Shown: piece after piece, positions 1-64,000 of the stretch | Numbering within the stretch: the first letter of the stretch is position 1 | Layout: the number at the start of each line of letters is the position of its first letter | DNA from: an uncultured Clostridia bacterium | GTDB lineage: Bacteria > Bacillota > Clostridia > Christensenellales > CAG-917 | DNA length: 64,000 nucleotides | Assembly: GCA_944358385.1 (NCBI GenBank) | Contig: CALVQW010000001.1 | Location: 124,001-188,000 of the forward strand | Direction: 5' to 3' | Notes under the pieces: generated by a model | What the model was told of the DNA's origin: nothing | The model's database searches: none | What the model saw: only the letters and a program-made list of their open reading frames with translations | Made by a program: the position numbers and the translations under genes

Positions 1-1300
1 CGATGTCCATCGCGTCCTTGGATGCGAAATGGTCGAGTGCGGAGACGATCTGCGGCGCACAATGTTCCCCCGTGCAGTAAAGGAAAGCTCCGTCCTCTTT
101 GACGGGCGCACCGCACGCGGGACAGACGCGGGGTTTTTCCACCTCTCTTGCGTCGGGAGACTGCTCCGCCACTCCCGTGATCTCCGGGATGACGTCGTTG
201 CTGCGGCGTATAAACACGCGGTCGCCTATGCGCACCTTCTTTTTGAGTATGTCGCCGTAATTGTTGAGGGTGGCGCGCTTCACGGTCACTCCCCCGATGT
301 CCACCGGGTCTAGGACGGCAAGCGGGTTGAGCTTCGCGCTTCTGGACACCTGCCAGACCACATCTCTAAGCACCGTCGTCATCTCGTCCGCCTTGAACTT
401 GTAGGCGATCGCCCATTTGGGGAACTTCTCGGTGTAGCCTATCTCGTCGCGCAACGCGGTGTCGTTCACCTTGAACACCACGCCGTCGATGAGGAAATCC
501 AGGTCGGGACGCAGCTCGTTCACCTTTTCGGCGAAGGCAAAAGCCTCCTCCGCGCCTTTCAGCACCGTGAAATCGCTCTCTGTCTCGAAGCCCTCCTCTT
601 TCAGGAACTCGTGCATCTCTCTTTGAGAAGAAAAGTGACGGTCACTGTAACCGATGTTGTATGCCATGAAGGAGAGATTGCGGGATGCGGTGACCGCGGG
701 ATCGAGGTTGCGGATGGCACCCGCCGCGCCGTTGCGCGCGTTTTTCAAAGGCTCGTCACTCACAGCGTTGTAGGCACTTAGCGCACTGAGGCGCATGATG
801 CCCTCGCCCTGGATCTCTATCCTGCCCGTATAACCTATCTTTCTCGGCACGCCCGCTATCGTACGCACCTGCGCCGTGACTTCCTCTCCCGTCACACCGT
901 CTCCGCGCGTCGCCGCCTTCACCATCTCGCCCCCCTCGTAAAGGATGTTGAGAGTGAGTCCGTCGAACTTGTATTCCGCGGTGATCTCCGGCTCTTTGCC
1001 CACCACTTTGACTATGCGGGCATACCACTCGGCGATCTCCTCCTTAGTCCTGCACTTGTCCAGGCTGTAAAGGCGGAGAAGGTGCTTGGACTGCGCAAAC
1101 TTCTTCTGCGGCGCGCCGCCCACACGGTGAGTGGGAGAATTTTTGAGGGAGTAGCCCTCCGACTCTTCCAGCGCGCGCAGCTCGTCATACAGCTTGTCAT
1201 ACTCCGCGTCGGAGACGACGGGCGCGTCCTCCTCATAGTAGAGCGCGGCATATTTGTTGAGCTTTTCCACCAGCTCTTTCATTCTGTCGTAAGCGTTCAT
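1..1300 (-). CDS. ligA: NAD-dependent DNA ligase LigA (partial, C-terminus beyond left edge)
   Basis: This enzyme seals nicks in duplex DNA using NAD+ in replication and repair. About 433 codons are present, beginning MNAYDRMKELVEKLNKY, typical of the LigA Ia domain. The adenylation motif appears as Y-K-F-D-G-L, with the active-site lysine in KxDG. Later motifs include a GAAGAIRNLDP stretch and a DGVVFKV segment, then the OB fold and the start of a four-cysteine zinc finger (CPACGAP...CTGEHC). The HhH and BRCT domains lie past base 1. The start lies 2 bp from the end of pcrA, so the two are probably co-transcribed, as is common in Firmicutes. Identification is firm; the 3' end is unseen. Confidence 0.96.
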   Translation of the reverse strand, partial: MNAYDRMKELVEKLNKYAALYYEEDAPVVSDAEYDKLYDELRALEESEGYSLKNSPTHRVGGAPQKKFAQSKHLLRLYSLDKCRTKEEIAEWYARIVKVVGKEPEITAEYKFDGLTLNILYEGGEMVKAATRGDGVTGEEVTAQVRTIAGVPRKIGYTGRIEIQGEGIMRLSALSAYNAVSDEPLKNARNGAAGAIRNLDPAVTASRNLSFMAYNIGYSDRHFSSQREMHEFLKEEGFETESDFTVLKGAEEAFAFAEKVNELRPDLDFLIDGVVFKVNDTALRDEIGYTEKFPKWAIAYKFKADEMTTVLRDVVWQVSRSAKLNPLAVLDPVDIGGVTVKRATLNNYGDILKKKVRIGDRVFIRRSNDVIPEITGVAEQSPDAREVEKPRVCPACGAPVKEDGAFLYCTGEHCAPQIVSALDHFASKDAMDI

Positions 1301-1302
1301 AT

Positions 1303-3498
1303 TCACTCCTTGACGATGCTCAGGCTGTTCACCGCTATTGCGAGGGCAAAGCGTTTGATGCCGAGTCCGTCAAATTCGATGGACGCGGTCATGCCGTCGC
1401 CCTCTCCCGCGATGTCGCGCACGACGCCGTTGCCGAAGCGGGTGTGCCGCACTTTGACACCGGGTTTGAACTCCGAAAGCGCGGGTGCGCCCGCCCTTCT
1501 CTGCGGTACGGAAACAAAGGACGCTAGCGGGTTGCGTGAGCCTGAAAACGCGGGCTTTGCCGCCGATTTCTGAGCCGCCGCCTGCACGGGCGCAAATGTC
1601 CTTACGGGAGGTTTATCCCCCTGCATTTCATATATAAACCTGCTTTTCGGGTTATTTTCCGTCCTTCCGAAGCGGAACCGTGAGCGCGTCCAGGAGACGG
1701 TGAGCCGCCGTTTTGCGCGGGTGACGGCGACGTACATCAGCCGCCTTTCCTCCTCCACGTCTCCCGACGACACCGCGTTCGCCGTGGGGAAGATGCCCTC
1801 CTCAAGCCCCACTATGAAAACGTTGTCGAATTCCAGCCCCTTGACGGCGTGGACTGTGGCAATGGTGACATAGTTTTTGTCGTCCATCTCGTCCGTGTCC
1901 GACACCAACGCCACGGACTGCATGAAGTCCGACACCGTGGCTTCCGGGTTGTCCTCAATAAAGTTGTTCACCGCGTCCACCAAGCCCTCGATGTTTTCAT
2001 AGCGGTTCCTGTCCTCGGGATCGTCGCTCATTTTAAGAGTGTTCTCAAGTCCGCTCTCTTTGATGACGAACTGCATGAAATCCTCCGGCGACATCTCGCC
2101 GAGCGCGGCAGCGATGTTGTCCGCCACCGTGAGGAATTTGGCAAATTTCTTCTCGGATGCGGGGGTGAGCAGACCGGGAGTTTTCAGCACTTCGAGGTAG
2201 GATGTGCCGTGGCGGGCAGCCATCATTGCCACTTCCGCCACCGCAGACGCGCCGATCCCCCTGCGCGGATAGTTCACGATGCGAAGGAAAGCGTCGTTGT
2301 CGCTGGGGTTTATGGCGAGCCGCACATATCCGAGAGTGTCCTTGATCTCCTTGCGCTCGAAGAATCGGAAGCCGCCGAACACCTTGTACGGGATGCCGTG
2401 CAGAGTGAACGCTTCTTCAAAGAGTCGGGTGAGGGAGTTTGCTCTCACCAGCACCGCCATATCGCGGTAGTTCTCCCCTTCCGCCACCAGCGCGGCAACG
2501 GAGCGCATCACATTGTCCGCCTCCTCTCTGTCGGAGCGCATCTCGCAGTATCTCACTTCGCTCCCGCGTCCCAGCGCGCTCCAAAGCGTCTTGGCGTTGC
2601 GGGCGGAGTTGTGCTTGATGACATTGTTGGCGGCGTCCAGTATGTTCTTGGTGCTGCGGTAGTTCTGTTCCAGCTTATACACCTTCGCGCCGGGGAACTC
2701 CGCGGGGAAATCGAGTATGTTCCTTATCTCCGCGCCCCGCCAGCTGTATATGCTCTGATCCTCGTCGCCGACGACGAACACGTTGCCCCACTTTGCGGAG
2801 AGCATCTTGACGAGCTTTAACTGCAAGCGGTTGGTGTCCTGAAACTCGTCCACGTTGATGTAGCGAAACCTGTTCTGCCAGCGTTCCAGCACGTCGGGAC
2901 AGGTCTCGAAAAGCTGAACGGTCTTGAGCAAAAGATCGTCGAAATCCATCGCATTGCTCTCTTTCAGCTCCTTCTCGTATGCGGAATAGACCAAAGTCAC
3001 CGCTTTGGCATCCTCCGTGAACTCCTTGATCTCCTCGAAATACTCCGCGGGCGAGAGAGCCGCCGTCTTTGCGCGGGAGATGTGGTTGAGATAGCTCGCC
3101 CTGCGCTTGGGATCCGCCTCACGGATGTTCTCCGTCACACGCTTCACCACCCTCTCGCTTTCGAGGTCGGTATAAATGGTGAAATCCTTGGTGTATCCCA
3201 GCCTGTCCGCGTCCTGACGCAGCATGCGCGCGCACATGGAGTGGAAAGTGCTGGTCCACACGCCCGCGCCGTCTCCGCCGAGCGCGCTCAGGATGCGGTC
3301 CTTCATCTCGTTGGCGGCTTTGTTGGTGAATGTGATGGCGAGGATGTGATAGGGATATACGCCGGAATCCACCAGCGCGCAGATGCGCGCGGTGAGCACA
3401 CGCGTCTTGCCGCTCCCCGCTCCCGCTATGACCAATATCGCGCCGTCACGGTCGTTGACGGCGAGCATTTGTTCTGGATTCAGTCCGAAATCGTGCAT
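1303..3498 (-). CDS. pcrA: UvrD/PcrA-type superfamily 1 DNA helicase
   Basis: An ATP-dependent 3'-5' helicase of 731 residues, the usual PcrA size, acting in repair and in removing proteins from DNA. Visible motifs are LNPEQ at the N-terminus, Walker A GAGSGKT (about 25-31), TFTNKAA, the DEFQDTN box, GDEDQSIYSWRGA, YRST, HAVKGLEFDNVF and VAVTRAKRRL. The C-terminus has the small PcrA-type tail (KPGVKVRHTRFGNGVV). The ATG has no Shine-Dalgarno sequence, and a promoter lies so close that the transcript would start at the ATG (see findings). It is followed directly by ligA. Confidence 0.97.
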   Translation of the reverse strand: MHDFGLNPEQMLAVNDRDGAILVIAGAGSGKTRVLTARICALVDSGVYPYHILAITFTNKAANEMKDRILSALGGDGAGVWTSTFHSMCARMLRQDADRLGYTKDFTIYTDLESERVVKRVTENIREADPKRRASYLNHISRAKTAALSPAEYFEEIKEFTEDAKAVTLVYSAYEKELKESNAMDFDDLLLKTVQLFETCPDVLERWQNRFRYINVDEFQDTNRLQLKLVKMLSAKWGNVFVVGDEDQSIYSWRGAEIRNILDFPAEFPGAKVYKLEQNYRSTKNILDAANNVIKHNSARNAKTLWSALGRGSEVRYCEMRSDREEADNVMRSVAALVAEGENYRDMAVLVRANSLTRLFEEAFTLHGIPYKVFGGFRFFERKEIKDTLGYVRLAINPSDNDAFLRIVNYPRRGIGASAVAEVAMMAARHGTSYLEVLKTPGLLTPASEKKFAKFLTVADNIAAALGEMSPEDFMQFVIKESGLENTLKMSDDPEDRNRYENIEGLVDAVNNFIEDNPEATVSDFMQSVALVSDTDEMDDKNYVTIATVHAVKGLEFDNVFIVGLEEGIFPTANAVSSGDVEEERRLMYVAVTRAKRRLTVSWTRSRFRFGRTENNPKSRFIYEMQGDKPPVRTFAPVQAAAQKSAAKPAFSGSRNPLASFVSVPQRRAGAPALSEFKPGVKVRHTRFGNGVVRDIAGEGDGMTASIEFDGLGIKRFALAIAVNSLSIVKE

Positions 3499-3504
3499 GG
3501 AAAC

Positions 3505-3533
3505 ATCTTACCACATCCCGCCCGTGATTTCAA
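3505..3533 (-). promoter_or_regulatory. Promoter of pcrA-ligA
   Basis: Read on the minus strand: TTGAAA, 17-bp spacer, TAAGAT, with an extended -10 TG one base upstream. Six bases separate the -10 from the pcrA ATG, which predicts a leaderless mRNA. Confidence 0.6.
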
Positions 3534-3633
3534 TCCGATTGAGCCGCGTAGTCAAAATCTTCTCCGCACTCCCTCAGAACGCCGCGCACGTACGTCGCGT
3601 GTAATAAAGAAAAAATTTTATTTTCAAGAGTTG

Positions 3634-3662
3634 TTGAAATATCCCCCCGCTTGTGCTAACAT
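3634..3662 (+). promoter_or_regulatory. Promoter of the DUF1508 repeat-protein gene
   Basis: TTGAAA, 17-bp spacer, TAACAT. An SD sequence GGAGG at 3681-3685 precedes the ATG at 3693. Confidence 0.65.
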
Positions 3663-3692
3663 AATTAGTGATTTATCTTCGGAGGATGAATT

Positions 3693-5282
3693 ATGGCGGA
3701 TTATCTCGACAAGTACGACGATATCGTTTTTCTTGATAGCGAAATCGTGGACGACGACCCCGACGCACCCGTCGGCGAAGCGATCACCGTAGTGGACGGT
3801 TATGTCTATCTCGACTCCGCTCTCAAAGCCGAAGCGGCGGCTAAAGCGGAGGAAGCGGAGGCTGCGAACGCGGCGGTATTCGAGGAGGCCGCTCCCGGAG
3901 AGGAAGCCCCCGCACCGACGCCCGCTCCCTACTATGAGACGGAAACTCCCGTCACGGAGGATGCTCCCGCCGAGGAGATGCCTGCCGAGGAACCCGCGGC
4001 GGATGCGGCAACACCCGCAGAGGAACTCCCCGCCCCCGATCCCGTCTATCTCTACGCATACGGCTTGACTCCCGCCGAGGACACGGCAAAGGAAACCGAA
4101 CAGACCGACGCGACACCCGTTGCCGAGGAGACGCCGGCAGCCGAGGAGGCGGCCGAGATCCCCGCAGAAGAAGCACCTGTGGCAGAAACCCCCGCGGAAG
4201 AACCCTCCCTCTATGAGACGCCTGCGGAAACACCTGCCGCCGAAGTCGCGGAGGAGGCACCCGCCGAGGATGCACCCGTCGAGGAGACTGTCCTTGCGGA
4301 GACTCCCGCAGAAGAAGCCCCCGTTGAGGAAGCTCCCGTCGCAGAGACTCCCGTTGAGGAGCCTGTAAAGAAAGCTCCCGCCCAAAAGAAGCCCGTCTCC
4401 CACCTTGTCATACAGTCTGCGGCGGATGACGGCAACGTCTGGGGCGCGGCGGTGATCAAGCCCGCCAAGAAGAAAGCCGCTCCGGCGGAAGAAAAGGCGG
4501 AGGAAAAACCCGTCGAGGAGACTCCCGCTCCCAAGAAAGCGGCAACCAAAAAGACCGCGGCAAAACCCGCCGAGTCCGATACAGCAAAGGAGGAAAAGAA
4601 AGTGGCAAAAGAAAAGGCAGCATCCAAGGACGCCAAGAAAGATAACGAAAAGGCTGCGGCAAAACCCGCAGAAAAGAAGGCTGCGGAGAAGAAAGCCTCT
4701 CCCGTAAAGAAAGAGGGAAAAGCCGCCCCCGCGAAGAAAGAGACCGCAAAGGCAGCTCCTCAGGCGAAAGCCGCTCCCAAGAAAGAGGAAAAACCCGCTC
4801 CCAAGAAAGAGGAAAAGAAGGCGGCAAAACCCGTCAAAGAGGAGACCAAACCCGCCGAACAGGTCATCGAAGCGGGCGACGATTCCGCACCGCACGGCAG
4901 GTTCGTCATCAAAAAGACGGACAAGGGCAACTTTGTCTACAAACTCTACTCCTCAAACTACAGAGTGGTCGCCATCGGCGCGGGGCTTTACACTTCCATC
5001 GCAAGCTGCAAGACGGGCATTTACAGCGTCCGCAACAATGCCGCCACCGCTCCCATCGAGGATCAGACTCTCCAGAAGTGGGAGGAGCAGAAGTTCCCCA
5101 AGTGGCAGATCTACACCGACAAGCAGGGTGAGATCCGCCTGAGACTGCTCGCCTCCAACGGCAACATCGTCGCCACCACCAATGACGGCTACCTCTCCAA
5201 AGAGGCGGCGAAGAAAGGCATCGCGGCGATAGCGCGTGCGGCGAAAGGCGCGTCCATCGTCCGCAACGACGATCTGTGGTAA
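3693..5282 (+). CDS. Low-complexity Ala/Glu/Pro/Lys-rich protein with two C-terminal DUF1508 (YegP-like) units
   Basis: A 529-residue protein of unknown function. Residues 1-45 are acidic. Residues about 45-230 are Ala/Glu/Pro-rich with many degenerate repeats of the type EETPAEEAPVAET. Residues about 270-395 switch to a strongly basic Lys/Ala/Pro segment resembling histone H1 tails. The C-terminus carries two related units (about 402-450, GRFVIKKTDKGNFVYKL; about 469-520, KWQIYTDKQGEIRLRLLASNG) that match the DUF1508 pattern, including the A-x-x-GI-x-S-V end of unit one. There is no signal peptide or membrane segment, so it is probably cytoplasmic. It has its own promoter and terminator. The charge-switched linker could contact nucleic acid or the envelope; that is inference. 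Confidence 0.85.
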   Translation: MADYLDKYDDIVFLDSEIVDDDPDAPVGEAITVVDGYVYLDSALKAEAAAKAEEAEAANAAVFEEAAPGEEAPAPTPAPYYETETPVTEDAPAEEMPAEEPAADAATPAEELPAPDPVYLYAYGLTPAEDTAKETEQTDATPVAEETPAAEEAAEIPAEEAPVAETPAEEPSLYETPAETPAAEVAEEAPAEDAPVEETVLAETPAEEAPVEEAPVAETPVEEPVKKAPAQKKPVSHLVIQSAADDGNVWGAAVIKPAKKKAAPAEEKAEEKPVEETPAPKKAATKKTAAKPAESDTAKEEKKVAKEKAASKDAKKDNEKAAAKPAEKKAAEKKASPVKKEGKAAPAKKETAKAAPQAKAAPKKEEKPAPKKEEKKAAKPVKEETKPAEQVIEAGDDSAPHGRFVIKKTDKGNFVYKLYSSNYRVVAIGAGLYTSIASCKTGIYSVRNNAATAPIEDQTLQKWEEQKFPKWQIYTDKQGEIRLRLLASNGNIVATTNDGYLSKEAAKKGIAAIARAAKGASIVRNDDLW

Positions 5283-5657
5283 ACTCCCGCCACCAAAGCG
5301 GCAGTTACTCCCCTGCCGAAGTACATAACGCGGGACGCCCCGCGTGAGAGAAAGTGCGCACTGCACAAAGCACGCAGGAGAAGATCCGAGACACTTATGA
5401 CAAACGGCATCAGCCGCAAAAGAGAAACGACCGAGCGATCGGTCGTTTCTCTTTCTTTCCTTTTCATAACTTTCGGGTGAAGTCACTTCACGAAATGATC
5501 GGCTCTCGGACGCTCCCGCCCGCATTTCGGGATATGTCGCAAACGTAGGCGGCACGGGCGGCGCATCTCTCTCCTCCCGCCCCGCATCTTTGGTGCGGTG
5601 TCACGCGCAGGAGCGATCCCGCGGCGCGCACTCTCCCCCCCCCCAAGCGGCGCAAGG
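5283..5657. other. Intergenic region between convergent genes
   Basis: It holds the hairpin terminator above and an uninterrupted run of 10 C at 5635-5644, just 3' of the zincin stop codon (G10 on that gene's strand). No further gene or structured RNA is visible. Confidence 0.5.
5421..5460 (+). terminator. Terminator after the DUF1508 gene
   Basis: Perfect 14-bp stem: AGAGAAACGACCGA pairs with TCGGTCGTTTCTCT around a GCGA loop (5421-5452). A pyrimidine-rich tail with short T runs follows. Confidence 0.6.
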
Positions 5658-6527
5658 TCATTTTATCTTGGAATAAGCTTCCTTGATGATCTTTGCCACT
5701 TCGTGCGCCAAAAGACGCGGGTAGGGCGCGGACATATACTCCGAGAAAGCCTCAGCGATGAACTCGCTCACGGATACCGTGGCGTAGCGCGAAAGCTCGG
5801 CGGCGATCCTGTCCTCTCCCCTGCTCCTCCAAAGCGCGAGGATGGCGGGGTTTGCGGAGAGGGAGCATATGGTGTCTATCATATGCCCGATCTCGTGATA
5901 GACGACGCCAGTCGCGTGTCCGCAGTTGCGGGGATGATAGCCCGTTTTCAGGTTATACTCCCAATTTTTGCAGGCATCCCGATAACCGGCGGGACCGTAA
6001 TCGCTCTCGTCAAAAATGAGCGCGTCCGCGAATCCTGCGGTGCAAATTGCACTTGCAAGTGTCCCGCCCTTTCCCGTAGATTTGCCGATGTCCCGCGCGA
6101 TCATGCCAAGAAAGCCCGCACCTTCGCTCTGCCAGACGTATTGCAGCCCAAACTCGCGTATGACTTCCTCATCCGACTCGGCAAGGCGGCGCAGACGCTC
6201 GACATAGCGTGAGTAGCTGCCAACATAGCAGAATCTCCCGCGCAGTTTGGGATAGCAGTACATCATGTGCGCGACGCACTTGACGATGACCTTGGCGGCG
6301 GCGATGTCCAGCCCGCCCATGTCGCACACGTCGCAGAGGTTGCGCTCCTTGGCTATCCACCCTATCTCGGAGAGCGAGGATGCGGCATTCAGCTTACCCA
6401 CGAGGTTGTTTTCCGTGATCAAAGGGAAGAACGTGCGGCGTTTGCGCACGTCCAACTTGTCGAACAGGGCTTGCGGTGCGGTGAAGGTCCAGGAAAAGCC
6501 CTTGTCCTTGTCGTCCTTGGGAGCCAT
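5658..6527 (-). CDS. Zincin-like metallopeptidase domain protein (HEIGH) in the vWA/kinase/PP2C operon
   Basis: A 289-residue protein, taking the ATG at 6527, which sits just past the PP2C stop and has an AAGGA SD; an in-frame upstream start would lie inside the PP2C gene. The key motif is VVYHEIGHMID (His211-Glu212, His215), an HExxH zinc site. A glutamate-rich helix downstream (EFIAEAFSEYM, about 255-265) can supply the third ligand. The motif geometry is known from gluzincin-like families; no specific family is recognised. There is no signal peptide, so it is probably cytosolic. It is the last gene of the operon, suggesting a proteolytic output or effector of the phospho-signalling module (inference). 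Confidence 0.75.
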   Translation of the reverse strand: MAPKDDKDKGFSWTFTAPQALFDKLDVRKRRTFFPLITENNLVGKLNAASSLSEIGWIAKERNLCDVCDMGGLDIAAAKVIVKCVAHMMYCYPKLRGRFCYVGSYSRYVERLRRLAESDEEVIREFGLQYVWQSEGAGFLGMIARDIGKSTGKGGTLASAICTAGFADALIFDESDYGPAGYRDACKNWEYNLKTGYHPRNCGHATGVVYHEIGHMIDTICSLSANPAILALWRSRGEDRIAAELSRYATVSVSEFIAEAFSEYMSAPYPRLLAHEVAKIIKEAYSKIK

Positions 6528-6528
6528 A

Positions 6529-8751
6529 TCAGTCCTTTTCCTCGACGTCGGATTCGACGGCACTTCTGCGCACGGAAAGGCACAGATTGCCGTATTCGGC
6601 GATGTTTTTCAGCACCTCGCGCGCCACGCGGGAGGGCGAGACCGTCTCGCGGTATATCATCCTCTCTTTGGCGAGCTGGGAGGTGTTGTACATCCCGTCC
6701 AAGGGCGTGGATCTCGACGCCTTCACCCATGTCGCGGTGTCCTGCACGAAGTTTTCCTTTTCCGCAGGCGAAAGGGAGCGGAAGAGGGCGAGGATGTTCT
6801 CCGCCATAGCTTCGGGAGAGGGAATGTCATATCTGCTCTCAAAGCTGTTGTCACGCTTGAACACGCAGCAGAAATCCTTGTAAGTGGGCAGGTGGTCAAA
6901 GAGTTTCAAGCACTCCTTCCTGTAAGCGGCGCGGAGTTTGCCGTACTTGTATATCACCTCGTTGTTATTCCTGATGAATGCCGCAAAATCGTCTATCGCC
7001 TTTTTGGTTTCCGACAAAGCTTTTTGGCACATCGCAGGATCGTCAAAGCACGCGCCGCCGTCAGGCAGATAGGTCACACGTTCGCACAAACGGGCTTTCA
7101 CGCGCTCATACTCGCCAATGAACCCCGTTTTTTCGCCGCTTGACTGCAAAACCCTCTCCGCAGCTTCCACGGCTGCGCGCTTGATTATCGTGATCTCATG
7201 CTGTTTCAGTCTCTCGTCCGTCTTGGGCAGCACGTTGTCCAGAAGTTTTTGAGGAGAGGCTACGATCTCCTCAAACACGGCAGGCTTGAAAAGCTCGTAC
7301 GCTTTGCGTCTCTTTGTTTCCAGCACCTGCTTGTCCGCAAGCTCGGAGAACTTCCGGGGAAGGGAGGCATCGGGAGACGCCACCTTCACCTGTGCAAGCT
7401 GCTCGATTATCCTGTCGAAAAGGTCGTTCGTGCGTCCGCTCACGTAGTCGGCGGTCACGCCGCGGTCAATGTCCGCGCGCACCCTGATGACCTCTCTGTT
7501 GTCGGCGAAGGCTTTACGCAGAGCGTACACCCTGTCCCTGTCCGCCGCAAGACCGCGCCGCACGTCATTAAGGTCCTTGAACCCCAGCGCGCGGAACACC
7601 ATTGTGGTGTCATCCCCTCTTACGGAATCGTAGAAATCTTTGAGTCTCTCCGCCACATCCTCGTATGTCGCCGCCTGCCTGTCGTACAGTGCGTCGAATA
7701 TGGTGGCGGGGACTTCAAAGGAGTCGTATTCGTCAAAGCAGTCGAACACGCCGTCGCTCACCGTGAGCAGCACGCACGGCAAAGGCAGTATCACCTTCCT
7801 CCTGTGCAGCACGGTGACGTCCTTGGGATCTGTCTCTCCGTTGGCGTTCCTCTTGGGGAGGAAGAACAGATTGGTGATGCCGCCGCTCCTGCTTTCGTCG
7901 TCGGTGGAAAGCAGCTGCATCCCCATACCGGGGACGAGTGCGTAGCATCTGGAATCCCCTGCCCAGATCACTTCCGCGACAAGGCGGTCTCCGGACTTGC
8001 CCGCCCCGCCCTTCTCTTTGCGGAAACGTATGGACGCGAGCGTAGTCGGCAAAAGATACTGCCCGCCGATCTTGGGCTGCTCCAATCTCAGATCATGCGC
8101 CGCGCGTTCCAGCGTACAGTTGATCGCCTCAACGGTCGCCGTCCTGTCCTCGTCGGTGATGTCGGTGTCGGGATCTTTCAAAGCCATCTCGCTCACATAT
8201 CTCACGGCGACCAACCTCGACGCCCACGCCGCGGACGTCAGAGGTGTCTCTGACATCAGATCCTCTTTGCATTTTGCGACATAAGAGCGATAGGGTGCGG
8301 CACTGTCCAGAAGCTCGTCAAGCGTGTCGCTGAGCCGGGCGGGAGAGAGATCGAGCATGTGTTTTGCGGAACCCGCTCCGCCCAGACCGTCCGCGACCAT
8401 GATGAGGTTCTCGCCGTTGAAGGGGGGCGCATCCTCACCGTGCAGAACGGAATAGAACGTGAAGGAATTTTCGATGACGGGTTCGGGCTTCACCTCGGCG
8501 GGTATCCCGCCCGCAGGCTCACTTTCGTATATCCCGACCTCTCTTTCCCTATCGGAAAACACGGCATCCCCCGCCCTTTCGTCAGCCTCCGGCACGGGGG
8601 CGGAAGGCAGGACTTTTTCGGAAGGCTCGGACATTTCCGCCACCTTTTTGTCATAAAGTGCAGCTGCAGCCTTGTGGTCGAAAGGTTTGCCGCCCTTGCC
8701 GCCGTCGGGAGCGGAAGGACGTCCATAGGACCGATCATCTTTCTTTGTCAT
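6529..8751 (-). CDS. PP2C-family Ser/Thr phosphatase with long C-terminal extension
   Basis: A 740-residue protein. After a low-complexity N-terminus (1-95) comes a PP2C domain (about 96-390). Its metal-binding motifs are VADGLGG (Asp121-Gly122), AGDSR (264-268), VSDGVFD (331-337) and GDDTT (379-383). Residues about 400-740 are charged and mostly helical, with no recognised domain. The domain should remove phosphate from Ser/Thr residues using Mn/Mg, probably those written by the adjacent kinase. Its start overlaps the kinase stop by 4 bp (ATGA), so translation is coupled. Kinase plus PP2C plus TerY-type vWA is the composition known as the TerY-P triad. Confidence 0.88.
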   Translation of the reverse strand: MTKKDDRSYGRPSAPDGGKGGKPFDHKAAAALYDKKVAEMSEPSEKVLPSAPVPEADERAGDAVFSDREREVGIYESEPAGGIPAEVKPEPVIENSFTFYSVLHGEDAPPFNGENLIMVADGLGGAGSAKHMLDLSPARLSDTLDELLDSAAPYRSYVAKCKEDLMSETPLTSAAWASRLVAVRYVSEMALKDPDTDITDEDRTATVEAINCTLERAAHDLRLEQPKIGGQYLLPTTLASIRFRKEKGGAGKSGDRLVAEVIWAGDSRCYALVPGMGMQLLSTDDESRSGGITNLFFLPKRNANGETDPKDVTVLHRRKVILPLPCVLLTVSDGVFDCFDEYDSFEVPATIFDALYDRQAATYEDVAERLKDFYDSVRGDDTTMVFRALGFKDLNDVRRGLAADRDRVYALRKAFADNREVIRVRADIDRGVTADYVSGRTNDLFDRIIEQLAQVKVASPDASLPRKFSELADKQVLETKRRKAYELFKPAVFEEIVASPQKLLDNVLPKTDERLKQHEITIIKRAAVEAAERVLQSSGEKTGFIGEYERVKARLCERVTYLPDGGACFDDPAMCQKALSETKKAIDDFAAFIRNNNEVIYKYGKLRAAYRKECLKLFDHLPTYKDFCCVFKRDNSFESRYDIPSPEAMAENILALFRSLSPAEKENFVQDTATWVKASRSTPLDGMYNTSQLAKERMIYRETVSPSRVAREVLKNIAEYGNLCLSVRRSAVESDVEEKD

Positions 8752-10325
8752 TTGATGTACCCCATGATCTTCATGTTCATGCCGCTCACGTTTTCAAGCC
8801 CGGGACGGCTCGGATCGGCAAACTCGATGGTATAGCGGTGTTCTCCGCCCACATTGACTCGTATGACGCGGGCAATGCCCGCGCTCTTCAGGCGTTCGCG
8901 GTCGAAATTGCCGTGTTCCGGCCACGGAGCATCCAACGTCAGCCCCGTTCCCGCGCCCGATGCGGACTTCTTTGTTGCAAAACCGCAGTTTATCAGGTCG
9001 TTCGCACTCGCTATGCGCGTGAGACCGTCCTCCATGACCAGCCGATAACGCTTCTTCACTCCGACCGTCACAGGATCTATCTTTGCCACTCTCGCGGCTG
9101 CCAAAGAGTCGGAGGAGGCAAATTCGATCCCGTCCTCCGGCCACGGATCGGAAAGATTCATCGTCCTGCGTTGCAGATAACCTTCGTTGCAAAGTTCCGA
9201 AAGCGTGCACGACCTTTCCTTTCCGTCCGCGAGTTTGATGAGATATCTTCTGTTGCCCACGGGAGAGGCGGAGTCGCGCCTGAAAGACTTGACGCCCTTC
9301 GCTTTGAGTTCCTCTTCCGTCGGAGTTTTGACTGCCTGATTGTGTTCCTGCCACAGTTCGCAGACGATGGCATCCGTGCTCGCGCCGCCGAATTCCGTGG
9401 GGACGTCGATCTCGTCGCTCAGCACCTTCACCACTTCCTCGGCGGTGGGGCGTTTGGCGGGATCTTTCGCCAACATCCACGTGAGCAGCGAGTAGAGATT
9501 CGCGTTGCAACGCGGACCTATCTTGGCGTCGAATTTGGGATCGAGAATGATCTTCTTGTCCTCATACACCGCCTGAGAGACCGTCACATTCTTCGCTTCG
9601 GAGGCAGGGTGCATGCCGGTGTACATCTTGTGGAAGGCGACCGCCAGCGAGAAAATGTCGCACTTGGGCGTGATGCCGCACGCGGGCATATCCTCCGTCT
9701 CGCCGTAGATCCACGTCTCCGGGCTTTGGAAACCGACAGTCCCGCCGATGTCCAGCCCTTCCGGGATGTCCGTAGTGCAATATGCGCCGTCAAAGTCGAT
9801 GAGATAGCTCTCATACCTGCCGCCCGATGTCTTGACCACCGTAAAGTTGGAGTCCTTGATGTCGCCGTGTATGACTCCCCTTCTGTGCGTCTCTTGAAGA
9901 GCCTTCGCACACCAGCGGGCAAGCTCCGTGAACTGCGCCACGGAGAGCGCGGCATAGGACTGCGAACCGGGCAACGCGCCCTCTATGAGCGGCGAGACAA
10001 AGACGAAACGGTTGTCCGCGTCCCAGAACACATGGGTGTCTGGCGCGGCGTGAGTGACCGTCCAATCGTTGCCGGAAAAGGCGGCGTGTATCTTTTTCAC
10101 CGCTCTTTCGGCAGCGTCCGCCTTAGCCTTATATTTGTCGAACGTGGCTTTGGGGAGAGACTTGTCGGGATAGCGCAATGTGTCTCCTCTTTTTATGAAG
10201 AAACGTGTCTTGCGCCCTCCCACCGTCTTTGACGCGAAGATATATTCGCCGTTGTTGGCGCGTTTCCAGCGAATGTTCCCGTCCTCCAAAAAGGCGGGAT
10301 CCACCTCATATCCGTTGTAAATCAT
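8748..10325 (-). CDS. Ser/Thr protein kinase with C-terminal tandem repeats
   Basis: A 525-residue protein. The kinase domain (about 15-310) shows the ATP-binding lysine in RFFIKR (Lys45), the catalytic loop HGDIKDSN (Asp155, Asn160), a metal site LIDFDGAY (Asp177, DFD instead of DFG), and the activation-segment end GTVGFQSPE. No clear glycine-rich loop is seen, as in other divergent TerY-associated kinases. Residues about 340-525 hold three related modules of about 60 residues; the first two end SDPWPEDG and DAPWPEHG and contain RRYLIKLADG and KRYRLVMEDG, and the third has HRYTIEFADP. It lacks a transmembrane segment. It sits between the vWA genes and PP2C, with 18 bp to the vWA gene upstream. 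Confidence 0.9.
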   Translation of the reverse strand: MIYNGYEVDPAFLEDGNIRWKRANNGEYIFASKTVGGRKTRFFIKRGDTLRYPDKSLPKATFDKYKAKADAAERAVKKIHAAFSGNDWTVTHAAPDTHVFWDADNRFVFVSPLIEGALPGSQSYAALSVAQFTELARWCAKALQETHRRGVIHGDIKDSNFTVVKTSGGRYESYLIDFDGAYCTTDIPEGLDIGGTVGFQSPETWIYGETEDMPACGITPKCDIFSLAVAFHKMYTGMHPASEAKNVTVSQAVYEDKKIILDPKFDAKIGPRCNANLYSLLTWMLAKDPAKRPTAEEVVKVLSDEIDVPTEFGGASTDAIVCELWQEHNQAVKTPTEEELKAKGVKSFRRDSASPVGNRRYLIKLADGKERSCTLSELCNEGYLQRRTMNLSDPWPEDGIEFASSDSLAAARVAKIDPVTVGVKKRYRLVMEDGLTRIASANDLINCGFATKKSASGAGTGLTLDAPWPEHGNFDRERLKSAGIARVIRVNVGGEHRYTIEFADPSRPGLENVSGMNMKIMGYIK

Positions 10326-10343
10326 GTTTTTTGCCTTTTCCTG

Positions 10344-11051
10344 TCAGCGACTTGAGATCGAGGAGCTGATCGTATGCGCGATCGTGTCGAAGGAGACGTC
10401 GCTGAGTCCGTTGTGTATCTCCACCGGGATGAACATGCAATTGTCGTACTGATCGCCCATATCCTTATACTCGCTGTTTTCGGGCGCGAAAAGAATGAGC
10501 CTTCTGCCCCTGTAAGAGAGCGAAGTGCCGTATTCCTGCCCGCACGTCCACATGTCGAGCAACCCGTTGGCATCCGGCATCCCCTTGGGATAGAAAGAAT
10601 AGTTGCTCCTCTTCAATGCGGGGATGGGAGGGGTGTCCGCGAAGATGACTATTATCTGCCTGTCCTTCGCTCCCGTCGCCACGAAGTCGGACTTCATCGC
10701 AAGATAGAACGCTTCCAGCCCGTTCGCGTCCTCGCCGCAGCCGCCCGTTGCCCTGATGCCCGCAAGGTAAGCCGACACCTCCGCCTTCTCGTTGGGCAGC
10801 TCGAAAAATCTGCTCATCACCATCGACTGCTCTCCGTCGCTCTTGTAGTCGCGGAAAGTGATGAACTTGATGCGGAGGATCTCCACGACGGAATTGCCTC
10901 CCTTCTCAAGATCCGCATTGATGGTCTCGTAAAGTCTGATAATGTTGGTCTTGACGTTGTCGATGCAACCCGCCATGCTGCCCGTGCCGTCAATGCACAT
11001 GACGATGTCCACACGCCTTCCGACAGCGTTCCCGTATGCCATCCCCGACAT
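10344..11051 (-). CDS. TerY-like vWA domain protein (second copy)
   Basis: A 235-residue protein that is almost entirely a von Willebrand factor A domain. The MIDAS metal site begins VDIVMCIDGTGSM (Asp21, Thr23, Ser25). Other features are a conserved FRDY and a GGCGEDANGLEA stretch that supplies further MIDAS residues. It is clearly a paralogue of the next gene (shared CIDGTGSM, FRDY, SRFFELP/TRFFELN, DRQIIV/DRQIII). Such proteins act as metal-dependent protein-binding adaptors. The ATG has a GGGGG SD. A role as scaffold or substrate for the kinase/phosphatase pair is inference. Confidence 0.9.
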   Translation of the reverse strand: MSGMAYGNAVGRRVDIVMCIDGTGSMAGCIDNVKTNIIRLYETINADLEKGGNSVVEILRIKFITFRDYKSDGEQSMVMSRFFELPNEKAEVSAYLAGIRATGGCGEDANGLEAFYLAMKSDFVATGAKDRQIIVIFADTPPIPALKRSNYSFYPKGMPDANGLLDMWTCGQEYGTSLSYRGRRLILFAPENSEYKDMGDQYDNCMFIPVEIHNGLSDVSFDTIAHTISSSISSR

Positions 11052-11085
11052 AAATTACCCCCTGTGTTCAAAAAATTTATCGTTC

Positions 11086-11126
11086 GCAAAACCCGCCGCC
11101 CCGCCCGTTTAGCGGGCGAGGCAGCG
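11086..11126 (-). other. Intercistronic GC-rich hairpin between the two vWA genes
   Basis: CGCCCGC and GCGGGCG pair around TAAA (+ strand near 11100-11117) inside a C/G-rich block. There is no T run, so it is more likely an mRNA-stability or attenuation element than a full terminator. Confidence 0.3.
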
Positions 11127-11149
11127 GAGTCCTTCGTGTTTTGCCGCGA

Positions 11150-11863
11150 TCACTTGCTGCTCGCGGAAGCGGCGATGATCTTGATGACTGCGCTGAAATC
11201 GATCTCGGAGAGACCGTCCTCGGGACGAGTGGGCACAAAGATCATCCTTTCCATGACTTTAGAAAGATCATCATACTTGGTGCCTTCGGGAGCGTAAACG
11301 ATCATCCTTCTGATGCGCTCGCTGAGCTTTATGGAAGCATCCTGGCTCGCGCACGCCCAAAGATTGATGAGACCGTCGTGGTCCACCATGTCGGCGGGAT
11401 AGCCGTCGCAGCCCGCTCTCTCTTTCAGTTCCAGGGCGTCCGCATCCGTGAAGAGGATGATGATCTGCCTGTCATCGCGTCCGGTGACGAAATCGGACGT
11501 CATTGCGTAATAGAGAGCTTCCAGACCGTTTTCGGGCTTGTCGCCGCCGCCCTGCGCCTTGATGTCTGCGAGTGCCTTTTCAAACTCGACGCGATCCATA
11601 TCGGTGTTAAGCTCGAAAAATCTGGTTTGGCTGATCGCATCCGCGCCCTCTTTGTCGTAGTCTCTGAACACGATGATCTTTATGCGCAGCATGTCGATCT
11701 CGGTGTTGTTGTTCGTCAGCATTTCCGCGGCGAGGTTCTGATAGAAGCGTTCCGCATTCTTTTTGACGGTATCAAGATAGGGAGACATACTGCCCGTGCC
11801 GTCGATGCACATGACGATGTCTAGCTTGCGATGTTTTTTGGTTTCGTTTGCCGAATCGGACAT
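11150..11863 (-). CDS. TerY-like vWA domain protein (first gene of the operon)
   Basis: A 237-residue vWA protein with MIDAS motif LDIVMCIDGTGSM (Asp21, Thr23, Ser25), FRDYDKEG, and GGGDKPENGLEA for the distal metal ligands. It belongs to the TerY-like group of small stand-alone vWA proteins found with kinase and PP2C genes. It is first in the operon, behind a near-consensus promoter and a GGAGGAAATT SD. No signal peptide is present, so the protein is cytosolic. With the second vWA gene it forms a duplicated adaptor pair, which could give two substrate specificities (inference). Confidence 0.9.
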   Translation of the reverse strand: MSDSANETKKHRKLDIVMCIDGTGSMSPYLDTVKKNAERFYQNLAAEMLTNNNTEIDMLRIKIIVFRDYDKEGADAISQTRFFELNTDMDRVEFEKALADIKAQGGGDKPENGLEALYYAMTSDFVTGRDDRQIIILFTDADALELKERAGCDGYPADMVDHDGLINLWACASQDASIKLSERIRRMIVYAPEGTKYDDLSKVMERMIFVPTRPEDGLSEIDFSAVIKIIAASASSK

Positions 11864-11938
11864 AATTTCCTCCGTGCTTTCACAGTTTATTTGTCGCTAC
11901 CGCTCCCCTTTTGAAGGTGCGATTTAAACTTATCTATA

Positions 11939-11967
11939 AGTATAGCATCCCCCACCCTGTATGTCAA
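11939..11967 (-). promoter_or_regulatory. Strong promoter of the vWA-kinase-PP2C-zincin operon
   Basis: Minus strand TTGACA, 17-bp spacer, TATACT: a full-consensus -35 and 5/6 -10. The predicted start near 11932 gives a leader of about 70 nt. Confidence 0.75.
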
Positions 11968-11996
11968 TATCATTTTCTAATTATTAAACAACTTTT

Positions 11997-12521
11997 CTAA
12001 TGTTTAGCTCGGCCTCCTCCGCGGTTAAACACGTTCAAGATCTCTTTCTTCTTAAATACGGCATAATCGTATGCGACTTTGGTGCCGCTTTTCGGTTGAA
12101 AAGAAAAGATCCCTTTCCCGTTTGTAGGTTTAAAGGGCGGTTGATAGTTTACGTTATAATAGAAAATGCAGAGGTCTGCCCTGTCTATCATATGGTAATT
12201 GCGCTCGACATAAGCCGCTTTGCCCGCATCGGCAACATTCTCAGGGATATAAGTGGCGTCGTAAGATCCGAGCAAATAGTTTTCGTAATCCTTATTGATG
12301 TAAGGGTATTCGGCTCGGACATATACTCGTTTTATATTGGGGCGTTCCTTTTGGATCTCGCTCACGACTTCAAGACACAAGTCATTGAAATCACTTCTGC
12401 TGCCAAACAAAAAGGTATCGGCGTTTCTGTCGTCTATCAGAGAGAGGAGCAGCTCTTTTAATTGCAGGCGGAAGCTGCTGTCAAATCGTAGCTCTCGATG
12501 CCCTATAAAGGTAACTATCAT
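11997..12521 (-). CDS. SLOG-like (Rossmann nucleotide-sensor) protein
   Basis: A 174-residue protein starting MIVTFIGHREL, the N-terminal strand and G-H-R signature of small DUF1273/SLOG-type proteins, followed by a GSRSDFNDL segment that resembles the family's nucleotide-binding loop. The C-terminal half contains DRADLCIFYYN and SGTKVAYDYAVFKKKEI, typical of a Rossmann-like fold binding a nucleotide ligand. The gene is more AT-rich than its neighbours. It lies upstream of the vWA operon on the same strand and divergent from an XRE regulator. A ligand-sensing role feeding the phospho-signalling operon is inference; it may be independent. Confidence 0.75.
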   Translation of the reverse strand: MIVTFIGHRELRFDSSFRLQLKELLLSLIDDRNADTFLFGSRSDFNDLCLEVVSEIQKERPNIKRVYVRAEYPYINKDYENYLLGSYDATYIPENVADAGKAAYVERNYHMIDRADLCIFYYNVNYQPPFKPTNGKGIFSFQPKSGTKVAYDYAVFKKKEILNVFNRGGGRAKH

Positions 12522-12536
12522 AACTTTTTCAACGAT

Positions 12537-12565
12537 ATAATATCAAAAATTTGACCAAATAGCAA
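12537..12565 (-). promoter_or_regulatory. Promoter of the SLOG-like gene
   Basis: Minus strand TTGCTA, 17-bp spacer, TATTAT in an AT-rich divergent region shared with the XRE gene. Confidence 0.45.
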
Positions 12566-12649
12566 ATCTACGACGCATAGCAGTAAAAGAAAAAGCAAAA
12601 AATTTATACTGCCATTATATAAGTAACTTGTTTTAACAGAGGTGGCGGT

Positions 12650-12889
12650 ATGCTTTTGGAGGATGCGGTTGCGTTGCGCATTGAGCAACTGTGCATAGAA
12701 CGGAAAATGACCAAATACGAATTGTCCGAGCGGAGCGGAGTTCCGCAAACGACATTATCTTCCATCAAGAAGAAAAGAAGCACCTCTGTCAAGTTGAAGA
12801 CATTATACGCGATATGTGAAGGCTTCGACATGAGTTTTGAGGAGTTCTTCGCCTCTCCGTTGTTTGACAGAAACACTTTGCACGATTGA
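12650..12889 (+). CDS. Small XRE/Cro-CI family helix-turn-helix regulator
   Basis: A 79-residue protein that is one HTH_3 domain: RIEQLCIERKMTKYELSERSG, then VPQTTLSSIKKKR as recognition helix, and TLYAICEGFDMSFEEFF, the classic Cro/CI tail. Proteins of this exact size are common in Firmicutes. It is transcribed divergently from the SLOG-like gene with a 128-bp shared upstream region containing a TTATAT -10-like element. It probably represses itself and perhaps the SLOG gene (inference). AT-rich composition suggests transfer with that gene. Confidence 0.88.
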   Translation: MLLEDAVALRIEQLCIERKMTKYELSERSGVPQTTLSSIKKKRSTSVKLKTLYAICEGFDMSFEEFFASPLFDRNTLHD

Positions 12890-12900
12890 ATTGGCATAAA

Positions 12901-12932
12901 ATAGCCCGTTGCGGTCTCTTGCAACGGGCTAT
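12901..12932 (+). terminator. Hairpin after the XRE gene
   Basis: Perfect 12-bp stem: ATAGCCCGTTGC and GCAACGGGCTAT with an 8-nt loop. The T tract is weak (GACTTTAT). Confidence 0.5.
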
Positions 12933-12988
12933 GACTTTATAGAGTTACATATCTTTTGCATTCCCCTGTGATGCGAGGGGCGGAGGGG

Positions 12989-13300
12989 CGCAGGAAAACC
13001 TGTGTCCCGCAAAGTACCGCAGCGCGGCTCCTCTGCCAAAGCATTTTTGATGATGTTAAAGCGAGGACACTTTGTGGGGTATCATGGCGAAAGCGTCGCG
13101 CTTAGCGCGCCGCCGAACCCTGCGGCAATATGCTTTTGGAGCACATCTTTAAACACTTATGTCTCCGGATCTGTCCTTGCACAAAATGTCTTTATGCCGC
13201 AAGGGTTCGCTCTCTTTCTCCTCCTCCGCCACAGCAAAAAAAATGCGCCCCCACGCTGTGGGTTCGCAAGTGTTAAACTAATGGTGACGGAGGGATGTTC
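12989..13300 (+). repeat. 312-bp tandem repeat, copy 1
   Basis: Copy 1 of a direct repeat with period 312 bp. Two blocks are nearly identical to copy 2: about 12989-13117 (including AAAGTACCGCAGCGC at 13011) and about 13219-13270 (CTCCTCCTCCGCCACAGC followed by an A8 run). The roughly 100 bp between them differ in sequence but keep the same length. The second block resembles the 3' end of the nearby tRNA-Ser plus its terminator. Confidence 0.8.
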
Positions 13301-13612
13301 GCAGGCAAACCGGGGTCCCCGCAAAGTACCGCAGCGCAGCTCCTCTGCCAAAGCATTTTTGATGATGTTAAAGCGAGGACACTTTGTGGGGTATCATGGC
13401 GAAAGCGTCTTGCTGCGCAAGCCGCCGAACCTCGCCGCACTATTTTCTGCAACTTTTCAAATTTAACGATGAGAACACAAAAAAACATTTTAACAATGTT
13501 TGCATTTGCGCCGTGGTTCGCATCCCGTATTCCTCCTCCGCCACAGCAAAAAAAATGCGCACCCACGCTGTGGGTTCGCATTTTTCTGCTGTGGCGGAGG
13601 AGGAGGGATTCG
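13301..13612 (+). repeat. 312-bp tandem repeat, copy 2 (abuts tRNA-Ser)
   Basis: Copy 2 of the element. The conserved 5' block is 13301-13429, the divergent centre is 13430-13530, and the 3' block is 13531-13582. It runs into the 3' end of tRNA-Ser, making an inverted repeat: CCTCCTCCGCCACAGC on the left and GCTGTGGCGGAGGAGG on the right, around a terminator hairpin. An open frame crosses both copies in phase because 312 is divisible by 3, but it is probably not coding. Confidence 0.75.
13547..13582 (-). terminator. Terminator of tRNA-Ser (inside the repeat)
   Basis: On the minus strand, ATGCGaACCCAC and GTGGGTgCGCAT form a stem around a 3-nt loop, followed by eight T. The same hairpin recurs in repeat copy 1 without a tRNA. 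Confidence 0.7.
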
Positions 13613-13684
13613 AACCCTCGAACCGCTTTTGACGGTTACACGATTTCCAGTCGTGCGCCCTCGACCAAACTAGGCGACTCCTCC
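13592..13684 (-). tRNA. tRNA-Ser (anticodon GGA)
   Basis: A 93-nt class II tRNA including an encoded CCA. The acceptor stem GGAGGAG pairs with CTCCTCC, with G73 as discriminator. The anticodon arm CGACTGGAAATCGTG reads GGA. A long variable arm (CCGTCAAAAGCGG) and T-arm GAGGGTTCGAATCCCTC are visible. It reads UCC/UCU codons. Its 3' end is duplicated in the adjacent repeat. Confidence 0.95.
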
Positions 13685-13786
13685 ACGTGTTATTCGGCTG
13701 AGTGGGTGGCAGTTGGACGAGGCGGAAAACAAGACCGCTCGCTCCAACTGTCGCACGGTGACATGCACCGAAACCCAACGAAACGT

Positions 13787-13815
13787 ATTATATATTATCC
13801 CTCCCCTTTTGACAA
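13787..13815 (-). promoter_or_regulatory. Promoter of tRNA-Ser
   Basis: Minus strand TTGTCA, 17-bp spacer, TATAAT. The predicted 5' leader before the mature tRNA is about 96 nt. Confidence 0.6.
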
Positions 13816-13896
13816 GTGTTTTCCGCGGCGAAAACGGGAATTTTTGGGGAAGGCATGAGGCGGCGCGGAAAATTTTTCCCTGCCCTTTTCATTCCC

Positions 13897-13926
13897 TTGA
13901 CAACTCCCTGCGGGAAAGCTTATAAC
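13897..13926 (+). promoter_or_regulatory. Promoter of pnuC
   Basis: TTGACA, 18-bp spacer, TATAAC. Transcription should start near 13933, giving a leader of about 90 nt that contains a terminator. Confidence 0.6.
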
Positions 13927-13932
13927 ATAGTC

Positions 13933-14017
13933 ACTGCCACCGGGTAGAAAAGATGCTCCGCATCCGTGTTCACGCCGTTAGGTCTGAGAAGGCGTGTCCG
14001 ACGGGTGCTGTTTTTTT
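13933..14017 (+). promoter_or_regulatory. Leader with terminator/antiterminator, candidate riboswitch of pnuC
   Basis: The terminator consists of an outer stem GCATCCGT (13960-13967) with ACGGGTGC (14001-14008), an inner stem CACGCC (13971-13976) with GGCGTG (13991-13996), then T7 at 14011-14017. An alternative hairpin, GATGC (13952-13956) with GCATC (13960-13964), would occupy the terminator's 5' arm. The gene starts 6 nt after the T run. No known riboswitch consensus is recognised. Confidence 0.5.
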
Positions 14018-14022
14018 AAGGT

Positions 14023-14790
14023 ATGGAAAGACTGAAACGCGCGATAAGATATTTCACTCCCTTCGAGATCGCCTTGTGGGTGTGCTCGGTGGTGTTCATA
14101 TGCGTGGCGTTCGGCGTGTTCGACCGCGAGAACGTCCTCACCCTCGCCGCCTCTCTCGTGGGCGCGACATCTCTCATCTTCACTGCCAAAGGCAACGCGG
14201 TGGGACAGGTGCTCATCGTGGTGTTCAGCGTCCTCTACGGCGTCATCTCCTACTCCTACGCCTACTACGGCGAGATGATCACCTATCTCGGCATGTCCGC
14301 GCCCATCGCCATCCTCGCCATAATAGCGTGGCTCAGACACCCCTATGCGGGCAGACACAGCGAAGTCAAAGTGAACAAACTGAAAGGCAGAGAATACATC
14401 TTCCTTGCCGCACTTGCCGCCGCGGTGACGACGGCGTTCTGGTTCATTCTGGACGCGCTGGACACGACGAACATGATCCCCAGCACCGTATCGGTGACGA
14501 CGAGTTTTGTCGCCGCATATCTCACCTTCCGCCGTAGCCCCTTCTACGCGCTGGCATACGCCGCCAACGACATAGTCCTCATAGTGCTGTGGGTGCTGGC
14601 GTCCGTCGATGACATTACGTATATATCCATGGTGATATGCTTTGTCACCTTCCTTGTCAACGACGTTTACGGTTTTGTAAATTGGTCTAAGATGCGCAAG
14701 AGACAGTGTGAGACTGCGAGTGAGACCGCCACGCACTCTCCGGAATGCGAAATGCCCGGACACGCCGACGACGCGCAAAAAGCCGCCTGA
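14023..14790 (+). CDS. pnuC: PnuC-like vitamin/nucleoside transporter
   Basis: A 255-residue membrane protein with about seven hydrophobic helices, the PnuC/SWEET-like fold. The C-terminal signature NDVYGFVNWSKM matches the PnuC family, which takes up nicotinamide riboside by facilitated diffusion coupled to intracellular phosphorylation; some subgroups carry thiamine or riboflavin instead. The exact substrate cannot be decided here. The N-terminus matches the family from MERLKRAIRYFTPFEI. The start has a poor SD (AAGG only 1 nt upstream). It stands alone between a terminator-type leader and a bidirectional terminator, so its expression is probably controlled by the leader. Confidence 0.82.
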   Translation: MERLKRAIRYFTPFEIALWVCSVVFICVAFGVFDRENVLTLAASLVGATSLIFTAKGNAVGQVLIVVFSVLYGVISYSYAYYGEMITYLGMSAPIAILAIIAWLRHPYAGRHSEVKVNKLKGREYIFLAALAAAVTTAFWFILDALDTTNMIPSTVSVTTSFVAAYLTFRRSPFYALAYAANDIVLIVLWVLASVDDITYISMVICFVTFLVNDVYGFVNWSKMRKRQCETASETATHSPECEMPGHADDAQKAA

Positions 14791-14806
14791 CACATACGAA
14801 ACGTAC

Positions 14807-14842
14807 AAAAAAACCGCCGTTTCTGCAAACGGCGGTTTTTTG
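14807..14842. terminator. Bidirectional terminator between pnuC and the flavodiiron gene
   Basis: ACCGCCGTTT and AAACGGCGGT pair around CTGC. A runs lie on the left and T runs on the right, so it works for both convergent genes. Confidence 0.85.
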
Positions 14843-14852
14843 ATCTGGTCAT

Positions 14853-16007
14853 TCAGTCGCCGAGAAGTTCGTCCGCCAGACGTGCGCAAAGCTCATGTAT
14901 GTCGGCGGGCACGGAGGAGCGGCAGGTGATGACGGTGGGCATGACTGTCACGTTCTTCTGCTCTTCGAGAAGCGCGCGCATGAGTTTGCCGGACATCGGT
15001 GCCCAGGAGCCGTTCTCGATGATGCCGACCTTCCTGTTCTGATAATTCTTGGCTTTGAGGTGGCGGATGAACTCTTCCATCACGGGGAAGATGCCGCCGT
15101 CCAGCGTGGTCGCGGCAAAGACGGTCTTGTCATAACGGAAGGCGTCCTCGACCGCTTCGGCGAGATCGCAGCGCGCGAGGTCGGTGATGACCACCTTCTC
15201 TCCCCTGCTCTCCAGCTCATCTTTGAGGGCGTATGCCGCCTGTTTGGTGTTGCCGTAGACGCAGGCGTATGCGATGAAAGTCCCTTCGCTCTCGGGCTTG
15301 TAGCTGCTCCAAGTGTCGTAAAGGGAGAGGTAATACCCCAAGTTCTCGTCCAAAACGGGACCGTGCAGGGGGCAGATGGCGGCGATGTCGAATGCGGCGA
15401 GCTTTTTGAGCAGTGCCTGCACCTGCACGCCGTACTTGCCCACGATGTTGAAGTAGTACCTGCGCGCCTCGCACGCCCAATCTTCCGTCTCGTTGCAAAG
15501 CGCGCCGAATTTGCCGAACGCGTCCGCCGCGAACAGCACTTTGTCCTTGCTGTCGTAGCTGACCATGACCTCGGGCCAATGCACCATGGGCGCGGCGACG
15601 AAAGTCAGCTCGTGTGTGCCGAGGGAGAGCTTGTCCCCCTCCTTGACGACGAGCGCGGAAGGAAGCTCGCAACCGTAGAAGTTGCGGAACATCTCCAACG
15701 CCTTCGCGCTGCCCACCACCGTGACGGAGGGATATTTTGCGGCGAAGGCGGCGATGCCCGCCGAGTGATCGGGTTCCATGTGCGAGATGACGAGATAGTC
15801 GGGAGTCCTGCCGTCGAGCGCGGCTTCGGCGTTTTGCAGCCATTCCGCGATCTTCGCTCTGTCCACGGCGTCCATGACCGCGATCTTCTCGTCCTTGATC
15901 ATATAAGAGTTGTAGCTCATGCCGTCGGGGACGACGTACTGCCCTTCAAAGAGGTCAAGTTCGGTGTCGTCCACGCCGATGTATACGATGTCCTTAAATT
16001 TCTTCAT
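14853..16007 (-). CDS. Flavodiiron protein (FprA-type O2/NO reductase)
   Basis: A 384-residue enzyme with an N-terminal metallo-beta-lactamase diiron domain (1-250) and a C-terminal flavodoxin domain (about 255-384). The diiron motif HMEPDHSAG is present. The flavodoxin FMN-binding start is YACVYGNTKQAAYAL. Such proteins reduce oxygen to water or nitric oxide to nitrous oxide in anaerobes, fed by rubredoxin. The length fits a two-domain protein with no fused rubredoxin. It is last in a minus-strand series below rho and DUF2804. Confidence 0.95.
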   Translation of the reverse strand: MKKFKDIVYIGVDDTELDLFEGQYVVPDGMSYNSYMIKDEKIAVMDAVDRAKIAEWLQNAEAALDGRTPDYLVISHMEPDHSAGIAAFAAKYPSVTVVGSAKALEMFRNFYGCELPSALVVKEGDKLSLGTHELTFVAAPMVHWPEVMVSYDSKDKVLFAADAFGKFGALCNETEDWACEARRYYFNIVGKYGVQVQALLKKLAAFDIAAICPLHGPVLDENLGYYLSLYDTWSSYKPESEGTFIAYACVYGNTKQAAYALKDELESRGEKVVITDLARCDLAEAVEDAFRYDKTVFAATTLDGGIFPVMEEFIRHLKAKNYQNRKVGIIENGSWAPMSGKLMRALLEEQKNVTVMPTVITCRSSVPADIHELCARLADELLGD

Positions 16008-16034
16008 AACGTATCTCCGTAAAAATTTGTTTTT

Positions 16035-17063
16035 TTACCATGCATTGACGACATACTCGCAGAAGGCGTACATATCCCTGATCTCGATGCGAGTGCCGTC
16101 GTCGAGGACGGCGTAGCCGTTCCAAAGCCCGTGCACCTGATGCGTTTTCATGCCGAGTTCGCCCAGGACGATGACGCCCGTGGCATTGTCGAAAAAGGGA
16201 GTCATGGTGGCGTCGAATCTGCCGTCCTCGGAGACGAAGTGCCAAGGCTTCATCCAGCCGTCGTCCTCTCCCGGGAACTTCTCGACGTCCACCGCGCCTA
16301 TCTTGTGCGCCTTGCCGTCATAAAAGAGGCAGGTCTCCGTGGCGTAGGACTCGTCGCCTATCTTCCACGTCAGCTCGAACCCGAAACGTTTGCCGTTGAC
16401 GTATGTCGCGCCGTTGCCCCAATACCAGACGTTTTTGTGCGGCCACACGCCTCTGCCCCAATCCAGCACGCCGAACGCCGTCTCGCGGGAGAACATGAAC
16501 TTCCTCTCCCCCCAGCGCACCTCGCCGTCGCAAGGCATACAGTTGTGTTTGGTGGTCAGGAAGAACTTGTCCGGCGCGCCCTTGAACGGGGTGACTATGG
16601 TGATGTTCTCGTCGCCGGGAGTGATGTGCAGGGTGAGATCCGCCGTGAGCGGCTTGCCCTTCGCCTTGCCCGAAAACGTGATCCTGCGCGCGGTCTCCGT
16701 GGTCTCGAAACGCAGACGGAAATTCCCCTTCTCGTACTCAAACACGTTGGGAGTGTCCGACACTTCGGGAAGAAGGTATTTCCTGCGCGTGCAAAGGGTG
16801 ATGTCCGCGCACTCGATCCTCTCTCCCGTTTTCATGTCGATGACCGCAGCGGTCGCCGCCGATGCCAGCGTGATATTGAAGAAGTTGATCTGCACAAGGA
16901 TGCTGCCGTCGGACACTTGATAGAAGTCCCACTCTTTCAGCCTCCCTCTCTTTTTGACGAGAGTGCGGTCGTAGTCGAACAAATTGCGCCTCGCCCAGCC
17001 GCATACGGCAAGGTCGCCGTCAGCGGTGAGCAAAGGGGTGCGGGAAGTGATCTCTTTCTGCAT
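16035..17063 (-). CDS. DUF2804 family protein
   Basis: A 342-residue protein matching DUF2804: an N-terminal LTADGDLAVCGWAR, DWGRGVWPHKNVWYWGNG in the centre, and a C-terminal GLWNGYAVLDDGTRIEIRDM. It looks like a beta-rich fold similar to lipocalin-type AttH domains; the function is unknown. It has no signal peptide. It lies 10 bp after rho with a GAGAGG SD and is probably co-transcribed with rho and the flavodiiron gene. Confidence 0.85.
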   Translation of the reverse strand: MQKEITSRTPLLTADGDLAVCGWARRNLFDYDRTLVKKRGRLKEWDFYQVSDGSILVQINFFNITLASAATAAVIDMKTGERIECADITLCTRRKYLLPEVSDTPNVFEYEKGNFRLRFETTETARRITFSGKAKGKPLTADLTLHITPGDENITIVTPFKGAPDKFFLTTKHNCMPCDGEVRWGERKFMFSRETAFGVLDWGRGVWPHKNVWYWGNGATYVNGKRFGFELTWKIGDESYATETCLFYDGKAHKIGAVDVEKFPGEDDGWMKPWHFVSEDGRFDATMTPFFDNATGVIVLGELGMKTHQVHGLWNGYAVLDDGTRIEIRDMYAFCEYVVNAW

Positions 17064-17073
17064 CGCTTACCTC

Positions 17074-18588
17074 TCAAAGCACGGGTTTTCTCAGATTGTA
17101 CCCCTCTTTTTGGAACATTTTGAGCTGCATATTGATCTGGTCGATGAACTCCTTGTTGGAAGAGGTCTTGACCAGCATGTTGAGGAGGTTCTCGGTGGCT
17201 TCCGCGCTGTCGCCCGCCGAAAGCAGTTTGCGCACCCCCCACGCACCCGCGAGTTCGCTGGGAGTGAGCAGGAGTTCCTCCTTTCTCGTGCCGCTCTTGG
17301 CAAGGTCGATGGCGGGGAAGATCCTGCGCTCGCTGAGCTTGCGGTCGAGGTGTATCTCCATATTGCCCGTGCCCTTGAATTCCTCGAATATGACGTCGTC
17401 CATGCGGCTGCCCGTCTCGATGAGCGCGGTGGCGATTATCGTGAGAGAGCCGCCGTGTTCGATGTTGCGCGCCGAGCCGAAGAACCTCTTGGGGCTGTGC
17501 AGCGCACCGGGATCCACACCGCCGGAAAGCGTCCTGCCCGTGGGCGGGATGGTGGTATTGTACGCGCGCGCGAGCCTTGTCAGACTGTCCATCAGTATGA
17601 CGACGTCCTTGCCCATCTCGACGAGGCGTTTTGCGCGGTCGAGGAGCATCTCGGCGGTCTTGGTGTGATGTTCGGGAGTCTCGTCGAATGTGGAATAGAC
17701 CACCTCTCCCCTTACCGAACGCTGCATATCCGTGACTTCTTCCGGGCGTTCGTCGATGAGCAGGACGAAAAGCACCATTTCGGGATAATTCTCCGCTATG
17801 GAACCCGCGATCATTTTGAGCAGCGTCGTCTTGCCCGCCTTGGGAGGAGAGACGATGATGCCGCGCTGTCCCTTGCCTATGGGAGCAACGATGTCGATGC
17901 AGCGCGTCGCGTAATCGCGGGGGCGCGCCGGGATCTCCAGCCTTATCCTTTCGTCGGGATAGATGGGGACGAGGTCGTCGAAATTGGGACGCTTGCCGAG
18001 TTCCGCGATGTCGATGCCGTTGACCGTGGTCACATTCACCACCGCAGCGGGCTTGCCCTCCTGCAAAGTCTTGCAGTAGGCGCGCACTCTGTCGCCGCGG
18101 CGCAACCCGTACTGTTTGATCTTGACGGCGGGGACATATGCGTCCATCTCGTTGCATTCGCAGTTGCGCACTCTGAGGAAGCCGTAACCGTCGGGGTTGA
18201 CTTCGAGGAAGCCCTCTCTCAGCTGATCCGCCTCCTCGCGTCTGCCCGTGTCACGCATGCCTGCGGCTTGCCTCTGATAGTGCCCTTTGCCGCCGAAATC
18301 GCGGAAATGACGTCCGCTCTCCGCAGGTTTGCGGAACTCCGTCTGCGGCATCTCCGCAGGCTTTTCCGCCTGTCTTTCCACGGGCGCGGGGATCTCCGTC
18401 TGTTTCTTGGGACGCCCTCTGCGCGGAGCTTCGGGGGGTGCCATCTCCCCCGACGAGATCTTGAGGATGAGATCTATAAGTTCCGCCTTATTCTTCTTGG
18501 TGGGCGAGGATACGCCCAGTTCCTTTGCCATATCGCGTATGGCGAAAATGCTGGTAGCTTCGAGCATCTCCTTGGTGTAAGTTGCCAT
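17074..18588 (-). CDS. rho: Transcription termination factor Rho
   Basis: A 504-residue RNA-dependent ATPase that releases transcripts. Residues 1-40 form the Rho_N helical domain. An Arg/Glu-rich insertion (about 50-125) precedes the cold-shock RNA-binding domain (LEVNPDGYGFLRVRN). The ATPase domain has GLRRGDRVRAY, Walker A SPPKAGKTTLL, LLIDERPEEVTD, MDSLTRLARAYN and the Q/R loops. The N-terminal insertion is of the type found in many Clostridia and Actinobacteria. The SD GGAGG lies 4 nt before the ATG. Confidence 0.97.
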   Translation of the reverse strand: MATYTKEMLEATSIFAIRDMAKELGVSSPTKKNKAELIDLILKISSGEMAPPEAPRRGRPKKQTEIPAPVERQAEKPAEMPQTEFRKPAESGRHFRDFGGKGHYQRQAAGMRDTGRREEADQLREGFLEVNPDGYGFLRVRNCECNEMDAYVPAVKIKQYGLRRGDRVRAYCKTLQEGKPAAVVNVTTVNGIDIAELGKRPNFDDLVPIYPDERIRLEIPARPRDYATRCIDIVAPIGKGQRGIIVSPPKAGKTTLLKMIAGSIAENYPEMVLFVLLIDERPEEVTDMQRSVRGEVVYSTFDETPEHHTKTAEMLLDRAKRLVEMGKDVVILMDSLTRLARAYNTTIPPTGRTLSGGVDPGALHSPKRFFGSARNIEHGGSLTIIATALIETGSRMDDVIFEEFKGTGNMEIHLDRKLSERRIFPAIDLAKSGTRKEELLLTPSELAGAWGVRKLLSAGDSAEATENLLNMLVKTSSNKEFIDQINMQLKMFQKEGYNLRKPVL

Positions 18589-18686
18589 GTTGCCTCCAAA
18601 GTCCCCCGCCGCAGGGCGTGCCTGCGGGGGAGATGTGAAATTATGTATGAGATTATCAGCTTAGGTGCTTGCGGCTCAAAGCCGAA

Positions 18687-19340
18687 TCATTCGGAAAACC
18701 TGTCCAAAACGTAAACTTTGGTGCTTTCGCCGTCGAAGTCGGCGCGGTCGAATTCCACCGTGTCGGACTCGACATACACCACATCCTCGTCCTCGAAGAG
18801 ATCGAGAAAATCGTTAAGTTTCGCAATGTCGAAAGAGTGATCCTTGGTCTTGTAATGCATGGGGATTACCACATCGGGCATTATGCGGTCCACAAATTCC
18901 TTTGCTTCCTCGGCGTCGATTGTGTAAGTGCCGCCGATGGGGATCATCAGGACGTTTACGGGAGCGATGCTGTCCACGAGCATAGCCGTACATTCCTCGC
19001 CGATGTCGCCCATGTGGCAGATGTCCACGCCGTCCATGCGGAATTTAAAGACTGTGTTCTCTCCCCTCGCCGCCCCGGACTTGGAGTCGTGATAGGTGCG
19101 GCGACCGAGGATGTGCACCCCTCTGATGTCGTACGCGCCGGGCGCGGAGATGACTTCGGGATCGCCCAACACCGCGGCGAGATTGTTGTGGTCGTTGTGA
19201 CCGTGGCTCACCGTGACGATGTCCGCGGTGACTCTCGGCATCTTGAAGCCGACGTATGAGTGGTAAGGGTCTGTGACCACCGTCGTGCCGGTGCTCTCTT
19301 CGAGTCTGAACGCGGAGTGACCCAGCCAGGTTATTTTCAC
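18687..19340 (-). CDS. MBL-fold metal-dependent hydrolase (UlaG-like)
   Basis: A 217-residue metallo-beta-lactamase superfamily protein. It begins MKITWLGHSAFRLE and carries SHGHNDHNN (the HxHxDH site), HMGDIGEE and MPDVVIPMHYKT as later metal ligands. It belongs to the UlaG/UPF0173-like branch of short hydrolases, whose substrate is usually unknown. It starts with GTG preceded by AGGAGG, which overlaps the prs stop region, so the two genes are co-translated. Confidence 0.88.
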   Translation of the reverse strand: MKITWLGHSAFRLEESTGTTVVTDPYHSYVGFKMPRVTADIVTVSHGHNDHNNLAAVLGDPEVISAPGAYDIRGVHILGRRTYHDSKSGAARGENTVFKFRMDGVDICHMGDIGEECTAMLVDSIAPVNVLMIPIGGTYTIDAEEAKEFVDRIMPDVVIPMHYKTKDHSFDIAKLNDFLDLFEDEDVVYVESDTVEFDRADFDGESTKVYVLDRFSE

Positions 19341-19349
19341 TTTTTCCTC

Positions 19350-20513
19350 CTAGAATTTCTGCTGTTGCGCGTTGAGATCCGCGACAAGCTGATGTATCTT
19401 TTCGAAGGGATCCAACAGATTGGACACCGCCTCGTTGAGATTGCCTGCGGCAATGATGTAGGCGAGATATTTGGAGCAATCCGCCTCGATGAACCACTTT
19501 CTCTCCCTGAGTTCGGGCGTGCGATAGGAAAGATTGGTGCTGATGACAGCGTCGAAAAGACCTTCCTCGTACGCGCGGTCGAACTTGTCCAGCCCTTCCG
19601 TAAAGAGGGAGAAGGTGGCGGAAAGGAAGACGCGCTGCGCGCCCTTTTCCTTGATCTCGCGGGCGAGCTTGATCATGCTGTCGCCCGTGGCGATCATGTC
19701 GTCTGCGACAAAGACGTTCATGCCCATGACGGGAGAGCCTATGTACTCGTGCGCGATGATGGGGTTCCTGCCGTTGACGACGCTCGCGTAGTCGCGGCGT
19801 TTGTAGAACATGCCCAGGTCCAGCCCCAGCACGGAAGCGTAGTAGACATTCCTGCCTATTGCACCCTCGTCGGGAGAGATGCACATCAGGCTGTTCTTGT
19901 CCAGCTTGACGTCGGGGAAATGTTTGGTGAGGGCTTTCAGCACCTGATAGGTGGGGAAATAGTTGTCAAAGCCCATCATGGGGACGGCATTCTGCACCCT
20001 GGGATCGTGCGCGTCGAAGGTGATGATGTCGCTCACGCCCATGTCGTAAAGCTCGTGGAGCATGAGAGCGCAATCCAGCGACTCCCTGCCCGCCCTGCGG
20101 TGCTGCCTGCCTTCGTACAGCATGGGCATCACGACGGTGATGCGCTCGGGCTTGCAGTTGGCGGCGCAGATGATGCGTTTGAGATCCGCAAAATGCTCGT
20201 CGGGAGTCATCGGGATCTCCTTGCCGTAGAAGTTGTAGCTGACGCCGTGGTTGGACATATCGGCAATGATGAACAGATCCTTGCCACGCAAAGTCTCCAT
20301 CACCATGGCTTTGCCTTCGCCGTTGGTGAAACGGGGATAGCTCGCGTCGATGATGAAAGTATCCTTTTTCAAAGAGCCGTCAACATCCACGGATTTGTAC
20401 CATTCGACGAGATTTTTGTCAACGAGTCGAGTGAGTTCACGCGCACCGGGGGTGGCAATGAGAGCGAGAGGACCTTTCGGTCTTGCTGTGCTCAAAGTAA
20501 ATTTGGATGTCAT
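19350..20513 (-). CDS. prs: Ribose-phosphate pyrophosphokinase (PRPP synthetase)
   Basis: A 387-residue enzyme making PRPP from ribose 5-phosphate and ATP for nucleotide, His, Trp and NAD synthesis. The PRPP-binding loop VFVADDMIATGDSM is intact, and the metal/ATP region DAHDPRVQNAVP is present. The protein is longer than the usual 310-320 residues, a form seen in some Clostridia. It is first in a run with the MBL hydrolase and, further down, rho. Confidence 0.93.
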   Translation of the reverse strand: MTSKFTLSTARPKGPLALIATPGARELTRLVDKNLVEWYKSVDVDGSLKKDTFIIDASYPRFTNGEGKAMVMETLRGKDLFIIADMSNHGVSYNFYGKEIPMTPDEHFADLKRIICAANCKPERITVVMPMLYEGRQHRRAGRESLDCALMLHELYDMGVSDIITFDAHDPRVQNAVPMMGFDNYFPTYQVLKALTKHFPDVKLDKNSLMCISPDEGAIGRNVYYASVLGLDLGMFYKRRDYASVVNGRNPIIAHEYIGSPVMGMNVFVADDMIATGDSMIKLAREIKEKGAQRVFLSATFSLFTEGLDKFDRAYEEGLFDAVISTNLSYRTPELRERKWFIEADCSKYLAYIIAAGNLNEAVSNLLDPFEKIHQLVADLNAQQQKF

Positions 20514-20540
20514 GGGACTTCCTCCGAATTAGTCGAGACC

Positions 20541-20569
20541 AGTATAACAGAATGCCGAGTTTTTTTCAA
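20541..20569 (-). promoter_or_regulatory. Promoter of prs
   Basis: Minus strand TTGAAA, 17-bp spacer, TATACT, about 20 nt upstream of the ATG's SD region. Confidence 0.65.
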
Positions 20570-20644
20570 CTTATTTTATCGTGAATATAAACGATTATTT
20601 GTCGCACTTTGTCGCGCGGCGGGAAAGACGTCGGCGGGAGAGAG

Positions 20645-21769
20645 TCAGATCAGCTCCACCAACACGGAATTCATGACGGCAAGCCCTCTTTCGGTCAACC
20701 GCACTCTGCCCTCTCCGCGCTCAAAGAACTCCTCCGCTCTGCCCGCACTCCGTCCCGCAAGCAAGTTTTCGTCAATGCCCTCCCTTGTACGCAGACCGAG
20801 CATTATTCTCTCGGCGCGGATCTCCCCCTCCGAAAGCACACTCATCTCCGCGCGGGGAACGTCGTCGAAACCGCTCACGCAATTAACGCCCGCGATGTAA
20901 GCATTGACATCCTTCGGGGATGCGAACCTTATCTGGGCGGGAAGGGGTTTCCCCTCGGCATCGTTTTTGACGAGCGAGTGCGCTCCCGCTCCGAGACCGA
21001 CATACGCCTCCCGCGTCCAATAGCCGCGGTTGTGACGGCACTCGTATCCCGGCTTTGCGAAGTTGGACACCTCATAGCGTTCCAGCCCTTTTCCCGCAAG
21101 CGCGTCCGCTGCGATCTCCATATACTCCGCCACTTCGTCGTCATCGGGCAGCCACACTCTGCCCTCGTCCACCGCTCCGAACAGGGGCGTCCCCTCCTCT
21201 AATGTGAGTTCATAGACGGAAACATGGGGCGCGAGTTCACCCGCCTCCTCCGTCTCCGCACGCACGAATTCGGGCGTGTCGTAAGGCAAACCCACTATGA
21301 TGTCAAGGGAGAAATTGTCGAAGATACCCGCTATCCTGCGCGCCGCCGCTCTTGCCGTCGCCGCGTCGTGGACGCGTCCCACCGAGCGCAGATTATCGTC
21401 GAAAAAGCTCTGCACACCCATGCTCACCCTGTTCACGCCCGCATCGCGGAAGGCGCAAAGCACCTCCTCCGTCGCGCTTTCCGGGTTGACCTCGACGCTC
21501 ACTTCCGTGGGAGCGTAAAGGGGGAAGGACTCTTTCAGCCTTTTGAAAAGGGACTCGATCTCGCGCGGCGACATGAGAGAAGGGGTGCCGCCGCCCAGAT
21601 AAACGGTGTCGATCCTCTCTGCGGCAAACCTCTTCCCCGCAAAAGCTATCTCGCGTTTTAGTGCCGTTAGATAGCTGAAAACCGTGGCTTCGGCGCATCC
21701 CGCGTAGGATGTGAAATCGCAATAGGCGCACTTCTTTTTGCAGAAGGGAAAGTGCAGATAAAGTTCCAT
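20645..21769 (-). CDS. hemW: Radical SAM heme chaperone HemW (CPO-like)
   Basis: A 374-residue radical SAM protein. The start is set at MELYLHFPFCKKKCAYCDF, with the CxxxCxxC cluster motif at the N-terminus as in HemW; a longer open frame runs upstream but lies inside lepA. The GGGTPS motif and the C-terminal HemN domain (NRGYWTREAYVGLGAGAHS) are present. HemW inserts heme into proteins; older annotations call it oxygen-independent coproporphyrinogen oxidase. The ATG lies 1 bp after the lepA stop with no strong SD, so translational coupling is likely. The lepA-hemW order is common in Firmicutes. Confidence 0.93.
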   Translation of the reverse strand: MELYLHFPFCKKKCAYCDFTSYAGCAEATVFSYLTALKREIAFAGKRFAAERIDTVYLGGGTPSLMSPREIESLFKRLKESFPLYAPTEVSVEVNPESATEEVLCAFRDAGVNRVSMGVQSFFDDNLRSVGRVHDAATARAAARRIAGIFDNFSLDIIVGLPYDTPEFVRAETEEAGELAPHVSVYELTLEEGTPLFGAVDEGRVWLPDDDEVAEYMEIAADALAGKGLERYEVSNFAKPGYECRHNRGYWTREAYVGLGAGAHSLVKNDAEGKPLPAQIRFASPKDVNAYIAGVNCVSGFDDVPRAEMSVLSEGEIRAERIMLGLRTREGIDENLLAGRSAGRAEEFFERGEGRVRLTERGLAVMNSVLVELI

Positions 21770-21770
21770 A

Positions 21771-23576
21771 TTATTTGTCGTCGCCCACTTTGAGTATGCT
21801 GACGAAAGCCTCGCTCGGCACTTCCACCGAACCCACTCTGCGCATCCTCTTTTTGCCCTCTTTCTGCTTTTCCAGCAGTTTCTTCTTGCGGGTGATGTCG
21901 CCGCCGTAGCACTTGGCAAGAACATCCTTGCGCAACGCCTTGACGGTCTCGCGGGCAATGATCTTGCCGCCTATCGCCGCCTGTATCGGGATCTCGAAAA
22001 GCTGGCGGGGGATGGCGTCCTTGAGTTTCTCCGCTATGCCCCTCCCTCTCGCGTATGCCTTGTCCTTGTGGACGATGAGGGAGAGCGCGTCGCACATATC
22101 CCCGTTGATGAGCATGTCCAGCCGCACCAGATCGCTCTTTTCGTAGCCGTCAGGCTCGTAGTCCAAAGAGGCGTAACCGCGGGTGCGGGATTTCAGACTG
22201 TCGAAGAAATCGTAGATTATCTCGTTGAGAGGGAGGCGGTAGGTCATCTGCACGCGCGATGTGTCCACGTAGGTCATGTCGATGAAGATGCCCCTCTTCT
22301 CCTGACAAAGCTCCATGATCTGTCCCACATACTCCGGCGGGGTGTAGATGGTGGCTTTGACGATGGGTTCCTCAATGCTCTCTATCTCCCCTGCCGGCGG
22401 GAGGTTGGTGGGATTGTCGATGATGAGTTTCTCGCCGTTGGTCTTGGTGACGTGATAGGACACCCCCGGCGCGGTGGTGATGAGGTCGAGATCGAACTCG
22501 CGCTCCAGCCTCTCCTCTATGATCTCCATATGCAGCAGCCCCAAAAACCCGCAGCGGAAACCGAAACCAAGTGCCTTGGAATTTTCCGCCTCGAAGGTGA
22601 GAGACGCATCGTTGAGCTGGAGTTTGAGGAGTGCTTCTTTGAGGTCGTTATACCTCGCGCCGTCCGCGGGATATACGCCCGTGAACACCATGGGCGTGAC
22701 TTTTTTATATCCTTTGAGCGGAGCGGGCGCGGGACGGTCTGCAAGGGTGATGGTGTCGCCCACGGCGGTGTCCGCGACATTCTTAATGCTGGCGGCGATA
22801 TAACCCACCTCACCCGCAGAAAGCGAGGTTGTGGGGCGCATTCCGGGCGAATAAACCCCGACTTCCACCACTTCAAAGGTTTTTCCGGTGGCGAACATCT
22901 TTATCCTGTCGCCCGCTTTCACCCTGCCGTCCACGATGCGCACCATGGAGATCGCACCGCGGTAGTTGTCGTAATAGCTGTCGAAGATGAGGGCTTTCAA
23001 TGGCGCGTCCGCGTCCCCTTTGGGAGGAGGGAGTTTCTCTACTATCTGCCTGAGGACGTCGTCTATGCCTATGCCCTCTTTTGCGGAAATGAGGGGGCAT
23101 CCCGTCGTGTCCAGACCGATGATGTCCTCGATCTCCTTCTTCACGCCGTCCACGTCCGCGGAGGCGAGGTCTATCTTGTTGATGACGGGGAGGATCTCCA
23201 AGTCGTTGTCAAGGGCGAGATAGACGTTGGAGAGCGTCTGTGCCTCCACGCCCTGCGTCGCGTCCACGACGAGCAGCGCGCCCTCGCACGCGGCGAGAGA
23301 ACGCGAGACTTCATATGTGAAGTCCACATGCCCCGGCGTGTCGATGAGGTTGAAGGTGTACTCCTCTCCGTCGTAGTCGTAAAATAGCCTGCACGTCTGC
23401 AGTTTTATGGTGATGCCCCTCTCCTTCTCGATGTCCATATTGTCGAGCAGCTGATCGGACATATCCCGCGAGGACACCGTCCCCGTGCGTTCGATGAGCC
23501 TGTCCGCAAGGGTGCTCTTGCCGTGGTCGATGTGCGCGATTATGGAGAAATTGCGTATGTGTGAAAGACTCAACAC
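21771..23576 (-). CDS. lepA: Elongation factor 4 (LepA)
   Basis: A translational GTPase of about 600 residues that acts on stalled or initiating ribosomes. Motifs: [15 protein letters not shown] (G1), RGITIK (G2), DTPGHVDF (G3), NKIDL (G4), SAKEG (G5), and the LepA C-terminal domain ending [21 protein letters not shown]. The start is uncertain: GTG at 23576 and TTG at 23573 fit a GAGG-type SD, while GTG at 23594 lacks one. It is followed by hemW. Confidence 0.95.
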
Positions 23577-23622
23577 TCCCTCACTTCCCCGCACATATGT
23601 GCGGAAATTTATACCAAAGGTG

Positions 23623-23651
23623 TTGACATTATTATAATGTAATTTTAGAAT
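23623..23651 (+). promoter_or_regulatory. Promoter of the glycerophosphodiesterase gene
   Basis: TTGACA, 17-bp spacer, TAGAAT. It overlaps the divergent lepA promoter almost completely. Confidence 0.55.
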
Positions 23652-23659
23652 TATATCAA
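23631..23659 (-). promoter_or_regulatory. Promoter of lepA-hemW
   Basis: Minus strand TTGATA, 17-bp spacer, TATAAT. Confidence 0.6.
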
Positions 23660-23719
23660 CAAAAAAGGACCATGCCGCGCCAAAATACCGCCTGCGGCAG
23701 GTCGGGGAGAAATGTGATC

Positions 23720-24487
23720 ATGGATATGAATTGGCTGCTTGCCACACCTGTCGCCCACCGCGGTCTGCACGATGCGGAAAAACCCGAAAACAGTATACCC
23801 GCCTTCCGCGCGGCAATGGAGCACGGCTTCACCATCGAGATCGACGTGCATCTCTCCTCGGACGGCAAATTGGTGGTGTTCCACGACGACAACCTCAAAC
23901 GTGTGTGCGGAGTGGACAAAAAGGTCGCCAAATGCACCCTTGCGGAGCTGAAAAGCATGAAGCTCAAAGGCACGGAGGAGACCATCCCAACATTTGACGA
24001 GTTCCTCGCGCTGGTGGACGGCAAAGTTGGCATCCTCTGCGAGATCAAGGGCTTGAACCCCTACGACAACTCCATCTCCGCGGCGGTGTGCGAGAGGTTG
24101 AAGACTTACAAAGGCAACATCGCGCTGCAATCCTTCAACTACGGCGCGGTGAGATACTGCCGCCGTCACACCTCTCTCCCCTGCGGTCAGCTCTGCACGT
24201 GGCAGAACCCTTCCGCCACGGGGAGATCCCACCTTACCGATTTCATGGGCAAGCTGTGGATCAACAAACTCTCCAAGCCCCACTTCATCGCCTACGATGT
24301 GAGAGACCTTGAGGACAATCCCTACATCGTGAAAGCGCGCGAGTCTCTGCCCGTCATCACCTGGACGGTGAACAGCACGGAAAAGCTGGAGCGCGCAAAG
24401 AAACTCGCGGACAACATCATCTTCGAGGACATCTGCCCGCTGGTGGAGAGCGATTACATCCCCACCCACAAGCCCCGCACTCTGTGA
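23720..24487 (+). CDS. Glycerophosphodiester phosphodiesterase
   Basis: A 255-residue GDPD-family enzyme, taking the ATG at 23720 with a GGGGAG SD. The active-site motifs are PVAHRGLHDAEKPENS (HR...PENS), EIDVHLSSDGKLVVFHDDNL (ExD and HD) and CEIKG. It hydrolyses glycerophosphodiesters from phospholipid turnover to glycerol 3-phosphate and an alcohol. No signal peptide is seen, so it is cytoplasmic, unlike periplasmic GlpQ. It is monocistronic between its own promoter and terminator. Confidence 0.93.
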   Translation: MDMNWLLATPVAHRGLHDAEKPENSIPAFRAAMEHGFTIEIDVHLSSDGKLVVFHDDNLKRVCGVDKKVAKCTLAELKSMKLKGTEETIPTFDEFLALVDGKVGILCEIKGLNPYDNSISAAVCERLKTYKGNIALQSFNYGAVRYCRRHTSLPCGQLCTWQNPSATGRSHLTDFMGKLWINKLSKPHFIAYDVRDLEDNPYIVKARESLPVITWTVNSTEKLERAKKLADNIIFEDICPLVESDYIPTHKPRTL

Positions 24488-24552
24488 GAGTCACCCTCTC
24501 CGCCGTCCGGCAATTTGAATGCGGCGGCACGTTTCAACAAATAATGACCTAA

Positions 24553-24578
24553 AAAACGTCCGCTCATGCGGACGTTTT
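24553..24578. terminator. Terminator between GDPD and Fic genes
   Basis: AAAACGTCCGC and GCGGACGTTTT pair around TCAT. A/T tails on both sides allow bidirectional use. Confidence 0.75.
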
Positions 24579-24602
24579 ACTTTGACGCGCCGAGCGCGCC
24601 TT

Positions 24603-25493
24603 TCAATAAGGTATGCGGAAGTAATCGAGCATCTTCTTGAACGCGTCCTGCGCGGTAAGGCAGGTGTCCCGGAGATATGCCCTGTCACGCTCCCACTCTT
24701 TAAGCCCGCGGTAGTAGTAAAATTTGAGGTCGTCTCCGATGATGAAGGGGACGATGCCGCGGCGCAGACACTCGCGGAAGAGGAGCAGCCGACCTACGCG
24801 CCCGTTGCCGTCCTGAAAGGGGTGTATGCGTTCAAAGCGGTGATGCAGGTCGAGAAGATCGTCAAACGAGAGCGTTTCGCGCGTGTTGCAGGCGTCGATG
24901 AACTCTCGCATACGCGCCGGCACTTCCTCCGGCGGCGCGGTGGGCATGTCTCCCACCGTGTTCGGGAGACGCTTGTAGCCACCCACCTCGAACCACTCCT
25001 TCCTCGCATCCGAAGTGCCGTTCTTGAGGGTGCGGTGCAGTTCTTTCACGAAAGTCTCCGAGAGCGGTCTTGCGGCGTGTTCGATGACCATATCCACGCA
25101 CTTGAAGTGATTGGCGGTCTCCACCACATCGTCGGCACGCACCGCACCGTCCGCAACTCCCAGCGTGTTGGTCTCGAAAATAAACCTCGTCTGCTCCTGC
25201 GTGAGCCTACTCCCCTCCATATGGTTGGAATTGTATGTCAGTTCTATCTGCACCATGTGATATATCCCGCCGGAGACATTCCCTCTCGCCTCGGCTTGCA
25301 GGACGGCGAGCAGACCGAGGGAACGGGAGTCGCGCTTGCCCACACGCTCGGGCTTTGCCGCATCATCGGGGACATTCCACGTTTTTCCCGTGAGGAAGGC
25401 ACCGGGGACTCTGCCCTCGGCACAATAATTCCTGACGCTGCGCTCGGATACGCCCCACTTTTTCGCAGTCTCGGCAACTGAAACGAAACCCAT
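24603..25493 (-). CDS. Fic-domain AMP-transferase with N-terminal helix-turn-helix
   Basis: A 296-residue protein. Residues 1-45 form a HTH_17/MerR-like DNA-binding domain (VAETAKKWGVSERSVRNYCAEG). The Fic core carries the full active motif HPFQDGNGRVGR (224-235). An inhibitory-helix motif, SNHMEG (89-94), precedes it, so the enzyme is self-inhibited (class II arrangement, N-terminal glutamate). Fic enzymes transfer AMP or other nucleotides to protein hydroxyls. The ATG at 25493 has an AGGTG SD. Three matches to a palindrome lie upstream, one inside its promoter, so autoregulation through the HTH is likely (inference). No antitoxin gene is adjacent. Confidence 0.92.
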   Translation of the reverse strand: MGFVSVAETAKKWGVSERSVRNYCAEGRVPGAFLTGKTWNVPDDAAKPERVGKRDSRSLGLLAVLQAEARGNVSGGIYHMVQIELTYNSNHMEGSRLTQEQTRFIFETNTLGVADGAVRADDVVETANHFKCVDMVIEHAARPLSETFVKELHRTLKNGTSDARKEWFEVGGYKRLPNTVGDMPTAPPEEVPARMREFIDACNTRETLSFDDLLDLHHRFERIHPFQDGNGRVGRLLLFRECLRRGIVPFIIGDDLKFYYYRGLKEWERDRAYLRDTCLTAQDAFKKMLDYFRIPY

Positions 25494-25565
25494 ATCACAC
25501 CTCACTTCCCGCGCTCGGGACGCCTCTTGCGGCGCCTTGATATTACGCCGCTAAGCTACGTAATT

Positions 25566-25594
25566 ATTATAATACATTATCGGCAAAATTACAA
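25566..25594 (-). promoter_or_regulatory. Promoter of the Fic gene with operator half-site in the spacer
   Basis: Minus strand TTGTAA, 17-bp spacer, TATAAT. The spacer contains TTGCCGATAA (+ strand 25577-25586), matching one arm plus the centre of the two palindromes upstream. Confidence 0.65.
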
Positions 25595-25621
25595 GTATGT
25601 TATGCGATAATACGCATATTT

Positions 25622-25637
25622 TTGCCGATAACGGCAA
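25622..25637. promoter_or_regulatory. Putative operator TTGCCGATAACGGCAA
   Basis: A 16-bp palindrome, TTGCCG-ATAA-CGGCAA, with A/T flanks, upstream of the Fic promoter. Confidence 0.55.
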
Positions 25638-25674
25638 AATAAATAACATTTAGAGTGCATATGCTCCTAAATTT

Positions 25675-25690
25675 TTGCCGATAGCGGCAA
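25675..25690. promoter_or_regulatory. Putative operator TTGCCGATAGCGGCAA
   Basis: Second copy of the palindrome, 53 bp (centre to centre) from the first and about five helical turns away. It adjoins the terminator of the small gene. Confidence 0.55.
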
Positions 25691-25720
25691 GAAAAAACGG
25701 AACGCGATGCGCTCCGTTTC
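25691..25720 (-). terminator. Terminator of the 77-residue protein gene
   Basis: On the minus strand AAACGGAGCGC and GCGTTCCGTTT pair around ATC, with a T6 tail. Confidence 0.6.
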
Positions 25721-25746
25721 CTCATCCGATGTGCCGGTGCATGCGA

Positions 25747-25980
25747 TCAGGCGTTCGCCTTCTTCCATGCCTCGGCTTTGGCTTTGCTCAGCTGAGTGAG
25801 TTTCTCCGCGGTGTACTTGGACTCCGCGCCGCCGTTGGTGTAGAGGAAGTAGGTGCCGTCCTCCGCGACGTAGAGAGTCTCCTCATAGCCTGCGGGATCG
25901 CCGTACGCTCCGCTCGTGATCTTGTTGACTATCACCATCTCGACGGTGTCATAGCTCTTGCCTTTAACGGTCTTTTTCAT
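25747..25980 (-). CDS. Small conserved hypothetical protein
   Basis: A 77-residue protein. The core GYEETLYVAEDGTYFLYTNGGAESKY recalls a family of small Firmicute proteins with the pattern ETLY-x5-G-x-YFL-x4-GG-x-x-SKY, of unknown function, followed by a lysine-rich helical tail. It has an AGGAGG SD and its own terminator. It lies upstream of the Fic gene on the same strand, but the terminator between them argues against co-transcription. Confidence 0.75.
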   Translation of the reverse strand: MKKTVKGKSYDTVEMVIVNKITSGAYGDPAGYEETLYVAEDGTYFLYTNGGAESKYTAEKLTQLSKAKAEAWKKANA

Positions 25981-26436
25981 ATAAGCCTCCTATGTTGTCG
26001 TTTTGCGGGACTCCCCCGCAGGCTTGCATATTAGCACATCGCAAAGAAAAAAGCAAAGAAATGACGCTGTAAATATAGATAACCGCATTTAGAGACAATA
26101 TCCGCGCTATTTCCGCACACCTTCCACATACACGCACACCGAGTGATAAAAACGCAATTTGTCACGTCTCGTACACGAACGCCGGATAATAAAATCTGCC
26201 CGCCCGCGTACGAGCAACGCGATATAATGTCACAATGCGAGCATCGTGCGCACGCGCGTTATGTCATCATTATTATGCTTATTACGCGCGCATGCATCAT
26301 CTCACCCATTCCCGCGCATACGTGCCACCCCTACCCTTCCCGCGCATACGGGACAATCCTCCCCTGCCGCATACGAAAAAGTCGCATACGAAAAAGCCTC
26401 CGCACCTGCGGAGGCTTTCGCTTTTAAAGCTGTTTT
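25981..26436. other. Intergenic region with short repeats
   Basis: No convincing gene. It contains a 15-bp tandem repeat, GCATACGAAAAAGTC/GCC (26369-26398), repeated CGCGCATACG motifs, and the terminator of the gene at 26437. Short open frames here lack SD sequences and any coding pattern. Confidence 0.45.
26391..26419 (-). terminator. Terminator of the lipoprotein/GT-C gene
   Basis: Minus strand AAAGCCTCCGC and GCGGAGGCTTT pair around AGGT, followed by TTTTTCG. Confidence 0.75.
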
Positions 26437-28680
26437 TCAGTCCTTCTTGAACACGTCGCCTATGGAGCGGAAGGCGTCCTTGACGGCGGTGCCGAAGGGT
26501 TTGTTGAGGGGTTTGATGTCCGCCACCTTGCCCGTGTTGGTGATGTTGTACACCACATAGCTGTAATAGAGGGTGAGCAGGACGGTGAGCACGCTGAACA
26601 CGATGAAGTCCGCGCCCGTGCGCTCGAAGTCCACTATGAGACCGTCGGAGACTATGGTGGCAAAGCCGGAGTTCTTGACGATGAGTCCCACGCAGATGAA
26701 GGACAGCAGCGCGTAGCCGCCCATGATGCCGTACACGCGTTTCTCACCGGACACCATGGCGTAGATGAGTCCGAGCGCGATGGTCATGAAGAGGTAGGTG
26801 TAGGTCACTTTGAGGGTGAACACCGACACCATCGCCAGCGTGTAGGACGCAAGGAGCAGCACTTCCTGACGGTTGCGCTTCTTGAAGTACAGCGAGCAGA
26901 TGTAGACCACCAGCACCAGGATGAACACGAGGTTGAGTATGGATGCGGTGGAGTTGAAACCGCGCCCGTTGAGCGTCGCCATGCCGTAGAAGCCGAAGGC
27001 ATTGTCCACGAAGATATTGTTGTTGATCATCTGGTTTGCGATCATGCGCATACCGTAGAACGCGTTTTCGCCGAAGTGTCCCACCGCCACGGGGATGGTG
27101 AGGACGTAGGCGAGCACGAACGCGCCGATGAGTCCGAACACGATGACGGCACGGTTCTTGCCAAACTTCTTCAGATCGTCGTCATCCTTGTAGTACATAT
27201 ATCCGAGATACGTCACAGCGATGGGCGCGAGCGCGAGGGCGCGGATGTCCAGCACGGCGGCAAGAGCCATGACGACGTACATGGCGATGTACTTCTTCTC
27301 GACGAGCAACAGCACAGCCGCCACCATGAGCGCGAGAAGCAGGGACACGAAGGTGTTGCTCATGCCGCTCATTACGAGGACAACGGGCAGGACGGCGTAA
27401 ACCGCCGCGATGATGACTGCGATCTTGTCGCCCGCATACTTCCTGCCATAGAAATAGATCATGCCCACGATCGCCATATCCGCAAGCACACCCACCATCC
27501 TGATGAGGACGGAGATGCCGTCCGTGGTGAGATTCTGCCCCATTGCGCCGATGATGGCGAGGATGTACATCGTGCCGGGTGCCATGACCGTGACGTCGAT
27601 GTTTGCGAAGTCGGATGCGTTGGCATACACGTTGTTGACGCCGTTGGACGCAAGCCAGCGTGCAAGTTCCACCGTAGCATTCATCTCACCGCCGAATCCG
27701 TACATGGAAAGCAGGAAGATGAGGCGGACGAGGAAGGTGCCGAGCATGAGCATGCCCGTGATGAACAGACAGTTGGTCCACCACTTGCCGGAAGGCGTCT
27801 TGAAGATGTTTTTGGACGCGGCTTTGCCCTTCCCTTTGCCCTTGGCAGGCGCAGAGGGAGCGGGAGCATCAAACGTCGTGCCGTCAAAGTTGACGAAAAC
27901 GTCCGCTTTGGCGTACGCCTTCTTGACCAGCACATAGGCACACACCGCGAATGCCGCGGTCGCCAGCGTCAGAAAAACGACAAAAAGGGTGCCGGAGAGA
28001 TCGCGGTTGTACCTCGCGATCTGCGACATCCTGAAGTCGTACACAGTGCTGCCCTCGGGGACGGTGGAGGGATCGACACGCATCATGGACACGTTGTCGA
28101 AATACGCCCTGCCATTACACTGCTCGTCCTCCGCGCCCACGGAAAGGGCGAGAGTGAGATAGTCGGTGTTGAGGGGACGCACATAGAATGAGAGCGTCAC
28201 CCAACCGTCGGTGGTGGATTTCTGCTCCACGAAGAAGTAATCGGGGTTTTCGAGGAAGGTGACGTAGACGCCCCTGTAAGTGGAGTCGCCGCCCGCGGCA
28301 AGGGAAGGCACGCGCACATCCACGCTCACGAGATAGACGGCTTTGCGGTCCACCGCGATCTCCTGCGCGAGATACACCCAGCCGCTCCCCCCGTCCGTGG
28401 TGAGGTAGATATAACCGTTGCCGTGATCCTCATACAGGTCGCTGTCGGAGGAGACGGGCTGTCTGCCGTAAGGGGAATCGACATCCTCGTCCCATTCGCC
28501 GCCGATCGTCCAGCCGTCGAGTACCACTCCGTCGTCGGTGTTCTCATATCCGGAGAAATCGCCGTTGGAGATGAGTTCCTGATCGACGACGGTGCGTCCG
28601 TCATTGCACGCCGAAAGCACAAATAGTGCCAGTACGAGTACCAGCACTATCACGCTTATGGAAACAAGTTTTTTCTTCAT
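26437..28680 (-). CDS. Lipoprotein signal plus extracellular carbohydrate-binding-like domain fused to a GT-C-type polytopic membrane protein
   Basis: A 747-residue protein. Residues 1-25 form a lipoprotein signal peptide ending VLSAC. Residues about 35-205 look like a CBM4/9-type jelly roll (ELISNGDFSGYENTDDG... and GRAYFDNVSMMRVD). A membrane helix (about 228-252) and an Ala/Pro/Gly/Lys linker follow. The rest (about 295-725) has ten or more hydrophobic segments, with luminal-loop residues (FGGEMNATVELARWLASNG, VTVMAPGTMYILAI) like GT-C mannosyltransferases. It probably transfers sugar from a polyprenyl donor on the outer face; donor and acceptor are unknown. It is monocistronic, next to rplS by accident of position. 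Confidence 0.75.
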   Translation of the reverse strand: MKKKLVSISVIVLVLVLALFVLSACNDGRTVVDQELISNGDFSGYENTDDGVVLDGWTIGGEWDEDVDSPYGRQPVSSDSDLYEDHGNGYIYLTTDGGSGWVYLAQEIAVDRKAVYLVSVDVRVPSLAAGGDSTYRGVYVTFLENPDYFFVEQKSTTDGWVTLSFYVRPLNTDYLTLALSVGAEDEQCNGRAYFDNVSMMRVDPSTVPEGSTVYDFRMSQIARYNRDLSGTLFVVFLTLATAAFAVCAYVLVKKAYAKADVFVNFDGTTFDAPAPSAPAKGKGKGKAASKNIFKTPSGKWWTNCLFITGMLMLGTFLVRLIFLLSMYGFGGEMNATVELARWLASNGVNNVYANASDFANIDVTVMAPGTMYILAIIGAMGQNLTTDGISVLIRMVGVLADMAIVGMIYFYGRKYAGDKIAVIIAAVYAVLPVVLVMSGMSNTFVSLLLALMVAAVLLLVEKKYIAMYVVMALAAVLDIRALALAPIAVTYLGYMYYKDDDDLKKFGKNRAVIVFGLIGAFVLAYVLTIPVAVGHFGENAFYGMRMIANQMINNNIFVDNAFGFYGMATLNGRGFNSTASILNLVFILVLVVYICSLYFKKRNRQEVLLLASYTLAMVSVFTLKVTYTYLFMTIALGLIYAMVSGEKRVYGIMGGYALLSFICVGLIVKNSGFATIVSDGLIVDFERTGADFIVFSVLTVLLTLYYSYVVYNITNTGKVADIKPLNKPFGTAVKDAFRSIGDVFKKD

Positions 28681-28688
28681 TGTTTACC

Positions 28689-29030
28689 TTATCTGACTTC
28701 TTTGAGTTTCGCCGCCTTACCGGTGCGTTCGCGCAGATAGTAGAGTTTCGCGCGTCTGACCTTGCCGTGGCGCACCACTTCGATGTGGTCGATCTTGGGG
28801 GAATGCATGGGGAACGTCCTTTCCACGCCCACGCCGTAAGTCACGCGGCGGACGGTGAAGGTCTCGCGGATGCCGCCGTTCTTCTTGGCGATGACGATGC
28901 CTTCATAGGACTGCAATCTCTCGCGGTTGCCTTCGACGACTTTGACAAAAACTTTGACCTGGTCGCCGATGGCGATCTCGGGCAGATCCGTTCTCATGCC
29001 CTCTTTTTCGATGGTGTCGATGATGTTCAT
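28689..29030 (-). CDS. rplS: 50S ribosomal protein L19
   Basis: A 113-residue protein at the 30S/50S interface. Diagnostic stretches: [73 protein letters not shown] and the tail [20 protein letters not shown]. In Bacillus, rplS lies between trmD and rbgA; here it stands apart after yraN with its own promoter and leader. Confidence 0.98.
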
Positions 29031-29039
29031 TGTTGACTG

Positions 29040-29098
29040 TCCTCCTTTTTACTAAACGTTCTTAACGGTATCCCCGCAAGCGGAACGTCCGAGTCACG
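29040..29098 (-). ncRNA. Candidate L19 leader (autoregulatory mRNA element)
   Basis: The leader between promoter and rplS contains GGACGTTCCGC, TTGCGGGGATACCGTTAAG and AACGTTTAG, allowing ACGTTC/GAACGT and CCGC/GCGG pairings. This resembles, from memory, the L19 leader family of Firmicutes. The SD AAGGAGG follows. Confidence 0.55.
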
Positions 29099-29104
29099 CG
29101 TGTT

Positions 29105-29133
29105 ATAATATCATATAATAAATTTAATCACAA
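29105..29133 (-). promoter_or_regulatory. Promoter of rplS
   Basis: Minus strand TTGTGA, 17-bp spacer, TATTAT. Confidence 0.55.
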
Positions 29134-29175
29134 GCAAAAAACGCGCCCGATTTCAATTTAATTGCGGTTTTTTGC
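29134..29175 (-). terminator. Terminator of the rbgA-rnhB-yraN end
   Basis: GCAAAAAAC and GTTTTTTGC pair around an AT-rich loop on the minus strand, immediately after yraN and before the rplS promoter. Confidence 0.45.
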
Positions 29176-29199
29176 ACTTTTTTGGGTTTATGAGCGGTC

Positions 29200-29553
29200 T
29201 CACCGCGCAGTGTCCGCGTCGAACGCGCCTTTGATGTGCCGCACCCGTCCGTCCGTGACCTCAATGACGTCGAAACGCACGTTCACGCCGAAAAGACCTT
29301 TCTCGGCTATATACGCTTTCGCCGCCCTGACGTAACGGCGCATCTGCTCCGCACCGACGTGTTCCGCGGGACGCACCCCGAAAAACGTCGATGACTTCAC
29401 TTCCGCAAAGACGAGTTCCCCGCCGTCCGCGGCAATGATGTCAGTCTCCACTCCCGCACACTTGCGGTTGCGCTCCAAGATGACAAAGCCCTCTCTTTCG
29501 AGATGCTCCGCCGCCAGCTGTTCCGCAATGTTGCCGCCCGCCTTCCTATTCAT
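29200..29553 (-). CDS. yraN: YraN family (UPF0102) endonuclease-like protein
   Basis: A 117-residue protein of the restriction-endonuclease fold. It shows GNIAEQLAAEHLEREGFVILERN, then GVETDIIAADGGELVFAEVKSS, containing the E-D-ExK nuclease-like residues. Its role is unknown, perhaps in recombination or repair. The ATG at 29553 overlaps the rnhB stop by 8 bp. The trmD-rbgA-rnhB-yraN string is standard in Clostridia. Confidence 0.92.
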   Translation of the reverse strand: MNRKAGGNIAEQLAAEHLEREGFVILERNRKCAGVETDIIAADGGELVFAEVKSSTFFGVRPAEHVGAEQMRRYVRAAKAYIAEKGLFGVNVRFDVIEVTDGRVRHIKGAFDADTAR

Positions 29554-30169
29554 CGGTTTCAACGAAATGCCCTATGAAAGAGCGGCGGTGTATGGGTGTG
29601 GGACCGAGTTCTTTGAGTGCCGCAATGTGTTGCGCCGTGCCGTAGCCGACATTGTTTGCAAAGCCGTAGCCCGGATATCTCTCGTCCATCTCCAGCATGA
29701 AAGCGTCCCTCTCCGTCTTGGCGAGTATGGACGCGGCGGCGATGGAGTAGCTGAGCGCGTCGCCGTGCACTATGCCGAAGGTGCGCACGGGGATATCGAG
29801 TTTAAGTGCGTCCACGATGACGACATCGGGAGTGACGGCAAGTTTCATCACCGCCTCCGCCATGCAGGCTTTGGTGGCGGTAAGGATGTTCATCTCGTCT
29901 ATCCTGCTGTTGTCATAGGAGACCACCGACCACGCGATCGCACGGCTCTTTATCTCCTCCGCCAGCCTCTCGCGCTTTTTCTTAGCCACTTTTTTGCTGT
30001 CGTTGACGCCCTCTATCAGCGCGTCGAGAGGCATGATGACCGCGGCGCAGGTGACGGGACCGGCAAGCGGACCTCTGCCCACTTCGTCCACTCCGCATAT
30101 GAGACGACACCCCTCTTTCATGAGCATTTCTTCATATTGCATGAGATCACTTGCCCGCACCATAAGCAC
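29546..30169 (-). CDS. rnhB: Ribonuclease HII
   Basis: A 207-residue enzyme that removes single ribonucleotides and RNA primers from RNA-DNA hybrids. The active-site motif ICGVDEVGRGPLAGPV carries the Asp-Glu pair. VIVDALKL supplies another acidic residue, and SYSIAAASILAKTERD is the family signature. The GTG at 30169 has an AGAGG SD; an ATG six bases in is possible. It lies 1 bp after the rbgA stop. Confidence 0.97.
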   Translation of the reverse strand: MLMVRASDLMQYEEMLMKEGCRLICGVDEVGRGPLAGPVTCAAVIMPLDALIEGVNDSKKVAKKKRERLAEEIKSRAIAWSVVSYDNSRIDEMNILTATKACMAEAVMKLAVTPDVVIVDALKLDIPVRTFGIVHGDALSYSIAAASILAKTERDAFMLEMDERYPGYGFANNVGYGTAQHIAALKELGPTPIHRRSFIGHFVETDE

Positions 30170-30170
30170 T

Positions 30171-31037
30171 TTATCCTCTCTTTTTCAACACTAAACCCTG
30201 CTTTTTGGGCTTTTCCAGCATGATCTTCCCCAGCCTGCCCTTTCTGAAATCGTCCATTATGCACTTGGCGGTGCGCTCATAGTCTGGTTCTCCGCCCCGC
30301 ACCTTAAAGCCTCTCGCCGCGGCGATCGCGTCAAAGAGAGCGAGAGTGTCGTCGGGGAGAGAGTCAAGGGAATAGCGCGCGGCGATAAGACCGCCGTACT
30401 CCTCTCTCACCTCGTCCAGAAACGCGTAGGCGATCTCTCCCGCATCCAGCACCTCATCGCGGATGCTGCCGATGTAGGCAAGGTGTTTCGCCACGCTCTC
30501 GTCCTCGAACTTGCCCCACAATGTGCCGGGGGTGTCAAGAAGATCCACGCCGTCAATGCTCATCCACTGCTTGCCGCGGGTGACTCCGGGACGATCGCCC
30601 GTCACCGCGCCCGCGCGCTTGCACATCGCGTTGATGACCGTGGATTTCCCGGAATTGGGCACGCCCACCACAATCGCCCGCACGGAGACGTTGGCTCCCC
30701 TCTCGCCGAATTTTGCTATCTTGTCGGCGGCGATGCGTTTGAGTCCCGCTACGATGGCGGAACAGTCTCCCGACGTCCCCACCGCTTTGACGTAGCGTTT
30801 GCCTTCGCTCCCGAACTCGGCGCACCATGTGGCAAGATCGCTCTCCTCCACAAGGTCGCACTTGTTGAAAACGTAAAGCACGCGCTTGCCCGCTATGAGT
30901 TTGTCGAAAAGTGGGTTATTGGAGCTGAACACCGCGCGGGAATCTATGACGTATATGAGAGCGTCCACAAGACGGAGATTCTCCTCCATCATGCGGATGG
31001 CTTTGGTCATATGTCCGGGAAACCATTGGATGTTCAT
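30171..31037 (-). CDS. rbgA: Ribosome biogenesis GTPase RbgA (YlqF)
   Basis: A 288-residue circularly permuted GTPase required for late 50S assembly. The motif order is G4 (NKCDL), then G1 (GVPNSGKST), then G3 (DTPG), as expected. It begins MNIQWFPGHMTKAIRMM, a hallmark of the family. The C-terminal RNA-binding region includes DFRKGRLGKIMLEKP. Confidence 0.97.
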   Translation of the reverse strand: MNIQWFPGHMTKAIRMMEENLRLVDALIYVIDSRAVFSSNNPLFDKLIAGKRVLYVFNKCDLVEESDLATWCAEFGSEGKRYVKAVGTSGDCSAIVAGLKRIAADKIAKFGERGANVSVRAIVVGVPNSGKSTVINAMCKRAGAVTGDRPGVTRGKQWMSIDGVDLLDTPGTLWGKFEDESVAKHLAYIGSIRDEVLDAGEIAYAFLDEVREEYGGLIAARYSLDSLPDDTLALFDAIAAARGFKVRGGEPDYERTAKCIMDDFRKGRLGKIMLEKPKKQGLVLKKRG

Positions 31038-31055
31038 ATCTTTTCTCCGTCCGGA

Positions 31056-31084
31056 CGAAAAAAGTTGCCCGGCAACATTTTTGC
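31056..31084 (-). terminator. Possible terminator between trmD and rbgA
   Basis: Minus strand GTTGC-CGG-GCAAC followed by TTTTTT and preceded by an A run. It lies in the 139-bp trmD-rbgA gap, so it may reduce rather than stop read-through; no clear promoter follows it. Confidence 0.4.
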
Positions 31085-31176
31085 CGCACTCACTTCCTTG
31101 TGTTCCGCGCGCGGGACTCGCCGCACCGCGTCACAGCGGTCGCTTGTCCGCCGCGCCGCGTTTTCCGCCCGTTGCG

Positions 31177-31848
31177 TTATTTGTCCAGAAGGTCGGGGCG
31201 ACGTTCTCTTGTGATCTCCAACGCCTTTTTCGCCCGCCAGGCGTCCACTTCGCCGTGATTGCCGCTCACCAGCACGTCGGGGACGGCAAGCCCGCGGTAG
31301 ACCTGCGGACGGGTATATTGCGGATATTCCAGCAGTCCGGAAGAAAAACTCTCCTCCACCGTGCTTTCCGCACTGCCCAACACCCCTTCGATGTAGCGGG
31401 AGACCGCGTTCATCACCACGAGTGCGGGAAGTTCCCCCGATGTCAGCACATAGTCGCCTATGGAGATCTCGCGGTCGATGCAAAGCTCTATCGCCCTCTC
31501 GTCCACGCCCTCGTAGCCGCCACAAAGGAAGAGTATCTCCTCGCAGCCCGAAAGTTCCTTAGCCATGGCTTGTCTGAAAGGTTCGCCTTTGGGGGAAAGA
31601 TAGACGCGCAGAGCTTTGTGGTCGGGATCGGTGGCTTCCACCGCTCTCACGATGGGATCGGGAGTCATCACCATGCCCGCGCCGCCGCCGTAGGGATAGT
31701 CGTCGGTCTTGTGGTGCTTGTCAAGGGAAAAATCGCGGATGTTGACCACGTTGACCTCAAACCTGCCCTCCTTTGCCGCGCGCCCCAGTATGCCCAGACC
31801 GAGGATGTCGAAATATTCGGGAAATATGGTGAGAAAATGGAATTTCAT
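31177..31848 (-). CDS. trmD: tRNA (guanine-N1)-methyltransferase TrmD
   Basis: A 223-residue SPOUT enzyme that methylates G37 of tRNAs to prevent frameshifting. Visible: MKFHFLTIFPEYFD, DDYPYGGGAGMVM (the trefoil-knot cofactor loop), LCGGYEGVDERAIE, and IGDYVLTSGELPALV. It overlaps rimM by 4 bp (ATGA). Confidence 0.98.
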   Translation of the reverse strand: MKFHFLTIFPEYFDILGLGILGRAAKEGRFEVNVVNIRDFSLDKHHKTDDYPYGGGAGMVMTPDPIVRAVEATDPDHKALRVYLSPKGEPFRQAMAKELSGCEEILFLCGGYEGVDERAIELCIDREISIGDYVLTSGELPALVVMNAVSRYIEGVLGSAESTVEESFSSGLLEYPQYTRPQVYRGLAVPDVLVSGNHGEVDAWRAKKALEITRERRPDLLDK

Positions 31849-32351
31849 GAGTTGTACACCGCAGTCCTTTCGAACATCCTTCCGTCCAGCCTGATGACTC
31901 CGTTCTCGGTGTCGATCTCCTTCACCGTCTCTTTGAGAGCGGGAAAACTCACGCTCCCCTCCGCGGTCCTTACGACATACACGTCCGCCGAGCCGTATTG
32001 CAGCACGTCCACGAGTTCCCCCACTCTCTCCCCGCCCGCGAACACGTCGCAGCAGAGAAGATCGGCAATATAATATCTGCCGTCGGGGGGAGGCGGAAGC
32101 TCCGTCCGCGCCACTTTCACATCTTTGCCGCGCAGAGTCTCCGCGCCCTCCGGGGTGTCTATGCCCGAAAGTTTGACATAGAGGAAAACGCCCTCCGAAG
32201 AGGCGTTCTCGACGCGGTAATGTGTGCCGCCGACATTCAAAGTCCTAAGCCCCGTCAGACGGGCGGTGTTGTCGGAGTAGGTCTCGATCTTGACCACCCC
32301 TTTGATGCCGCGAGGTCTCAGGACTTTGCCGATGGTGAATTCCGTTTTCAT
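31845..32351 (-). CDS. rimM: 16S rRNA processing protein RimM
   Basis: A 168-residue 30S maturation factor. The N-terminal RimM barrel begins FTIGKVLRPRGIKGVVKIETYSD, and the PRC-barrel includes YYIADLLCCDVFAGGERVGELVDVLQYGSADVYVV. It overlaps khpA and trmD by 4 bp each, giving tight coupling. Confidence 0.95.
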   Translation of the reverse strand: MKTEFTIGKVLRPRGIKGVVKIETYSDNTARLTGLRTLNVGGTHYRVENASSEGVFLYVKLSGIDTPEGAETLRGKDVKVARTELPPPPDGRYYIADLLCCDVFAGGERVGELVDVLQYGSADVYVVRTAEGSVSFPALKETVKEIDTENGVIRLDGRMFERTAVYNS

Positions 32352-32581
32352 TCGCGTTCTTCTATGACGACGTTGTAGCGCACGGAGGACTTGGCGGAAG
32401 CGGCTTTGACGAGGACGCGGATGGCGCGTGCGATCTTGCCCTGCTTACCGATGATCTTGCCGATGTCCTTCTTCGCCGCGATCACGACGATGTCGGACTC
32501 GTCGCCGTTCTCGCGGAGTTCGATGGAATAGTCTCCGTCGGGGACGAGCTTGCCGACCAGATATTCGACGAGTTCAAGCAT
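32348..32581 (-). CDS. khpA: KH-domain RNA-binding protein KhpA
   Basis: A 77-residue single KH domain with the GxxG loop in KIIGKQGKIARAIRVLVKA. KhpA pairs with KhpB/Jag in Gram-positives to bind many RNAs and affect cell division. It sits between rpsP and rimM as in Bacillus (ylqC). Confidence 0.95.
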   Translation of the reverse strand: MLELVEYLVGKLVPDGDYSIELRENGDESDIVVIAAKKDIGKIIGKQGKIARAIRVLVKAASAKSSVRYNVVIEERE

Positions 32582-32589
32582 AGTTCACC

Positions 32590-32829
32590 TTACAGAATGC
32601 CGTGTTCCTTGAAAAGGTTGCGGACGGTGTCGGTGGGCTGTGCGCCGTTGGCGAGCCACTTCTTGGCAAGCTCCGCGTCGATCTTCACGACCTTGGGATC
32701 GCTTGCGGGATCATAGATGCCGATCTGCTCGATGTACTGTCCGTCACGCGCTTTTCTGGAATCGGTGGCGACGATGCGATAGAAAGGTGCTTTCTTTGCG
32801 CCCATTCTGGTGAGTCTGAGTTTGACCAT
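32590..32829 (-). CDS. rpsP: 30S ribosomal protein S16
   Basis: A 79-residue protein from the ATG at 32829, [25 protein letters not shown]; the open frame upstream of this is non-coding. The C-terminal [15 protein letters not shown] is diagnostic. Confidence 0.97.
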
Positions 32830-32911
32830 TGTTTTTCTCCTTTTTGCCTTTCGGCTTATGTAAGTTTGTTGTATTCGATGTTTTATCGGCTCATTCCGCA
32901 CACATAAAGTG

Positions 32912-34249
32912 TCAGAACAGCCCTTTCATCCCTTTCATACTGCGCAGCCCTTTCATGCCGCCCTTCTGCATGCGCGCCATCATTTCGCGCGTCATCTCGA
33001 ACTGTTTGAGCAGCTGGTTCACTTCTTGTATGCTGGTGCCGCTGCCCTGCGCGATGCGCTTGCGTCGGCTGCCCTTGATGATGTCGGGGTTGCGGCGTTC
33101 CTTCACGGTCATGGACTGGATGATGACCTTTGCTTTCATCAGCTTGTCCTCGTCGATGTCCTCGCTCTTGATCTTGCCCGCCATGCCGGGGAGCATCTTC
33201 ATCATGTCGCCGATGCCGCCCATCTTCTTGACGCTTTCCAGCTGTTCGAGATAGTCCTCAAAGGTGAAGGAGCGTTCCTTGAGCTTCTTTTGCAGATTCT
33301 CCGCCTGCTCCTTGGAAAACGCCTGCTCCGCCTTTTCTATGAGGGTGAGCACGTCCCCCATGCCCAGGATGCGGCTCGCCATGCGTTCGGGGTGGAAAGG
33401 CTCCAAGTCCTCGGGTTTCTCCCCCGTGCCGCTGAACTTGATGGGTTTGCCCGTCACCGCTTTTATGGAGAGTGCCGCGCCGCCTCTGGTGTCGCCGTCC
33501 AGCTTGGTCATGATGACGCCCGTGACGTCCAAAGTCTTGTTGAAGGTGTCCGCGACCGTCACCGCGTCCTGTCCCGTCATGCTGTCCACGACAAGGAGGA
33601 TCTCGGCGGGAGAGACGGCGGCTTTGACATCCACAAGCTCCTTCATCAGGTTCTCGTCGATGTGCAGCCTGCCCGCGGTGTCGATGATGACGGTGTCGAA
33701 GCCGTTTTTGAGCGCGTAGGCGACGCCCTCTTTTGCGATCTTGACGGGGCTGATCTGTCCCATCTCGAACACTTCCGTGTTCACCTTTTTGCCCACTATG
33801 CCGAGCTGCTGTATTGCAGCGGGACGGTAGACGTCGGCGGCGACGAGCAGCACTTTCTTGCCCTGTTTTTTGAGATAAAGAGCTAGCTTGCCGCACATGG
33901 TCGTCTTGCCCGCGCCCTGCAAGCCGCACATCATATACACGGTGGGGGGACGGTCGGAGACCGCGAGTTTCTGATGCTTGCTGCCCATGAGAGCGACAAG
34001 CTCCTCATTGACGATCTTGACTATCTGCTGCGCCGGAGTGAGGGATTTCAGGATGTCCTCACCGAGAGCCTTCTCGCTCACCGAGGCGACAAACCCTTTC
34101 ACCACATTGAAGTTCACGTCCGCTTCCAGCAGCGCGACGCGGATCTCGCGCATCGCCTGTTTGATCTCCAACTCCGTGAGTTTGCCCTTGTTGCGGAGCT
34201 TGGAGAAGATGTGATTCATCTTGTCGGAAAGACTTTCAAAGACTGCCAT
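32912..34249 (-). CDS. ffh: Signal recognition particle protein Ffh
   Basis: A 445-residue SRP54 GTPase. The N domain ([18 protein letters not shown]), the G domain ([31 protein letters not shown]) and the methionine-rich M domain ([45 protein letters not shown]) are all visible. It binds the SRP RNA encoded near 62.2 kb and docks with FtsY, which lies just upstream. The ATG overlaps the ylxM stop by one base. Confidence 0.98.
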
Positions 34250-34575
34250 TATTCCTCCACAATGCTTTCTGCGCGGGCGATGAGCGCCGCACAATCGTCC
34301 GTCCTGCCCTCTTCAAGAGCCGCTTTCGCCTCGCCGAGCAGTGCCAGCACCCGCCTGCCTCTGCCCGCAAGCCCCAGCTTCTGCTCGAATTCGGCAAGCG
34401 ACCTCTCGCCGCGCTTTATGCCGTCAAGTACGGCTTGACGTGAGACGGAAAACATCTCTGCAAGCTCACCGAGTGAGATGTCCTCGTCATAATGCAGACG
34501 CAGCCACTCATTCTGTTTCTCGGTTATGAGCGCGCCGTAGTACGCGCGCAGAGTGCTTATCTCGAATCTGTCCAT
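34249..34575 (-). CDS. ylxM: UPF0122 family HTH protein YlxM
   Basis: A 108-residue sigma-region-4-like HTH protein: YYGALITEKQNEWLRLHYDEDISLGELAEMFSVSRQAVLDGIKRGE. It is always next to ffh in Firmicutes and may modulate SRP. It heads the ffh operon behind its own promoter. Confidence 0.93.
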   Translation of the reverse strand: MDRFEISTLRAYYGALITEKQNEWLRLHYDEDISLGELAEMFSVSRQAVLDGIKRGERSLAEFEQKLGLAGRGRRVLALLGEAKAALEEGRTDDCAALIARAESIVEE

Positions 34576-34625
34576 CCCGCTCCGTCAAGGTCAACACCTT
34601 TGTAAAGGCTTACACCTTGACATAT

Positions 34626-34654
34626 ATGATATGCTTAAAAATACAAACTGTCAA
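34626..34654 (-). promoter_or_regulatory. Promoter of the ylxM-ffh-rpsP-khpA-rimM-trmD operon
   Basis: Minus strand TTGACA, 17-bp spacer, TATCAT. Confidence 0.6.
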
Positions 34655-34663
34655 GTGTTCCGC

Positions 34664-34738
34664 ACACACTTTTTCGGAGGCGTTCCGACGCACACTTTGA
34701 GCGTGCGCGCCTGAACCCGACGTATACACTGTTCGCAG
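34664..34738. repeat. Copy of a dispersed intergenic repeat
   Basis: CACACTTTTTCGGAGGCG and CGCACACTTTGAGCG resemble CACACTCATTCGGAGACG and GTACACTTAGTGCG at about 49415-49455. Confidence 0.4.
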
Positions 34739-34741
34739 CAT

Positions 34742-34786
34742 GTTTAACACAAAACCCCCGTCTCGAAACGGGGGTTTTGTTAAACT
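34742..34786 (-). terminator. Terminator of the smc-ftsY transcript
   Basis: CAAAACCCCCGT and ACGGGGGTTTTG pair around TCTCGAA or a similar short loop, with A/T flanks on both sides. Confidence 0.8.
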
Positions 34787-34802
34787 TTGCCGTAAGTGCT
34801 CG

Positions 34803-35696
34803 CTATATCAACGCGTCCACGAAATCTTTTGCATCGAAGGGGATCAGGTCGTCGATCTTCTCCCCCACTCCGACATAGAGGACTGGGAGATCGAGTTCCA
34901 CGGAAATGGCGATGACCACGCCGCCCTTTGCCGTACCGTCCAGCTTGGTGAGGACTATGCCGTCCAGGTCGATCGCCTCGGAGAATATCTCCGCCTGTGC
35001 CACGCCGTTCTGTCCCGTGGTAGCGTCGAGGACGAGATATTTCCTGAAATCCGCGCCGGGAAGTTCCCTATCCACAACGCGGCAGATCTTTTTCAGCTCC
35101 TCCATCAGGTTCTTTTTGTTGTGCAGTCTGCCCGCTGTGTCCACTAAGATTACGTCCGTCCCCTTGGCTTTTGCGGAGGACACGGCATCGAACACGACTG
35201 CGGCGGGATCGGCACCCTCGCTGTGACGGATGACTCTGACGCCCGCGCGTTCACCCCACACTTCCAGCTGCTCGCTCGCGGCGGCGCGGAAGGTGTCGGC
35301 TGCGGCGATGACCACGCTCTTGCCCTGCTCGCGGAACATATGCGCGAGTTTGCCTATGGCGGTGGTCTTGCCCACTCCGTTCACGCCGGAGAGCAGGATG
35401 ACGAGAGGATAGGAATATTCCTCCACCTCATACTCGATGTTGTCGACAAGTATGTCTTTCAGGACGTCTTTGGCGTCCTCGGGGGCTTTGATCTTCTCCT
35501 GATAGACGCGGTCTTTCAGCTCCTCCACCACGCTCTCCGCGGCGGTGACGCCCACGTCGCCGGCAAGCAGAGCCTCTTCCAGCGACTCATAAAACTCGTC
35601 GTCGAGGGCGCGTGCCGAGAAGGCGTAAAAGAGCTTTTTGGCTATGCTGTCCTTGGTCTTTTTGATGCCTGCCGCTATCTTTTGAAAGAATCCCAT
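34803..35696 (-). CDS. ftsY: SRP receptor FtsY
   Basis: A 297-residue GTPase. The NG domain shows LLSGVNGVGKTTAIGKLA, AADTFRAAASEQLEVW, DTAGRL, LDATTGQNG, TKLDGTAKGG and YVGVGEKIDDLIPF. It has only a short amphipathic N-terminus rather than the long acidic A domain of E. coli, as usual in Firmicutes. It directly follows smc (9-bp gap). Confidence 0.98.
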   Translation of the reverse strand: MGFFQKIAAGIKKTKDSIAKKLFYAFSARALDDEFYESLEEALLAGDVGVTAAESVVEELKDRVYQEKIKAPEDAKDVLKDILVDNIEYEVEEYSYPLVILLSGVNGVGKTTAIGKLAHMFREQGKSVVIAAADTFRAAASEQLEVWGERAGVRVIRHSEGADPAAVVFDAVSSAKAKGTDVILVDTAGRLHNKKNLMEELKKICRVVDRELPGADFRKYLVLDATTGQNGVAQAEIFSEAIDLDGIVLTKLDGTAKGGVVIAISVELDLPVLYVGVGEKIDDLIPFDAKDFVDALI

Positions 35697-35705
35697 AATG
35701 TCTCC

Positions 35706-38700
35706 TTAGCGGTCCTTATCCGCCTGTTTCTCCGCCTCCTCGAAGGAGATGGAGACGATCTTCGAGACGCCCTTTTCCTCCATGGTGACGCCGAAGATGC
35801 TGTCCGCATGACGCATAGTCGCCTTCCTGTGCGTGATGACGATGAACTGCGTCTCGGACGAGAATTGTTTGAGATATTCGCCGAAGAGGTTCGCGTTGGA
35901 GTCGTCCAGCGCGGAGTCTATCTCGTCCAAAAGACAGAACGGCATGGGCTTCAACGTGAGGATGGCGAAAAGGATGGCGATGGCTGTGTATGCCTGTTCG
36001 CCGCCGCTGAGCAGCGAGAGGCTCTGCAACCTCTTTCCGGGAGGCTGGGCATAGATGTCTATGCCCGCTTCAAGAGGATCGTCCGTCTCGGTGGTGTCCA
36101 GCTTCAGATCGCACGAGCCGCCGCCGAAGAGCTGCACAAACACTTTGTGGAAGTTCTCGTTGATCTGCGTGAACGCCGCCATGAACTTGTTACGCATCTC
36201 CTCCGTGATGGCGTCGATGACCTGCTTGATGTCGCGGCACGCTTGCAGGATGTCGTCGCGCTGTGCCGTCTGCTCTGCAAGTCTCGCCTCGGAGTCGGCA
36301 AGATCCTGCACGGCGAGCGGGTTGACTTCGCCGAGTTTTGCGATGGACTTTTTGAGTTCCGCAATTGCGGTCTTTGCACCTCTCACCTCGAACGCCTCGT
36401 CCTTCAACGGGAGCGCGGAGGTGTAAGTGAGGTCGTATTCTTCGAGGATATGCTGTTGCAGATAAGCATTCTCGTTGTCCACGTTGGTGAGCATATTCTC
36501 GTCGCGCAGCTTCTTTTCGGAAAGAGCCGCTCTCTCCTCGGTGATGCGCGTCCTGTCCGCGTCGAGGGCAACTATCTTCTCAGAGAGCTTCTTCTTCATC
36601 TCGCTCAATCCCGCGATCTGCTTTTCCAGCTCTTCGATGCGCTTTTTGTCCTCTTCGGAGAAAACGGTCTTGGAGGGCGCGGTGCGGATCTTGTCCAGCT
36701 CCGCTTTGCGGGACTCCAGCTGTGCGGCAAGATCGGCTTTCTCCTCTTTCAAGGCATTCTCCTCTCTGCGCAAACGGAACAGCTCGGTGTCAAAGCCGTC
36801 AATGGCGTTCTTCTGCTCGGCGGATCTGACGCGCAGGGACATGACTTCCTCGCTCAGAGTCTCGCGCTCGGACTTCTGCTCGCTGCTCTGCGAACGCGAT
36901 GCCTCGATGTACGCGTCATATTCCTCCTGACGCTGTCTCACATCCGTTTCCAGCCTGTCGATGTCGCCGAGATCCTCCGCGAGAGCTTTGATAATCGCCT
37001 TCACCTTTTCGAGTTCGGCGGCTTCCGCCGCGATCTCCTCTCTCAGTTGAGCGACGGTTTCCTCCGCCTGTTTGGCTTTGTTCTCATTGAGCGTGGTCTC
37101 GATGCTCACCTCGGATATGCGCGCGGACACCGCTTGCAGCTCCTCTTCCGCCGCCGCTATCTCCGCAAGCCTCTCCTCGCGCTGCGCGCCGAGGCTTGCA
37201 ATGCGGGAACGCATCCTCTCCACATTGGCTTTCGCCTGTTCTATCTGCTTCTCCTGCGAGAGGAGACCGGAGTTCTGCGTGCGTCTGGAACCGCCCGTGA
37301 TCTCGCCGCCGCGGGCGTAGATCTCGCCGTCCAGAGTGACGATCCTGAACCCTTGATTATACTTGCGGTAAAGCCTTTCCGCCGTGTTCATGCCGTCCAC
37401 GACGACGGTGGTGCCGAGGAGAGTCTGTATGAAAGGATAGAACTTGGTGTCGCATTCCACAAGATCCGCCGCTATGCCGAAACAGCCGGGTTCCTGCAAC
37501 GCCGAGGAATATTCCCTGCTCAGCGCGCGGGGACGGCAGGAGGACAGCGGACGGAAGGTCACTCTGCCGTAGCTCTTCTGTTTGAGGTAGGTGATGAGCG
37601 CGGCGGCGTCCCTCTCCGTCTCGACGAGGACATTCTGCAACGCCGCTCCCAGCGAATACTCTATGGCGGACTCATATCCTTCCGGCACGGTGATGACCTC
37701 GGCAAGCACGCCCATGATGCGGCTTTTGAGCGCGGGATCGTGCTTGGCGTCGCGCATGAGTTGCTTGACCGCCTCCTGATAGCCCTGATAATCGTCCTTG
37801 ACGGACACGAGCAGTTTGTACTGCCCTTCGGCAAGACCGAGCTTGGAATTGAGGCTCACGACGTCCGCTTCCAGCCCCTTCACCGCTTCCTGCGCCTCCA
37901 GCTTGGAGGAGAGGATCTCGTTGTTCTTCCTCGAAAGCTCGCGCATCTCCTCCTTGCCCGCCCTGACATTGCTGTCATAGACGGAAAGATCGGTCTCCGC
38001 CTCGTCCAAACTCGCCTTCTTTGCGGTGAGCATATCCTGCAAATTCTTGGCACGCTCCTCGTTGATGGCTTTCTCGGCGATGATGCCGGACTGATTGCCT
38101 TTGAGTTCGCCAAGGCGTTTGAGCGCGGCGACGTACTCGTCGTTTTTGCTGGCAAGATCGCTCTCCCTGCCCTCTATGTCGCGGGAAAGGAAACTCAGCT
38201 TCTTGCTCTTGGACTCCAGCTCCTCGGATGTGGCGAGATAAGCCGCCGTCTCCTTCTCCTTCTTCTCGTTGCACTTGGCGATGAGATCGTCCGAGATGAC
38301 CAGCTGCGCCTCCACGGAGCGCAATTCCGCATTCAGACGATTGATCTCCGCTTGCAGGTTGGAGATCTTCTCCTTGACGAGATTGGCTTGTCCCATGGTG
38401 CGCTCGGCGTCCACTTTGAGAGCGAGCAGCTCAGCATTGCTCTCCTCCGAGAGCCTGTCCACGCCCCCCGATTCTCTCAGACACCGCTCATACTCGTTGA
38501 CGCAGGCGTTGTACTCCTTCTCCTTTTCGGCGATGGCTGCCTGCGTCTCCGCGATGCGGTCGTATATCTTCTGCTTTATGCGCTGTGCGTTCTCGTAATT
38601 GTAGATGTAGAGGTTGACTTCCTGCAATTTGAGCTGTTCTCTCAGCTCCGCATACTTCAAAGCGGTCTCCGCCTGCTTGCGCAAAGGACCGATGTGACGC

Positions 38701-39302
38701 TCCATCTCCGCGATGACGTCGCTGACGGAGTTGAGGTTGTAAGTCGCCTTCTCAAGCTCGCTCTCGGACGCCTTTTTCTGTGCGCGCGCCTTGGAGATGC
38801 CCGCCGCTTCCTCGAATATCTTGCGCCTCTCCTCCGGCTTTGCGGACATGATCTCGTCCACCTTGCCCTGACGGATGATGCTGTAACCGTCCTTGCCCAC
38901 GCCCGTGTCGTGGAAAAGGTTGATTATGTCGCGTTTGAGACAGCGAGTGCGGTTGATGTAATACTCGCTGCTGCCGCTGCGGTCCATCTTTCTGGTGATG
39001 AGCACTTCGTCGAAAGGCAGAGAGGGAAAGAGCTTGTGTCCCTCGTTGTCGAAAAGCAGGGAAACCTCGCAATAGGACATCTTGCCGCGGCTGTCCGTGC
39101 CGTTGAAGATGACGTCCTGCATGACCTTGCCTCTCAGCTGTTTCGCGCTCTGTTCGCCGAGCACCCACCTTATAGCATCGGAGACATTTGACTTCCCGCA
39201 CCCGTTGGGACCTATGATGGCGGTGATGCCTTCGCGGAAAGGTATCTCCACCTTGTCCGCGAACGCCTTAAATCCCCTTGCTTCAATCTTTTTAAGTTGC
39301 AT
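35706..39302 (-). CDS. smc: Chromosome segregation protein SMC
   Basis: A 1198-residue condensin ATPase. It begins MQLKKIEARGFKAFADK at the ATG 39302 (SD GGAGA), with Walker A GPNGCGKSN (31-39) and EQSAKQLRGKVMQDVIFNG. Two long coiled coils (about 170-500 and 670-1020) flank a hinge (about 510-650, YQGYQEAVKQLMRDAK to DGEIYARGGEITGG). The C-terminal head has LSLLSGGEQAYTAIAILFA and CLLDEIDSALDDSN. Order rnc-smc-ftsY is conserved in Firmicutes. Confidence 0.98.
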   Translation of the reverse strand: MQLKKIEARGFKAFADKVEIPFREGITAIIGPNGCGKSNVSDAIRWVLGEQSAKQLRGKVMQDVIFNGTDSRGKMSYCEVSLLFDNEGHKLFPSLPFDEVLITRKMDRSGSSEYYINRTRCLKRDIINLFHDTGVGKDGYSIIRQGKVDEIMSAKPEERRKIFEEAAGISKARAQKKASESELEKATYNLNSVSDVIAEMERHIGPLRKQAETALKYAELREQLKLQEVNLYIYNYENAQRIKQKIYDRIAETQAAIAEKEKEYNACVNEYERCLRESGGVDRLSEESNAELLALKVDAERTMGQANLVKEKISNLQAEINRLNAELRSVEAQLVISDDLIAKCNEKKEKETAAYLATSEELESKSKKLSFLSRDIEGRESDLASKNDEYVAALKRLGELKGNQSGIIAEKAINEERAKNLQDMLTAKKASLDEAETDLSVYDSNVRAGKEEMRELSRKNNEILSSKLEAQEAVKGLEADVVSLNSKLGLAEGQYKLLVSVKDDYQGYQEAVKQLMRDAKHDPALKSRIMGVLAEVITVPEGYESAIEYSLGAALQNVLVETERDAAALITYLKQKSYGRVTFRPLSSCRPRALSREYSSALQEPGCFGIAADLVECDTKFYPFIQTLLGTTVVVDGMNTAERLYRKYNQGFRIVTLDGEIYARGGEITGGSRRTQNSGLLSQEKQIEQAKANVERMRSRIASLGAQREERLAEIAAAEEELQAVSARISEVSIETTLNENKAKQAEETVAQLREEIAAEAAELEKVKAIIKALAEDLGDIDRLETDVRQRQEEYDAYIEASRSQSSEQKSERETLSEEVMSLRVRSAEQKNAIDGFDTELFRLRREENALKEEKADLAAQLESRKAELDKIRTAPSKTVFSEEDKKRIEELEKQIAGLSEMKKKLSEKIVALDADRTRITEERAALSEKKLRDENMLTNVDNENAYLQQHILEEYDLTYTSALPLKDEAFEVRGAKTAIAELKKSIAKLGEVNPLAVQDLADSEARLAEQTAQRDDILQACRDIKQVIDAITEEMRNKFMAAFTQINENFHKVFVQLFGGGSCDLKLDTTETDDPLEAGIDIYAQPPGKRLQSLSLLSGGEQAYTAIAILFAILTLKPMPFCLLDEIDSALDDSNANLFGEYLKQFSSETQFIVITHRKATMRHADSIFGVTMEEKGVSKIVSISFEEAEKQADKDR

Positions 39303-39486
39303 AGATCTCTCCCGATTTTCGATAAGTATACCATATCCCGCGCCCCCGCACAAGCGAAAGAGGGAATGTTTCACAGGATTTGCGAAACATAAAAACCGCG
39401 TGAAACACGCGGTTAATCGTCGAATTTATCAGGTTAGATCCCGGAAATACAGAAATATCGTGCCGTGAAACACGGGCGATTTGCCC

Positions 39487-40176
39487 TCATTTTTTCTGCT
39501 TTTTTGTCCGCTCAAGCTTTGCCAAAGCGTCCGCGGCAGCCGCCTGTTGTGCCGCACGCTTGCTGCCCCCGCAGCCCTCTCCCGTCTTCTCGCCGCCTAG
39601 ATAGAGTGAAAAGGTGAACACGGGTTCGTGCACGGCACCCGTTCTCCCCTCCTCGCGGTACTCCGCCGAAACTCCCTTTTTCATCGCATATTCGTTGATG
39701 CGGGACTTGGAGTCGACAAGTCTCGCGGTGGTCTTTGCCGAGGCTATGTCCTCACTAAGCGCGGTGAGGACGAATTTTTCCGCCGCTTCCAAGCCGCCGT
39801 CCAGATATATCGCCGCGGTGAGGGACTCGAAAAGGTCGCATTTCACTCCCGCGTGGTTGTGGACGGCGTGTTTTCTCTCCCCCTCCCCCACCATAAGCTC
39901 GGATGCGATGTCCAGCCTGTCCACGGCGCGGGCGAGAGGGGCTTCGCTCACCACGCAGGCACGCATCTTGGTGAGCGCGCCTTCGTCGGAATCGGAATAT
40001 AAAGTGAAAAGCTTGCGCGCGACGATAAATCCCAACACGCTGTCGCCGAGAAATTCCAGGTTCTGATAGTTGTCGCGGACGTGCGCGCCCGCGGAAGGAT
40101 GTGTGAAAGCGCGCTCCAAAAGCGCGCCGTCACGGAAGGTGTATCCTATGTTTTTCTCAATCTTCGCTCTTTGCAT
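39487..40176 (-). CDS. rnc: Ribonuclease III
   Basis: A 229-residue double-strand RNA endonuclease. It starts at MQRAKIEKNIGYTF (ATG 40176), overlapping plsX by 20 bp. The RNase III signature NLEFLGDSVLGFIV is intact with its acidic residues, and KCDLFESLTAAIYLDGG supplies the second set. A C-terminal dsRNA-binding domain ends GGSKRAAQQAAAADALAKL. Confidence 0.97.
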   Translation of the reverse strand: MQRAKIEKNIGYTFRDGALLERAFTHPSAGAHVRDNYQNLEFLGDSVLGFIVARKLFTLYSDSDEGALTKMRACVVSEAPLARAVDRLDIASELMVGEGERKHAVHNHAGVKCDLFESLTAAIYLDGGLEAAEKFVLTALSEDIASAKTTARLVDSKSRINEYAMKKGVSAEYREEGRTGAVHEPVFTFSLYLGGEKTGEGCGGSKRAAQQAAAADALAKLERTKKQKK

Positions 40177-41200
40177 CCGCCTTGCCGTCCGTCTCCTCGG
40201 TGGCACGCACCGAGGCTCTGATCTTCTCCACGACGCCGGATTTCGCCAGCTTTCTCGCTTGCAGTATGCTCGCGCATATGGACTTGCGTTTGGACGCGCC
40301 GTGCGCCTTGACCACGACTTTGTTGACGCCCAGGAAGCATGCGCCGCCCTGACTGTTGTAGTCCATGCGCGTCTTTACCTCTTTGAGCACGGGTTTGAGC
40401 ATGAGTGCGCCGAGCTTTGCCCTTAAGCCGCCCTTCTTCACCCCGTCCATGAGGATGGAGAATATCGCACCCGCCGTGCCCTCTGCGGATTTCAACGCGA
40501 TGTTGCCGTTGAAACCGTCCGCGACCACCACGTCAAAGTCGCCGGACAGCATATCCCTCGCCTCGCAGTTGCCCTTGAAGTCGATGTAAGGAGAGGCTTT
40601 GAGCAGCTCGAACGCCTCGCGGTTGAGTTCGTTGCCCTTCTTGTCCTCCGCGCCGTTGCTGAGCAGACCGACGGAAGGTTTCACGGTGTCCGTCATCGCG
40701 CAGGAGAACGCGCTCGCCATCACGGCAAAATGCAGCAGATTGAGAGGCTTGCAGTCCACGTTCGCGCCGCAATCGCACAGCACCACGGGCTTGCCCTTCA
40801 CTGTGGGCAGCGCGGGAGCGAGAGCGGGACGGGACACTCCTTTGATCCTGCCCAGCTTCATATACGCCGCCACCAGCACCGCACCCGTAGCCCCCGCCGA
40901 GACGAACCCCAGCGCGTCGGGATCGGACGCGAGCAGCTCCAGCCCCTTTACGACGGAGCTTTCCTTTTTGGTCTTGACAGCCGTGGTGGGCTGATCGTCG
41001 TTGGTGATGACTTCGGGCGCGTGGACGATCTCCAACCGCGCCACATCGTAGGTGTGTCCCGCAAGCTCGCTTGCGATCAGAGATTTGTCCCCCACCAGCA
41101 CGACATGAAGGCTCTGTTTGGCTTTCAGCGCGTCCAGCGCGCCGAGCACGACTTCCTTCGGGGCGTTGTCACCGCCCATGGCGTCCACGATGATCTTCAT
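40157..41200 (-). CDS. plsX: Phosphate acyltransferase PlsX
   Basis: A 347-residue enzyme making acyl-phosphate from acyl-ACP for phospholipid synthesis. It begins MKIIVDAMGGDNAPKEVVLGA, with TALPTVKGKPVVLCDCGANVD and VADGFNGNIALKSAEG. In most Firmicutes acpP and fab genes separate plsX from rnc; here plsX overlaps rnc directly. Confidence 0.97.
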   Translation of the reverse strand: MKIIVDAMGGDNAPKEVVLGALDALKAKQSLHVVLVGDKSLIASELAGHTYDVARLEIVHAPEVITNDDQPTTAVKTKKESSVVKGLELLASDPDALGFVSAGATGAVLVAAYMKLGRIKGVSRPALAPALPTVKGKPVVLCDCGANVDCKPLNLLHFAVMASAFSCAMTDTVKPSVGLLSNGAEDKKGNELNREAFELLKASPYIDFKGNCEARDMLSGDFDVVVADGFNGNIALKSAEGTAGAIFSILMDGVKKGGLRAKLGALMLKPVLKEVKTRMDYNSQGGACFLGVNKVVVKAHGASKRKSICASILQARKLAKSGVVEKIRASVRATEETDGKADAKSED

Positions 41201-41240
41201 TGAACCTCCCCTTCGGGCGCGATCCGCACCCCTCGTCCGA

Positions 41241-41269
41241 AAAAAAGAGAGCGTCATGCGCTCTCTTGC
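41241..41269 (-). terminator. Terminator after rpmF
   Basis: Minus strand AGAGAGCG and CGCTCTCT pair around CATGA, followed by T7. It lies between rpmF and plsX, so plsX expression may need read-through. Confidence 0.65.
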
Positions 41270-41274
41270 GTGTG

Positions 41275-41460
41275 TTATTTATCCTCTTTGGGAGCGACGA
41301 CTTCCTTGCCTTTGTAGTAGCCGCATTTGGGGCACACGGTGTGGCTCTTGATCAGCTCTTTGCACTGAGGGCACTCGACAAGTCCGGGAGCGGAGATCTT
41401 CCAATTTGCGTAACGGGAATTGGTCTTGGACTTGGAAACTTTATTCTTGGGAACTGCCAT
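41275..41460 (-). CDS. rpmF: 50S ribosomal protein L32
   Basis: A 61-residue protein, [21 protein letters not shown], with two CxxC zinc pairs (CPQC, CPKC), the Zn-binding (C+) form. It is next to plsX as in many bacteria. Confidence 0.97.
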
Positions 41461-41506
41461 TTATTTTTCCTCCGGTTGATGGTCTGATTGCTTATACGCT
41501 CGTATG

Positions 41507-41535
41507 ATTATATATAATCGCGCGAAAGTTGTCAA
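41507..41535 (-). promoter_or_regulatory. Promoter of rpmF-plsX-rnc-smc-ftsY
   Basis: Minus strand TTGACA, 17-bp spacer, TATAAT: a full sigma-A consensus. Confidence 0.8.
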
Positions 41536-41644
41536 ACGCTTTCACGCAAATGCCCTGTGAAATGTGTCGCGGAGGGGAAAAGACGCTCTTTTGCCCGCAT
41601 TTTGCGGGGATGCGCCCCTTCGACTCCGCGCCTCAACGGCAATT

Positions 41645-42841
41645 TCACTTGGCAGAGACGAGTGCCGCGGTCTCTCTTGCGATGGAAAGCTCCTCGTTTG
41701 TGGGCAGGACGAACACCTTGACGTAGCTTTCGGGATCGGACAGCACGTGCAGCCCTTCCGCCCTCTTCTCGTTCTCCTCGAAGTCGAACACCACGCCGAG
41801 ATATTCCATATCCTGCATGACCAGCCTGCGCATATAGGAGCTGTTCTCCCCTATGCCGCCCGTGAACACTATTGCGTCCACTCCGCCCAGCGCGGCTGCG
41901 AAAGAGCCGATGTACTTCTTGATGCGGTACGCCGCTGCTTCCACCGCGAGAGCCGCCTTTTCGTTGCCCTCCGAGATGGCTTTTTCCAGCACGCGCATGT
42001 CGGAATCCAGCTCGCTGATGCCGAGCATACCGCACTTTTTGTTGAGGTACTGCACGGTCTCTTCGGGAGTCATGCCGAGTTTCGCGCGCAGAAATTCCAC
42101 CGCTGCGGGATCGATGTCCCCGCTCCTCGTACCCATGATCAGCCCTTCCAAGGGGGTGAAGCCCATGGAAGTGTCGATGCACTTGCCGTCCTTCACCGCG
42201 GAAATGCTGGAACCGTTGCCCAGATGGCAGATGATGATGCGGCTGTGCTCCGCACCCAGATACTTCACCGCCTCCTCGCTCACGAACTTGTGGCTGGTGC
42301 CGTGGAAGCCGTATTTCCTGATCTTGTACTGCTGATAGACGGAGTACGGGATGCCGTACATGAATGCCTTGGGGGGCATGGTGCTGTGGAAGGTGGTGTC
42401 GAACACCGCCACCATGGGCACGTCGGGCATGACCTCGCGGCAGCTCTTGATGCAGGCGATGTTGCCGGGCATATGCAGAGGTCCGAGTTCCGCATTCTTC
42501 TCGCAGATGCGCACCACTTCGTCGTCGATGACCACGGAGGAATGGAAATCCTCTCCGCTGTGCAGCACGCGGTGACCGACCGCGCCTATCTCGCTCACGG
42601 ACGAGATCGCGCCCGCTTCCTTGTCCGCAAGGGCTTGGAGGACGAGTTCGATCGCCTCCTTATGAGTGGGCATATCCTGCTCTTTTTTGAGGGATCTGCC
42701 GTCCGCGGTCTTTTGGGTGAGAGAGCCGCCCTTCATGCCTATGCGGTCGCACAGACCTTTCAGGAGCATGGTCTCGCTTGCTATGTCGATGAGCTGATAT
42801 TTGAGGGAGGAACTCCCCGCATTGATGACGAGTATGTTCAT
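41645..42841 (-). CDS. ackA: Acetate kinase
   Basis: A 398-residue enzyme converting acetyl-phosphate and ADP to acetate and ATP, the energy-yielding step of acetate fermentation. Motifs: MNILVINAGSSSLKYQL, VFDTTFHSTMP, YGFHGTSHKFVSEEA, HLGNGSSISAVKDGK and FTGGIGENSSYMR. It follows pta by 7 bp. Confidence 0.98.
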   Translation of the reverse strand: MNILVINAGSSSLKYQLIDIASETMLLKGLCDRIGMKGGSLTQKTADGRSLKKEQDMPTHKEAIELVLQALADKEAGAISSVSEIGAVGHRVLHSGEDFHSSVVIDDEVVRICEKNAELGPLHMPGNIACIKSCREVMPDVPMVAVFDTTFHSTMPPKAFMYGIPYSVYQQYKIRKYGFHGTSHKFVSEEAVKYLGAEHSRIIICHLGNGSSISAVKDGKCIDTSMGFTPLEGLIMGTRSGDIDPAAVEFLRAKLGMTPEETVQYLNKKCGMLGISELDSDMRVLEKAISEGNEKAALAVEAAAYRIKKYIGSFAAALGGVDAIVFTGGIGENSSYMRRLVMQDMEYLGVVFDFEENEKRAEGLHVLSDPESYVKVFVLPTNEELSIARETAALVSAK

Positions 42842-42848
42842 ATTCCCC

Positions 42849-43850
42849 TCACTTCACGGATTGCAGCGCGGTGATCGCCGCCACCGCAACGATGTCCTCG
42901 GCGACGCAGCCGCGGCTGAGGTCGTTGACGGGAAGCGCAAGCCCCTGCATGATGGGACCGACCGCCATGCAGTGACCGAAACGCTGTGCGAGCTTATATC
43001 CGATGTTGCCGGCGTCAAGATTCGGGAAAACAAGGACGTTAGCCCTGCCAGCCACACCGCTACCGGGAGCTTTGGTGCCGCCCACTTCCTCGACGATGGC
43101 GGCATCCAGCTGCAACTCGCCGTCCACGTCGATGTAGGGATGCGCCGCCTTGACGAGGGCGTATGCCTGACGCACCTTTTCCACGGATTCGTGCTGCGCG
43201 CTGCCCTTGGTGGAGAAGGAAAGCATTGCGATCTTAGGCTCCACTTCCACGATCTGCTTCGCACTGAAATATGCCGCCTGAACGATGTCGGCAAGCTGCT
43301 CCACCGTGGGATAGGGGATGACCGCACAGTCCGCAAAGATGAACGCGGGCGCGTGGGCGTACTCGAAATGTTCGGGCGGGATCATCACAAAGCAGCTGGA
43401 CACGCTCTTGATGCCGGGAGCGGCTTTGATGACCTGGAACGCCGCGCGGGACACGTCAGCGGAGGAGAACACCGCGCCTCCGACCACGCCGTCCACATCT
43501 CCGCACTTCAATGCTGTGCAGGCGTAGAACATATTATTGCCCTTTATGGTGCGCAGGGCTACATCCTCCGTCATACCCTTTTCCTTGCGCAGCTCATAGA
43601 GCTTTTTTGCGTACTTTTCGACATACTTGTCATTCGCCGCGGGATCGCGGAAAGTCACGCCGGAGAACTTATATTCGGGATATTTGGCTCTGATCTCCGC
43701 CTCGTTGCCGATGAGGACGATCTTGCCTATCTTTTCGCGGGTGAAGATCTCTGCGGCTTTGGCGACTCTGGGATCGTTGCCTTCCGCGAGAGCTATGGTC
43801 TTTTGCAGTTTGGCGGCTCTTTCGAGCAGGTGATCGAGAAATTCGGACAT
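42849..43850 (-). CDS. pta: Phosphate acetyltransferase
   Basis: A 333-residue enzyme making acetyl-phosphate from acetyl-CoA. It begins [33 protein letters not shown]. The C-terminal motifs [32 protein letters not shown] and [17 protein letters not shown] are diagnostic. It is the short single-domain form and forms an operon with ackA. Confidence 0.98.
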
Positions 43851-43875
43851 AATTACCTCAATTAGCTTTATCTCA

Positions 43876-43904
43876 TTGATTTCTTGTTTGATGAGTTATA
43901 TTAT
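43876..43904 (+). promoter_or_regulatory. Promoter of tmcAL
   Basis: TTGATT, 17-bp spacer, TATTAT. Its -10 overlaps the -10 of the divergent pta promoter. Confidence 0.55.
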
Positions 43905-43928
43905 AGAACCGACGCTTTAAAAAAGCAA
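43900..43928 (-). promoter_or_regulatory. Promoter of pta-ackA
   Basis: Minus strand TTGCTT, 17-bp spacer, TATAAT. Confidence 0.55.
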
Positions 43929-43948
43929 GAAATCTAAGGAGCCAGTTT

Positions 43949-45064
43949 GTGAAAATCGCCGCCGTCATAGCCGAATATAATCCTCTGCACAACGGACACG
44001 TCAAACTTCTCAAAAAGGTGAAACGGGAAGTCAAGCCCGATGCCCTCGTCATCGTGATGAGCGGCTCTTTCACCGAGCGCGGCGACATCTGCGTGGCGGA
44101 CAAATACACCCGCGCAGCCTGGGCGGTGGAGTGCGGGGCGGATCTGGTCATCGAGCTTCCCACCGTCTACACCCTCTCCCCCGCAAAGTCTTTTGCGGAA
44201 GGCGCGCTGAAAACGCTGTCCATGCTCGGAGAGTTCACCCTCTGTTTCGGCACGGAGACCAAGGAGCTTGAGGAGCTTTCCTATGTCGCGGAATTCATGC
44301 GCAGCGAGTCCAAGGATATGCGCAATATGCTGAGGGGCTATCTTTCGGAGGGATACTCCGTCGCCAAGTCCCGCACCATGGCACTCGATCTCATACACCC
44401 CGACTACGCCAACCTAGTCAAAGCTCCCAACAACATCCTCGCCGTGGAGTATCTCAAAGCAGGCTCGGCATACGGCGACAGAGTGCAGTATCACAGCGTG
44501 GAGAGAAAGCCGGACAACAACCGCACCATAGTCTCCTCCACCAAGATCCGCGCCATGATGCAGGAAGGCAGGGATTACTCCGCCTTCGTGCCCGAATGCG
44601 TGGTCATCCCCCACCCCACAGACACGGCGAAGTACGGCACGGTGTCCACCTATTCCATGCGCACCAAGACGGCGGCGGAACTCGCGGACATCGCCAACAT
44701 CTCCGAGGGCATGGAGAACCGCATCTCCAAGACGGACTTCAACACTTTTGAGGAATTCCTGCGGCTTACCACCAAAAGGTACACTCGCTCCACGATAAAG
44801 CGCATCGCCGCATCATCCACGGTGGGCATCACCAAGGATCTCGTCGCCCTCGCCCGCGAGAACAAGCCGTACACCACCGTGCTTGCCGCAAACGAGAGAA
44901 AGAAACAGAAGCTCTTTTCGCTGCTTGCCGCAGGGGACGGATATTTCTACTTCAAGCCCTCGGACTGCCCTGCGGACTCCCCCGTCCGTCCCCTCGTGGA
45001 CTTGGACGAGCGCGCCGCAAAAGTGCTGAGGTTGTGCCGCTCAGACGACAAGACCGAGGTTTGA
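43949..45064 (+). CDS. tmcAL: tRNA(Met) cytidine acetate ligase TmcAL
   Basis: A 371-residue enzyme of the former UPF0348 family that uses acetate and ATP to make N4-acetylcytidine at C34 of elongator tRNA-Met. It shows the nucleotidyltransferase-like start AAVIAEYNPLHNGHVKLL, GSFTERGDICVADKYTRA and STKIRAMMQEG. The start is GTG with an AAGGAG SD. It is divergent from pta-ackA, whose product acetate is its substrate. Confidence 0.93.
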   Translation: MKIAAVIAEYNPLHNGHVKLLKKVKREVKPDALVIVMSGSFTERGDICVADKYTRAAWAVECGADLVIELPTVYTLSPAKSFAEGALKTLSMLGEFTLCFGTETKELEELSYVAEFMRSESKDMRNMLRGYLSEGYSVAKSRTMALDLIHPDYANLVKAPNNILAVEYLKAGSAYGDRVQYHSVERKPDNNRTIVSSTKIRAMMQEGRDYSAFVPECVVIPHPTDTAKYGTVSTYSMRTKTAAELADIANISEGMENRISKTDFNTFEEFLRLTTKRYTRSTIKRIAASSTVGITKDLVALARENKPYTTVLAANERKKQKLFSLLAAGDGYFYFKPSDCPADSPVRPLVDLDERAAKVLRLCRSDDKTEV

Positions 45065-45130
45065 ACGGCACATATCGCAACATAAACCCCGCATTTTGAT
45101 AAAAGTCGCATCGCCGATCAAGGAGGAGAC

Positions 45131-47536
45131 ATGAACATCGCAAAACGCCTCACCCGCAAATTCTCTCTGTTCATCAATAAGATCACGGGAGGCACGGTGC
45201 AGAACGTCAACACCGGAGGCTCCTTCGGGGAAGCTTTCCCCGGCATGAGCGAAGCGGCGCGCCGCGCCGCCGCCGACGGCAGCGTTCTCCTTCTCAACGA
45301 CGGCACTCTCCCCCTCTCCCACTCCTGCAAGGTGGCACTCTTCGGCAGAGTGCAACTGGATTGGTTCTATGTCGGATACGGCTCGGGCGGGGACGTACGC
45401 GCCCCCTACCTCGTCTCTCCCGTGCAAGGGCTGAAAGCCGCGGGCGTGAGGCTTGACGAACATCTGCTCTCCCTCTACTCCGATTGGGCGCAGAAAAACC
45501 CCGTCGATCCCGGCTTTTGGGGACATTGGCCTCTTTCCCACCCCGAAATGCCCCTCTCCCACGAGGAGATAAAGGCAGCCGCGGGACGCGCGGATGTCGC
45601 CGTCGTGCTGATAGGCAGAGCGGCGGGCGAGGACAGAGACTGCAAAGCCGCACCCGGCAGCTACCTTCTCACCGCAGAGGAAGAAAGGCTGATAGCGGAA
45701 GTGAGCGGCGCATTCAAAAAGACGGTCGTGGTAATGAACATCGGCTCGCCCATGGACCTCGCCTGGTGCGAGAAGTATCCCGTCTCCGCCCTTCTCATCG
45801 TCTGGCAGGGCGGCATGGAGAGCGGTAACGCGCTCGCAGACGTACTCACGGGAAAGCGCGAGCCGGGCGGCAGGCTCACGGACACGGTGGCGCGCCGCTA
45901 TGCGGACTACCCTTCTTCCTCCTCTTTCGGCGGCAAAGATGTCAGCGAATACAACGAGGACATCTATGTGGGCTACCGCTACTTCGAGACTTTCGCACCC
46001 GAAAAGGTACTTTTCCCCTTCGGCGCGGGAGAAGGATACACCCGCTTCGAAAGGACGGATGCCCTCATTGAACGGGATGGCGATGATGTGACGGTCCGCG
46101 TGCGCGTGCGCAATGTAGGCGAACGCGAGGGACGGGAGGTCGTACAACTCTATCTCTCCGCTCCCGCGACCGAACTCCCCCGTCCCGCACGCGAACTCGC
46201 GGCATTCCTCAAAACGCCCCTCATCCCCGCAGGCGGCGAGGAGACCGCATCCCTCACCTTCTCCCTCTCCGATCACGCCGCATTCAACGACGTCACTACG
46301 GAATGGGTGACGGAAAAGGGGGAATACAAGCTCTATCTCGGAGGCAGTGTGCGGGAGGCGGGATACATCGGCAGTGTCACGCGCGAGGAGCGCACCGCCG
46401 TCGCAGTCAAGTCCGCAGCCGCCCCCGTCTCCGCGTTTTTGAGGATGACGGCAAAGGACGGCAAACCCGCCTTCGAGCAAGCCCCTCTCTCCCGCGTCGA
46501 TCTAAGGGCGCGCATCGCAAGCGCGATCCCGGACGAAACTCCCGCCCCTTCCGGAAAGGTCACATTCGAGGATGTCCGGGCGAAGAAACACACCGCAGAG
46601 GAACTCGCCGCCACTCTCTCCGTTGAGGAGCTGGAAGCCATTTCCCGCGGCGACTACACGATGAACAGCCCGCTGGGCGCGCTGGGCAACGCGGGCGCGC
46701 TGGGCGGCGTGACGGAAAGCCTGCGCGCAAAGGGCATCCCTGCCGCGACCACCACGGACGGACCTTCCGGGATAAGACTTGCGGAAAGCTGCTCACTCCT
46801 CCCCTCCGGCATATCTCTCGCATCCTCTTGGGACACCGATGGCGTGCGCGCTCTCACCTCTCTGCTCGGCGCGGAAATGCGAGCGAAAGGCTCGGATATA
46901 CTCCTTGCTCCCGGCATGAACATCCACCGCGATCCTCTCGGCGGCAGGAATTTCGAGTATTTCTCGGAAGATCCCGTCCTCACGGGGAAGGTGGCGGCGG
47001 CGTATATATCCGGAGTGCAGTCGCAGGGCGTCTCGGCGTGTCCCAAACACTTTGCGTGCAACAATCAGGAATACAACCGCACCCACAACGATTCCCGCCT
47101 TTCCGAACGCGCACTGAGAGAGATCTACCTCAAAGCTTTCGGCATCGCGGTGCGGGAGGGAAAACCCCTCAACATCATGACTTCCTACAACAAGATCAAC
47201 GGCGTATGGGGACACTACAACTACGACCTCGTCACCACCGTGCTGCGCGGAGAATGGGGATACGACGGGTGCGTGATGACGGATTGGTGGATGCGCCGCT
47301 CCGAAAGCCCGGAATTCCCCGCCGTCCGCGACAACGGCTATCGCGTGCGTGCGCAGGTGGACGTGTTGATGCCGGGCGGCAAACGCACGGGAAAGCGCAA
47401 ACCCGACGGCACTTTGACCGGATCGATGGGCAAAGAAGGCGGCATGACGCGGGGCGAGATGCAACGCACCGCAGCCAACGTGATAAGGATGCTAGCGCGC
47501 CTCTCCGCTCTCCCACACGACAAAAAGCAAGGTTGA
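45131..47536 (+). CDS. Glycoside hydrolase family 3 protein with inverted domain order
   Basis: An 801-residue beta-glucosidase-type enzyme. The alpha/beta sandwich domain (GH3_C) comes first (about 35-270), then an FnIII-like domain (about 310-390). The catalytic TIM barrel (GH3_N) is last, with TTDGPSGIRL, CPKHFACNNQEYNRTHND (substrate-binding KH) and the nucleophile aspartate in GCVMTDWW. This reversed order is known from some rumen Clostridia enzymes. No signal peptide is evident, so it probably acts on imported oligosaccharides. It probably cleaves beta-glucosides; the exact sugar cannot be read from the sequence. Confidence 0.92.
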   Translation: MNIAKRLTRKFSLFINKITGGTVQNVNTGGSFGEAFPGMSEAARRAAADGSVLLLNDGTLPLSHSCKVALFGRVQLDWFYVGYGSGGDVRAPYLVSPVQGLKAAGVRLDEHLLSLYSDWAQKNPVDPGFWGHWPLSHPEMPLSHEEIKAAAGRADVAVVLIGRAAGEDRDCKAAPGSYLLTAEEERLIAEVSGAFKKTVVVMNIGSPMDLAWCEKYPVSALLIVWQGGMESGNALADVLTGKREPGGRLTDTVARRYADYPSSSSFGGKDVSEYNEDIYVGYRYFETFAPEKVLFPFGAGEGYTRFERTDALIERDGDDVTVRVRVRNVGEREGREVVQLYLSAPATELPRPARELAAFLKTPLIPAGGEETASLTFSLSDHAAFNDVTTEWVTEKGEYKLYLGGSVREAGYIGSVTREERTAVAVKSAAAPVSAFLRMTAKDGKPAFEQAPLSRVDLRARIASAIPDETPAPSGKVTFEDVRAKKHTAEELAATLSVEELEAISRGDYTMNSPLGALGNAGALGGVTESLRAKGIPAATTTDGPSGIRLAESCSLLPSGISLASSWDTDGVRALTSLLGAEMRAKGSDILLAPGMNIHRDPLGGRNFEYFSEDPVLTGKVAAAYISGVQSQGVSACPKHFACNNQEYNRTHNDSRLSERALREIYLKAFGIAVREGKPLNIMTSYNKINGVWGHYNYDLVTTVLRGEWGYDGCVMTDWWMRRSESPEFPAVRDNGYRVRAQVDVLMPGGKRTGKRKPDGTLTGSMGKEGGMTRGEMQRTAANVIRMLARLSALPHDKKQG

Positions 47537-47555
47537 ACGACGGAAACGACACCAT

Positions 47556-47588
47556 AAACCCCGCCGATTGCCAAAACGGCGGGGTTTT
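47556..47588 (+). terminator. Terminator after the GH3 gene
   Basis: AAACCCCGCCG and CGGCGGGGTTTT pair around a 10-nt loop. Confidence 0.8.
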
Positions 47589-47813
47589 GCTTTACTGCGA
47601 TTTTGAACGGAAGATCCGTAAACACCGTCCTCTATCCTCAACGCACTTACAACGCGCCGCAGGGCGTCCTTTCTCCGCAAAAAGGAACGCACTCAAAAGT
47701 CTTTGCCCCGCAAACAAAAACGCGCGCTTTCGGGACACACGCTTTTTATCGGACTTCCCCACACTTCTTTCACGCTCGCATTCTACATCCCGACATCCGG
47801 CATAAAGTTTATC

Positions 47814-48782
47814 GTGAAGAAAAGGCTGCCTAAAAACACCCTCCCCGCACTTGCCGTCGGCTTGTTCATGGTGCTGCTCGTCCTGCGCCCGTCCTACTTT
47901 CTGGACTCCGCCTCGCGGGGACTCCTGCTCTTTGCCACATCCGTGCTGCCCGCTGTGTTCCCCTTCTTCTTCTGCTCCTCTCTGCTCACCGCTCTCGGCG
48001 GTGCGAACGCGCTCTCCCGCCTCGGCGCAAAACCCGTCCGCGCTCTGTTCAACTCCCCGCCCGTGGGCGCATACGTCCTCACCCTCTCCATGCTCAGCGG
48101 CTATCCCATAGGCGCGGCGACGACGGCGGATCTCTACCTCAGGGGCGCGATCGACTCCGACGACGCCAAAAGGATATGCGCCTTCACTTCGACATCCGGT
48201 CCCATCTTCATCCTGGGGACGGTGGGGAGCGCGGTGTTCGGCTCCCCCGTTTGCGGCGCGGTGATCCTTGCCGCGCACTATGCCGCAGCCGTCACGACGG
48301 GGATAGTGTTCAGAGGAAGGCGCAAGCCCTCACCGCCCCGCATACTGCCCCCTCCCGCAGACCACGACGGGATACTCGCGGGCTGCATCTCCTCCGCCGC
48401 GCTTTCCATGCTCGCGGTGGGCGGCTATATCGTGATAAGCAATATGTTGGTGGACGCGCTCTCCCTTGCGGGGCTTGGCAAGCTGCTCTCTTCGATCCCG
48501 TCACGGGAAGCGGCGGAGTGTCTCAACGCCCTCATCGCGGGCGCGGTTGAGATGACTAGGGGAAGCATGGCGGCAGCCGACATCCCGGATCAGGCTCTCG
48601 CCGTGGCACTCGCCGCCGCGATAGTCTCCTTCGGCGGGCTTTCCGTGCTGCTGCAAAGTCACGTATTCCTTTCAAGATGCGGAGTGAGGTTCTCCTCTCT
48701 CCTTGCTAGGAAAGCCGTGCAATGCGCCGCCGCTTTCATCTATGCCTATACTCTTTCACAAATTATTTTCACCAATTTATGA
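47814..48782 (+). CDS. ylbJ: Sporulation integral membrane protein YlbJ
   Basis: A membrane protein of about 322 residues with the nucleoside-recognition (Gate) fold. LSGYPIGAATTADLY and FTSTSGPIFILGTVG are typical of YlbJ, needed for spore cortex or coat formation in Bacillus under sigma-E. Eight or more hydrophobic helices are present. The GTG at 47814 is chosen because it precedes the first membrane helix; upstream codons read as non-coding and there is no strong SD, so the start is uncertain. It is the only spore-related gene seen here. Confidence 0.85.
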   Translation: MKKRLPKNTLPALAVGLFMVLLVLRPSYFLDSASRGLLLFATSVLPAVFPFFFCSSLLTALGGANALSRLGAKPVRALFNSPPVGAYVLTLSMLSGYPIGAATTADLYLRGAIDSDDAKRICAFTSTSGPIFILGTVGSAVFGSPVCGAVILAAHYAAAVTTGIVFRGRRKPSPPRILPPPADHDGILAGCISSAALSMLAVGGYIVISNMLVDALSLAGLGKLLSSIPSREAAECLNALIAGAVEMTRGSMAAADIPDQALAVALAAAIVSFGGLSVLLQSHVFLSRCGVRFSSLLARKAVQCAAAFIYAYTLSQIIFTNL

Positions 48783-48859
48783 CATAATTCATTGACTATC
48801 GCTCGGTCGACAAAATATGCTTTCCGTAAAAGATATTTTTTGCTTTCACGGAGGAAATT

Positions 48860-49354
48860 ATGACCGAAAACCGATGCAACACTGTGCTTGTTGCTTTCTG
48901 TGCTGTACCCAAAATCATGCAAGAATACGACGCGGCGTTCAAATCCCGCCTGCAAAGCAGTTTTATGAGCGCGCATTTGCGCAGGGGCGTCCCGACACAA
49001 AAACTTATGGAAGAAATGTTGGAAATAAACCGTAAAAAAGCCCTGCTCCTCATTTTGCAAGACACCGTCCGCGCCGCTTTAAGCTCTCTCCCGTCCGCTC
49101 TTTCGGACATCCTGTTGCTCAGATTCTCCAAAGGCAAAACATTTCAGGAGATAGCCCTCATACAAGACATCACCATCCGCACCGCATTCCGCCGCTTCGA
49201 TAAAGCCCGCGACGACTTCGCCGCCGAGCTGGACCGCCGAGGACTTGACGAAAAGACTTTCGCCGAGACCTACCTCTCCGATCCCGCCGTCTCCGCCGTC
49301 TGCGCCCGCCTCTCCGACGGCGAGTACTTCACGGCAAAAAGCGTGGGAGAGTGA
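48860..49354 (+). CDS. Sigma-70 region 4-like protein
   Basis: A 164-residue protein of unknown function. Residues about 70-115 (ALSSLPSALSDILLLRFSKGKTFQEIALIQDITIRTAFRRFDKA) match a sigma region 4 HTH. The N-terminus (KIMQEYDAAFKSRLQSSF...) lacks a clear region 2, so it is not a standard ECF factor. It may be a stand-alone regulator like those encoded near mobile elements. A TTGACT/TATGCT promoter with 18-bp spacer lies at 48792-48821 and a GGAGG SD precedes the ATG. Confidence 0.75.
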   Translation: MTENRCNTVLVAFCAVPKIMQEYDAAFKSRLQSSFMSAHLRRGVPTQKLMEEMLEINRKKALLLILQDTVRAALSSLPSALSDILLLRFSKGKTFQEIALIQDITIRTAFRRFDKARDDFAAELDRRGLDEKTFAETYLSDPAVSAVCARLSDGEYFTAKSVGE

Positions 49355-49382
49355 CCGCTCTCCCGAAGTATGCACGATTAAT

Positions 49383-49545
49383 GTACACCTTGATAGCGCG
49401 TATTTGAGCACGACGCACACTCATTCGGAGACGTTCTAACGTACACTTAGTGCGGACATATTTGAGTACGATGTCCCTTTTTCGGAGACGGAATCGGAGC
49501 CGCAGGGCGGCGACTATCTGAGTGCCGAGCGCAGACGTACACCTA
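49383..49545. repeat. Imperfect 58-bp tandem repeat
   Basis: Two units begin GTACACcTTGATAGCG (49383) and GTACACtTAGTGCGG (49441), and share ATTTGAG(C/T)ACGA and TTCGGAGACG at matching positions. A degraded third GTACACCTA lies at 49537. A related copy lies at 34664-34738. Confidence 0.5.
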
Positions 49546-49787
49546 AATAGTGGTAGCACTCGTGCGCGAGTGCCGAATTCCTCCTCCCGTGCCGGGTATT
49601 CAGTGGGTGCAGTCATCCGCTTAGTTATGTGAGTGCGAGATATTAAATCTTGTAGAGATGTACAGTCAGTCCCGCAAGATGCGAGGAGCGAACTCTAATC
49701 GGCACGGGGGAGGAAAGCCCGAAGGGAAGGAGGGGGTTTGTACCTCCCCCGCGAGACGTACAACCTGTTTGTAGTAGGCTTTAAAGC
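49546..49787. other. Non-coding tail of the 49.36-49.85 kb gap
   Basis: No gene or known RNA is recognised. Several local stems are visible, such as GCACTCGTGCGCGAGTGC near 49557-49574 and GGGGG-TTTGTACCT-CCCCC near 49733-49751, so a structured RNA cannot be excluded. Confidence 0.35.
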
Positions 49788-49815
49788 AAAACCCCTGTCA
49801 AACGACAGGGGCTTT
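49788..49815 (-). terminator. Terminator of the ileS-to-isomerase operon
   Basis: CCCCTGTC and GACAGGGG pair, followed on the minus strand by TTTTGCTTT. Confidence 0.75.
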
Positions 49816-49846
49816 GACAAAGCAGGTCGCTAAATGACGCCGTCAG

Positions 49847-50644
49847 TCAGTGGAATTTTTTCATGTAGTAAGCATAATGCGCAAACACTATCCCCGCATC
49901 CTCAAGCTCCTTGTTCCAGCGTTTCACCCATTCCAGGGTGTAGTAGCCGGGGTACTCGTTGTAGCGGAGGGCTTCGATGGCTTCCTTGACAGGGACGTCG
50001 CCGTAGCCCATCATGCGGTAGGAGACTTTGCCCTTTTCGATGACGCTGTCCTTCAGATGGACGTATTTGATCTTGCCGCCGAGGTTGGCGATGGTCTGCG
50101 CGATGCTCTCGTCGTTGAAACGGTAGGGATGATGCACGTCCCAAAGCGCGCCGCTGCCCTCGCCCACTTCGTCGAGGAAACGCGCGAGCAACGCGGTATC
50201 CACGAAGATGCCGTTGGTCTCGATGAGGGGGGTGACGCCGCTGCTCTTGGCGTAGCGGACGACTTCCTCATATTGCGTCTTGCAAAGGTCGATGTCGCCG
50301 CCGTCGAAGTAGGGCTTATCGGTGGACATGACGCGCACGAACTCCGCGCCCACTTTTGCAGCGAGGTCGATGTATGCCTTAGCCTCATCCACGCTCTTGC
50401 CTTTGGCGGAATGATCCGCGAGAGCCGCGCCCGACGTGAGCATGGCGATCTTTATGCCCGTGCGGTCCAAAAGCTCCTTGGTGCGGGCGTAGTCCTCTGT
50501 GAGTTCCTTCATAGCGGGGGCATAGATCTCTCCCCCGATGCCTCTGATCTCTATTGCGGAATAACCCAGATCCTTAGCGGCGGAAACGATGTCGCCGAAT
50601 CTCCAATCCGGGCAGCCAATGGTGGAAAAGCACAGTTTCATCAT
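49847..50644 (-). CDS. Sugar phosphate isomerase/epimerase family (AP endonuclease 2 TIM barrel)
   Basis: A 265-residue TIM-barrel protein from the ATG at 50644 (SD AAGGAGG). It begins MMKLCFSTIGCPDWRFGDIVSAAKDLGYSAIEIRG, with later metal ligands in IETNGIF, LWDVHHPYRF and KYVHLKDS and a C-terminal YYTLEWVKRW. These match xylose-isomerase-like epimerases, often inositol or ketose catabolic enzymes; the substrate is not identifiable. It is 10 bp after the acyl-CoA synthetase gene. Confidence 0.88.
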   Translation of the reverse strand: MMKLCFSTIGCPDWRFGDIVSAAKDLGYSAIEIRGIGGEIYAPAMKELTEDYARTKELLDRTGIKIAMLTSGAALADHSAKGKSVDEAKAYIDLAAKVGAEFVRVMSTDKPYFDGGDIDLCKTQYEEVVRYAKSSGVTPLIETNGIFVDTALLARFLDEVGEGSGALWDVHHPYRFNDESIAQTIANLGGKIKYVHLKDSVIEKGKVSYRMMGYGDVPVKEAIEALRYNEYPGYYTLEWVKRWNKELEDAGIVFAHYAYYMKKFH

Positions 50645-50654
50645 GAGAGCCTCC

Positions 50655-52316
50655 TTATGCCGTCTCGATGTTCGCCGCATCCTGAAGCTTGAGTATCTCG
50701 ATGGCTTCTTCGCGGAGCTTGAATTTCTGGATCTTGCCGCTCGCCGTCACGGGGAACGCATCCATAAAGCGCACATAGCTGGGCACTTTGTGTCTCGCCA
50801 TGTGGGATTTGACCAGATCCTTGACTTCCTGTTCGGTCATGGTCTCGCCCTTTTTCAGGATGATGCACGCCATGATCTCCTCGCCGTACTGTTTGCTGGG
50901 GACGCCTATGACCTGCACGTCGCTGATCTTGTCGCAGGTGTAGAGGAATTCCTCAAGTTCCTTGGGATAGATGTTCTCACCGCCGCGGATGATCATATCC
51001 TTGATCCTGCCCACGACCTTGTAATATCCCTCTTCGTCCACGGTGCAGAGGTCGCCGGTGTGCAGCCAGCCGTCCTCGTCGATGGCTTGTTTGGTGGCTT
51101 CGGGCATCTTGTAGTAGCCCTTCATGATGTTGTAGCCGCGCGCGAGGAACTCGCCGGGAGTACCGACGGGGACTTCGAGATTGGTCTCGGGATCCACGAT
51201 CTTGCACTCCACTCCGGGGAAGGCGCGTCCGACAGTGGCGACGCGTTTTTCGAGGGAATCCGTCGTGGTGGTCATGGTGCAGCCGGGGGAAGCCTCCGTC
51301 TGACCGAAAACTATCACGATGTCGCGCATATTCATCTTGTCCACCACCTTCTTCATCACTTCGATGGGACAGGGCGAACCCGCCATTATGCCCGTACGCA
51401 GCGAGGAGAAGTCGAACTTGTCGAAGTCGTGATGTTCGAGCATGGCGATGAACATCGTGGGCACGCCGTGGACGGCGGTGCATCTCGCGGTGCTGATCGC
51501 ATTCATCACGGGGACGGGACTGTATGCCTCCACGGGGACCATCGTCGTGCCGTGGGTGATGCACGCCATCGTCGCAAGCACCAGCCCGAAACAATGGAAG
51601 AAAGGCACCACGATGCACAGCTTGTCCTCATTGGTGAACGCCATGCCGTCGCCGATGGTGTTGCCGTTGTTGACGATGTTGTAGTGGGTGAGCATGACGC
51701 CTTTGGGGAATCCCGTCGTGCCGGAGGTATACTGCATGTTGATGACGTCGTGGCAGTCGAGTTCCGCCTCGCGCTCTTTCAACACCTCGTCCGGGACGCT
51801 CTCGCCGAGTTTCATGAGCTTATCGAAGCTCATCATGCCCTGCGGAGTCTGCCCGTCCGCGAAGATCACCCTTTCGAGGAAGGGAAGCGCGGGGTGGGAG
51901 ACCTTGCCGTCCTCGGCGTTTTTGAGTTCCGGGATCAGCTCGTTGACTATATCCACATAATTGCTGTCCTTGAAACCGCCCATCATCACGAGCACTTTTG
52001 TGTCAGACTGCGTGAGCAGATATTCAAGCTCGAAGATCTTATAGTTGGTGTTGACGGTGACGAGGATGGCACCGCACTTTGCCGCGCCGAAGAGGGTGAG
52101 CAGCCATTCGGGGATGTTGGTAGCCCAGATCGCCACTTTGTCCCCTTTCTTGACGCCTATGGAGATGAGTCCCTTCGCCACTTTGTCGGTGTCCTCGTCA
52201 AACTCTTTCCAAGTGCGGTGATATTTGCGGGTGGTGTATTCCACCGCAGTCCTTTGAGGTATGTCGCGGGCGAGACCGTTGATGATCTGCCCCAAGGTTT
52301 TCTCGATTATTTGCAT
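50655..52316 (-). CDS. AMP-binding acyl-CoA synthetase
   Basis: A 553-residue ANL-superfamily enzyme that activates a carboxylic acid to acyl-AMP and then acyl-CoA. Motifs: YTSGTTGFPKGVMLTHYN (P-loop), FGQTEASPGCT, DGWLHTGDLCTVDEEGYYKVVGRIKD (A8 hinge) and the catalytic lysine in PVTASGKIQKFKLRE. It resembles medium/long-chain fatty acyl-CoA ligases; a sporadic gene in fermenters. An AGGAG SD precedes the start, 10 bp after the pseudouridine synthase gene. Confidence 0.9.
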   Translation of the reverse strand: MQIIEKTLGQIINGLARDIPQRTAVEYTTRKYHRTWKEFDEDTDKVAKGLISIGVKKGDKVAIWATNIPEWLLTLFGAAKCGAILVTVNTNYKIFELEYLLTQSDTKVLVMMGGFKDSNYVDIVNELIPELKNAEDGKVSHPALPFLERVIFADGQTPQGMMSFDKLMKLGESVPDEVLKEREAELDCHDVINMQYTSGTTGFPKGVMLTHYNIVNNGNTIGDGMAFTNEDKLCIVVPFFHCFGLVLATMACITHGTTMVPVEAYSPVPVMNAISTARCTAVHGVPTMFIAMLEHHDFDKFDFSSLRTGIMAGSPCPIEVMKKVVDKMNMRDIVIVFGQTEASPGCTMTTTTDSLEKRVATVGRAFPGVECKIVDPETNLEVPVGTPGEFLARGYNIMKGYYKMPEATKQAIDEDGWLHTGDLCTVDEEGYYKVVGRIKDMIIRGGENIYPKELEEFLYTCDKISDVQVIGVPSKQYGEEIMACIILKKGETMTEQEVKDLVKSHMARHKVPSYVRFMDAFPVTASGKIQKFKLREEAIEILKLQDAANIETA

Positions 52317-52326
52317 AAAACTCCTG

Positions 52327-53046
52327 TCAGTTGTTCTTTATGTTGATCCCCAGATATCTGTCGATGTCGAATAGAGTCCACGGGAGCGCGGCGGGCGGAT
52401 ATACCCTGAAATCCATTGTTTTGCCTCCTACGGGGTGGGCGAACCGAAGCTCGGCAGCCCACAGGCATAGCGGGAGTTTCATTCTTTCGCCGTGACCGTA
52501 GCGCGCGTCCCCCACGATGGGAGTGCCGTTGGCGGCAAGCTGCACTCTGATCTGATGTCCCCTGCCCGTGTAAAGATTGACAAAGAGCAGGCTCACGTCA
52601 TTGGCTTTGTCGTATGCCAGCTGCTTATAGTCAAGCTCGGCATACTTCGCGCCGTCCGTGAGTTCGGGCACCATTTTGACCATATTCTGTTCCGGAAATT
52701 TTTTCAGCCAGCAGCGGAGCTTGTCCGCCTTGAAACGGGGCTGCCCTTCCACGACGGCGAGATAATGCTTCTCCACCTCGCCGTTGCGTATAGCCTCTGA
52801 CAGCCTCGCCGCGGCTTTCGAGGTCTTGGCAAACACCATGACTCCGCCCGTCGGACGGTCCAGCCTGTGCACGAGTCCGAGATACGCCTCGCCCGGCTTG
52901 TCGTAAGTTTCCACGAGGTAACGTTTGAGCATGGTGAGCATGTCGGGATCTCCCGATCCGTCCGCCTGTACGGGCACCCCGTAAGGCTTGACCACCACCA
53001 GCAAATGGTTGTCCTCGAAGATGATTTTCAAGTCTTTGTAATCCAT
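52327..53046 (-). CDS. RluA-family pseudouridine synthase
   Basis: A 239-residue protein with the catalytic motif LVHRLDRPTGGVMVFAKTSKAA (Asp in HRLDRPT). It lacks an S4 domain at the N-terminus, a short-form RluA member. It isomerises uridine in rRNA or tRNA; the target site is unknown. Confidence 0.93.
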   Translation of the reverse strand: MDYKDLKIIFEDNHLLVVVKPYGVPVQADGSGDPDMLTMLKRYLVETYDKPGEAYLGLVHRLDRPTGGVMVFAKTSKAAARLSEAIRNGEVEKHYLAVVEGQPRFKADKLRCWLKKFPEQNMVKMVPELTDGAKYAELDYKQLAYDKANDVSLLFVNLYTGRGHQIRVQLAANGTPIVGDARYGHGERMKLPLCLWAAELRFAHPVGGKTMDFRVYPPAALPWTLFDIDRYLGINIKNN

Positions 53047-53094
53047 AGTTTCGGTTTTATCTCATCGTTTTGTATCTGTCAAGTGTTTGTTCCG

Positions 53095-53967
53095 TCACTT
53101 CCCCGCATCTTCACCGAATGTCGCGAATGCCGTGCATCCCTGCGGGAGTACCAGTCCTTCTTCGGTGGCGAGACCTATCTCGTCTGCGTCTATCGCGGCG
53201 CTTTTCGGAAGGGAGAGTCGGAGTATGTTCGCCATCACTCCGGGCTGCAGCCCCGTGGTGTAGGAGTTGAGGCAGACAAAGAGCGGAGAGTCCGAAAGCA
53301 CCTTCGCCACAAGCTCCGCGAGGTCGCTTATCCCCTCCTCTATCTTCCACTTCTCGCCGTTAGGTCCTCTGCCGAAGCTTGGAGGATCGAGTATGACGGC
53401 GTCATATCTGCGCCCGCGTCTCAGTTCCCTCGCCGTGAACTTGAAACAGTCGTCCACGATGTAGCGCATGAGTGAACCGTCCACGCCCGAAAGCCGTGCA
53501 TTCTCACCCGCGCGTTCCACCATGGCTTTCGCACCGTCCACGTGGCAGACGTGCGCGCCCGCTGCGGCACAAGCCACCGAAGCCGCACCCGTATACCCGA
53601 AGAGGTTGAGCACGTTTATCTCTCTCCCCGCGCCGCGTATGAGGCGGGACATCCTGTCCCAATTCACCGCCTGTTCGGGGAAAAGCCCGGTGTGCTTGAA
53701 GCCCATGAGTTTGAGCTTGAACTTCAACCCCCGCCAGCCCACGTAAAAATCTTCGGGGACGGGACGGAGATATTCCCACCTGCCGCCGCCCGTGGAAGAA
53801 CGCTCGTAGACCGCGGAGATCCCCGCATAAGAGCGCAGCGGTTTTTTGGCGCGCCAGATGACCTGCGGATCGGGACGCAGGAGGACAAGATCCCCCCAAC
53901 GCTCCAATTTCTCGCCCTCTCCCGTCGCTATGACGGAATAGTCTTTCCAATCCGGCGCGACACGCAT
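53095..53967 (-). CDS. Class I SAM-dependent methyltransferase (RlmI/RlmK-like)
   Basis: A 290-residue protein. Motif I is VLNLFGYTGAASVACAAAGAHVCHVDGA, followed by LDPPSFGRGPNGEKWKIE (motif IV, as in rRNA cytosine/guanine methyltransferases), and ends with FVCLNSYTTGL. It lacks the PUA domain of RlmI and probably methylates rRNA. It starts 1 bp after the ileS stop. Confidence 0.88.
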   Translation of the reverse strand: MRVAPDWKDYSVIATGEGEKLERWGDLVLLRPDPQVIWRAKKPLRSYAGISAVYERSSTGGGRWEYLRPVPEDFYVGWRGLKFKLKLMGFKHTGLFPEQAVNWDRMSRLIRGAGREINVLNLFGYTGAASVACAAAGAHVCHVDGAKAMVERAGENARLSGVDGSLMRYIVDDCFKFTARELRRGRRYDAVILDPPSFGRGPNGEKWKIEEGISDLAELVAKVLSDSPLFVCLNSYTTGLQPGVMANILRLSLPKSAAIDADEIGLATEEGLVLPQGCTAFATFGEDAGK

Positions 53968-53968
53968 A

Positions 53969-56900
53969 TCAGCCTATCTTCCTCACGGACACGGTCACCT
54001 TGTCGCCGTTGATGTTGAGTTCCTTGGCGTAGCCGTCGATGACATCGGTGAGCTTGTCGCAAAGCACGTCCTTCTTGAAGTCGCCCTTGCGGAACACTTC
54101 CAGCGCGACGCCTTCCGCCTTGTAGCCCACCACGATGTGATCGGTGACCTCGAAACCCGCCTCTTTGCGCATGGTCTGGATCTTGCTGACGATCTCGCGC
54201 TCCGCGCCTTCGAAGATGAGTTCGTCATCCAAAGTGGTGTCGAGCGCGACGGTGGTCTCGCCGTCGGACTCCGAGGAGAAGCCCTCTCTGCTCTTCACCG
54301 AGATGAGCAGATCCTCCTCTTTCAGTTCGATCTGCTTGCCGTCCGCCTCGGTGGTGTACACGCCGGCATTCCTCACCGCGGCGACGATCTCGTCCGCGTG
54401 TTCGGCGAGGATCTGACGTATCTTGCCGAGCAGCGCGCCGAACTTGGGACCGAGCGTCTTGAGCTGGGGTTTCAGTTCATAGCTTATGAATTTGCCGCTG
54501 TCCGAGGAGATCTGGACGTCCTTGACGTTGAGTTCGTCCTCAACAAGAGCTTTGAGTGCCGCGGAAAGTTCCTTCTTACCGTTGTAGATGAGGCGGCGGA
54601 GGGGCTGACGGTTCTTGACGCCCGCGAGGTTCCTCGCCGCTCTTCCCAGCATGACGACGGCAAGCACGTCCTTCATGCCCTCTTCCAGCGCGCGGTCCAC
54701 CATGCTCTCGTCCGCCTGCGGGAAGTCGCACAGATGCACGCTTTCGGGCGCGTCCTTGAAGAAGGGGGTGACCAGATTGCGGTACATGTTCTCCGCAAGG
54801 AAGGGCACGTAAGGCGCGATGATCTTGGTGAGAGTGGAAAGCACGGTGTAAAGAGTGGTGTAAGCCGCCTCTTTATCCTTCGTCATACCCTCTCCCCAGA
54901 AACGGTCGCGACAACGGCGGACGTACCAGTTGGACAGGACGTCCACATACGCGCCGATGGCACGCGCGGTCTCCGTGATCTTATACTCGCCTAGTCCCTC
55001 GTCCACGAACTTGATGAGGGTGTTCAGCCCGCTCAGGATCCACTTGTCCATGACGGTGAGCTTCTGATCCTCAAGCTTATGTTCGGAGGGATCGAACTTG
55101 TCTATCTCAGCATACAGCACGAAGAAGGCATAGGTGTTCCACAGCGTACCCATGAACTTGCGCTGCGCTTCGCTGACGTTCTCGGCGGAGAATCTCGACG
55201 GCAGCCAAGGGGCGGATGAGGTGTAGAAATACCATCTTGTGGCGTCCGCGCCCTGCTTGTCCAGCACGGTGAACGGCTCCACGACATTGCCCTTGTGCTT
55301 GCTCATCTTCACGCCGTCTTTGTCGTTGACGTGTCCGAGGACGATGCAGTTTTTGAAGGGGGAGCTGCCGAAAAGTATGGTGGACACCGCAAGCAGGGTG
55401 TAGAACCAACCTCTCGTCTGATCCACCGCTTCCGAGATGAAGTCCGCGGGGAAAGTCTCCTCGAATATCTCCTTGTTCTCGAAGGGATAGTGCCACTGCG
55501 CAAAAGGCATGGAGCCGCTGTCGAACCAGCAGTCCAGCACTTCAGGGGTGCGGATCATCTCGCCGCCGCACTCGCACTCCCACTTCACTTCGTCGATGTA
55601 GGGACGGTGCAGCTCGATGTCCTCTTTGAGACCGCCGAGTTTCCTCAGCTCCTCGCGCGAACCCACGACATGTATCTTGCCGCACTTGTTGCACACCCAT
55701 ATGGGCAGCGGAGTCCCCCAATATCTCTCACGGGAGATGCCCCAGTCTATGACGTTTTCGAGGAAGTTGCCCATCCTGCCCGTGCCTATGGTGGGGGGCA
55801 TCCAGTTGACGGAGGCGTTGGATGCGAGCAGTTGCTCCTTGACCGCCGTCACCTTGATGAACCAGGAACTTCTCGCATAATAGAGCAAGGGGGTGTCGCA
55901 ACGCCAGCAGAAGGGATAGCTGTGGGTGAACATCAGTTCCTTGAAGAGTTTGCCTTCCTCTTTCAGTCTCTCGATGATGAGCTTGTCCGCATCCTTTGCG
56001 AACACGCCTTTGAGGTCGTACGCCGCGTCCACAAAGCGTCCTCTGCCGTCCACCATCTGCACGAAAGGCAGCCCGTAGTGCTTGCCCACGTTGCTGTCGT
56101 CCTCGCCGAACGCGGGGGCGATATGCACGACGCCCGTGCCGTCCGTGAGAGTGACATAGCCGTCGCAGGTGACGTAATACGCCTTCTCTTTCGCGCCCGT
56201 GTCGTAGTCGAACAGAGGCTTGTACTCGGCGTACTCATATTCTTTGCCCTTCTTCACCGAGACCTTCTCGTACTCCCCTTCCTTAAAGAGGGAGGAGATG
56301 AGCGCGTCCGCCATGATGTAGCTCTCGTCGCCCACCTTGATCTCCGCGTAATCCTCTGCGGGGTTCACGCAAAGTGCGACGTTGCTCGGGAGCGTCCAGG
56401 GAGTGGTGGTCCATGCGAGGAAGTAGGCGTTCTCTCTCCCCTTCACTGCGAATTTGACGAATATGGACTTCTCCTCCACGTCCTTGTAGCCCTGTGCCAC
56501 TTCGTGCGAGGAGAGCGCGGTGCCGCAACGGGGGCAGTAAGGCACGATCTTGTAGCCTTTGTAAAGCAGCCCCTTGTCCGCCATCTGTTTCAATGCCCAC
56601 CACACGGACTCGATGTATCTGTCATCGTAGGTGATGTACGGGTCCTTCATGTCCGCCCAATACCCGATGCGGTCGGACATGACTTCCCACTCGTGCTTAT
56701 ACTTCCACACCGACTCCTTGCACTTTTTGATGAAAGGCTCGATGCCGTACTTTTCGATCTCCTGCTTTCCGTCTATGCCGAGCAGTTTCTCCACTTCGAG
56801 TTCGACGGGCAGACCGTGGGTGTCCCAGCCCGCCTTTCTCCTGACATAGTAGCCTTTCATGGTCTTGTAGCGCGGGATGATGTCCTTCATCACGCGGGTG

Positions 56901-57079
56901 AGGATGTGCCCTATGTGCGGCTTGCCGTTGGCGGTGGGAGGACCGTCATAAAAATTGAAACTTGCGTTGCCTTTGTTTTTTTCTACACTCTTTTCAAAGA
57001 TCTCGTTCTCTTTCCAGAACGCGAGGACTTCTTTCTCGCGCTCCACAAAATTGAGAGAAGTGTCAACGGGTTTGTACAT
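53969..57079 (-). CDS. ileS: Isoleucyl-tRNA synthetase
   Basis: A 1036-residue class Ia synthetase. Signature sequences: YDGPPTANGKPHIGHILTRVMKDI (HIGH), the editing CP1 region TTTPWTLPSNVAL, the VKMSKHKGN (KMSKS) loop, and a C-terminal anticodon domain. Length and the GPPTANGKPHIGH form suggest the IleS2-like (eukaryote-related) type found in some Clostridia. No T-box leader is visible upstream. Confidence 0.97.
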   Translation of the reverse strand: MYKPVDTSLNFVEREKEVLAFWKENEIFEKSVEKNKGNASFNFYDGPPTANGKPHIGHILTRVMKDIIPRYKTMKGYYVRRKAGWDTHGLPVELEVEKLLGIDGKQEIEKYGIEPFIKKCKESVWKYKHEWEVMSDRIGYWADMKDPYITYDDRYIESVWWALKQMADKGLLYKGYKIVPYCPRCGTALSSHEVAQGYKDVEEKSIFVKFAVKGRENAYFLAWTTTPWTLPSNVALCVNPAEDYAEIKVGDESYIMADALISSLFKEGEYEKVSVKKGKEYEYAEYKPLFDYDTGAKEKAYYVTCDGYVTLTDGTGVVHIAPAFGEDDSNVGKHYGLPFVQMVDGRGRFVDAAYDLKGVFAKDADKLIIERLKEEGKLFKELMFTHSYPFCWRCDTPLLYYARSSWFIKVTAVKEQLLASNASVNWMPPTIGTGRMGNFLENVIDWGISRERYWGTPLPIWVCNKCGKIHVVGSREELRKLGGLKEDIELHRPYIDEVKWECECGGEMIRTPEVLDCWFDSGSMPFAQWHYPFENKEIFEETFPADFISEAVDQTRGWFYTLLAVSTILFGSSPFKNCIVLGHVNDKDGVKMSKHKGNVVEPFTVLDKQGADATRWYFYTSSAPWLPSRFSAENVSEAQRKFMGTLWNTYAFFVLYAEIDKFDPSEHKLEDQKLTVMDKWILSGLNTLIKFVDEGLGEYKITETARAIGAYVDVLSNWYVRRCRDRFWGEGMTKDKEAAYTTLYTVLSTLTKIIAPYVPFLAENMYRNLVTPFFKDAPESVHLCDFPQADESMVDRALEEGMKDVLAVVMLGRAARNLAGVKNRQPLRRLIYNGKKELSAALKALVEDELNVKDVQISSDSGKFISYELKPQLKTLGPKFGALLGKIRQILAEHADEIVAAVRNAGVYTTEADGKQIELKEEDLLISVKSREGFSSESDGETTVALDTTLDDELIFEGAEREIVSKIQTMRKEAGFEVTDHIVVGYKAEGVALEVFRKGDFKKDVLCDKLTDVIDGYAKELNINGDKVTVSVRKIG

Positions 57080-57109
57080 CGGTTGCCTCTTTTATATAAA
57101 ATTAGGAAG

Positions 57110-57138
57110 ATTATACCTTAATTACGCGCGGAACGCAA
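57110..57138 (-). promoter_or_regulatory. Promoter of ileS operon
   Basis: Minus strand TTGCGT, 17-bp spacer, TATAAT. Confidence 0.6.
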
Positions 57139-57183
57139 CCGAATCACGCCTCTTTTTCGGATTTAGAAAGAACTCACGGGGAG

Positions 57184-57211
57184 TTGACATTTTCCTTCGT
57201 TGTGCTAAAAT
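57184..57211 (+). promoter_or_regulatory. Promoter of tRNA-Gly
   Basis: TTGACA, 16-bp spacer, TAAAAT. Confidence 0.6.
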
Positions 57212-57265
57212 ACTATCGTTGCCGTCCGGAGCGATGTTCTCTCGGCAGCGCAAATACCCTTGAAC

Positions 57266-57339
57266 GCGAATGTAGTTTAATGGTAAAACAGCAGCTTCCC
57301 AAGCTGCGGTCGAGGGTTCGATTCCCTTCATTCGCTCCA
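57266..57339 (+). tRNA. tRNA-Gly (anticodon CCC)
   Basis: A 74-nt tRNA with encoded CCA. The acceptor GCGAATG pairs with CATTCGC; the anticodon arm GCAGC-TTCCCAA-GCTGC gives CCC; the T-arm is GAGGGTTCGATTCCCTT. U73 is the discriminator. Confidence 0.93.
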
Positions 57340-57346
57340 AAGATTT

Positions 57347-57392
57347 AAAAACGCCGAAAGCCTTTCTGTATAATAGGGTTCGGCGTTTTAAT
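57347..57392 (+). terminator. Terminator of tRNA-Gly
   Basis: AAAACGCCGAA and TTCGGCGTTTT pair around a 20-nt loop. Confidence 0.7.
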
Positions 57393-57569
57393 ATACATGT
57401 GCCCTACGCAAAAATTCCGCATCTATTCCGATATGCTGACAAACCTTATGCCGCAAACCGGTGTTATCACGTCACAATATTGCAATACCTTCATGTCGCA
57501 AATGACATTAAGATTGACGTCGCTCTCGCACGGTGTTAAAATATTTTTGATGCAGAATAAGGAGCACAC

Positions 57570-58376
57570 ATGCAAAAATATATAATCACATGCGATGAAT
57601 CAACAAGACACGGCGCGAAGTACAGTTACTTTTACGGCGGCGTAATAATTCCGGAAAAGAAATACGAAAGTATAAGTAAAAAACTAAATTTGTATAAAGA
57701 GAATATAGGTCTTCCCCATGAAATGAAACGAACTAAAATCGACATGACAAATGTTTCGCGCTATATCGATATGTTAGATTTTTTCTTCACATTTGTGAAA
57801 AGCGGAGATATTCGTGTACGAGTCATGTTTTCGGATAATCGTGACTTAGAGGTGATCCCGAAAAAAGAGAACCAGACTTTTGTGAAGTTTTATTATTTAT
57901 TCATAAGGCACGCCTTCGCCCTGCCTTACGCAGGAGAAGATATCGGGTTAAGACTTATTTTTGATGAATTACCCGAAAGTGCAGCGACAAGAAAAGAATT
58001 CAAAAGCTATCTAATTAGCAATCTTACACACATCCCCAATGAGGATGCAAAAAACAGCGTGATCATCAAGCAAGATTCAATAGAGGAAGTCGACTCAAAG
58101 AAGCATATTATTCTGCAATGCGCAGATGTAATAGTAGGGCTCATCGATTTTATTTTAAATGATCCTCATAATCAAGCAATAGATAAAAGCAGAAAATGGC
58201 ACGCCAAGCACAAACTGTCCGAAGTCTTATTGGATTATATCGAACAACTGCATCCCAATTTTGAATTGTGCACTACTACGAGGCCTACAAAAGGCATAAA
58301 TGCCTGGCTGGACAAATATCGTCATTTCGTTTACAAAAAAACGAGAGACAAAAAAGCCCCCGCGCTACCTACATAA
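57570..58376 (+). CDS. DUF3800 family protein
   Basis: A 268-residue protein with the DUF3800 hallmarks: an N-terminal CDEST motif, LRLIFDELPE in the middle, and LQCADVIVGLIDFIL with the acidic C-terminal residue. The family is predicted to have an RNase H-like fold with Asp/Glu metal ligands and is common in mobile and defence regions. The gene is markedly more AT-rich than its neighbours and sits right after a tRNA gene, signs of transfer. It has an AAGGAG SD. Confidence 0.85.
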   Translation: MQKYIITCDESTRHGAKYSYFYGGVIIPEKKYESISKKLNLYKENIGLPHEMKRTKIDMTNVSRYIDMLDFFFTFVKSGDIRVRVMFSDNRDLEVIPKKENQTFVKFYYLFIRHAFALPYAGEDIGLRLIFDELPESAATRKEFKSYLISNLTHIPNEDAKNSVIIKQDSIEEVDSKKHIILQCADVIVGLIDFILNDPHNQAIDKSRKWHAKHKLSEVLLDYIEQLHPNFELCTTTRPTKGINAWLDKYRHFVYKKTRDKKAPALPT

Positions 58377-58697
58377 GCCACCCACGGTAAACGCAGGCAT
58401 TCGATAGCAACAGAGGCTTATTGTCAATGATATTGTACGTAAGTTTGGACAAAAAATCAAGCATTTATGCAAAATTGAATTAAATTCGAAATTTAGCCTG
58501 CTATTGAAAATGCGTGCCTGATAAAATCTTATCAATTAAAATTAGCCCAACAGTAAGCAATCAACAATTTATTATACCGATTTTTTCTATACATTCGATA
58601 AGTGGACATCTTAAAACTCAGCAACAAGATTCTAATGGGTGTCACCAATGCCATTCATTAAACAACATGCGACTTCTTCCCTCTCAAACACTCTTCA
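58377..58697. other. AT-rich intergenic region
   Basis: No gene is supported; a 67-codon open frame at 58514-58717 lacks an SD and a coding pattern. Its composition matches the DUF3800 gene, so it is probably part of the same acquired segment. Confidence 0.4.
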
Positions 58698-58726
58698 TTG
58701 ACAATGAATTAGTTTAGATTTATCCT
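58698..58726 (+). promoter_or_regulatory. Promoter of the ABC exporter
   Basis: TTGACA, 17-bp spacer, TATCCT. Only six bases separate it from the ATG, so the mRNA should be leaderless. Confidence 0.55.
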
Positions 58727-58732
58727 AAAAAT

Positions 58733-59638
58733 ATGTGCAAAAAAGACATCGCCGTGGCGACTCACGGCATCACCAAGATATACGGCGGGATCAAACGCGT
58801 CGACGACGTCTCCCTCTCCGTGAGGAAGGGGGAGATCTACGGGCTTATAGGCAGGAACGGCGCGGGCAAGACCACCCTCATCCGCATGATCCTGGGCATC
58901 GCCGCCCCTTCATCCGGGAGTGTCGAGCTTTTCGGCGAGACCGCTCCCAAAGCTCTTGCGGAGGTCAGGAGAAGGACGGGCGCGCTCATCGAGCAGCCCG
59001 CGTTCTATCCCCGCCTTTCCGCAGAAGGCAACCTCAAAGCGTACTGTCTCGCGGTCGGGTTGCGCTCCGCCGACATCCCCGCCCTTCTCAAGCTTGCGGG
59101 CTTTGAGGACACGGGCAAGAAACAGGTGCGCAACTTCTCCCTCGGCATGAAACAGCGGCTTGCGATCGCCATGGCTATGGCGGGCGAGCCTGATCTGCTC
59201 TTTTTGGACGAACCCGTCAACGGGCTGGATCCCACAGGCATTTTTCAGGTGCGGGAACTCATCAGACGGCTCAACGAGGAGCGCGGCGTCACCGTGGTCA
59301 TCTCCTCGCATCTGCTGGGGGAACTCGGTCGTGTGGCAACGGCATACGGGGTGATGCGGGAAGGCAGGCTGATAAAAGAGGTGCGCGGAGAGGAACTTGC
59401 CTCTCTCTCCCGTCCCAGGATAAGAGTGGTGGTCGCGGACAGGGAACGCGCCGCTGCGGCGTTTGCCAAAAGATATGCGGCGGGAGAATACGTCATGCGC
59501 GAAAACGTCATAGACATCTTCGCCCCCGCGGAAAAGCTCGCCGAAACGGGCGTGTGGCTGATGAACGAGGGCGTCCCCGTCCTGCAACTCAGCGCGGAAC
59601 GCGGAGATCTTGAAACCGCGTTCATAGACATGTTGTAG
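58733..59638 (+). CDS. ABC transporter ATP-binding protein (BcrA-like)
   Basis: A 301-residue ATPase. Walker A GRNGAGKTTLIR, signature NFSLGMKQRL, Walker B LLFLDEPVNGLDP, and a switch His in SSHLLGEL. The best-known relatives drive bacitracin/lantibiotic-type exporters. It has no SD. The permease follows 9 bp later. Confidence 0.93.
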   Translation: MCKKDIAVATHGITKIYGGIKRVDDVSLSVRKGEIYGLIGRNGAGKTTLIRMILGIAAPSSGSVELFGETAPKALAEVRRRTGALIEQPAFYPRLSAEGNLKAYCLAVGLRSADIPALLKLAGFEDTGKKQVRNFSLGMKQRLAIAMAMAGEPDLLFLDEPVNGLDPTGIFQVRELIRRLNEERGVTVVISSHLLGELGRVATAYGVMREGRLIKEVRGEELASLSRPRIRVVVADRERAAAAFAKRYAAGEYVMRENVIDIFAPAEKLAETGVWLMNEGVPVLQLSAERGDLETAFIDML

Positions 59639-59647
59639 GAGGCGGCT

Positions 59648-60502
59648 GTGAAAAGACTCAAAGAATTTTTCGGACTCATCCTCTCCGACCTTCTCAAACT
59701 CTCCCGCATGAAGAGCGTCTACATCGGCTTGGCTGTGATGCTCTTCATCACCGTCATCTTCGCCTTGGCGCAGAGCGCGCTCGGCAACCTCATCGAGGAC
59801 ATGGCAACATCGGGCACGGAGTCCGCGCCTCCTCTTGCGGCGGAGGACGTTACCTCCGTCTTTATGTTCTCTTTGCTCAACGGCGCGCCCGCCTCAACGG
59901 GTGTGTTCTTCCTCATCCCGATCATCGCCGCCCTCTTTGTCGGCACGGATTTTTCCTCCGGTATGTTCCGCCTTTATGCAGGGCGCGGTGTGCACAAAAA
60001 CGACCTTTACATCTCCAAATTCGTTGTCATAACCCTGCTTACGGTCGTTTACGTCTGCATCGCCTTCGCAATGGGTGCGGCAGCGGCGGGCATAGCCGAC
60101 ATGAGCGAAAGCGCGCGTTCCTACATGTTTTCCTACACAGCGCAAGCCTTCGGATCATATCTCCTTCTCTCCCTAGTGACGGCTGCGATATGCACTTTCG
60201 TCTGCTTCCTGCTCCGCTCCAAAGCGGGCGCGATGGCGATGCTTCTCGCCATGCTCATAGTGCTCGGCGACATCCTCGTCACCGTGGTGCAGATCGCCCT
60301 CGCCATGACCGTAACGGGGACGGACGTGACGGGCAATTTCGTCTATATGTACTTTGATCCTTACTACTGCGCGGACGCCTTCGCATACGCGCGCGATCTC
60401 ACCCCGCAGACGGCAGGCATTGCATACGGCGGCTCGGTGATGTGGCTGGTCCTATTCTTCACCGGCGGCTTGCTCCTCAACGCCAAACGCGACATAAAAT
60501 AG
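59648..60502 (+). CDS. ABC-2 type transporter permease
   Basis: A 284-residue membrane protein with about six hydrophobic helices and a large extracellular loop between the first two. The stretch GTDFSSGMFRLYAGRGVHKNDLYISKF is typical of BcrB/ABC-2 permeases. It begins with GTG (SD GGAGG). With the ATPase it forms an exporter, perhaps for peptide antibiotics or a self-protection function; the substrate is unknown. Confidence 0.88.
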   Translation: MKRLKEFFGLILSDLLKLSRMKSVYIGLAVMLFITVIFALAQSALGNLIEDMATSGTESAPPLAAEDVTSVFMFSLLNGAPASTGVFFLIPIIAALFVGTDFSSGMFRLYAGRGVHKNDLYISKFVVITLLTVVYVCIAFAMGAAAAGIADMSESARSYMFSYTAQAFGSYLLLSLVTAAICTFVCFLLRSKAGAMAMLLAMLIVLGDILVTVVQIALAMTVTGTDVTGNFVYMYFDPYYCADAFAYARDLTPQTAGIAYGGSVMWLVLFFTGGLLLNAKRDIK

Positions 60503-60583
60503 TACTCTCGCCACACGCGACATAATCCCCCTCTCGACACCGGGTGCCGCCGCGCGATACTTTGCGCGCGCATAAATTTTCTA

Positions 60584-60611
60584 TTGAAAATCTACGATTT
60601 TATGTTATAAT
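60584..60611 (+). promoter_or_regulatory. Promoter of the TIR-methyltransferase gene
   Basis: TTGAAA, 16-bp spacer, TATAAT. A GGAGG SD follows before the ATG at 60641. Confidence 0.7.
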
Positions 60612-60640
60612 GACTTTCATAGACTTCACGGAGGAGAAAA

Positions 60641-61948
60641 ATGGGCAAGATCGACGTTTTCCTGAGCTATGAACACAGCATGAAATCGGTGGTAGACCAC
60701 ATTTGTGCCGCACTTGAAAGCGACGGCATAAGGTGCTGGTACGCGCCCCGCGACGCCGTGGGCGATTACGCTACCAGCATTATGAATGCCATAGATGAGG
60801 CGCGGGTGTTTGTCGTCGTACTGAACAATGCCGCATCCGAGTCCGTCCACGTCCTCAACGAGGTGGAGAACGCATACAAGCGCATTGTCGAAAAGAACGG
60901 CGACCTCACCATCCTTCCCTTCCGTCTCAGCAATGAGGATCTTTCAAAGGCGATGGAATATTACATCAACCGCCTGCATTGGATAGATGCCTCATCTCAG
61001 GGAGTGGACAACGCTATTGCGGAGCTTAAGAGCAAGGTCAAAGCAATACTCTCCCCTCGCTCCGACGCATCGAGCGCACAAAGAGCGCGCACTGCGAACC
61101 CCTATTTCAAAGAGGATGATAAAAAAGAAAAGCACCGTCTCGCCGTCCAGCAAGAACTTTTAAGGAACTTCGATGCCGAGCTTTATGACAAGATCGCGGC
61201 GGAAACGGACACCCTCACCGTGCTTGACCTCGGCAGTGCGGACGGCAGCTTTGTCATGGACAGACTCGGCAGACGCGAAAATCTCGGAATGTTGCTGGGC
61301 ATCGACTATGACCAAAGTTGCGTCGACGCGGCGAACTCCGCCTACGGCTCGGACAAGATCGCTTTCAGGCAGGGCGACCTAGAGTCGGACTCCATCGAAA
61401 ACGTCATCCGCGCCTTTTTGGACGAGAAAGGCATTGCAGGGTTCAATGTCATCAACCTTTCCATGGTCATACTCCACCTGCAAAATCCGCAGAAATTGTT
61501 GCGCATCGTGCGAAAATTCGCGGTGAAAAACGCAGTGGTCATAATCAAGGACATAGACGACGGGTTCAACGTCGCCTACCCCGACACCGACGGCAATTTC
61601 GAAAAAGCCATCAAAATGTGCGCCGACAGCCCGTTTTCCGGATTCAGGGAGAGCGGGCGGCAGATCCCTCACCTTCTCCACAAAACGGGCTTCCGTGATG
61701 TGAGGCTTGTAAAATGCGGCGTGGATACCATTGGAATGGACTATGACGAGAGAGAGGCCCTCTTCGACACTTACTTCTCCATCATCAAAATGGATTTCGA
61801 CCGTCTGGCAGAAGAAGTGCCCGACGACAAACAATACAGCGAGTACCGCGACTGGCTCGCCGAGCATTATGCGGATATGGAAGATGCCTTCCACGAGGAC
61901 GATTTCTTCTTCTCCCTCGGTTTCGTGCTGTTTACCGCAAGACGCTAA
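60641..61948 (+). CDS. TIR domain fused to a SAM-dependent methyltransferase
   Basis: A 435-residue protein. Residues about 1-135 form a TIR domain: DVFLSYEHS (5-13), CWYAPRD (32-38), AIDEARVFVVVLNNAASES (50-68) and a likely catalytic Glu74 in LNEVENAY, matching the NADase glutamate position. A linker (about 140-170) leads to a Rossmann methyltransferase (about 185-345) with motif I VLDLGSADGSF and an acidic DYDQ at the end of strand 2. The C-terminus is acidic and helical. No second gene is attached, and a terminator follows. Combination of NAD-cleaving or binding with methyl transfer is unusual; defence or stress function is inference. Confidence 0.85.
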   Translation: MGKIDVFLSYEHSMKSVVDHICAALESDGIRCWYAPRDAVGDYATSIMNAIDEARVFVVVLNNAASESVHVLNEVENAYKRIVEKNGDLTILPFRLSNEDLSKAMEYYINRLHWIDASSQGVDNAIAELKSKVKAILSPRSDASSAQRARTANPYFKEDDKKEKHRLAVQQELLRNFDAELYDKIAAETDTLTVLDLGSADGSFVMDRLGRRENLGMLLGIDYDQSCVDAANSAYGSDKIAFRQGDLESDSIENVIRAFLDEKGIAGFNVINLSMVILHLQNPQKLLRIVRKFAVKNAVVIIKDIDDGFNVAYPDTDGNFEKAIKMCADSPFSGFRESGRQIPHLLHKTGFRDVRLVKCGVDTIGMDYDEREALFDTYFSIIKMDFDRLAEEVPDDKQYSEYRDWLAEHYADMEDAFHEDDFFFSLGFVLFTARR

Positions 61949-61970
61949 CGCAATGCCACAAAAAAACGAA

Positions 61971-61998
61971 AAAGATCCGCACTGTGCGGATCTTTTTT
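61971..61998 (+). terminator. Terminator after the TIR-methyltransferase gene
   Basis: AAAGATCCGCA and TGCGGATCTTT pair around CTG, followed by T runs. Confidence 0.85.
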
Positions 61999-62044
61999 GT
62001 GCAACAAAACATAACGGCGGGCGGATGCGGTTTATGCGGTCATG

Positions 62045-62080
62045 AAAAAACGAAACGCCGCACTCTGCGACGTTTCGTTT
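62045..62080 (-). terminator. Terminator of SRP RNA
   Basis: Minus strand GAAACGTCGCA and TGCGGCGTTTC pair around GAG, followed by GTTTTTT. Confidence 0.8.
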
Positions 62081-62347
62081 GCTGCGCACCGACTCCGACA
62101 GTTCGAACCGAAGCGGAAACCGCATAGGTAGCTCCTTCAAAGTTTCCCCGTGGCACACGGCAACGCCTGCTTAGTGCTGCTGCGGTCAAGCCCTGACACG
62201 GTTCACAGTATGCAGTTGCACGGGACCTTGCTATCAACACCCCTTGTGCGGCGCGGCCTCCCATAAGAAAAGCCTCGGACGGCGTTCGACACTGCTATGG
62301 CGGATTGCAGTTTACAGGGCACCGCCGGCTCCCCGTCTAGCGCAGCT
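62081..62347 (-). ncRNA. ffs: Signal recognition particle RNA, large Bacillus type
   Basis: About 267 nt. The Alu domain shows GCTAGACGGGGAGCCGGCGG, TGCCCTGTAAACTGCAATCCGC and GGTGTTGATAGCAAGGTCC, as in B. subtilis scRNA. Domain IV contains GAACCGTGTCAGG and GCAGCAGCACTAAG. The 5' GCTGCGC and 3' GCGCAGC ends pair. The apical loop of domain IV differs from the usual UCC-GGAA-GGA (see findings). It is the RNA partner of Ffh. Ends are estimated from promoter and terminator. Confidence 0.93.
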
Positions 62348-62352
62348 TTGCT

Positions 62353-62381
62353 ATTATAGCATCTCTCTTTGCCTTTTGCAA
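62353..62381 (-). promoter_or_regulatory. Promoter of SRP RNA
   Basis: Minus strand TTGCAA, 17-bp spacer, TATAAT. Confidence 0.7.
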
Positions 62382-62571
62382 CAAAATTCTCTCGGCAGAC
62401 GCAAACTGCGCACACATTAAGCACCCGCCGGCACAAAAACCACATCTTCTCGCCGCACATTCACCGCGCTTGACCGGGCGCGGAGGAAAACCGACAAAAT
62501 GCGGGAGATGATTGGTTTACCTTTTTACTTTCGGTATTGAAAAAGAGTAAAGAAGGTGGTAGACTTGAAGT

Positions 62572-63390
62572 ATGGATAAAAGGATATTGACCATTCAGGA
62601 TTATTCCTCCGTCGGCAGATGCTCACTCACCGCCGCTCTGCCCGTACTCTGCGCCTGCGGACACGACGCCGTGGGGCTTCCCACCGCGCTGCTCTCCACG
62701 CAGACCTACGGCATAGAGGGCTTCACTTATACGGATCTTTATCCAAACATGCTCCCTTCCTACGAGCATTGGAAAAAGCTGGGCATCAAGTTCGACTGTC
62801 TCTACACGGGTTTCCTCGGCTCGATGGACACAGTGGAGGCGGCGTTGAAGATCGCGCGGGACATGAAGGCGAACGGCGCGCTCATAGCCGTCGATCCCGC
62901 CATGGCGGAAAACGGCGCGCTTTACAAGATCTTTGACGAGAGCTACCGCGACAAAATCTTCGAGCTGTGCAAGCTCGCGGACATCGTGATGCCCAATTTT
63001 ACGGAAGGCAAGATGCTCGCGGGGCTGGACATGAGCCTGGAACCCAACGAAGCCAACGCGAGGATGATCCTGAAGATCCTCGAACACAACGGCTACAAGA
63101 AAGTGTTGCTCTCCGGCATAATGAAGGAGGGCAAGCAAGGCACCGCCACCCTCACGGGCGGCAAGATAGCGTTGCAGATGAACGAGAGTTTCCCTGAATA
63201 TATCCACGGCGCGGGCGACTGCCTCTCCTCGGCGTTCCTCGGCAAACTGCTCGGCGGCATGTCCTTCGAGAAGGCGGCGCAGGCAGCGGTGGACTTCTGC
63301 AAGGAATGCATCCGCATCTCGGTGGCGGAGAAGGTGGACCTCAGATTCGGCTTGCTCATCGAGCGCGCCATACATATGCTGGTGAAGTAA
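62572..63390 (+). CDS. Pyridoxal/pyridoxamine kinase
   Basis: A 272-residue PfkB-superfamily kinase phosphorylating vitamin B6 vitamers to the cofactor forms. It begins RILTIQDYSSVGRCSLTAALPVLCACG, the PdxK/PdxY start, with VDPAMAENGALY, MPNFTEGKMLAG and the catalytic GAGDCLSSAFLG (Asp as base). An AAGGTGG SD precedes the ATG. It is monocistronic. Confidence 0.92.
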   Translation: MDKRILTIQDYSSVGRCSLTAALPVLCACGHDAVGLPTALLSTQTYGIEGFTYTDLYPNMLPSYEHWKKLGIKFDCLYTGFLGSMDTVEAALKIARDMKANGALIAVDPAMAENGALYKIFDESYRDKIFELCKLADIVMPNFTEGKMLAGLDMSLEPNEANARMILKILEHNGYKKVLLSGIMKEGKQGTATLTGGKIALQMNESFPEYIHGAGDCLSSAFLGKLLGGMSFEKAAQAAVDFCKECIRISVAEKVDLRFGLLIERAIHMLVK

Positions 63391-63432
63391 GTGACAGCGG
63401 GGATCTCACCTATAACGGTGTTGAGACAACTT

Positions 63433-63459
63433 AAAGCGCGGCATAAACCGCGCTTTTTG
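63433..63459 (+). terminator. Terminator after the pyridoxal kinase gene
   Basis: AAAGCGCGG and CCGCGCTTT pair around a 6-nt loop, followed by TTTG. Confidence 0.7.
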
Positions 63460-63660
63460 CTAAATTGAAACAAGATAAAATCGCTCTGAACCGAACTAGA
63501 CTTCCCAGCCGTTTTCCCGCCCCCCTGCGCCGAACCGTCCGCCGGTGTGATTTTCCGGCAAAGCCCCCCCCCGCACCACACTATCCGACCACACGGTCTC
63601 ATAACAAAAAAACACACATCGAACTGTAATGCAACGAAATTTTCCCGCGCTTTCCACGCA
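63460..63660. other. Intergenic region between convergent genes
   Basis: No gene or structured element seen beyond the flanking terminators. The whole gap 63391-63715 is accounted for by these. Confidence 0.45.
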
Positions 63661-63692
63661 AAAAAACGCTCCCCGAACGGAGAGCGTTTTTG
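63661..63692 (-). terminator. Terminator of the EF-G family gene
   Basis: Minus strand AAAAACGCTCTCCG and CGGGGAGCGTTTTT pair around TT, followed by TTTG. Confidence 0.7.
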
Positions 63693-63715
63693 CTTTCAGT
63701 GTGTCGAGTGCGGGC

Positions 63716-64000
63716 TTACTTCTTAGCCTCTTCCTCGCGTTTCTTCGCGTCCTCGATGATCTTGGCATTCGCGCTTGCGGGCACTTCCTCGTAGCGGAGG
63801 AACTTCACGGAGAACTTACCTCTGCCCTGCGTCATGCTCCTGAGGTCGGTGGCGTAACGGAACATCTCTGCCTGAGGCACCTCAACGGTGATGATCTGCT
63901 TGCCGCCCTCCGCGCTGTCCGTGCCGAGGATCCTGCCGCGACGCTTGTTCATATCGCCGAGGATGTCGCCGAGGTAATCGCCGGGGACGGTGATCTTGGC
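63716..64000 (-). CDS. Elongation factor G family protein (C-terminal fragment, cut by right edge)
   Basis: The last 94 residues of a translational GTPase, entering the window in frame. AKITVPGDYLGDILGDMNKRRGRILGT and ATDLRSMTQGRGKFSVKFLRYEEVP match domains IV/V of EF-G. The tail KIIEDAKKREEEAKK and the divergent loop GTDSAEGGKQIITVEVP resemble the EF-G paralogue (FusA2-like) rather than the main FusA, but the rest is needed to decide. Confidence 0.9.
   Translation of the reverse strand, partial: AKITVPGDYLGDILGDMNKRRGRILGTDSAEGGKQIITVEVPQAEMFRYATDLRSMTQGRGKFSVKFLRYEEVPASANAKIIEDAKKREEEAKK

Follow-up and report, generated by a model that had tools for sequence, protein, structure and literature searches.

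TerY-P triads have been reported as antiphage (PMC10889362, PMC7699616, PMC11090510). The triad has been defined as containing a kinase with a C-terminus fused to a zinc ribbon (PMC11090510), and an OB-fold has been described at the kinase C-terminus of TerY-P-like modules (Gao 2020, as cited in PMC11090510). CoCoNuT systems of types II and III-A are reported often to bear TerY-P triads, and some type III-A systems to carry two unlike vWA genes (PMC11090510).

The operon described here, located in a window of 64,000 nucleotides (the whole stretch of DNA that was analysed) from an uncultured Clostridia bacterium, is on sequence grounds a TerY-P-like triad joined to a zincin (Table 1). It has the three protein classes of the triad in one operon, the PP2C class being assigned from motifs and relatives; a Pfam search of the protein itself returned no PP2C match. 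Conversely, it differs from the described triad by kinase repeats of about 60 aa, a zincin resembling lethal factor (LF) and PPEP, and an assembly devoid of TerD; moreover, the CxxC pair expected of a zinc ribbon at the kinase C-terminus is absent from the sequence of this kinase. The TerY-P-like identification made in the initial annotation is thus supported for the co-occurrence of a TerY-like vWA protein, a kinase and a PP2C, with the qualification that this kinase lacks the ribbon. The vWA duplication is shared with CoCoNuT type III-A as reported, and no McrBC/CnuHE-type gene was recognised among the operon neighbours, which were read by eye.

Arrangement and surroundings of the operon

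Five ORFs were found on the minus strand between positions 5658 and 11863, in the order vWA-A, vWA-B, kinase, PP2C-like phosphatase and zincin, and the initial claim of five genes behind one near-consensus promoter was borne out. The promoter site matches the consensus at 11 of 12 positions and ranks best among 6 sites found, the corresponding mean in shuffled sequences being 4.6. The kinase and PP2C ORFs overlap by 4 bp, and gaps of 18 and 98 bp separate vWA-B from the kinase and vWA-A from vWA-B, respectively. The hairpin in the latter gap has a predicted energy of −43.7 kcal/mol (z −4.99), not equalled in any of 200 shuffles. The five-gene arrangement is considered more than a chance association because it recurs in related genomes.

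Table 1. Features of the operon and its upstream region, in window coordinates
Feature	Position	Strand	Remarks
Zincin metallopeptidase, LF/PPEP-like	5658..6563	-	301 aa from GTG; 289 aa from likely ATG 6527
PP2C-like phosphatase, 740 aa	6529..8751	-	C-terminal half long, variable
Ser/Thr-type kinase, 525 aa	8748..10325	-	Pkinase E 4.7e-19; three C-terminal repeats
vWA-B, 235 aa, vWA protein of a second, distinct class	10344..11051	-	Under Pfam cut-off
Gap of 98 nt between vWA-A and vWA-B	11052..11149	-	Contains a strong GC-rich hairpin
vWA-A, TerY-like vWA protein, 237 aa	11150..11863	-	VWA_4 E 1.1e-10; MIDAS-type D-x-T-x-S, later D140
Sigma-70-like promoter, TTGACA-17-TATACT	11939..11967	-	TG before second hexamer; directly upstream of vWA-A
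Small protein resembling SLOG/YpsA proteins	11997..12521	-	Upstream of promoter; YpsA E 0.056, sub-cut-off; membership in system only putative
XRE-type HTH protein, divergent, 79 aa	12650..12889	+	HTH_26 E 2.8e-13; possible regulator
tRNA-Ser(gga)	13592..13684	-	Operon on its 3' side

The GC content of the operon is 55–60% over most of its length and 52% at the 5' end, similar to the flanks and without a foreign mark, while the SLOG/HTH stretch is AT-richer (GC 43–46%). The tRNA was the sole match in an Rfam search, and the corresponding tRNA-Ser site in a genome of the same genus (G128) holds a GmrSD-type restriction gene (GmrSD_N). In the neighbourhood of related triads, genes for TIR-LRR, STAND-type NTPase-LRR, DUF4231, TerD and AAA-M41 proteins were observed, the AAA-M41 protease genes near four triads. 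The lack of a nearby TerD gene, remarked upon earlier, extends to the whole assembly (96.5% complete), in which no match was found, but it does not extend to the relatives, as four related triads have a TerD gene nearby.

The vWA, kinase and phosphatase proteins

The two vWA proteins are 41% identical to each other. Comparison with three relatives showed that vWA-B shares 53–54% identity with the second copies and 41–42% with the first copies, and the genes are evidently an old A/B pair with conserved order. Consequently, the description of the vWA gene as duplicated is correct in that two such genes are present, but it does not reflect a local doubling. Residues D21, T23, S25 and D140 are invariant in all 13 vWA sequences compared; the MIDAS-type call rests on these residues, which suggest metal binding, and no counterpart of the motif's middle Thr was recognised.

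The catalytic-type residues K45, D155, N160 and D177 are invariant across 10 kinases. The C-terminal repeats of the operon's kinase, each about 60 aa long, span residues 323–385, 393–451 and 466–525 and were modelled as small alpha/beta units in the predicted structure. The best 50 matches listed in a Foldseek search with the whole kinase were kinases. For this kinase, PADLOC and NCBIfam yielded only generic kinase matches (MAD6, PD-T4-6 and others), none of which was accepted as an assignment, since scores in NCBIfam fell far under the cut-off.

The PP2C-like protein retains the ED, DGLGG, GDSR, SDG and DD motifs, and E106, D107, D121, D266, D333, D380 and D381 are invariant across 10 PP2Cs. 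It gave 82 database matches, some carrying PF13672. Searching the PDB with a profile of the family returned mostly helical chance matches; PstP, a phosphatase, scored E 0.02. A PF00481 match elsewhere in the assembly (C13) lies outside the system; the protein concerned is a different one of 767 aa and was judged by eye to be a SpoIIE-type phosphatase of the membrane.

The zincin and its recurrence with the triad

The zincin more likely starts at ATG 6527, since a near-identical database copy (P0007) starts there, and this start leaves a 1-bp gap after the PP2C stop codon. Its HEIGH motif occupies residues 223–227, and H223, E224, H227, Y260 and E267 are invariant in 21 sequences; the HEXXH motif together with a Tyr and a Glu seven residues apart could be aligned to lethal factor. 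A lethal-factor/PPEP fold is predicted, and the Pfam ATLF score (14.2 bits) is below the cut-off of 27.4. The protein thus differs from the LF/PPEP-type zincins (Pfam ATLF; peptidase family M34) in this sub-cut-off score, in its setting in a kinase/phosphatase operon and in its secretion signal, none being evident by eye. Action inside the cell is therefore likely.

By sequence and predicted fold, the wider relatives are the MuF-type and minor-capsid zincins of phage capsids, to which the operon's zincin is related in both respects. Unlike the MuF zincins it is free-standing (289–301 aa), and no Pfam match to a MuF or minor-capsid domain was found in it. Of the 2663 candidates scored in a search with the single sequence, just one was a relative, and it was near-identical; a search with the alignment retrieved 8 relatives among 7998, one of which was already in the alignment; more distant relatives may be missed by these database searches, because shared exact words are needed. 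Across the class, 5 of 391 genomes matched, three of them weakly and partially.

The recurrence of the zincin with the triad, a check proposed in the initial annotation, was confirmed. When species genomes were scanned for zincin relatives, a PP2C of the same type was present in the cluster at 13 of 15 loci (two of the 13, L068 and L075, belonging to the query), and in 11 of these the two genes abut or overlap. The junctions of the operon described here are tight, and in relatives the PP2C and zincin genes overlap. The zincin is the last gene here, as described, but it occupies other positions in some relatives. Likewise, when the window's own proteins alone were used as query against 200 genomes of the order, the best two non-own PP2C matches (G076 and G016) were two of the three non-own zincin matches, with zincin and PP2C in the same operons.

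Among 396 genomes of the order, the zincin was found in 8 of the 28 with a PP2C, all 8 being among the 10 with the closest PP2C, versus 0 of 18 with a distant PP2C in the stretches examined. Five of these 8 genomes were in the search profile, and the ranking favours zincin loci because the profile was built from their PP2Cs. In the five closest-PP2C genomes outside the profile, the zincin was present in G696, G681 and G016 and absent from G671, and the locus of G581 was cut. Mapped on a PP2C tree, zincin presence required 3 changes compared to 8.8 in shuffles, none of 500 being as low. The tree comprised 27 rows from 40 PP2C matches (11 dropped for an unmatched motif pattern and 2 as same-contig copies); they derive in large part from the search for the zincin, L157, a cut locus, was counted as zincin-less, and the operon's own PP2C sits on a long branch at an uncertain position. 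In combination, these comparisons indicate that the zincin marks one sub-lineage and is not general to triads.

Proposed function and significance

The zincin-bearing form is best read as a new type of TerY-P module, with intracellular proteolysis as its likely output. For the operon as a whole, we give about an even chance to a phosphorylation-gated phage-defence switch whose predicted output is such proteolysis. In its favour are the recurrence of the zincin with the triad, the conserved catalytic-type residues of kinase, PP2C and zincin, the restriction gene at the tRNA-Ser site in G128, the TIR-LRR, STAND-type, DUF4231 and AAA-M41 neighbours of relatives and the reported antiphage role of TerY-P. 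The sequence of steps put forward in the initial annotation (sensor, write, erase, protease output) is likewise hypothetical. The vWA pair and the C-terminal kinase repeats would sense an infection or stress signal, upon which the kinase would phosphorylate either the zincin or a protein masking it. The phosphatase would keep the switch off in healthy cells, and the freed zincin would cut a cytoplasmic protein (of the host, the phage or a neighbouring effector) and thereby halt phage growth.

Alternatively, the zincin could be a regulator within the switch. Its cut, whether in a vWA protein, in the repeats of the kinase or in the long tail of the PP2C, would render a reversible phospho-switch irreversible, and the output would be located elsewhere (e.g. 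in neighbouring TIR/STAND proteins or host targets). The kinase repeats and the C-terminal half of the PP2C are long accessory parts, separate conflict-type neighbours in relatives could serve as outputs, and a role in processing the multidomain conflict proteins of phages and plasmids has been put forward for zincin-like peptidases (PMC5512222). Still, reading by eye from the DUF1508 gene to the tRNA-Ser revealed no such output gene in the window, and the cleavage is itself putative; we consider this reading unlikely. It is similarly doubtful that the operon is a stress-response phospho-relay (metal or envelope), as proposed for Ter-linked triads, rather than phage defence, with the zincin degrading damaged or regulatory proteins. 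The TerD-less assembly, the restriction gene that G128 carries at this tRNA-Ser site and the patchy presence within the genus (matching PP2C in 3 of 10 genomes, zincin in none of 5 other members searched) argue against such a relay, whereas the TerD and AAA-M41 genes near related triads and the putative metal binding of the vWA proteins are consistent with it. Finally, it is very unlikely that the zincin is a captured phage capsid-type enzyme and a mere passenger in a TerY-P-like operon, functionally unlinked to it. Phage minor-capsid zincins among its wider relatives and the occurrence of some zincins without the triad would fit this reading, but across several families of the order the zincin goes with a single sub-lineage of triads, at two gene positions and with a conserved active site.

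The defence-switch reading can be tentatively extended. In this speculative form, bacteria would have captured a phage capsid-type zincin and made it the proteolytic part of an immune switch run by a kinase and a phosphatase. The two vWA proteins would be specialised sensors, and the kinase repeats would form a new domain that detects the signal of infection and could pass it to neighbouring TIR, STAND or AAA-M41 effectors. A sub-lineage with its own predicted protease provides a testable output, and the substrate of the zincin may reveal the purpose of the triad. If the phage-defence reading is true, reversible phosphorylation would be tied to proteolysis in bacterial immunity, and an enzyme associated with phage capsids would appear to have been recruited to fight phages.

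Organization of the operon and conserved features of its proteins

The positions of the five minus-strand genes described in the initial annotation were confirmed. The promoter is the best site of the region, and such sites average 4.6 in region shuffles. RNA folding predicted that the gap between the two vWA genes forms a strong hairpin, rich in G and C (-43.7 kcal/mol, z -4.99). Because of this hairpin, vWA-A could be produced in excess, and expression of the downstream genes might be tuned.

Coordinates of the operon and of features in the window and in related loci (L)
Feature	Location	Position	Strand	Remark
Promoter TTGACA-17-TATACT	window	11967-11939	-	11 of 12 consensus matches; just upstream of vWA-A
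vWA-A	window	11150-11863	-	first in transcription order
vWA-A/vWA-B gap	window	11052-11149	-	98 bp
vWA-B	window	10344-11051	-	second; 18-bp gap before kinase
Kinase	window	8748-10325	-	third; 4-bp overlap with PP2C-like
PP2C-like	window	6529-8751	-	fourth; 1-bp gap before zincin
Zincin	window	6527 (ATG) to 5658 (end)	-	fifth, last
tRNA-Ser(gga)	window	13592-13684		operon on its 3' side
529-aa protein	window	3693-5282		next to the island
GmrSD-type restriction gene	L114 (G128)	5093-6922		tRNA-Ser site as in window
Recombinase and methylase region	L123 (G166)	2961-6494		beside tRNA-Ser
TIR-LRR	L072	10999-12852		directly downstream of zincin
TIR-LRR relative	L069	10972-12783		equivalent position
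TIR-LRR relative	L070	11025-12108		equivalent position
STAND-type NTPase-LRR	L069	2285-4972		upstream
AAA-M41	L025	2163-5690		M41 by Pfam
AAA-M41	L163	10338-13820		M41 by Pfam
AAA-M41	L068	11307-14432		M41 by Pfam
AAA-M41	L069	15246-18098		M41 by BLAST
TerD-domain	L024	4902-5810
TerD-domain	L030	10519-11490
TerD-domain	L158	3213-4121
TerD-domain	L161	14469-15413		also TerY_C metal-binding domain
Second zincin copy	L078	11228-12064
Second zincin copy	L079	11189-12064
TraG/T4SS coupling-type ATPase	L079	7636-9294		E 3.4e-35
Divergent zincin region	L031 (G102)	2832-6955		no triad
3092-aa open frame	L080	81-9359		just upstream of zincin-triad operon

The kinase was matched to Pkinase in Pfam (E 4.7e-19), with K45, D155, N160 and D177 unchanged across 10 sequences. 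The PP2C-like protein gave no PP2C match in its own Pfam search; some of its 82 database matches carry PF13672, and its PP2C-type motifs are unchanged across 10 sequences. Whereas vWA-A was assigned to VWA_4 (E 1.1e-10), vWA-B fell under the Pfam cut-off, yet it is 41% identical to vWA-A, and D21, T23, S25 and D140 are invariant across 13 vWA proteins. In the zincin, HEIGH (apart from its variable I), Y260 and E267 are invariant across 21 sequences including that of the window.

Comparison with related loci L068, L071 and L075 separated the two vWA proteins: vWA-A shares 55-57% identity with first copies against 45-48% with second ones, and vWA-B 41-42% and 53-54%, respectively. Judged from these identities, the pair is old, with its order kept in the compared operons. 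A single vWA gene was seen in L069 and L072, and one plus a short piece in L070. Paired unlike vWA genes are shared with CoCoNuT type III-A systems, as described in PMC11090510.

The kinase C-terminus comprises three repeats of ~60 residues (323-385, 393-451 and 466-525), modelled as small alpha/beta units in the predicted structure. A repeat profile made from 10 kinases matched 27 of the 30 kinase-type hits of mapped loci, some weakly and with L022 and L075 representing one contig, as well as the N-terminus of one PP2C (L076). A search of the window kinase for a CxxC pair found none. The repeats occupy the position at which a zinc ribbon or OB-fold is reported for TerY-P kinases (PMC11090510).

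Recurrence of the zincin and its PP2C sub-lineage

Whether the zincin recurs with the triad had been posed as a check in the initial annotation. In a search of one genome per species (84,980 species), zincin relatives were encoded at 15 loci, and a PP2C of the window type was clustered with the zincin at 13, all titled Clostridia-type MAGs, 2 of which (L068 and L075) belonged to the query alignment. The PP2C abuts or overlaps the zincin at 11 loci (L068-L075, L077-L079) and lies about 0.4 kb away in L076, while in L080 the zincin is upstream of vWA-vWA-kinase-PP2C. A kinase is visible in 10/13 loci and vWA genes in 8/13, with L074, L076, L078 and L079 cut at the start; L077 has neither, despite 8 kb of upstream sequence. 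No triad was seen beside the zincin relatives of L081 and L082. The open frame preceding the L080 operon has no Pfam match over cut-off.

With the window zincin alone as query, 200 genomes of the order yielded 4 matches, three with the triad and one (G102) without. The latter zincin is divergent and is followed by a 312-aa and a 797-aa protein, the second with a Pkinase match below cut-off (E 0.0012). The window PP2C alone gave 11 matches among those 200 genomes; the two best besides its own genome, G076 and G016, are the ones that bear the zincin. L078 and L079 contain a second zincin copy, ~7-8 kb beyond the first in the downstream direction; in L079 the ATPase gene separates the copies, and this stretch is possibly a mobile element.

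A profile built from PP2Cs of zincin loci matched 28/396 genomes of the order. Of the 10 genomes at E <= 1e-100, 8 have an operon that includes the zincin (G611, G746, G696, G076, G000, G681, G016 and, taking L080 as its contig, G614), a count that is partly circular because G000, G611, G746, G076 and G614 sat in the profile. As for the other two, G581 is cut at 6.2 kb, and G671 has no zincin within 20 kb and nevertheless shows the zincin-type gene order. None of the remaining 18 genomes has a zincin within the stretches examined (1.5-kb flanks for five; wider or whole contig for 13). The kinase precedes the PP2C in zincin-bearing operons where a kinase is seen. Among the 14 mapped loci from those 18 genomes, 12 have the PP2C ahead of the kinase (exceptions L028 and L159). 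A PP2C tree with 27 rows, largely drawn from the zincin search, required 3 changes for zincin presence versus 8.8 in shuffles. The zincin is therefore the mark of a triad sub-lineage.

Genomic neighbourhoods and the tRNA-Ser site

Neighbours of related operons include a TIR-LRR protein in L072 and a STAND-type NTPase-LRR protein in L069. The proteins of L069 and L070 at the position of the L072 TIR-LRR protein are 60-65% identical to it. Among the other neighbours are DUF4231 proteins with weak similarity to SLATT, a protein of FGE-sulfatase type that weakly matches NACHT, and a CbbX-like AAA protein, named by eye. AAA proteins that end in an M41 peptidase occur near four triads, with and without zincin, and are a second protease kind linked to the triad.

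Between tRNA-Ser and the window operon lie an XRE-type HTH gene and a small SLOG/YpsA-like gene, the latter below cut-off. In G128, of the same genus, a DUF1508-type gene and tRNA-Ser flank one clear gene, of GmrSD_N restriction type (E 4.2e-31), where the window has the operon. G166, also of this genus, has a serine recombinase and an N6_N4 DNA methylase gene beside tRNA-Ser, the other flank being rearranged; in G189 no comparable cargo after tRNA-Ser was recognized by eye. This tRNA-Ser may mark a defence-gene hotspot. The 529-aa protein next to the island combines an Ala/Pro/Glu-rich first part with two DUF1508 stretches, and similar DNA occurs in four same-genus genomes.

A putative protease switch

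Our literature search, covering the 2012 TerY-P-defining paper and Gao 2020 via citing papers alone, returned no paper joining the TerY-P triad to a zincin. In the main text of the CoCoNuT paper (PMC11090510) the word 'protease' is absent, a signal peptidase being the sole such mention.

The main rival to a defence role is a Ter-type stress response. TerD genes lie near four related triads; for the window, the lack of TerD in the initial annotation holds for the whole assembly, with zero TerD matches. Defence is the leading purpose since published TerY-P systems protect against phages, according to PMC10889362 and PMC7699616. Gene set, active-site residues, recurrence and context were observed, and the operon is likely a phospho-gated protease switch for phage defence, in which the operon proteins would sense a signal, the kinase would phosphorylate the zincin or a protein masking it, and the predicted zincin would be the output, cleaving a substrate and presumably serving defence.
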